A stretch of 21,895 nt of DNA from a virus. The translations under genes were made by a program, and so were the position numbers. Below, in pieces: positions 1 to 21,895 of this stretch. The notes under the pieces are model-generated. The model had not been told where the DNA came from. It worked only from the letters and a program-made list of their open reading frames with translations, and made no database searches. The stretch lies in IMG/VR virus record IMGVR_UViG_3300020472_000193, positions 1 through 21,895 of that record, one strand, 5' to 3'. Every line of letters begins with the position of its first letter. Position 1 is the first letter of the stretch.

Positions 1-1
1 A

Positions 2-160
2 AAATGGTTAGGATTAACCGAATTAGAAAAAAAGTATGAGGACTATAGTTTTCTAAAAGATTTTGAGGGTTATATAACAACAAGAGTTGATGAGCTTGAG
101 TATGATGTAAGATATTTAGAGAAATTAGAAAAACAAAGGAAGGAGAAGAATAATGGTTAA
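2..160 (+). CDS. Small coiled-coil-type protein, 5' end outside window (paralogue 1)
   Basis: An open frame enters from the left edge and ends at the TAA at 158-160. The visible part is about 52 residues, very rich in Lys, Glu and Asp, and looks helical. It contains KWLGLTELE near its visible start, which matches KKWLGLTALE in the next gene, and both go on to a similar (V)DELEYDV / DDLEYDV segment, so the two are tandem paralogues. It overlaps the next start by 8 nt, with the Shine-Dalgarno AAGGAGAAG of that gene inside its last codons. Function unknown. An N-terminal basic amphipathic segment followed by a coiled coil could attach to a membrane, but that is inference. Confidence 0.6.
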   Translation, partial: KWLGLTELEKKYEDYSFLKDFEGYITTRVDELEYDVRYLEKLEKQRKEKNNG

Positions 161-389
161 AAAATTAATTAAAAAATGGTTAGGTCTAACCGCATTAGAA
201 GAAGACCATGAGAATTTAAGTAGTGAGTTTACTTCATTAGAAAGTAGGCATGATGACCTTGAATATGATGTAGAAAGTAAAGCTGATAAAGATGATGTCG
301 ATAATTTAGAGTCAGAAGTTAATGACATAAGCAGTGATTTAGATGATATTAGAAGTAGATTAGATGACTTGGAGGAAGAGGATGACTAA
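153..389 (+). CDS. Small acidic coiled-coil protein (paralogue 2)
   Basis: A 78-residue protein. Residues 1-15 are basic and amphipathic (MVKKLIKKWLGLT), and residues 16-78 are a nearly continuous Asp/Glu/Ser-rich stretch with a heptad-like spacing of Leu, Val and Ile, ending in EEEDD. That pattern suggests a membrane-touching or self-associating helix followed by a coiled coil. The start is fixed by AAGGAGAAG a few bases upstream. The codons for WLGLT form the palindrome GGTTAGGTCTAACC (178-191), and the same place in the preceding paralogue has GGTTAGGATTAACC (6-19). The end overlaps the next gene by 8 nt. No enzyme motif is visible. Function unknown. Confidence 0.75.
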   Translation: MVKKLIKKWLGLTALEEDHENLSSEFTSLESRHDDLEYDVESKADKDDVDNLESEVNDISSDLDDIRSRLDDLEEEDD

Positions 390-630
390 ACCTAGATATG
401 TAGAATTAAGATATACTGCTACTGCTACTTTTGATTTAGAGGAGCATGATATAAATCCTGATGAGCTTGAAGATGTATGGTTTAAATATGGATATGCACA
501 CATAGAACTTAAATCAGGAGAAAAGAAATCAGATTTGGAACTAGATTTACATGAGGTAGATTATAAGTGGCATGATGACTTACAAGTATATGATGAAAAC
601 TATGATGAACTAGAGGTAGATTGGATATGA
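382..630 (+). CDS. Small acidic hypothetical protein
   Basis: An 82-residue acidic protein. The ATG at 382 is preferred over an in-frame ATG at 364 because GGAGGAAGAG lies directly before it and 364 would overlap the previous gene much more. The protein alternates short hydrophobic strands (YVELRYTATATFDL, YAHIELKSG, LELDLHEVDY) with acidic turns, which looks like a small beta-rich fold. Its TGA shares bases with the next ATG (ATGA), so translation is probably coupled. I do not recognise the family. Confidence 0.75.
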   Translation: MTKPRYVELRYTATATFDLEEHDINPDELEDVWFKYGYAHIELKSGEKKSDLELDLHEVDYKWHDDLQVYDENYDELEVDWI

Positions 631-758
631 GGTGGGATAACTTAATCTTAATACTTAGTATAACCTTATTACTATTATTGGTATTGACCGCCCCACAGGG
701 CATGGCGAGTAGCCTACAGCAAGAAATTCAATCTGTCAAGGAGAAAAATAATGGCTAA
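627..758 (+). CDS. Very small exported or membrane protein
   Basis: A 43-residue ORF whose ATG overlaps the previous stop (ATGA at 627-630). Residues 6-20 are almost all Leu, Ile and Val and are followed by TAPQGMASS, which reads as a Sec signal peptide with a likely cut after GMA. The mature part would be only about 17 residues (SLQQEIQSVKEKNNG at its end). If not cleaved it would be a single-pass membrane peptide. GAGGT at about 613-617 may serve as its ribosome site, and the last 8 nt overlap the next gene. Small phage membrane peptides of this kind often act on the host envelope, but nothing here shows a specific role. Confidence 0.6.
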   Translation: MRWDNLILILSITLLLLLVLTAPQGMASSLQQEIQSVKEKNNG

Positions 759-987
759 ACAAGTAATAGAGGTGCGTATTAATGCGATTAAACAATTTGT
801 AATTGATGATGAAGATTTTAATATTACATCTGATACAAATTTTTGGTATAACGAAGATACCCACAAAATTTATGTAGCAAATCCAGAAGACAAAACTGGA
901 AGAGAATTAAAAGATTTAAAAGATAAAGAATATTATGAGGGTTGGGTTAAAGATTGGGATTGGTTAGAAAGTAAAGGAGATGAATAA
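751..987 (+). CDS. Small hypothetical protein
   Basis: A 78-residue acidic protein with AAGGAG 8-10 nt before the ATG. It starts with a short strand-like segment (KQVIEVRINAIKQFVID), then polar loops, then a Trp/Tyr-rich acidic end (YYEGWVKDWDWLE). The stop TAA shares its last A with the next ATG. No known motif is visible; the overlap with both neighbours and the good ribosome site make it a real gene in the small-gene operon. Confidence 0.75.
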   Translation: MAKQVIEVRINAIKQFVIDDEDFNITSDTNFWYNEDTHKIYVANPEDKTGRELKDLKDKEYYEGWVKDWDWLESKGDE

Positions 988-1094
988 TGATTGAAGAATT
1001 ATTAGATAAATACCATGTTGATGATTTTGATGATTTATTAATTGAAATAATAAAACGCATGAAAGAAAGAAAAGAAGAGGAGGATGAAAAATAA
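987..1094 (+). CDS. 35-residue acidic/charged microprotein
   Basis: A 35-residue ORF running from one TAATG junction (985-989) to the next (1092-1096). AAAGGAGAT lies just upstream of the ATG. The sequence is a single predicted helix, hydrophobic and acidic in its first half (IEELLDKYHVDDFDDLLIEII) and Lys/Glu-rich in its second. The exact stop-start fit on both sides is the main evidence that it is translated. Function unknown. Confidence 0.6.
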   Translation: MIEELLDKYHVDDFDDLLIEIIKRMKERKEEEDEK

Positions 1095-1303
1095 TGGCTA
1101 GAGCATTATATAAAAAACAAGAAAACCTATTAGATAAATACAAGTATGTTAGCAAGGTAGATGATTTACCTTTAGAGGTGTGGGAAGAACTAGAAAGAAT
1201 ATATGATTGGGAGTGTTTATATTCTCATGCAGATTGTTATTTAAGAGATAACTTCTGTTATGACACTTGGGAAAAAAGAAAGAAAGGGTATGATTATGAA
1301 TAA
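1094..1303 (+). CDS. Small hypothetical protein with aromatic/Cys-rich C-terminal half
   Basis: A 69-residue protein with GAGGAGG upstream of the ATG. The N-terminal half is basic and helical. The second half carries four or more Trp/Tyr and three Cys (WECLYSHADCYLRDNFCYDTWE). The Cys spacing with a single His does not make a standard zinc finger. The end overlaps the start of the next gene by 8 nt. Not recognised. Confidence 0.65.
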   Translation: MARALYKKQENLLDKYKYVSKVDDLPLEVWEELERIYDWECLYSHADCYLRDNFCYDTWEKRKKGYDYE

Positions 1304-1448
1304 AACAGAACAATTAATACAAGCAGAAACGACTTTACATTTAATAGATAACCTTGTTAAAAAGATACACAAGGAATATCCCACAGCATTAATTACTGAA
1401 ACATGGGAGATACAAAATTTGATAAAGGATTATAAAGATGAGGTATAA
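1296..1448 (+). CDS. 50-residue helical protein
   Basis: I place the start at the ATG at 1296 (MNKTEQL), preceded by AGAAAGGG; an ATG two codons earlier (1290) is equally possible, while a start at 1260 would overlap the previous gene by 44 nt without a ribosome site. The product is a short amphipathic helical protein (HLIDNLVKKIHKEYPTAL) with no motif I know. It overlaps the methyltransferase start by 11 nt, which suggests that its translation helps to load ribosomes on the methyltransferase. Confidence 0.6.
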   Translation: MNKTEQLIQAETTLHLIDNLVKKIHKEYPTALITETWEIQNLIKDYKDEV

Positions 1449-2130
1449 TGTTTCGCTTACAGACAATAGCAAAGAGGGTATTGTTATTAATGCAGATACT
1501 TTAAGAGAATTTTTTATTGAGTTAGATAATTTCATGTCCTCTAATTGTTATTATTGGGATGATATTCTTTCAATTAAGGATGACAGAAATGAAGAGGTTG
1601 TGTCAGACCTTATAAAAAATACTACCCCTTTTGATACGACTAAAAAATATAAAACGATACTAGCTGATCCCCCTTGGCAAGAACAAGGCGGTGGAAAGAT
1701 AAAGAGAGGGGCAGATAGGCATTACCCTTTAATGAAAACAGAAGATATAAAAAACTTAGATGTGGGCAGTTTAGCTGATGATAGTTGTTGGTTATATCTA
1801 TGGGTTACAAATAACTTTTTAAAAGATGGATTAGAAGTTATGGAGCATTGGGGATTTAGATATGTAACAAATTTCTGTTGGGCTAAAGATAGATTTGGAA
1901 TTGGTTATTATTTTAGAGGGCAACACGAACTCTGTTTGTTTGGAGTAAAAGGTAATTTAAAACCTATACATAGAAATATACCAAGCCTTGTCCATGCTAA
2001 AAGAACTAAACATTCTAAGAAACCTGAAGAAAGTTATGAGGTGTTTGATAGGATGTCGCATGAGCCAAGAATAGAATTGTTTGCAAGAACTAAAAGAGAG
2101 GGTTGGGATTCTTGGGGCAACGAAGTTTAA
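1438..2130 (+). CDS. MT-A70 family DNA/RNA N6-adenine methyltransferase
   Basis: A 230-residue protein. Residues 71-80 read YKTILADPPW: the DPPW at 77-80 is the catalytic motif of the MT-A70 family, which moves a methyl group from S-adenosylmethionine to the N6 of adenine. The rest matches the family order: RGADRHYPLM after the motif, a WLYLWVTNNF strand (Trp-rich), GFRYVTNFCWAK, GIGYYFRGQHELCLFGVKG with the conserved R-x-x-HE-L/F core, and a C-terminal SHEPRIELFARTKREGWDSWGNE that is typical of the family. The first 70 residues are an extension without motif. In phages such enzymes usually mark DNA to avoid restriction. No restriction partner is visible, so it is solitary. The target sequence cannot be read from the protein. 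The stop codon lies inside a GTTTAAAC palindrome. Confidence 0.92.
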   Translation: MRYNVSLTDNSKEGIVINADTLREFFIELDNFMSSNCYYWDDILSIKDDRNEEVVSDLIKNTTPFDTTKKYKTILADPPWQEQGGGKIKRGADRHYPLMKTEDIKNLDVGSLADDSCWLYLWVTNNFLKDGLEVMEHWGFRYVTNFCWAKDRFGIGYYFRGQHELCLFGVKGNLKPIHRNIPSLVHAKRTKHSKKPEESYEVFDRMSHEPRIELFARTKREGWDSWGNEV

Positions 2131-2136
2131 ACACTC

Positions 2137-2173
2137 TGTTACAATTTGTTACAATAGTTTACTGTACTTTAAT
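2137..2173 (+). promoter_or_regulatory. Possible promoter with a 10-bp-spaced direct repeat
   Basis: The 66-nt gap after the methyltransferase holds two copies of TGTTACAAT (2137-2145 and 2147-2155), one helical turn apart, then TTTAAT at 2168-2173. TTGTTA at 2146-2151 is 16 nt upstream of TTTAAT and could be the -35 box. The repeat could be an operator for a regulator that binds one face of the DNA. The region is very AT-rich, so chance resemblance is a real risk. Confidence 0.35.
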
Positions 2174-2196
2174 ATAGAAATGAGAGATAAAGAGAT

Positions 2197-2325
2197 ATGA
2201 CATTACGAGAATTAATATTAAAAATTTTATACCTTGACAAGCTAGGGGTAAAAGACCTAACACTAGATGACGAAGTAGATATAGGCACATTAGAAAAAGT
2301 TATTTTATTTAAAGAGGAAAATTAA
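2197..2325 (+). CDS. 42-residue hypothetical protein
   Basis: First gene after the small gap. 42 residues: a Leu-rich helix (LRELILKILYLDKLG), an acidic turn and a second helix. AAAGAGAT precedes the ATG. Its stop is 1 nt from the next ATG. It resembles the short helix-turn proteins that are common in phage early regions, but I cannot name it. Confidence 0.55.
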   Translation: MTLRELILKILYLDKLGVKDLTLDDEVDIGTLEKVILFKEEN

Positions 2326-2326
2326 T

Positions 2327-2470
2327 ATGCAAGATAAGATAATAGGTTGGAATATAAGTGTTACATGGGATAATGGAGAAGAAGAAAATATCTATGATAT
2401 TCCTAAATATGTAGCTACTGCTGTAGATGAATTTTTAACTGAATTAGAAGAAGTAGAGGTAGAAGAATAA
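2327..2470 (+). CDS. 47-residue acidic protein
   Basis: 47 residues, with AGAGGAAA before the ATG. Starts with a strand-like IIGWNISVTWDNGEEE and ends in a very acidic helix (TELEEVEVEE). The stop and the next start share a base (TAATG at 2468-2472). Function unknown; the acidic surface would suit a DNA-mimic or protein-binding role, but that is only a guess. Confidence 0.55.
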   Translation: MQDKIIGWNISVTWDNGEEENIYDIPKYVATAVDEFLTELEEVEVEE

Positions 2471-2628
2471 TGCAAATGGCTAAAACTGAATGGGAAAAAT
2501 TTGATGATTGGTTAGATGTTTGCCCTGCTTTTGAAAAAGATTGCACAGACAGTTGGGTAGAGGAAGAAGATAATGGAACTAAAACACTAGTCTATTGCTA
2601 TTACTTTAAAGTTGAGGGAGAAGAGTAA
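2470..2628 (+). CDS. 52-residue acidic Trp/Cys-containing protein
   Basis: 52 residues with GAGGTAG upstream and TAATG junctions at both ends. It contains three Cys (C18, C25, C43) and three Trp in a strongly acidic sequence (WEKFDDWLDVC, WVEEEDNGTK). The spacing is not that of a known zinc site. Real by context, function unknown. Confidence 0.55.
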   Translation: MQMAKTEWEKFDDWLDVCPAFEKDCTDSWVEEEDNGTKTLVYCYYFKVEGEE

Positions 2629-2804
2629 TGAAACTATGTTTAAACAAAGATGAGGCAACATTTATACAAGAGTGTATAGCATTTAAAAAACATGCTCTTA
2701 GACATGATTGGAATGATATAGGTGTTGAGTCTAAAGCTGTAGGAGAAAGTTTGATCTACAGAATAAATAAATTATTAACTAAGAAAGGAGTTAAACGAAC
2801 ATAA
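2628..2804 (+). CDS. 58-residue helical basic protein
   Basis: 58 residues, with GAGGGAGAA before the ATG. It reads as two or three amphipathic helices (EATFIQECIAFKKHALRHDW; VGESLIYRINKLLTKKG) with a basic tail. Small proteins of this shape often bind DNA or RNA, but there is no motif to prove it. Its stop codon lies inside the 5' strand of the first helix of the structured RNA that follows, so translation to the end would disturb that helix. Confidence 0.55.
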   Translation: MKLCLNKDEATFIQECIAFKKHALRHDWNDIGVESKAVGESLIYRINKLLTKKGVKRT

Positions 2805-3313
2805 CTTGGTTGGGCATAAGGCAGTGAAAGTCTGTGGTGTAACCCTTAAAAAAAGGAGAAAACCCATTAAAACATTCCCAAAAAGATATCCTATCAATGC
2901 CAAGTTATTAGAGAGTTAGAAGAGAAACCAAAGATTGCCTGTTGAATGGTGGCAATAAGCGTCTAGCTCAGTTAGGTGTATGAGCAAATTGGCAGATGTC
3001 GTGAGAGCTAAGTGCGACTCTTGAGTGTGATGAATATAACAAGCTCTTGCTCTTCCTAATGGGAAAGCCTTTAGGAGAGTGCAAACTAAAAAAACCACAT
3101 GGCGAATCATCACTGCGTCATACACCTAAATAATTATCGGTAGCGACTAATTCACGGAGTTGCTTTAAATATGAACTGTTAATTATCATAGCCGATAAAA
3201 AGAATTAGCCTAGCTAGGCTACCCAGTAGTAAGGACACTGAAATCTAGGGGTAAGTGTTTAGAAAAGATACTCCATCAGGTCGCACCTGATATGCAATTT
3301 ACTTAATACTGGG
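2801..3313 (+). ncRNA. Candidate large structured phage RNA, upstream of tRNA-Trp
   Basis: A 510-nt stretch without a convincing gene, visibly richer in G+C than its surroundings and full of complementary segments. Helices seen: 2801-2809 with 2900-2908 (9 bp); 2934-2939 with 2951-2956; 2966-2970 with 2981-2985; 2998-3001 with 3015-3018; 3050-3059 with 3071-3079 (9 pairs, one bulge), extended by 3047-3049 with 3082-3084; 3134-3140 with 3192-3198 (7 bp), which encloses 3142-3148/3158-3164 and 3170-3174/3186-3190 as a three-way junction; 3206-3210 with 3217-3221; 3222-3228 with 3307-3313 (7 bp), which encloses 3233-3239/3254-3260 and 3275-3281/3285-3291 as a second junction. AGAGCT (3004-3009) can also pair with AGCTCT (3042-3047), a possible tertiary or alternative contact. 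The last helix ends 6 nt before the tRNA, so tRNA 5' processing could free its 3' end. Size, complexity and tRNA neighbour resemble the GOLLD and ROOL classes of large phage RNAs, but I cannot assign it to either. Confidence 0.6.
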
Positions 3314-3319
3314 AGTTAC

Positions 3320-3393
3320 GAGGGTTTGGTATAATGATATTATGTTGGTCTCCAAAACCAAAGATAGAGGTTTGATTCCTTTAACCCTCGCCA
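3320..3393 (+). tRNA. tRNA-Trp (anticodon CCA)
   Basis: The acceptor stem is GAGGGTT 3320-3326 with AACCCTC 3383-3389, then discriminator G3390 (normal for Trp) and encoded CCA 3391-3393. The anticodon stem is TTGGT 3345-3349 with ACCAA 3357-3361 and loop CTCCAAA, giving anticodon CCA at 3352-3354, which reads UGG. The T stem is AGAGG 3366-3370 with CCTTT 3378-3382 and loop TTTGATT. The D arm is weak: 3329-3331 with 3341-3343 only, and its loop lacks the usual GG, while the T loop has T in place of C56. The normal elbow contact is therefore missing, so the tRNA may be divergent, fragile or specialised. Confidence 0.85.
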
Positions 3394-3413
3394 AATTAAA
3401 ACAGGAGAGAAAT

Positions 3414-3545
3414 ATGTTGACAAGAATATTGAACAGAACTAAGAATGAAATTAAGCCTACAAAGAAATGGGATAACGAAGTAATTAAAATGGTAGAAAGA
3501 TATGACGCTAGAAAAAAGATTAAAGAAGTTAGCCAAAGACACTAG
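3414..3545 (+). CDS. 43-residue very basic protein
   Basis: The ATG at 3414 follows CAGGAGAGA; the open frame extends further upstream but only through the tRNA, so that part is not coding. The product is Lys/Arg-rich throughout (LTRILNRTKNEIKPTKKW; YDARKKIKEVSQRH), suggesting nucleic-acid contact. It overlaps the next ORF by 44 nt in another frame, which is unusually long. Not recognised. Confidence 0.55.
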   Translation: MLTRILNRTKNEIKPTKKWDNEVIKMVERYDARKKIKEVSQRH

Positions 3546-3633
3546 GCGAATGATAGAGAAAACACATAAGGAACAGAGGAGGCTGAGGCGTGAAGGGAAA
3601 TTTCCACAAGTTATTAAAGACATTAAGAGATAA
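3502..3633 (+). CDS. 43-residue basic helical protein
   Basis: A 43-residue ORF rich in Lys and Arg (KRLKKLAKDTRRMIEKTHKE) that would form one long basic helix. Its first 44 nt overlap the previous gene and its last 44 nt overlap the next. A second possible start is the ATG at 3550, which would remove most of the first overlap. The ribosome site is mediocre (GTAGAAAGAT). Small nested basic ORFs like this can be chance products of Lys-rich sequence, so support is moderate. Confidence 0.4.
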   Translation: MTLEKRLKKLAKDTRRMIEKTHKEQRRLRREGKFPQVIKDIKR

Positions 3634-3763
3634 GCATGGTAGGTATGATTGGGAAGAACACCATAATAAAACGATAGCAAACTTAGAAAAATCTTATGGC
3701 GGTACATGGAAAGCATTTGGCGATAGTATGTATAGTAAAACATATAAAAAGATAAAGGATTAA
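3590..3763 (+). CDS. 57-residue basic protein with GTG start
   Basis: No ATG is available, but GTG at 3590 is preceded by AGGAGG (3576-3581 region) at a suitable distance; this near-perfect Shine-Dalgarno decides the start. The product is basic with a Trp/Tyr/His/Gly-rich middle (YDWEEHHNKTIANLEKSYGG) and KTYKKIKD at the end. Followed after 1 nt by the next gene. Function unknown. Confidence 0.6.
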   Translation: MKGNFHKLLKTLRDKHGRYDWEEHHNKTIANLEKSYGGTWKAFGDSMYSKTYKKIKD

Positions 3764-3764
3764 A

Positions 3765-3908
3765 ATGGGAAAAAGATTAATACCAACAGTAACGAAAAGA
3801 AAAATTAAAAAAAGTCAATCACACAGACCACAGCGTTTAAACAGTAAGGATCTCATTAGGATAGATAATAAATGGTATATGAAAAGGAAAGAAGATGACA
3901 CAGAATAA
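3765..3908 (+). CDS. 47-residue very basic protein
   Basis: 47 residues with AAAGGAT upstream. The first 25 residues are almost a basic tail (TKRKIKKSQSHRPQRL), then a short DLIRIDNKWYMKRKEDD segment. It could bind RNA or DNA. It contains a GTTTAAAC palindrome and overlaps the next gene by 14 nt. Confidence 0.55.
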   Translation: MGKRLIPTVTKRKIKKSQSHRPQRLNSKDLIRIDNKWYMKRKEDDTE

Positions 3909-4110
3909 TCCAATACATGCTAACTCAAGATTTTCTTCTGTATGGCGTAAAGAATTGTGGGGGTACTTTTCTAAAAAAAGTAAAGAAAGCATAAGAGAGC
4001 ATATAACTTTACCTAAATATGATTTCTTGGAGAGATACTATGAAGAAACCAAAGAAACCTCGCTTGATCAGAGAACAGCAAGGGACATACGAAAGAGTTA
4101 TTACAAATAA
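3895..4110 (+). CDS. 71-residue basic hypothetical protein
   Basis: AAGGAAAG lies before the ATG. The 71-residue protein is basic and aromatic (SSVWRKELWGYFSKKSKESIREH; YDFLERYYEETKE) and ends in RDIRKSYYK. It looks helical; no known domain. A second ORF begins inside its 3' part in another frame. Confidence 0.6.
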   Translation: MTQNNPIHANSRFSSVWRKELWGYFSKKSKESIREHITLPKYDFLERYYEETKETSLDQRTARDIRKSYYK

Positions 4111-4162
4111 AAAGAAGTATAACCGAAAGAAAGAAAAGGAAGTAGATGATGACAGACGATAA
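4040..4162 (+). CDS. 40-residue basic protein with NKKKYNRKK motif
   Basis: A 40-residue ORF with GGAGAG seven bases before its ATG. The core TNKKKYNRKKEKE resembles the K-Y-x-R-K tails of very short basic proteins that I have seen in many tailed phages, where their role is unknown. It overlaps the preceding gene by 71 nt and the following by 17 nt, which would be long for a chance frame with such a good ribosome site. Moderate confidence. Confidence 0.55.
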   Translation: MKKPKKPRLIREQQGTYERVITNKKKYNRKKEKEVDDDRR

Positions 4163-4448
4163 ATATATATCTTTGTTACCAAAAGATTTTGACGAAACAG
4201 AAATGATTTCAAAAAGAATTTTACAATTTGTAAATAAAACAGCAGATGAGTTAGAGTTGTCGGATGCGGATGTAACGATAGGAAGTTTAGTAACTTTATT
4301 ATTACACTATTTAAAAAACAGGTCAGACGATAAGTCAGAGGCAACAGCACATTTAATGAGTTTGATTACTAGTGTGTTGCTAATAACTTCTGCTAATACA
4401 ACATGGCTAGATGTAGCTGATATGCCAACAGAAAAGGAGAAGAACTAA
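4146..4448 (+). CDS. 100-residue hypothetical protein, helical
   Basis: AAGGAAG precedes two adjacent ATGs (4146 and 4149). The protein has an acidic N-terminus and two long helices; the second (AHLMSLITSVLLITSAN, residues 67-84) is hydrophobic enough to be membrane-associated but is bounded by polar residues, so it could equally be the core of a helical bundle. It overlaps the next gene by one base (TAATG). Not recognised. Confidence 0.65.
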   Translation: MMTDDKYISLLPKDFDETEMISKRILQFVNKTADELELSDADVTIGSLVTLLLHYLKNRSDDKSEATAHLMSLITSVLLITSANTTWLDVADMPTEKEKN

Positions 4449-4609
4449 TGAAGATAGATAATGAAACAGATGATTTATTACCTGAGCTTTTAGATGAGGT
4501 CAGAGATAAAATTGTTGAAAAGACTGGTCAACAAATAGATTGGCGATATCATGGCGACACAAACCTAGAAAAGATTGTTATTGTCTGGTATGTAGGGGAG
4601 GAAGAATAG
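4448..4609 (+). CDS. 53-residue acidic hypothetical protein
   Basis: 53 residues with AAGGAG before the TAATG junction. An acidic helix (ETDDLLPELLDEVRDKIVE) is followed by two strands (IDWRYHG; LEKIVIVWYVG). The stop TAG shares its G with the GTG of the next gene. Compact alpha-beta small protein of unknown function. Confidence 0.6.
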   Translation: MKIDNETDDLLPELLDEVRDKIVEKTGQQIDWRYHGDTNLEKIVIVWYVGEEE

Positions 4610-4803
4610 TGGGAGTATATGGAACAATGAAATTTGAGAAGCCTCTATCAGCATACACTAATGAAGAACTGCTAGAGTATCTTGGTATAACTGCGACAGA
4701 AGATGAAGTGTTTAGAAACTATAATTACAATGAAGAGCAACGAAGAGAACACTTACTGGAAAGAGCAGAAGAATTTAATTCAAAACATAATCAACATCAC
4801 TAG
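4609..4803 (+). CDS. 64-residue hypothetical protein, GTG start
   Basis: The GTG at 4609 overlaps the previous stop (TAGTG) and has GGGGAGGAA just upstream, which decides the start; upstream in-frame codons lie entirely inside the previous gene, and an ATG at 4627 lacks a good ribosome site. The protein reads VYGTMKFEKPLSAYTNEELLEYLGI followed by an acidic/basic helix ending in HNQHH. The pattern S-x-Y-T-N-E-E-L-L-E-Y-L suggests a small helical domain. Function unknown. Confidence 0.6.
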   Translation: MGVYGTMKFEKPLSAYTNEELLEYLGITATEDEVFRNYNYNEEQRREHLLERAEEFNSKHNQHH

Positions 4804-4813
4804 GAGTTTAAAC

Positions 4814-4990
4814 ATGGAGCAAGATGAGTTTATAAAACATTTAAAGAAAAGAATATTTGAGGAAGTGTCAGACGCAGAGCCAATAGTTGTAGGAGAAGAA
4901 ATACTAACAGATGGCACAGAGGGAGTATATCTAGGTAGATATGAACTTGGTAATTCTTTACTTGCTGAATTTGATAAATGGGGATTTTAA
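4814..4990 (+). CDS. 58-residue acidic hypothetical protein
   Basis: TAGGAG at 4801-4806 and the ATG at 4814 define the start. A GTTTAAAC palindrome sits between them. The protein is acidic with a helix (EFIKHLKKRIFEEV) and two strand-like segments (AEPIVVGEEIL; GVYLGRYELG). The TAA shares its last A with the next ATG at 4990. Not recognised. Confidence 0.6.
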   Translation: MEQDEFIKHLKKRIFEEVSDAEPIVVGEEILTDGTEGVYLGRYELGNSLLAEFDKWGF

Positions 4991-5268
4991 TGCCAATGAG
5001 CAAGAAAGAACTTGACGCTTTAGAGGAAAGAAGTAAGTTAAAAAGAAGACTAACTTTTCCTGAAAAAGTAGATTTACTAGATAACGAAGAGCTTAAAGAT
5101 TTTCATCAAAATGTAATTAGACGATTGAAAGATATTGCTGTTCGTGAAGAGGTAGACAGAGATGAATTGAATAGATTGATAGACAGTCTAACAGCTATTG
5201 AAAAAGTATTACGCCACAGAAGATTAAAAGCAGAAGAGGAAGCTAGGTGGCTTAGTAAATTACCATGA
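4990..5268 (+). CDS. 92-residue helical charged protein
   Basis: I use the ATG at 4990, at the stop of the previous gene; an in-frame ATG at 4978 is possible but would lie in the previous gene with no ribosome site. Residues 1-90 are a highly charged helical protein (KELDALEERSKLKRRL; LKDFHQNVIRRLKDIAV; LRHRRLKAEEEARWLSKL), probably a helical bundle or coiled coil. ATGA joins it to the next gene. Confidence 0.7.
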   Translation: MPMSKKELDALEERSKLKRRLTFPEKVDLLDNEELKDFHQNVIRRLKDIAVREEVDRDELNRLIDSLTAIEKVLRHRRLKAEEEARWLSKLP

Positions 5269-5729
5269 GTAAAGCAAAACCTCATACAGCCCCTACTAAA
5301 AAATTTGATAGGGAACTATTTAATGCAAACGATCCTCAAACTAGAGAGTCAGCTAAAAAATTATTACCTCCTAAATTAAAAGAGATACTCTGTTTAAACG
5401 AAGAGCCTGTCTTGGAAGATAACCTAGAGGCATACGGCATAGACTTGATTTGCCCTAAACATAATCTTAGTGTTGAGGTAGAAACAAAACATGGTTGGGG
5501 CAGTGGCAAGTTTCAATGGGATGATATGCACATACCTAGAAGAAAATTTATATATACAGAATTAGAGGGTGATATATTTTTTGTGGTGTTCAATACCGAT
5601 AGGACACAGGCAGGAATAATGACGAAAGACTCTATTAAAAAAGAGAGAGTTGTTAATAAATTCAATAGGTTATCACGATTACATGAAGATTATATTTCCG
5701 TGCCTGTTGAGGAAATTATATGGGTGTAG
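5265..5729 (+). CDS. Putative PD-(D/E)XK-type nuclease-like protein
   Basis: A 154-residue protein coupled to the previous gene by ATGA and to the primase by a 10-nt overlap. Residues 52-77 read as a nuclease core: E55 and D60 in NLEAYGIDLICP, then a strand with E71, E73 and K75 (VEVETKHGW), giving D-x(12)-E-x-K, the arrangement of the PD-(D/E)XK fold used by many phage endonucleases. The remaining part (GDIFFVVFNTDRTQAGIM) is the alternating beta-alpha pattern expected after the ExK strand. The location beside the primase supports a role in DNA metabolism. The assignment rests on a short motif only, and a non-catalytic relative is possible. Confidence 0.6.
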   Translation: MSKAKPHTAPTKKFDRELFNANDPQTRESAKKLLPPKLKEILCLNEEPVLEDNLEAYGIDLICPKHNLSVEVETKHGWGSGKFQWDDMHIPRRKFIYTELEGDIFFVVFNTDRTQAGIMTKDSIKKERVVNKFNRLSRLHEDYISVPVEEIIWV

Positions 5730-6484
5730 TTGATAAATTAAACGAGTTGGATGTTGAAGAGGGAACATCAAAAAGATTTGACTGTATCTTTTGTGGTAAG
5801 AAAAATACATTGAGTGTTACCAAAGCAAAAGGCAAATTGTTATGGAATTGTTTTTCTGCGTCATGTACTAGCAAGGGTAATGTAGGAACTGATTACTCTA
5901 AAGAAGATCTCATAAAACAAATAAAGAATGGAGATGAAGACACAGCGTTTAAACACTTTATATTTCCTGACCATTGCGTGAATGTAGATAGAAGTGATAA
6001 AGCTATAAAATTTATGAAACATTTTGGTTTCTATGATGTATATATGGCTAACCCTAATTACTTTATGTATGATGTAAAAGGAGATAGATTAGTTTTTGTG
6101 GTTGAGCATGACGGAGTTGTTAGCGGAGCAGTAGGCAGATCGCTGAGAGGAGATATGAAATGGTTACGCTATGATAGTAATCATGCTCCCTTTATTATGA
6201 AAGCTAATTCTGATACCGCTATAATAGTTGAAGACTGCGTATCCGCTTGTGTGGTAGCCCAATGTCATAATGGGTTTGCATTACTTGGAACTAATTTATT
6301 GACAGAACATATAAAATACCTTAAAGGTTTTAATAAGATATGGGTAGCATTAGACAGAGATGCTACAGCTAAATCATTAGACATACAAAGAAAGGTAGCA
6401 ATTCATGTTCCTGATTGTTCAATAAAGATACTGGATAGAGATTTAAAATATGAAGATAAAGATTTTATTGAAAAAAATTTTTAA
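5720..6484 (+). CDS. DnaG-type DNA primase (zinc ribbon plus TOPRIM)
   Basis: 254 residues, with GAGGAA before the ATG. It makes RNA primers for DNA replication. The N-terminal zinc ribbon has C22, C25, C44 and C49 (DCIFCGKK ... WNCFSASC). The catalytic TOPRIM domain has E171-D172 (AIIVEDCVSACV), a GTNLLTEHIKYL helix, and D212-R213-D214 (WVALDRDATAKSL), which bind metal. The DLKYEDKDF near the end is the third acidic site. This is the order of the T7 gp4 primase half, but here the primase is its own gene and a DnaB-type helicase follows as another gene. The last 35 nt overlap a small lipoprotein gene. Confidence 0.9.
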   Translation: MGVVDKLNELDVEEGTSKRFDCIFCGKKNTLSVTKAKGKLLWNCFSASCTSKGNVGTDYSKEDLIKQIKNGDEDTAFKHFIFPDHCVNVDRSDKAIKFMKHFGFYDVYMANPNYFMYDVKGDRLVFVVEHDGVVSGAVGRSLRGDMKWLRYDSNHAPFIMKANSDTAIIVEDCVSACVVAQCHNGFALLGTNLLTEHIKYLKGFNKIWVALDRDATAKSLDIQRKVAIHVPDCSIKILDRDLKYEDKDFIEKNF

Positions 6485-6644
6485 GGGAGGTGTACTCTTC
6501 AGCTTATTATATGTTGTTGGTTGCACTATACCAAATGATGTAGGTTGTGTCCCCATACATATAGGCACAGGCTATGATGAGGATGGAATGAGGGAAGCTA
6601 TATATGTTAATGAAATTGGTTGTCCAAGAATAGAGGAGAGATAA
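6450..6644 (+). CDS. Small lipoprotein in the replication operon
   Basis: 64 residues. Residues 1-12 are basic, 14-24 hydrophobic, and YVVGC at 21-25 fits a lipobox, so C25 would be lipidated and the mature 40 residues would sit in the host envelope. Two more Cys (C33, C58) may form a disulphide in the periplasm. The only usable start is the ATG at 6450, inside the primase gene; it has no strong ribosome site and may depend on primase translation. The gene lies exactly between primase and helicase, so it is expressed with early replication functions. Early phage lipoproteins such as T5 Llp block receptors against superinfection; a similar role here is inference. Confidence 0.65.
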   Translation: MKIKILLKKIFKGGVLFSLLYVVGCTIPNDVGCVPIHIGTGYDEDGMREAIYVNEIGCPRIEER

Positions 6645-7874
6645 ATGAGCAGTATGCCAAAAGAGATACTTAAAAAGTATGCAACAGATTTTGAATTTCA
6701 TAACCAAGTTAAAGGTAGATTAGATGACAAAATGTTTTCTAATGGATTGCTAAAAGCAAAACATGCCGTTGACGATGCTTATGATAAATATAAAGATAAA
6801 AGTTTAAGCCTAAAAGAAATAGCTATGAATTATATAGCGTCTAACCCTTCAATTACAATTAGTCAGAAAGAATCTATACTTGCCGAGTTTGACGCTATAG
6901 ATAGACTGGAAGACATAAATGATGATATTGCGTTTGACATGGTATATAAAATGTCTCTGCAGTCGTTTGCCCAAGATGTGGCACAACAGTCTATACAGAT
7001 TATGCAAGGTGAACATTACGATACAAGTTTAGTTTTAAGAGCTACAGACAAGCTAAACAAAATGGCAGACAGAAACAAAGAAGATGATTTAAAGTGTTCA
7101 AATGATATGGAAGAACTGTTTGAAGAGATAGACAGAGAGCATCATTATTCTTTTCATGTTCCTTCCATAAACGATAGAGTCGGAGGATTGAGTAAGGGTA
7201 TGTTTGTTGTAGTAGGGGCTAGACCAAATGTCGGTAAGTCAGGATTTGCACATTCTATGATTGCATCTCCTCATGGGTTTTTAGATCAAGGGGCTAAATG
7301 TATTATGTTTACAAATGAGGAGAGACCTCAGAGGCATATGTTGAGAATGGTTTCTGCGTCTTGTCAAGAAAGAATTAAATATGTTCAAGAGTTTAAACAC
7401 CGATTTATAGATAAGTGGAAAAAGAAATCAGAGACATTGCAAATTATAGACTCTAGTAGTCTTACTTTTGGAGAGCTAGAAGCTATAGTTGAAAAAGAAA
7501 AACCTGATGTGGTTGTTATTGACATTTTAGATAAAACACATATAGGAGGTAGTTATGCTAGAGATGACCAAAGGCTTACTAGTCTGTATTCAGAGGCAAG
7601 AGATTTAGCAAAGAGGCAAGATTGCGTTGTATTTGGTATGTGTCAGTTATCTGCTGAGGCATCTGGTAAAATAATTCTTAATGACTCTATGTTATCTGGA
7701 TCACGAACTGGTAAGGCAGGAGAAGCAGACTTAATTGTTTTAATTGGTAAAGAAGATACAGAAGAAGGCGATACAAACATGCGTTGGATTAATATAGTAA
7801 AGAATAAAATAACTGGCGTTCATGGAAATTTTGCTGTAATATTCGATAATCTAACCGCTACTTACACTGAATAA
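6645..7874 (+). CDS. Replicative DNA helicase, DnaB/RecA-fold type
   Basis: 409 residues, GAGGAGAG before the ATG. It unwinds DNA at the fork, driven by ATP. The RecA core is clear: Walker A GARPNVGKS at 191-199, FTNEE at 222-226 with the catalytic Glu, Walker B VVVID at 289-293, the Gln sensor in GMCQLSAEA (Q334), and GSRTGKAGEAD with LIVLIGKE near 352-370, ending in IVKNKITG with the lysine/arginine finger region. The first 165 residues are helical, as in the DnaB N-terminal domain, but diverged. It follows the primase and the small lipoprotein. Its TAATG end starts the next gene. Confidence 0.9.
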   Translation: MSSMPKEILKKYATDFEFHNQVKGRLDDKMFSNGLLKAKHAVDDAYDKYKDKSLSLKEIAMNYIASNPSITISQKESILAEFDAIDRLEDINDDIAFDMVYKMSLQSFAQDVAQQSIQIMQGEHYDTSLVLRATDKLNKMADRNKEDDLKCSNDMEELFEEIDREHHYSFHVPSINDRVGGLSKGMFVVVGARPNVGKSGFAHSMIASPHGFLDQGAKCIMFTNEERPQRHMLRMVSASCQERIKYVQEFKHRFIDKWKKKSETLQIIDSSSLTFGELEAIVEKEKPDVVVIDILDKTHIGGSYARDDQRLTSLYSEARDLAKRQDCVVFGMCQLSAEASGKIILNDSMLSGSRTGKAGEADLIVLIGKEDTEEGDTNMRWINIVKNKITGVHGNFAVIFDNLTATYTE

Positions 7875-8065
7875 TGGAAGAGAAAGAAGCTAAAAAATCT
7901 TTAGAGGAGACTAGAGAACTTACAAAAGGCACTATGCCTATAATTATAGTAGTGGATAATAAAGAAGAATATGATATGATGACTATGGTAAAAAAGAAAA
8001 TGAGAAATGTTAAAAACATAGACATAGAAATCAGGGATTCCTCTAGTGATGGAGGGAGTAGCTAA
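7874..8065 (+). CDS. 63-residue hypothetical protein between helicase and polymerase
   Basis: The ATG overlaps the helicase stop (TAATG). 63 residues: a charged helix (KEAKKSLEETRELTKG), a hydrophobic strand (TMPIIIVVDNKEEYDMM) and a basic helix-strand (VKKKMRNVKNIDIEIRD), ending in SSSDGGSS. It looks like one beta-alpha-beta unit, of the sort seen in small nucleotide-binding folds, but carries no motif. Its last codons and stop form part of the 5' strand of the RNA junction in the polymerase leader. Confidence 0.65.
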   Translation: MEEKEAKKSLEETRELTKGTMPIIIVVDNKEEYDMMTMVKKKMRNVKNIDIEIRDSSSDGGSS

Positions 8066-8158
8066 GTCTGAGCAGTTGAGTGAGAGTTGCCTCTCTCCTC
8101 GTTGTAACTTACTCACTGAAAATTGTTTTTCCTCGTAACAATTATCAGACTTGGCTAC
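8058..8158 (+). ncRNA. Three-way-junction RNA leader of DNA polymerase with repeated loop heptamer
   Basis: A 14-bp stem joins 8058-8071 (GTAGCTAAGTCTGA) and 8145-8158 (TCAGACTTGGCTAC); all positions pair, one as G-U. It encloses two hairpins. The first pairs 8079-8084 with 8112-8117 and 8085-8088 with 8106-8109, with a 2-nt bulge and a 17-nt loop. The second pairs 8121-8127 (AATTGTT) with 8137-8143 (AACAATT) and has a 9-nt loop. Both loops contain TCCTCGT (8096-8102 and 8130-8136). The polymerase ribosome site GGGAGA (8167-8172) lies 9 nt after the outer stem, and TCTCC in loop 1 (8094-8098) can pair with its GGAGA, so the element could hide the start site. A protein-binding autoregulation site, as known for the T4 gp43 polymerase leader, is a plausible role but unproven. 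Confidence 0.65.
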
Positions 8159-8176
8159 AGATATATGGGAGATAAA

Positions 8177-10306
8177 ATGTATAGAAAGACAGTATTAGAT
8201 ATAGAGAATAAAATAACTAATGGTAATCCAACAGCTTATCAGCCTAACAATTATTTAGTTTGTGTTGGGTACGCTGAGGTTACAGATAAAGTAGAAAATC
8301 CTAAAGTTGTATGGTTTAACCATGATGAACTAAAGATAACCCCTAGTAAAGAGTCGTTTAAACAGCTACAAGAAGAATTAGATAGAACTGATTTACTTAT
8401 AGCCCATAACATTAAATATGATTTAACTTGGTTATATGAATGTGGTTTTAGTTATGAAGGGGATTTATATGACACTATGACAGGAGAATATCTTTTGTCA
8501 CGAGGAGCAAAGATAGCATTATCTTTAGCAGAGTCTTGTAAGAGAAGAAAAGTTACACAAAAAAAATCAGAGTTAATTGAAGATCACTTTGAAAAAGGTA
8601 TAGGGTTTGAAGCCATGCCTATAGACTTAGTTGAAGAATACAATATATATGATATAATATCTTGTGGAGAATTATACCTTGAACAGGACAGGTTATTTCA
8701 TACAGATGAATACAGGTCTATGTTACCTATACTTAAATTAACTAATCAAATGACAGATGTTCTAATTGATATAGAAAGAAATGGGACATATATAGATTTA
8801 GAAGAATTAGAGACAGTCAGAAGCACTTATGAGAATGAGAGAACTTTTAGGTCTGCACAAAACAATAAGATAATAAAACATATTATGGGAGATAAGCCTT
8901 TTAACATAGCTTCTCCTGAGCAGTTGTCAGAAATAATATGGTCAAGGAAAGTAAAAGATAAGAATGAGTGGGCTAGAATATTTGGTATAGGTACTAGGGC
9001 AGTAGGTACTAGCAAGTATAAAAATAGAATACCTAAGAAAGATTTAGAGGGTATAATTAAAGCACAAACTATTATATCTAAGAAGACAGAAGTTAAACAA
9101 TGTGGTAGGTGTAATGGCACTGGGCACTTGTTTAAACGGAAGAAAGACGGTACTCCATATAAAAAACACCCTAAATGCACTACATGTAGTGGTACTGGGT
9201 ATATATATACATGGCTAGAGCCTGTTGCAGGATTAAAGTTTTCTCCTACATCAGTAGATCAGGTTACTGCTAATGGTTTTGCAACAGATAAGAATACTTT
9301 ATCTGAATTAACTAAAATAGCAGAGGAAAAGAATATGGAGGAAGCCATTTTATTTTTAACTAATATGCAAAGAATAAATGCGTTAGACACTTATATAAAT
9401 TCTTTTTGTAAAGGTATACAGCAGAATGTTTATGATAACAGCATACTACACCCTCAAATTAATCAAGTAAGAACTTCTACAGGGCGTTTATCATCTTCTA
9501 AACCTAATTTCCAGAACTTACCCAGAGGTAGCACAGCTAGAGTTAGAAAAGCTATTAAGTCTAGGTTTAAACAGGGTAAGATACTTGAGGGAGATTTTGG
9601 TCAGCTAGAATTTAGGACTGCTGTATGGGTAGCTAATGATAAAGTAGGTAGAAAAGAAATAGATCAAGGGTTTGATGTCCATGCGTACACAGCTCAAGTG
9701 CTTACTAGTGCAGGTCAAGAAACTAGTAGACAAGACGCAAAGGCTAGAACATTCAGACCTTTGTACGGAGGTATAGGAGGTACTCCTGCTGAAGTACAAT
9801 ATAACAGAGCATTTATAAATAAATATAATGACATAGCTAAGTGGCATCAAAAGTTACAAGACGAAGCTATAAGAGAGAAAAAAATTACTACAATAACTGG
9901 TAGACAATTCGCTTTTCCAAATGTTAAAAGAACTAAGTATGGCTCTACATATGCCACACAAATAAAAAATTACCCAGTGCAGTCTATTGCTACTGCAGAA
10001 ATAGTGCCCTTAGCTTGTATTATTTTTAAAGAAAAGTTAAAATTAGAAAATTGTAAATCTCTGATAATTAACACAGTACACGATTCTATTGTTGTTGATG
10101 TTCATCCTACAGAGATAGGCATCATACCTATTTATTTAAAAGAAAGTATGTTAAAAGTAAAAGATAGGATGTTATATGACTTTAATCTTACAATAGATGT
10201 TCCTATGGAAGTTGAATTAAAGATTGGAGACGATTGGTTAGACATGGAAGAAATAATAGATGAAGAACAATCCAATGTTTACGAGGTGGAGAAGAGAGCT
10301 GTATAG
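8177..10306 (+). CDS. polA: Family A DNA polymerase with 3'-5' exonuclease and DnaJ-like zinc insertion
   Basis: 709 residues from the ATG at 8177, chosen because GGGAGAT lies just before it and the exonuclease motif starts at residue 6. Exonuclease motifs: D8 and E10 (LDIEN), N78 and D82 (NIKYD), Y155 and D159 (YNIYD). Polymerase motifs: A with D473 (EGDFGQLEFR), B with K522, F526 and Y530-G531 (AKARTFRPLYGG), C with H635-D636 (VHDS). F526 lines up with Phe762 of E. coli Pol I, the Phe type often associated with lytic phages. Between the two domains (residues 309-342) is a zinc finger with CGRCNGTG and CTTCSGTG, half of a DnaJ central domain; I recall this insertion as typical of HMO-2011-like phages. 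It copies the phage genome. Confidence 0.95.
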   Translation: MYRKTVLDIENKITNGNPTAYQPNNYLVCVGYAEVTDKVENPKVVWFNHDELKITPSKESFKQLQEELDRTDLLIAHNIKYDLTWLYECGFSYEGDLYDTMTGEYLLSRGAKIALSLAESCKRRKVTQKKSELIEDHFEKGIGFEAMPIDLVEEYNIYDIISCGELYLEQDRLFHTDEYRSMLPILKLTNQMTDVLIDIERNGTYIDLEELETVRSTYENERTFRSAQNNKIIKHIMGDKPFNIASPEQLSEIIWSRKVKDKNEWARIFGIGTRAVGTSKYKNRIPKKDLEGIIKAQTIISKKTEVKQCGRCNGTGHLFKRKKDGTPYKKHPKCTTCSGTGYIYTWLEPVAGLKFSPTSVDQVTANGFATDKNTLSELTKIAEEKNMEEAILFLTNMQRINALDTYINSFCKGIQQNVYDNSILHPQINQVRTSTGRLSSSKPNFQNLPRGSTARVRKAIKSRFKQGKILEGDFGQLEFRTAVWVANDKVGRKEIDQGFDVHAYTAQVLTSAGQETSRQDAKARTFRPLYGGIGGTPAEVQYNRAFINKYNDIAKWHQKLQDEAIREKKITTITGRQFAFPNVKRTKYGSTYATQIKNYPVQSIATAEIVPLACIIFKEKLKLENCKSLIINTVHDSIVVDVHPTEIGIIPIYLKESMLKVKDRMLYDFNLTIDVPMEVELKIGDDWLDMEEIIDEEQSNVYEVEKRAV

Positions 10307-10415
10307 CTATAAGAGAGAAAACCCATATATAAAGATTACAATGCCCAAAATGTCTTGGCATAAAGAGGGCGATAATATAATAAAAAAACCAACAAGAAAA
10401 TATTATTCATATTAA
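10275..10415 (+). CDS. 46-residue basic protein overlapping the polymerase end
   Basis: An ORF of 46 codons starts 32 nt before the polymerase stop. The product is basic and aromatic (FTRWRRELYSYKRENPYIKI ... KKPTRKYYSY). The only ribosome site is a weak GAAGAAC. A shorter version from an internal ATG at 10341 would have 24 residues. Its 3' end comes just before the promoter at 10417. It may be a real small basic phage protein or an accidental frame; support is limited to length, position and composition. Confidence 0.4.
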   Translation: MFTRWRRELYSYKRENPYIKITMPKMSWHKEGDNIIKKPTRKYYSY

Positions 10416-10416
10416 T

Positions 10417-10444
10417 TTGACATTTAGTATAATTTGTATATAAC
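10417..10444 (+). promoter_or_regulatory. Sigma70-type promoter TTGACA-16-TATAAC
   Basis: TTGACA at 10417-10422 and TATAAC at 10439-10444 are 16 nt apart. This is the best match to the bacterial housekeeping promoter in the window and would start transcription near 10450. The next gene has a perfect AGGAGG (10467-10472) before its ATG at 10477. The sequence TATAACTGT is shared with a minus-strand promoter at 19434-19442. Confidence 0.75.
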
Positions 10445-10476
10445 TGTAGAACTTTTAAAATTTATAGGAGGTTGTA

Positions 10477-11358
10477 ATGACAACAGATTTAACATTAACA
10501 GAAAATACGCTTCCATTTGCACAAGCAATGGAATCATTAGGAATAATAGATGAGAGTGGCTCATCTAATGCTCCCACAATACCTAGAATATCAATAAATA
10601 ATAAAACTAGGTCTAATTCTGGGGCTAAAATACCAGATGGAACTCTAAGAATAGATCATCCCCAATATGGTGTAGTCTATGCGGAAAAGGCATGGATTAG
10701 AGTGTTCCAACAAAGATTTTTTTATCAGAGATATGACGAAAATGCTATCTTCCAAACCAAAGAAGGTAAAGATGTTCGTGGTAGATATGTAAATAGGTCA
10801 ATATTCGTTAGAAATCCTTATGACGAGGCTCTTGACGAGCTTGGCACAATAAATTGTGGTAAACAAAAGATAGATGATTGGGATAAAGCATCCGAAGAAG
10901 ATAAAGAATGGTGGAGAGGATCTAAAAGATATAGAGTGTTGTTTGGTCTTCTGCGAATAGAGAATGCTGTAAAAGAAGGCAACGGAGAAACTGTATCTTT
11001 TGATAATTTTCCAGTAATTTACCAAATAGGAAGTAAAGATACTTTTAAAAATTTTGGTAATGCGTTATCAGAATTACACAAAACCAAAAAACTACCTTAT
11101 TCACATGAGCTTAAATTTAATATGGAATATAAACAAACGCCTGCCGTGAGTTGGTATGTTGTTAATCCTACTATTGAGCCTGAAACTTTAGAGCTAACAG
11201 AAAATGATATAAATACTAATAAAGTGTTTAATGAGTTTATTCTTTCTCATAATGAGACCGTTAGACAAAAAGCATCTGAAGCTTCTAAAAGATTAGATGA
11301 AGCAGAAAATATACTTGATAGTGAAGACTTTATAGAGGTAGAAGCTACCGCCTCTTAA
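10477..11358 (+). CDS. Strongly expressed acidic-tailed protein, candidate ssDNA-binding protein
   Basis: 293 residues with its own consensus promoter and a perfect ribosome site, so probably made in large amounts. The N-terminal 60 residues are polar and low in order. Residues 60-230 hold beta-rich segments (GTLRIDHPQYGVVYAEKAWIR; RYVNRSIFVRN; SKRYRVLFGLLRIENAV) with many aromatic and basic residues, as in OB-fold proteins. Residues 244-293 are helical and strongly acidic, ending EDFIEVEATAS. High expression, an acidic C-terminus and a position between polymerase and exonuclease are what one expects of a phage SSB, but I see no diagnostic motif and the single-strand-binding role is inference. 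Confidence 0.65.
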   Translation: MTTDLTLTENTLPFAQAMESLGIIDESGSSNAPTIPRISINNKTRSNSGAKIPDGTLRIDHPQYGVVYAEKAWIRVFQQRFFYQRYDENAIFQTKEGKDVRGRYVNRSIFVRNPYDEALDELGTINCGKQKIDDWDKASEEDKEWWRGSKRYRVLFGLLRIENAVKEGNGETVSFDNFPVIYQIGSKDTFKNFGNALSELHKTKKLPYSHELKFNMEYKQTPAVSWYVVNPTIEPETLELTENDINTNKVFNEFILSHNETVRQKASEASKRLDEAENILDSEDFIEVEATAS

Positions 11359-11362
11359 AACT

Positions 11363-12220
11363 ATGGATGATAATCTAGCAAGAATATTTGCTTATCTAGA
11401 AAAGGCAAGCAAGGATAAATCTACTATGTCAGATGATATAGTAGAAGAAGCAGGAGAATACTTTAAAAAGTGTTTGAAGCGACAATTTAATCCTGAAGAG
11501 AGGAAGTTTAAATTACGACCTTCTAATCTTGGTAAACCCTTATGCCAGTTACAGATGGAGGCACAAGGAGCTGAGAGACAGCCTTTTGATTCTACCTTTA
11601 AAATGCGTATGATACTTGGTGATGCAGTTGAAGCTATATTTAAAGCTGTTCTAAAAGCATCAGGGGTAGAGTACCAAGACAGTGAGCAAGTTAAAATAAA
11701 AATCGGAGAGCATGAGTTATCAGGCGAAACTGATTTAAGTATAGAAAATAAAGTAGATGATATAAAATCCTGTTCAGCTTGGGCATATAGACACAAGTTT
11801 TCATCAATAGATAATATGAAACAGCACGATACTTTTGGATATATACCGCAATTAATAATGTATTCAGAAGGTGCTAATAAAGAAGTTGGTGGTTGGTGGG
11901 CTATAAATAAAGCTACAGGAGAAATAACTTATCTTGATCTTGAGATTACAGATGAAGATAAACAAGAACTTTTAAAAGATATTGAAGACAAAATAGAAAA
12001 CATTAAGTCTAACAAGCCTTTTAAAAGATGCTTCGATGAGGTTGAGGAAACTTTCAGAGGTAAGAAGACAGGTAATAAACACCTACACAAGATATGCTCT
12101 ATGTGTGAGTATAAGAAACCTTGTTGGGGAGACCTTAAATACAGACCTCAGCCTGCGTCTAAAGCTCAAAACCCTCCTTGGCTTTACTATACAAGTTTAA
12201 ACGAAGAGGTATCAGCTTGA
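11363..12220 (+). CDS. Cas4/RecB-like PD-(D/E)XK exonuclease with Fe-S cysteines
   Basis: 285 residues, 4 nt after the previous gene. The fold motifs run in order: RPSNLGKPLC (with C61), LGDAVEAIF (G86, D87), LSGETDL with D124, VDDIKS with D133 and K135 (the D/ExK pair), and YIPQLIMYS (Q163 and Y167, the QxxxY motif). C61 plus C245, C248 and C254 (ICSMCEYKKPC) match the four-cysteine arrangement that binds a 4Fe-4S cluster in Cas4 and AddB. Such proteins degrade DNA ends or make 3' overhangs. In phages they act in recombination, replication or breakdown of host DNA. There is no CRISPR array near. Confidence 0.85.
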   Translation: MDDNLARIFAYLEKASKDKSTMSDDIVEEAGEYFKKCLKRQFNPEERKFKLRPSNLGKPLCQLQMEAQGAERQPFDSTFKMRMILGDAVEAIFKAVLKASGVEYQDSEQVKIKIGEHELSGETDLSIENKVDDIKSCSAWAYRHKFSSIDNMKQHDTFGYIPQLIMYSEGANKEVGGWWAINKATGEITYLDLEITDEDKQELLKDIEDKIENIKSNKPFKRCFDEVEETFRGKKTGNKHLHKICSMCEYKKPCWGDLKYRPQPASKAQNPPWLYYTSLNEEVSA

Positions 12221-12588
12221 CGAAGAAACTTATCGAAGTGGAGGATGGGGATTTTTATATCCTTGTTCGACCAAAAGCAGACGATGAAGACGGAGACTGG
12301 TCACATGAAACTACTATTACCTGTAATAAGTCTGCTAAGATTCCTAACGATGTCTATGACCACTATTTTAACCTTGCTAGGGCTATGGTTGGTCTTAGTT
12401 ATATTGCTAATGATGGACTTATTGACATACATAACTTATATTTCGACAAGGCGTTGGAGGGAAAAATAACAGGAAAAGAGGGAGAAATGCTATGGAACAT
12501 ATTGAACATAGATTTTGAACTGGAAGAGCCTGTTGTGGAAAGAAGAGACAATGTAATAGAAGTAGATTTTACCAAAAAAGATTCATAA
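12217..12588 (+). CDS. 123-residue acidic protein with TTG start
   Basis: The TTG at 12217 overlaps the previous stop (TTGA) and follows GAAGAGGT at a normal distance. A start at 12178 would need a 43-nt overlap without a ribosome site. The protein starts with strands (KLIEVEDGDFYILVRPKADD), has HETTITCNKSAKIPNDVYDHYFNLARAMVGL in the middle and an acidic tail (VERRDNVIEVDFTKKDS). It contains one Cys and no enzyme motif I can name. Last gene before a gap of about 110 nt with possible terminator. Confidence 0.65.
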   Translation: MTKKLIEVEDGDFYILVRPKADDEDGDWSHETTITCNKSAKIPNDVYDHYFNLARAMVGLSYIANDGLIDIHNLYFDKALEGKITGKEGEMLWNILNIDFELEEPVVERRDNVIEVDFTKKDS

Positions 12589-12606
12589 AGTTTTTTAAAT
12601 CTTTTT
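12575..12606 (+). terminator. Weak AT-rich terminator-like hairpin
   Basis: AAAAAGATT at 12575-12583 can pair with AATCTTTTT at 12598-12606 (9 bp, only one G-C pair) around a 14-nt loop, with the T run at the 3' arm. It overlaps the stop codon of the preceding gene. The stem is weak, so it may be only a partial terminator. Confidence 0.35.
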
Positions 12607-12653
12607 GGGGTATGATTATATTACATGTTTTTTTTAATTTATTAATAATATGT

Positions 12654-12680
12654 AGCGATGGAGATAATACCTTAATCGCT
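12654..12680 (+). promoter_or_regulatory. Leader hairpin before the DUF3310 gene
   Basis: AGCGAT (12654-12659) and ATCGCT (12675-12680) form a perfect 6-bp stem with a 15-nt loop, 19 nt before the ATG of the next gene and 6 nt before its AAAGGAC site. The surrounding 60 nt are almost pure A/T (TTTAATTTATTAATAATATG) and could hold a promoter, but no pair of hexamers stands out. Confidence 0.4.
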
Positions 12681-12699
12681 TTCAGAAAAGGACAGCTTA

Positions 12700-12948
12700 A
12701 TGAAGAAGCCTACACAATTACAGTTTGATGCTGTGCATTTTCCACAACATTATAATGAAGGGGGTATAGAGGCTATTGACGCAATAACAGCCTCTATGTC
12801 TCTAAACGAATTTAAAGGATACTTAAAAGGGAATGTTTTAAAATATGTTTGGCGATATGCGTATAAGAAAAAACCATTAGAAGATTTGAATAAAGCCAAA
12901 TGGTATTTAGAAAAACTTATTAGTTTACATGAAGACGATACAAGCTAA
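12700..12948 (+). CDS. DUF3310 family protein
   Basis: 82 residues with AAAGGAC before the ATG. The sequence matches the DUF3310 pattern seen in many phages: HYNEGGIEAIDAI, then FKGYLKGNVLKYVWRYAYKK, then PLEDLNKAKWYLEKLI. The family is small, helical and sometimes annotated as a nucleotide-kinase-like or MazG-neighbour protein, without firm biochemistry. Its place before the ribonucleotide reductase fits a link to nucleotide metabolism. The 3' end overlaps the next ORF by 20 nt. Confidence 0.85.
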   Translation: MKKPTQLQFDAVHFPQHYNEGGIEAIDAITASMSLNEFKGYLKGNVLKYVWRYAYKKKPLEDLNKAKWYLEKLISLHEDDTS

Positions 12949-13108
12949 AGTTACGATTGAACTTGAAATAGATATAGATATATATAATGTTCCTCTAGAC
13001 CATGATGTATCTTATGAATTATCCGATATTTTACACAACACATTTTATGAAGTAGAAGGAATTGAAATAACAAATGTCAAGACCATTCAAAAAGGGCAAA
13101 CGAAGTGA
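12929..13108 (+). CDS. 59-residue beta-strand-rich small protein
   Basis: 59 residues. Starts with long strands of alternating hydrophobic and charged residues (IQAKVTIELEIDIDIYNV), a helix (SYELSDILHNTFYEVEG) and another strand (IEITNVKTIQKG), an arrangement of a small beta-alpha-beta ferredoxin-like or swapped-hairpin fold. It overlaps both neighbours (20 nt and 35 nt) and lacks a clear ribosome site, so it is probably translated by coupling. Function unknown. Confidence 0.55.
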   Translation: MKTIQAKVTIELEIDIDIYNVPLDHDVSYELSDILHNTFYEVEGIEITNVKTIQKGQTK

Positions 13109-13277
13109 TTACCCTCCTCTCAAAATACAATTTGAGGAAGGACAAAGAGCTTTTTACAATGGCAAATTAAGAAACCCTTATCCTGTTTTTCAGATGAGAC
13201 ATAAAGAATGGGAAAGAGGGTTTAATTTTGCCTATTTTAGAAATCAATACAAACGAAGGAGAAGATATGCAAAGTAA
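13074..13277 (+). CDS. RMF/CrpP-like small basic protein
   Basis: 67 residues, basic at both ends. The centre, residues 22-55, fits the ribosome modulation factor (RMF/CrpP) pattern: E-G-x-x-A-F-x-x-G, then NPYP, then M-R-H-x-E-W-x-x-G-F-x-x-A. RMF dimerises and silences bacterial ribosomes, and CrpP-like proteins of the same family occur on plasmids and phages. The match is by eye and weak. A phage protein of this type could bind host ribosomes. The start at 13074 has AAGGAA about 10 nt upstream; the end overlaps the reductase start by 11 nt. Confidence 0.5.
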   Translation: MSRPFKKGKRSDYPPLKIQFEEGQRAFYNGKLRNPYPVFQMRHKEWERGFNFAYFRNQYKRRRRYAK

Positions 13278-15204
13278 TGCAATAGAGCTACCCACAGATT
13301 ATCAAAGTTTCATACATGTTTCAAGGTATGCAAGGTGGATAGAAAATGAAAATAGAAGAGAAACATGGACAGAAACAGTTAATAGGTATTTTGATTATCT
13401 ACAGGACAGATTAAAGAAAGAAAATTCTTTTACTTTAACTCCTGCGTTACGCAGTGAATTGCAAGATGCTGTTCTTAATTTAGAAATTATGCCTTCAATG
13501 AGAGCCCTTATGACAGCAGGAGTGGCATTGGAAAGATGTCATGTTGCAGGATATAATTGTTCTTATTTACCAGTTGACAGTATCCGTTCTTTTGATGAGT
13601 GCTTGTATATACTTATGTGTGGAACTGGTGTAGGATTTTCTGTAGAAAATAAATATGTAAACAAATTACCAATAGTTAATGAAACTTTTGAAGAAAGCGA
13701 AACAACAATAGTTGTAGGAGACAGTAAAGTAGGGTGGGCAAAAGCCTATAGAGAACTTATTCATTTATTATATGCAGGGCAAATACCTTCTTGGGACTTA
13801 TCTAAGCTGAGACCTGCAGGAGCTAGACTTAAAACATTTGGCGGTAGATCAAGTGGTCCTGATCCTTTAGATGATTTATTTAATTTTACAGTCAATGTGT
13901 TTAAACAGTCTGCAGGAAGACAATTAAAACCTATAGAGTGCCATGATTTACTATGTAAGATTGGCTCTGTTGTAGTAGTTGGTGGCGTAAGGCGTTCTGC
14001 ACTTATTAGTTTATCTGATTTAAACGATCAAGAAATGGCATTAGCTAAATCAGGTGAGTGGTGGAATACCGAAGGACAAAGAGCATTAGCTAATAACTCT
14101 GTATGCTATACTGAAAAACCTCCTATAGGAATATTTATAAGAGAATGGTTAAACCTATATAATTCTAAATCAGGAGAAAGAGGTATATATAATAGACAGT
14201 CTGCTGTAACTAAGGCGTTAGAAAACGGTAGAAGGGATGAAGGACATGATTTTGGAACTAATCCTTGTAGTGAAATTATACTAAGACCTTACCAGTTTTG
14301 TAATCTAACAGAAGTTGTTGTTAAAAGTGAAGATACTGAAAAAGATTTAAACAGAAAAGTGAGACTAGCTACAATATTAGGTACTTTCCAATCTACTCTT
14401 ACAGATTTAAAATATCTTAGAAAGATATGGAGAGATAATACAGAAGAAGAAAGACTGTTAGGTGTTTCTCTTACTGGTATTATGGATTCTGAATTATTGA
14501 ATAATAGTGATGATAGTAGTTTACCTAAGCGTTTAAACAGTCTAAAAGAAACAGCAGTACAGGTTAACAACGAATTTGCTAAAAATTTGCGAATAAATAT
14601 ATCGACTGCAATAACATGTGTAAAACCTTCAGGGACTGTATCTCAGCTAGTTAATTCAGCTTCTGGTATACATGCTAGGCATTCTGCACATTATATAAGG
14701 ACTGTAAGAGGAGATAAAAAAGATCCTTTATCTAAATTTATGATTGATAGGGGTGTGCCTGCAGAGGATGATATAACACAGCCTGAAAATACTACAGTGT
14801 TTAGTTTTCCTGTAGAATCTCCAGATAATGCTGTTACTAGAAATGATCAATCAGCAGTTGAACAATTAAATTTATGGCTTATATACCAGAAGAACTGGTG
14901 TGAGCATAAACCTTCTGTTACAATAACTGTAAAAGAAGATGAATGGCTTGATGTAGGAGCTTGGGTGTATAGTAATTTTGATAATGTAGCAGGGATATCT
15001 TTCCTACCACATTCAGACCATACATATAAACAAGCACCTTACCAAGAATGCTCTGAAAAAGAGTATTTAGATTTACTAAAAAAGATGCCGAAAAAACTTG
15101 ACTGGCAAGAGTTAGTAGATTATGAAGTAGAAGATAGCACAAGAGGTGGACAGGAATTAGCCTGTTCTGCTGATGCTTGTGAAATCGTAGATATAGGAGC
15201 TTAA
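13267..15204 (+). CDS. nrdJ: Ribonucleotide reductase, class II (adenosylcobalamin-dependent)
   Basis: 645 residues from the ATG at 13267, which follows AAGGAGAAG. It turns ribonucleotides into deoxyribonucleotides with a radical made from coenzyme B12. Key residues: C98 in YNCSY and C345 in FCNL as the redox pair, and C334 in NPCSEI as the radical cysteine, with N332 and E336 beside it; the 11-residue spacing C334-C345 equals that of the Lactobacillus enzyme (C408-C419). Other landmarks are CGTGVGFSVE, RPAGARLKTFGGRSSGP, VVGGVRRSA and KPSGTVSQL with GIHARHSAHY. The C-terminal pair C633-x4-C638 passes electrons from thioredoxin. It needs B12 from the host or sea water. No small subunit is needed. 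Confidence 0.95.
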   Translation: MQSNAIELPTDYQSFIHVSRYARWIENENRRETWTETVNRYFDYLQDRLKKENSFTLTPALRSELQDAVLNLEIMPSMRALMTAGVALERCHVAGYNCSYLPVDSIRSFDECLYILMCGTGVGFSVENKYVNKLPIVNETFEESETTIVVGDSKVGWAKAYRELIHLLYAGQIPSWDLSKLRPAGARLKTFGGRSSGPDPLDDLFNFTVNVFKQSAGRQLKPIECHDLLCKIGSVVVVGGVRRSALISLSDLNDQEMALAKSGEWWNTEGQRALANNSVCYTEKPPIGIFIREWLNLYNSKSGERGIYNRQSAVTKALENGRRDEGHDFGTNPCSEIILRPYQFCNLTEVVVKSEDTEKDLNRKVRLATILGTFQSTLTDLKYLRKIWRDNTEEERLLGVSLTGIMDSELLNNSDDSSLPKRLNSLKETAVQVNNEFAKNLRINISTAITCVKPSGTVSQLVNSASGIHARHSAHYIRTVRGDKKDPLSKFMIDRGVPAEDDITQPENTTVFSFPVESPDNAVTRNDQSAVEQLNLWLIYQKNWCEHKPSVTITVKEDEWLDVGAWVYSNFDNVAGISFLPHSDHTYKQAPYQECSEKEYLDLLKKMPKKLDWQELVDYEVEDSTRGGQELACSADACEIVDIGA

Positions 15205-15205
15205 A

Positions 15206-15454
15206 ATGGCTGATAAAAAAAGAGCAAGAACTGAAGATGGAAAATTTGTTGCAGATGATCCATCTACCCCTGATGTAAATGAAGCATACGAACAGGAAGA
15301 AAAACCTGAAGTGCCTCAAACATATGTGATAACTTTAGAAACTTTAAATAAAGTTGTTAATGTTTTAGGTCAATTAGATTATAAAAGCGTGTTTCAATTA
15401 ATGGAAGAACTAAGAAGCTTACAGGCTGTCAAACTTAATAATAAGTCTGATTAA
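15206..15454 (+). CDS. Small acidic structural-region protein
   Basis: 82 residues, TAGGAGC before the ATG, 1 nt after the reductase stop. The N-terminus is basic and polar (ADKKRARTEDGKFVADDPSTPDVNEAYE), which resembles the start of small proteins found next to virion and lysis genes in marine phages. Residues 40-75 form a helix-rich part (VITLETLNKVVNVLGQL; VFQLMEELRSLQAV). It joins the holin gene by TAATG, so the two are co-translated. Function unknown. Confidence 0.7.
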   Translation: MADKKRARTEDGKFVADDPSTPDVNEAYEQEEKPEVPQTYVITLETLNKVVNVLGQLDYKSVFQLMEELRSLQAVKLNNKSD

Positions 15455-15915
15455 TGCTGTCGTTACTTGGATCAGTTCTTGGTTTTGGAACTTCTTTTCT
15501 CCCCTCAGTATTGGGGTTTTTCGAGAAGAAACAACAACACAAACAAGAATTACTTATGCTAGAGGCGAAAGCTAAATACGCCTCTGAGCTAAGTAAATTA
15601 AAATTAAAAGAATTAGACGCAGAAGCAGACATAGAAGAAGTAAAAGGTTTGTATAAACATGCTGAGTCATTAGCACAAGCAAACAAATCTACATTTGTAT
15701 CTGCTCTACAAGCATCGGTACGACCAGTTATAACATACGCTTTTTTTAGTATATTTGCATTTGTTAAAATTACTTATGTGCTGTTAGCTACACAAGGCGG
15801 AGAAGACTTACTACCTGCTATACTAGCTGCCTGGGATGAGGAAAGTCAAACCATCTTTGCCGCTATTATTAGCTTCTGGTTTGGGAATCGCTTATTTAAA
15901 GCAAGAAACAAATAG
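15454..15915 (+). CDS. 3-TM holin of the GTA_holin_3TM type
   Basis: 153 residues. Segment 1 is hydrophobic and Gly/Leu-rich (residues 2-23). Residues 24-80 form a charged helix. Residues 90-112 start with VRPVITY, a signature of the 3-TM holin family, and make TM segment 2. Residues 131-148 contain FAAIISFWFGNRLF, matching the conserved FWFG(E/N)R end of the family, as TM 3. Holins make holes in the inner membrane to time lysis. No endolysin is in this window, so it probably lies elsewhere. Confidence 0.8.
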   Translation: MLSLLGSVLGFGTSFLPSVLGFFEKKQQHKQELLMLEAKAKYASELSKLKLKELDAEADIEEVKGLYKHAESLAQANKSTFVSALQASVRPVITYAFFSIFAFVKITYVLLATQGGEDLLPAILAAWDEESQTIFAAIISFWFGNRLFKARNK

Positions 15916-15916
15916 C

Positions 15917-16531
15917 ATGGAAGAAGTAGAGTATCAAAGAAGAGATGCTTTTCCCACACATATGTTTATGTTTGCTAATGTAGATTTAGCTATTAGATTA
16001 AAGAAGTATATATCAAAAGATAAAGTTAAAGGTATAGAATCTGGTGTTGCTACAGAAGTTAAAAAAAATTTAGATGAATCAGATTTTGATTTTTTAAAAA
16101 GAGAAGATGAGGTTATAAAAGAGTCTGTACAATATTTTTCAGACAGTATACAGATAGCACTAAATGATATTTTTCAAGAAAAAGTGGCATATAAAATAGC
16201 TTTTCCTGACAGTTGGTATCATATATGTAGAAAAAATAGCTCTCACGAAACGCATCAACATTCTAATTGTAGTTGGTGTGGGGTGTTTTATGTTACTTCT
16301 GGTGACGCAGATTCTGGAGGGCAGACAGTTTTTCTAAGCCCTATTGGGAGTAATTTTAAGGATGAGGGTTCTCCTCTATCTAATTCAGGTATTGTTAAAG
16401 TTACCCCAGAACAAGGTACTTTAATATTATTTCCGTCTTACTTACAGCATTATCAATCTTTATATACAGGAAATAGTAACAGAATAACTTTAGGGTTTAA
16501 TAGTATAATAATGGAGAGAATACAATCATGA
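15917..16531 (+). CDS. 2-oxoglutarate/Fe(II) oxygenase-like protein (first of four)
   Basis: 204 residues from the ATG at 15917, just after the holin stop; an in-frame ATG at 15836 lies inside the holin gene and is rejected. The double-stranded beta-helix of the 2OG oxygenase family is visible: H113 and H115 in HQHSNCSWCGVFYV, then GGQTVFLSP, then GTLILFPSYLQH with H178, then N188-R189 binding 2-oxoglutarate, followed by LGFN. In the TIGR02466-like subgroup the first motif is often H-x-H rather than H-x-D, as here. Target unknown; the cluster suggests a virion or cell-surface target. Joined by ATGA to the next gene. Confidence 0.75.
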   Translation: MEEVEYQRRDAFPTHMFMFANVDLAIRLKKYISKDKVKGIESGVATEVKKNLDESDFDFLKREDEVIKESVQYFSDSIQIALNDIFQEKVAYKIAFPDSWYHICRKNSSHETHQHSNCSWCGVFYVTSGDADSGGQTVFLSPIGSNFKDEGSPLSNSGIVKVTPEQGTLILFPSYLQHYQSLYTGNSNRITLGFNSIIMERIQS

Positions 16532-17313
16532 GAGCTGTAGGAAAAGCTATAGCATTTGACGATCATAAAGACGAAGATACATTTCCTTTATTTCCTTTTG
16601 GTCCTATAGTGTTTTATTATAAACTGCCTAAAAAGATGGTAGGCTCTTTAAATAATTATGCAGAAAAAATAATTAAAGATAAAGCTAAAAGTAAAGAACT
16701 AGATCATTCACAATCTTTAGTAGGAAAATTAAAACAAGAATTTTTAATAGAGCCAACAGAGCTAAATAAACATACGGATACAATAACTCAAGTTGTTGCA
16801 AATTATATGCAAACAGATTTATCAAGACATAGTAAAACATTTCCTGAAGATCATATGCTAGATGTCGGTATTAACACTGCTTGGATAGTAAGACAATATT
16901 CAGGAGAATATAATCCTGCTCATATTCATACCCATTGCGACATGTCTTGTGTAGGATATTTAAAACTTCCTTCTGATATAGATAAAGAGTGGGAAGAAGA
17001 TTACAAAGACCACCATCCTTGTAATGGTCATATAGAATTTTTACATGGTCAGCCAGGTAATTTGCTTAGACATACTTATTTAGTAAAACCTAGTGTAGGA
17101 GATTTCTTTTTATTTCCTTCAGAGCTAACGCATATGGTTTATCCATTTAAGTCTGATGGAGAAAGGAGATCATTTAGTATGAATATAACTGTTACATCTT
17201 TACCAAAAAATAAAGCATTTAACCCTGTTAGAAAATATGCTACTAATGATTTAACACAAGAATGGCATACCAAACCTAGATCAAAAATATTTAAGGATAC
17301 AAAGGATAAATAA
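16528..17313 (+). CDS. 2-oxoglutarate/Fe(II) oxygenase (second of four)
   Basis: 261 residues, GGAGAG about 9 nt before the ATG. Iron ligands are H132 and/or H134 (NPAHIHTHC) with H202 (ELTHMVYPF), and R213 or R214 (GERRSFSMNI) should bind 2-oxoglutarate. Typical strands are AWIVRQYSGEYN before the first motif and SVGDFFLFPSELTH before the second. The closest relative in the window is the fourth oxygenase, with the same GEYNPAHIHT and GERRSFSMNI. It hydroxylates an unknown substrate using oxygen and 2-oxoglutarate. The C-terminal 40 residues form a basic tail not seen in the paralogue. Confidence 0.85.
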   Translation: MRAVGKAIAFDDHKDEDTFPLFPFGPIVFYYKLPKKMVGSLNNYAEKIIKDKAKSKELDHSQSLVGKLKQEFLIEPTELNKHTDTITQVVANYMQTDLSRHSKTFPEDHMLDVGINTAWIVRQYSGEYNPAHIHTHCDMSCVGYLKLPSDIDKEWEEDYKDHHPCNGHIEFLHGQPGNLLRHTYLVKPSVGDFFLFPSELTHMVYPFKSDGERRSFSMNITVTSLPKNKAFNPVRKYATNDLTQEWHTKPRSKIFKDTKDK

Positions 17314-17314
17314 C

Positions 17315-17893
17315 ATGTTTAGTAATATTATATTTGAGTCGGCTTTAAGTGAAGAAGATTGCGATACTATAGTAAAAGAATGTGAAAGATTATTAACTTT
17401 AGAAACATCTGGAATTTCAAATGATGCTAAAATAGAAACGGAATCAAGAAAAAGTAAAAGTGCTTTTCTTTCTATGTACAACCCTACTCATTTAAATATA
17501 TGGCAAACTGTTAGTAGCAGGATATGGGCATTTGTTAATTTAGCTAACAGATCTGGTTTTGGTTTTGATGCTACTTATTTAGATGAAATTCAATATGCAC
17601 AATACGATGTTGGAGATTTTTATAAATGGCACAAAGATTTAATAATAGAGACAGACAATGCGTTTCAAAGAAAATTAAGTGTGTCTGTACAGCTTTCTGA
17701 TCCTGATACTTACGAAGGAGGAGAGTTAGAAATGCAGGGTTTAGCGAAAGGGCACGAATTACCTCAAAATGTCCTTAAAAAAAGAGGAACGGTTATTGTG
17801 TTTCCTTCTTTTTGTGTACATAGAATAACCCCTGTAACAAAAGGCACTAGAAAATCTTTAGTTGCTTGGGTGGAAGGAAAGAAGTGGAGATAA
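17315..17893 (+). CDS. Prolyl-4-hydroxylase-like 2OG oxygenase (third of four)
   Basis: 192 residues. This one has the classic H-x-D: H106-K-D108 (FYKWHKDL), then QRKLSVSVQLSDPDTYEGGELEM, then H169 (FPSFCVHRITPV) and R179 (KGTRKSLVAWVEG). These are the iron ligands and the 2-oxoglutarate anchor of the PKHD/P4H subgroup, which includes iron-regulated PiuC-type proteins and phage hydroxylases. A ribosome site AAGGAT stands before the ATG, and only 1 nt separates it from the previous stop. It is not closely related to its neighbours, so the cluster combines different subgroups. Confidence 0.9.
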   Translation: MFSNIIFESALSEEDCDTIVKECERLLTLETSGISNDAKIETESRKSKSAFLSMYNPTHLNIWQTVSSRIWAFVNLANRSGFGFDATYLDEIQYAQYDVGDFYKWHKDLIIETDNAFQRKLSVSVQLSDPDTYEGGELEMQGLAKGHELPQNVLKKRGTVIVFPSFCVHRITPVTKGTRKSLVAWVEGKKWR

Positions 17894-17894
17894 C

Positions 17895-18575
17895 ATGACA
17901 CAAGTAAGAAAACCAGTAGAGTTTACAGGATTACCAGAAGGGCATGCAATGCTTACTCCTTTTGGGCCTCATATAGTATACTCCAGAATGCCTTCAAAAA
18001 TAATAAAATCCTTAAATAAATATGTAGATTTAAAAGTTGATAAAGGCAGGACTAAAAAATTAGATCATTCTCAACATCTTGTAGGTAAAGTGTCCCAAGA
18101 ATTTAGGATTGATCAAAAACAAATAGAAAAAATATCACCTTTCTTTAATTCTGTTTTTGGTGCGTATTATCAATTTCATTTACAAAGAAGAAATCAAGCA
18201 TTAAATAAAGATAGTGCAATTAATGTATACTATAATGGAGCATGGGTGGTCAGGCAATTTGCAGGAGAATATAATCCTGCTCATATTCATACAGAATGTC
18301 AAATATCTTGTGTAGGGTATTTACAAGTTCCTGATTTTTCTATTGAAGAAGAGAAAGAAAAGAAAAAACATTTTCCTTCTCATGGTAATATAGAATTAAT
18401 ACATGAAGGAAGTAATGAATGGCATCAAGGCAGTATGAGAATTAAGCCTCATGTAGGAGATTTTATAGTATTTCCTAGTTATCTTATGCACACTGTTTAT
18501 CCTTTTAAAGGGGATGGGGAAAGAAGATCTTTTAGTATGAATATAAGTTTAGATGTAGTTAAGAAGGAGAAATAA
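17895..18575 (+). CDS. 2-oxoglutarate/Fe(II) oxygenase (fourth of four, paralogue of the second)
   Basis: 226 residues; the ATG at 17895 is chosen because it follows the previous stop directly, while 17862 would overlap. It shares with the second oxygenase the N-terminal LDHSQ-LVGK block, GEYNPAHIHT (H130, H132), CVGYL, GNIEL, VGDF-VFPS, H199 and GERRSFSMNI (R210 or R211), so the pair arose by duplication with the P4H-type gene now between them. The short linker and missing basic tail are the main differences. Substrate unknown; two diverged copies suggest different targets. Confidence 0.85.
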   Translation: MTQVRKPVEFTGLPEGHAMLTPFGPHIVYSRMPSKIIKSLNKYVDLKVDKGRTKKLDHSQHLVGKVSQEFRIDQKQIEKISPFFNSVFGAYYQFHLQRRNQALNKDSAINVYYNGAWVVRQFAGEYNPAHIHTECQISCVGYLQVPDFSIEEEKEKKKHFPSHGNIELIHEGSNEWHQGSMRIKPHVGDFIVFPSYLMHTVYPFKGDGERRSFSMNISLDVVKKEK

Positions 18576-18576
18576 T

Positions 18577-18819
18577 ATGTCAGAAGAAATTAAAGTAGTA
18601 GAAGTAGAAAAGAAAGTGTCTTGGTATAATAATGCCGAAGGCTTTGATAAGTGGAGAGTGTTTCCACGAATATTAATAACATTATATGGTGTTATGTTTT
18701 ATAGAACTTGTATGTGGTTTATGACTTTACCTGATCCTACAAATTCTCAATCAGCATTTGTTTCTGTTATAGTAGGTGCAGGTGCAGCATGGTTTGGCTT
18801 ATATGTCGGAAAAAAGTAA
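18577..18819 (+). CDS. Two-TM small membrane protein (holin-like)
   Basis: 80 residues with AAGGAG before the ATG. A charged N-terminal stretch is followed by TM 1 (about residues 28-50, FPRILITLYGVMFYRTCMWFM), a loop with PDPTNSQ, and TM 2 (about 58-77, FVSVIVGAGAAWFGLYVG) and KK. The same plan (WxxFPR, then PT-x-x-Q-S, then AWFGLY) is one I recall from many marine phages, where it is often called a putative holin. It is the second small membrane protein after the 3-TM holin, so it may be an antiholin or another lysis partner. Not proven. Confidence 0.7.
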   Translation: MSEEIKVVEVEKKVSWYNNAEGFDKWRVFPRILITLYGVMFYRTCMWFMTLPDPTNSQSAFVSVIVGAGAAWFGLYVGKK

Positions 18820-18991
18820 AGACGAAATCTCTTGGATAGAGCATGGTAAAAACCTAGATGAATTAAAGACGGTGGTAGAACTTCTTATACCTGATTTATA
18901 CAGATTCCATGACTCTCAAAAATGTAAAAATGTAAGAATTAAATTAATAGAACGAATATTAAAACTAGAAGAAGTAATTGGCAAACTCTGA
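18803..18991 (+). CDS. 62-residue helical protein
   Basis: The ATG at 18803 starts MSEKSKDEISWIEHG and overlaps the previous gene by 17 nt; the upstream in-frame ATG at 18776 would overlap more. The product is helical with IPDLYRFHDSQKCKNVRIKLIERILKLEEVIGKL as two helices. There is no strong ribosome site, so translation is likely coupled. Not recognised. Confidence 0.6.
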   Translation: MSEKSKDEISWIEHGKNLDELKTVVELLIPDLYRFHDSQKCKNVRIKLIERILKLEEVIGKL

Positions 18992-19226
18992 AACATATAA
19001 ACAAAAGTTTAAAAGACGCATACAAGCATTTTCTCACTACACGGTATTAAAACATGACTATGGTATAAACATAGCCAAAAGACCTTACTTAGAAAATGGT
19101 GAATGGGTAGTAGATTGGGGAGCTCCAAAAAAGCAATTTTTAAATTTTCCTGAAGAATTTACTATAGATACTGATTTTATGTTAGAACTACTAGAAAAAG
19201 AACTAAAAAAGGCTAAAAAGCCGTAG
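18978..19226 (+). CDS. 82-residue protein with TTG start
   Basis: An in-frame TAA sits immediately upstream of the TTG at 18978, and no ATG occurs until near the end, so TTG is the only sensible start. The protein is basic at first (ETYKQKFKRRIQAFSHYTVL), then has a structured middle with Trp/Pro (RPYLENGEWVVDWGAPKKQFLNFPEEF) and an acidic then basic helix at the end (LELLEKELKKAKK). It is the last plus-strand gene before the terminator. Function unknown. Confidence 0.6.
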   Translation: MANSETYKQKFKRRIQAFSHYTVLKHDYGINIAKRPYLENGEWVVDWGAPKKQFLNFPEEFTIDTDFMLELLEKELKKAKKP

Positions 19227-19301
19227 GAAGCGTTTAAACGCCTATACAAGAGAATATAGAGTTTTTGATATTGTAGTATATAAAACTTTAAAAACCTTCT
19301 T

Positions 19302-19328
19302 AGATCGCACCTATGCAATCTTTTTTTT
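19302..19328 (+). terminator. Rho-independent terminator of the plus-strand block
   Basis: AGATCGC (19302-19308) pairs with GCAATCT (19315-19321) except for one C-A mismatch, with loop ACCTAT, and is followed directly by a run of T (19321-19328). It lies 76 nt after the last plus-strand stop. The same hairpin read on the minus strand is followed, 7 nt later, by TTTTT, so it may also work weakly in that direction. The gap 19227-19500 also holds GCGTTTAAACGC (19230-19241), a perfect 12-nt palindrome, and a possible minus-strand microgene. Confidence 0.75.
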
Positions 19329-19345
19329 AAAAAACCTTAAAATAT

Positions 19346-19411
19346 TTACATGATTTGTAATAAACAGGTTACAACAGTATAAATTATTGTACACCCTAAA
19401 ATATTTTCCAT
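19346..19411 (-). CDS. Possible 21-residue hydrophobic microprotein
   Basis: On the minus strand, an ATG at 19411 is preceded by GGAGGTAG (19414-19421), one of the strongest ribosome sites in the window. The frame encodes 21 residues, hydrophobic in the middle (CTIIYTVVTCLL), and stops at 19346. A promoter-like sequence lies just upstream at 19437-19464. Short hydrophobic peptides of this kind include toxins, lysis regulators and leader peptides. The ORF is tiny and could be chance; only the coincidence of promoter, ribosome site and reading frame supports it. Confidence 0.4.
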   Translation of the reverse strand: MENILGCTIIYTVVTCLLQIM

Positions 19412-19436
19412 AACTACCTCCGTGTTACCAAAGACA

Positions 19437-19464
19437 GTTATACTTATTTTTTGATATTAATCAA
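19437..19464 (-). promoter_or_regulatory. Minus-strand promoter TTGATT-16-TATAAC
   Basis: Read on the minus strand: TTGATT (19464-19459), 16 nt, TATAAC (19442-19437). The -10 box continues as TATAACTGT, the same nine bases and the same 16-nt spacing as the plus-strand promoter at 10417. Transcription would begin near 19430 and run left into the microprotein and terminator region. An inverted repeat TTTGAT-ATTA-ATCAAA overlaps the -35 box and could be an operator. Confidence 0.5.
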
Positions 19465-19500
19465 ATCAATAGTACAAATACATACTATTTATCAAATATA

Positions 19501-19746
19501 TTATTGAGCTAACGGATTATCGTTGTTACCCATCTTATCTACTCTACCTTCAATCCTATCCAGTCTCTTTTCAAGACCTTCTACTTTTGTTTCAAGTGGA
19601 GCAATATTTACAGTCTTAATTTTCTTCTTTTCTATATTATCAAGTCGTAAATTAAATTGTCCCCAAGTGTAAAAGCCCCCACCTATTGCGGTGATCACCC
19701 CTATTATGGTTATATACTGCTGTAGTTTAGGTAATAAGTTTTTCAT
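19501..19746 (-). CDS. Small membrane-anchored coiled-coil protein
   Basis: 81 residues; the ATG at 19746 is selected because AAAGGAG lies six bases upstream, while a GTG or ATG further up would overlap that site. Residues 9-33 are one TM segment (QQYITIIGVITAIGGGFYTWGQF), followed by a charged coiled coil (LRLDNIEKKK; LETKVEGLEKRLDRIEGRVDKM) and a short polar tail NNDNPLAQ. The layout, TM anchor plus periplasmic or cytoplasmic coiled coil, is that of an i-spanin or of a phage anchor protein. There is no matching o-spanin lipoprotein here, so the function stays open. Last gene of the minus-strand cluster. Confidence 0.65.
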   Translation of the reverse strand: MKNLLPKLQQYITIIGVITAIGGGFYTWGQFNLRLDNIEKKKIKTVNIAPLETKVEGLEKRLDRIEGRVDKMGNNDNPLAQ

Positions 19747-19849
19747 CTTCATCTCCTTTATCACTAGACAATTTGCGTTTTGATTTACGCAAATCTATTT
19801 TATAATTTTCTAAAAAGAATTTTTCTTTCCAAGTTAAATTATCTTCCAT
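19727..19849 (-). CDS. 40-residue charged protein bridging two genes
   Basis: A 40-residue ORF starts 11 nt before the stop of the large exported protein and ends 20 nt inside the next gene. The sequence is very charged, with a helix (LTWKEKFFLENYKIDLRKSKRKL) and an acidic tail (SSDKGDEDEKLIT). The Shine-Dalgarno of the following gene lies in its last codons, which suggests translational coupling through it. Such short Lys/Glu proteins are common in marine phages; role unknown. Confidence 0.55.
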   Translation of the reverse strand: MEDNLTWKEKFFLENYKIDLRKSKRKLSSDKGDEDEKLIT

Positions 19850-21848
19850 TAAATATGTCAAGAGGTTGTTGCCCCATCATATCATATAACTTATCTGAAC
19901 TAGATATTACTAATCCAGAAAATGCAGAAACATTGTCCCTCAATATAGCGTCTGCATATATTACTGTCGGCTCATACCAAGTAGCTTGATCAGGTATATT
20001 ATACTCTGTATAAGATGTAAAATTAGGTACATAATTCATGTAAGCAATAAGAGTTGCTTGTCCTTGTGTATCATACTCTCCTGTCTCTTCCTGTTGCTGT
20101 TGTGACTCTTCTTGTTGAGCTCGTATATTATTAGCTACAATTTCATCTGCTATTTGATCTGCTTCTGAGGCAGACACCATTGTGCTTGTCATACTTTCTA
20201 TTTGATTGTCAATAGAAGTTACTTGTACTTCTGCCATAACTATTGCAGGAGAATCCCCTACTGTAGGCATAGGTGTTATATTAATAGATTGTAACACCGT
20301 ATTTGTTTGTGCTTGAGAAGATGCTATCTGGTCCGATATACTAGGAGAATTAGTAGTAGATGAAGGAGAAACTGATGCTGTGCTACCAGTAGCTCCTATA
20401 GTACTATTAATAGCATTGTTTGAAGTACTAGATGATATGCTTCTATTTACAGTAGCATTAACATTACTTAACAATGTGTTTGTTGATGCAATGATTGAAC
20501 GAGCTCTTGAACTTCGTCTCGGTCTATCTTCCTGTATTTCTTCTTCCTCTGCCTCAATGCTTTCTTCCTCAATAATATCCTCTTCCTCTTCGATAATCTC
20601 TTCTTCTTGTTCTTCAAAAGTTTCTTCTGTTTCTGCAAATTGTTCCCTCTCCTCTTCAAACTCTTCCTCAAAGTGCTCTTCAAAGTGTTCTTGCATCTCT
20701 TGCATTTCTTCTTCTGTAATCTCTTCTTCTATAAATATTATAAACTCTTCTTCTCTATCTATAATATGTATTTCAAAAATATCTATAACTTCTGTATCCG
20801 TAATATCTTCTAAAGGTATAAAATCTATATTTTCTAAGTCAGGAAAAAAAGAGTCATCAGTAAAACTAAAGTCATCATCCAATGATATATGTTCATCTTC
20901 TAAATAATATTCCTCAACAAAAATGATATCACTAATGCTAATAGTAGCATCATAGTCATCACCCCCAATGTGCCCATAGCTAACATCTTCAAAAACCACT
21001 TCTCTTCCATATAGGTTTGTTTCATCTTCGTGAAATCCATAAAAGTCCTCCTCTTCATCATACCCCAACAGCATAGAGTTTGTTACTCCTGCCCCATACA
21101 AATAATCTTCTTCTTCAAAATCATTTGTTAAATCATATACATCACATAATTCACTAAAGGCTGCATCAACTAAACATTCAGAAGAAAGATTACTAAATGA
21201 TTCATCTATAACTTCTGCTGTAGTAATACTAAAGTCATCAGTCTCAATATAGGTTGTGCTTCCAGTGTCTTCATATCTTAGGTATGTTACAGCTTCGTTA
21301 TTACCTTGTAGTCCTATTGTTATGTCGTGATTTTGTATGCGAAGCTCATCATATCTAAAAGCAATTTCATTAGTTGTTTCATATAATATAGCTTGAAAAG
21401 TACTCTTTAACCCATTGCTATATTCAGAAACATTGTCCCACATGATGACAAAATATTGATCTGTGTCTGCTGTTTGTCCAAATGTTTGTATGTAGGGAGA
21501 TTGATTGCCACTAGACCTTCTAATATAATCTGACCAGGCAGGGAATACAGAGTAATTAAATGAAGTAGCAGGTAGCGTTTCTGATCTGTAATTTCTCGAT
21601 CTCGATACCGAGAAGTTGTTCTGGAAAGTAAAGAATCCGTTCATAGATATATTTACTTGAGAAAAAGTCTGATCATAAAAGGTAAAATCGAAACCGATAT
21701 TTTTCATCCCAGACATATTATCATCGCCTAGACTTAATCCTGTCCCAGTCCCAGTTATATCAATAAGAGGATCACTGCCTATAGTAAATGTAGGCGGATT
21801 AGCCATAGCAGAAAAACTAAAGAATAATAATGTTAAGAGTCTGTACAT
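19839..21848 (-). CDS. Large exported protein with nidogen-like domain and Glu-rich middle
   Basis: 669 residues on the minus strand. A signal peptide (MYRLLTLLFFSFSAMA) is followed by a domain at about 20-215 that reads like a nidogen extracellular domain: NIGFDFTFYDQTFSQVNISMNG, PAWSDYI, YFVIMWDNVSEY, TFQAILYETTNEIAFRYDEL and ITIGLQG. Residues 235-345 are acidic with Tyr/Phe, and 360-440 are nearly all Glu, Asp and Ile (EEEEDIIEEES). Then RPRRSSRARS starts a Ser/Thr/Asn/Ala-rich stretch (450-520), a Gln/Glu patch (EESQQQQEETG) and a structured end with IAYMNYVPNFTSYTEYN. Two Cys (C225, C235) may form a disulphide. An in-frame stop lies 27 nt upstream. It may be a virion surface or secreted attachment protein; unsure. 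A Ser-rich plus-strand frame inside it is an antisense shadow. Confidence 0.75.
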   Translation of the reverse strand: MYRLLTLLFFSFSAMANPPTFTIGSDPLIDITGTGTGLSLGDDNMSGMKNIGFDFTFYDQTFSQVNISMNGFFTFQNNFSVSRSRNYRSETLPATSFNYSVFPAWSDYIRRSSGNQSPYIQTFGQTADTDQYFVIMWDNVSEYSNGLKSTFQAILYETTNEIAFRYDELRIQNHDITIGLQGNNEAVTYLRYEDTGSTTYIETDDFSITTAEVIDESFSNLSSECLVDAAFSELCDVYDLTNDFEEEDYLYGAGVTNSMLLGYDEEEDFYGFHEDETNLYGREVVFEDVSYGHIGGDDYDATISISDIIFVEEYYLEDEHISLDDDFSFTDDSFFPDLENIDFIPLEDITDTEVIDIFEIHIIDREEEFIIFIEEEITEEEMQEMQEHFEEHFEEEFEEEREQFAETEETFEEQEEEIIEEEEDIIEEESIEAEEEEIQEDRPRRSSRARSIIASTNTLLSNVNATVNRSISSSTSNNAINSTIGATGSTASVSPSSTTNSPSISDQIASSQAQTNTVLQSINITPMPTVGDSPAIVMAEVQVTSIDNQIESMTSTMVSASEADQIADEIVANNIRAQQEESQQQQEETGEYDTQGQATLIAYMNYVPNFTSYTEYNIPDQATWYEPTVIYADAILRDNVSAFSGLVISSSDKLYDMMGQQPLDIFNGR

Positions 21849-21895
21849 ACTTTTTGTGTAGGATACTTCTTACAAAAGTCTTTCTTTTTATATGC

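Follow-up and report, generated by a model that had tools for sequence, protein, structure and literature searches.

Arrays of exchangeable, mostly pseudoknotted RNA modules in marine phages

The locus and its RNA modules

The window, that is, the whole stretch of DNA analysed here, is a 21.9-kb IMG/VR virus fragment whose DNA polymerase is closest to those of HMO-2011-type phages (HTVC033P, 43%; CRP-1, 42%; HMO-2011, 40%). Positions 2801-3319, which run from the end of a 58-aa ORF (2628-2804, + strand; no known family) to a gene for tRNA-Trp (3320-3393, + strand; CCA anticodon, 3' CCA encoded, 61.1 bits), contain five successive, self-closed RNA modules, A to E; the 5' end of the array overlaps the stop codon of the ORF (2802-2804), so that the latter lies inside the first helix. 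The first gene 3' of the array is an ORF at 3414-3545 (+ strand; product beginning MLTRILNRTKNE). A homologue of the 58-aa ORF (87% identical aa) precedes the array of the related contig L003, and the gene at 3414-3545 follows the arrays of L003 and L006 and, one small gene further on, that of L002; the proteins neighbouring the array were examined and gave no clue to function. A DNA methyltransferase gene (1438-2130; phrog_359), which looks MT-A70-like and is very common among marine phage contigs (287 relatives found), lies 0.7 kb 5' of the array.

A preliminary description of the window had seen in this region, held to be without a real gene, one structured RNA of about 510 nt and of unknown class, richer in G+C than its neighbours and separated from the tRNA by 6 nt. 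Most of this was borne out: ORFs of at least 60 aa are spurious, no reading frame is conserved across the relatives, which differ by indels of whole modules, the G+C content is 38-41% as compared to about 27-37% nearby, the gap between the last helix of the array and the tRNA is 6 nt, and all the helices named are present at the positions given. The single unit, instead, resolves into five modules, and several elements had been overlooked, namely, a 12-bp helix (2972-2983/3118-3129), a 16-nt palindromic hairpin (3206-3221) and two pseudoknots (2811-2814/2863-2866 and 3248-3253/3269-3274).

All five modules are read on the + strand. Module A (2801-2908) is closed by the 9-bp helix P1, exactly 2801-2809 with 2900-2908, and contains P2 (2821-2824/2832-2835), P3 (2844-2847/2853-2856) and a pseudoknot between UGGG 2811-2814 and CCCA 2863-2866. 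Module B (2913-2969) consists of P1 (GAGTTAGA/TCTAGCTC), P2 (ATTGCC/GGCAAT) and a possible pseudoknot, ACCA 2927-2930 with TGGT 2947-2950; it occurs in six arrays (the window, L003, L116, L089, L118 and L123) and is almost invariant, with little covariation. Module C (2972-3129), which likewise varies little, is bounded by the overlooked 12-bp helix, with inner helices at 3025-3033/3107-3116 and 3052-3059/3070-3077; it is found in the window, L003, L116 and L002, the last of which has a different hairpin in place of the inner one. The likeness of 2964-2986 to a tRNA D arm, pointed out earlier, is coincidental: the 3' strand of B's closing helix makes up its left half and its right half lies within the 5' strand of C, so that the segment is a chance junction of two modules. 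Module D (3134-3198), a three-way junction already named in the preliminary description and closed by TTATCGG/CCGATAA, was seen in the window only and is cleanly missing from the otherwise collinear L003, L116 and L002; it is backed by its fold (z = -2.44). Module E (3203-3319), which scored 128.4 bits with the E covariance model, comprises the palindromic hairpin P1, P2 (3222-3233/3302-3313), P3 (GACAC 3234-3238/GTGTT 3255-3259), P4 (3275-3280/3286-3291) and an H-type pseudoknot, GGGGTA 3248-3253 with TACTCC 3269-3274, with an A-rich loop. P2 closes the second junction of the preliminary description (3222-3313) by 12 bp, CCCAGTAGTAAG/CTTAATACTGGG, with one mismatch in the window where the relatives have C. 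The palindrome that opens E is perfect over its 16 nt (TAGCCTAGCTAGGCTA in the window) and palindromic in every aligned variant; such a site could serve for kissing between molecules or as an operator in the DNA.

Related arrays and the exchange of modules

Loci linked to the primase were searched first and yielded three close relatives, in which the alignment with the window is interrupted precisely where helices begin or end: 3137-3198 is missing from L003 and most of 2811-2971 from L002, and the tRNA is absent from all three. Scans with DNA patterns taken from pieces of the conserved cores raised the number of distinct arrays to about 34, of which a few are truncated at the end of a contig. 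All come from IMG/VR marine phage contigs, which are metagenomic and mostly fragments. The arrays draw on at least 13 recurrent module types, each 50-160 nt long, with 1-8 modules per array, separated by linkers of 0-14 nt and in a largely fixed order: A, B, C or K, D, E, F, G, one of H, I, L or M, and J. The exceptions to this order are repeats, such as a second G in L119 and a second F in L117; the membership is not conserved. Specifically, the window has A-B-C-D-E-tRNA, L003 has A-B-C-E-F-G-H-J, L116, with up to about 800 nt, A-B-C-E-F-G-I-J-type, L102 A-K-E-F-G-L-J and L120 A-E-F-G-L-J; shorter sets are A-B-E-H-J (L118), A-B-E-F-H (L089), A-F-G-H-G (L119), A-M-J2 (L122), E-H-J-type (L105), E-H-J2 (L114) and E-F-G (L133), and L149, L165 and L176 carry E alone. 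The 15 related records (6-49 kb) contain at most one E each, two weak second matches being on the opposite strand at the same site; an E-like match in L167 was discarded since it lies inside a gene. In one subgroup, a hairpin with a U-rich loop, GACAGCAGACAAGGTTTTT...CCTTGTCTGTTGTC (L122, oriented, 7203-7255; also L112, L164 and L127), stands behind or between modules and resembles a terminator or else one more module.

At the site of the window's tRNA, the arrays of relatives continue for another 150-300 nt, so that the tRNA-Trp fills the slot of the F-M/J modules. No tRNA was found in the 15 related contigs or in the other arrays, and a search of the modules with ARAGORN and RF00005 gave no tRNA or tmRNA besides 3320-3393; the tRNA thus appears, by this comparison, to be a private addition to the window genome, in the place of the 3' modules. 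The suggestion that the RNA is a co-transcript released by tRNA processing may hold in the window, with its 6-nt gap, but cannot be the general biology of the arrays because the relatives have no tRNA. The same comparison bears on the idea that the array is a cluster of separate small stable RNAs, cut apart like a phage tRNA array, each with a job outside defence, for example, regulation by base-pairing. Every module is self-closed, a tRNA occupies a module slot in the window, and the AU-rich AAGAAUU linkers resemble RNase E sites; against this stand the tRNA-free relatives and the variability of the linkers, and we consider the idea rather improbable.

The similarity of individual modules cuts across that of the genomes. 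The window and L116 share module C at 99% identity over 159 nt and module B at 97%, whereas their E modules are 78% identical and the primases share 37% of their amino acids. Module H is 100% identical in L003 and L119, the latter with a primase 38% identical to that of the window; L003 has F and G in common with L133, at 96% and 99% identity, respectively, and L133 has no match to any tested protein of the window. L133 was grouped, through shared flanking sequence and not through a terminase of its own, with L124, an array-bearing member of a second phage group whose terminase is closest to that of Pelagibacter phage HTVC027P (61%). Yet another phage, L160, has a divergent E (78.9 bits). Since modules are up to 99-100% identical in phages with primases only 37-38% identical or with no shared replication genes detected, they behave as cassettes that move independently of each other. 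A 154-aa ORF (5265-5729) with no Pfam or PHROG family, located 2 kb from the array, retains 86-92% identity among phages in which the adjacent primase is merely 37-39% identical and, judging from these values, is a second freely exchanged gene near the array.

Outside the metagenomic contigs, the arrays were not encountered. A blastn search of the window region against 50,697 records of annotated phages (E<=10) returned tRNA-Trp genes only, among the best 20 of 122 matches, and the arrays of L003 and L102 had no match in the same records. In HTVC033P and HTVC027P, two cultured relatives, the stretches examined contain no array; a 20.6-bit match in HTVC033P (E 0.12) was taken as chance. A pattern scan of genome contigs gave 45 matches, of which none exceeded 15 bits with the E profile, and the E model had no match in 385 alphaproteobacterial genomes, in a search run without a positive control. 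Judged from the phage relatives alone, the hosts of the array phages are probably marine alphaproteobacteria.

Covariation, strand and operon context

When considering the folding of such modules, a caution on single sequences is in order. The minimum free energy of the whole region is only modestly low (z = -2.49, with 3 of 100 shuffles equally good), so that single-sequence folding is no proof and covariation becomes the decisive evidence. Module C folded alone gives z = -3.35, whereas A, H, I and M give z of about 0 to -0.6, values that are uninformative, as is to be expected if pseudoknots carry the fold. The kinship of the sequences inflates shuffle tests, and the weight was, therefore, placed on independent pair types and on slid controls.

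By these measures modules E, A and G covary, so that the large structured RNA proposed from the window now has support from its homologues. The alignment of E comprises 23 sequences and 35 pairs, including the H-type pseudoknot, and all five helices covary: 97.0% of 805 cells are paired, as compared to 89.3% in shuffled and 24-46% in slid alignments, and 14 pairs are changed on both sides (0 of 500 shuffles). The nested part was recovered independently by RNAalifold. In particular, P1 changes from UCCU/AGGA to UCUC/GAGA, P2 from CCCAGUAG/CUACUGGG to CCUAGUGG/CCACUAGG and P3 from ACAC/GUGU to GCAC/GUGC; the pseudoknot occurs as GGGGUA/UACUCC, UCGGUA/UACCGA, UCGGAA/UUCCGA and CUUGGUA/UACUGAG, and P4 as AUCAGG/CCUGAU, AUUAGG/CCUAAU and AUGAAG/CUUCAU. 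The A-rich loop is near-invariant. In module A (11 arrays), 98.9% of cells are paired and the covariation score is reached in 0 of 500 shuffles; the six pairs changed on both sides are a count attained by 28 of 500 shuffles. P1 of A is replaced on both sides between two subgroups, AACTTGG/CCAAGTT in one and GATGTAGG/CCTACATC in the other, and the pseudoknot is invariant across the alignment. Module G (15 sequences) has a covarying closing helix and retains a UGGY/GCCA pseudoknot; its inner helices align poorly (84% paired), and on two of five measures it does not surpass the shuffles. A and G share a pseudoknot plan, with the layout UUGGN...N'CCAUUAAA, the A profile cross-matches G weakly (E 0.5-0.7) and an intermediate was found in L127; by sequence, the two modules look related. 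H, I and M have a common plan, checked by hand, of two hairpins with complementary loops (UGGC/GCCA, GGU/ACC and UGCUA/UAGCA).

Cells with G.U outnumber those with A.C by 54 to 3 in E and by 30 to 0 in A; in G, with its poor alignment, the counts are 21 and 18. The excess in E and A indicates that the RNA of the + strand is the conserved entity. This one-strand bias, the covariation of the H-type pseudoknot and the constant orientation to the genes tell against a feature of the DNA, such as a recombination or operator site, with incidental folding. The modules are swapped by recombination and the opening of E remains palindromic when changed, as such a feature would have it; all the same, we find this explanation scarcely credible. 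Taken together, the data make it highly probable, with a probability that we would put slightly above 0.9, that the array is a non-coding RNA of the + strand, a string of independently closed, mostly pseudoknotted domains that are gained, lost and exchanged as cassettes.

Wherever the surroundings of an array were checked, the genes on either side can be read in the direction of the array itself, and many arrays follow an upstream stop codon by 0-16 nt. The arrays of one phage group end close to the next Shine-Dalgarno sequence; in the other group, they end right at a predicted TTGAC(A/T)-N17-GATATT promoter with an extended -10. The small genes of the HTVC027P-like group each seem to own such a promoter (L149, 3125 and 3744; L105, 2511 and 3313), and the array there would seem to lie within a cassette-like early region.

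This tight placement lends itself to a role in cis: as a 3'-UTR or intercistronic element, the array could stop 3'-to-5' exonucleases or set mRNA ends by means of its pseudoknots, thereby stabilising or insulating the short upstream gene. The single E of L149 and L176 spans the distance from a stop codon to a predicted TTGACT-N17-GATATT promoter, that of L165 abuts the promoter, and no terminator-like site was found on the + strand of the window. The upstream genes, however, vary between groups, some arrays are about 90-150 nt from the nearest upstream gene, and up to eight dissimilar, individually conserved pseudoknots exceed the needs of a stabiliser. Owing to the position after stop codons, we rank the cis role close behind the decoy function considered below, as a minority possibility.

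Known RNA classes and possible functions

The preliminary description had considered membership of GOLLD or ROOL, which found no support. The Rfam collection (4,227 families), searched with the window and its relatives at gathering and permissive thresholds, yielded the tRNA only; two sub-threshold matches, L17DE (21.8 bits) and DUF2693 (18.1 bits), were taken as chance. Neither class matched the window or its relatives in cmscan even at E up to 1-10; searched directly, the GOLLD model (RF02032), which describes the conserved 3' region of that class, matched 0 of 7 records, i.e. the window and six related ones, at E<=10, and ROOL (RF03087) gave no match at E up to 10, in a search without a positive control. 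GOLLD is a large structured RNA of phages and prophages, with marine members, found near tRNAs and variable in its 5' part, and ROOL is a large phage RNA with multiple pseudoknots near tRNA islands (PMC12286853). The array is similar to ROOL in being large, phage-borne, rich in pseudoknots and, in the window, near a tRNA; unlike GOLLD, it is built of serial swappable modules with no universal 3' core. A single assembly comparable to the GOLLD and ROOL cages, with the modules as optional peripheral domains, would accord with the size of the L116 array, the phage setting and the one adjoining tRNA, as well as with the conserved order of modules and the self-complementary AGCU loop of E, which could kiss between copies. 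Yet neither cage model matched, a lone E is enough in L149, L165 and L176 and no module is common to all arrays; we regard such an assembly as quite unlikely.

Other known RNAs offer parallels as well. Type III antitoxin RNAs (ToxI, AntiQ, CptI) are tandem H-type pseudoknots with A-rich loops (PMC5086642), and the pseudo-ToxI of phage phiTE is a phage RNA array which evolves by repeat expansion and recombination and defeats the abortive-infection toxin ToxN (PMC3475682). An H-type pseudoknot with an A-rich loop was found here in module E only, and whereas ToxIN repeats are 34-36 nt long and near identical, the array modules measure 50-160 nt, are mutually dissimilar and keep a fixed order. STAXI (RF01728), in which a pseudoknot occurs in two to three copies close to genes for antirestriction and DNA manipulation (PMC2864571), is one repeated motif of Enterobacteriales, to which the array has no Rfam match. 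Phage tRNA arrays are likewise strings of closed structured RNAs in one operon, and a tRNA is one of the window's elements; they differ in that the window has a single real tRNA. No description of arrays of the present kind was found in the open-access literature. To our knowledge, every large phage RNA described so far forms one family with a single architecture, and the tandem pseudoknot RNAs are built by repeating the same unit. The architecture seen here, a mosaic of dissimilar pseudoknot domains traded as cassettes, is new in kind, but it would be a variant of something known should the function prove to be antitoxin mimicry.

The next step can be envisaged as follows. The array RNA would be transcribed within an early operon mRNA, as most loci are too tight for a promoter of their own, and its domains would persist as compact, nuclease-resistant RNAs, either in one chain or after cuts in the linkers; in the window, RNase P, in maturing the tRNA-Trp, would free the 3' end of E 6 nt beyond its last helix. 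Each domain might then act as a decoy or inhibitory ligand of some RNA-binding factor of the host, be it an RNase, a toxin of abortive infection or a different defence protein. On this view, the array would be a combinatorial RNA counter-defence set analogous to the pseudo-ToxI of phiTE that neutralises ToxN. The many dissimilar modules, their fast gain and loss with near-identical transfer and their absence from related isolates point to accessory, host-directed RNAs; owing to these traits, the pseudoknots of type III antitoxins (PMC5086642) and the phiTE precedent (PMC3475682), we rank a decoy or inhibitor array as the most likely function. The position right behind stop codons suits a cis role in the mRNA equally well. 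No ToxN gene (PF13958) was found in the 16 array-bearing records by a search whose positive control failed to register, and no Abi_2 gene (PF07751) in the same 16 records; this counts against the decoy, although a decoy would need no such gene in the phage, and so does the difference between the modules and the short, near-identical repeats of ToxI. The whole chain, from co-transcribed accessory RNA to decoy or inhibitor, is, accordingly, put forward tentatively, as more apt to fail at some link than to hold throughout, and the specific form in which interchangeable pseudoknot cassettes confront host RNases and defence, each aimed at a different host factor, is possible but doubtful.

What the arrays display is many different pseudoknot domains, in variable sets but in a largely constant order, traded among phage groups that share little else, i.e. 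the logic of gene cassettes applied to RNA folds. They would constitute a new RNA class in abundant ocean phages, would open a way into RNA-based phage counter-defence and would provide structural studies with about a dozen new RNA folds already tested by evolution.

Two further features of the window lie far from the array. On the - strand, 19839-21848 encodes a protein of 669 aa that may carry a signal peptide and has a long central part of low complexity, rich in Glu and Asp; the protein has no match in Pfam or PHROG; ahead of it, 15914-18575 holds a row of four 2OG-Fe(II) oxygenase ORFs, three of PF13759 and one of PF13640.
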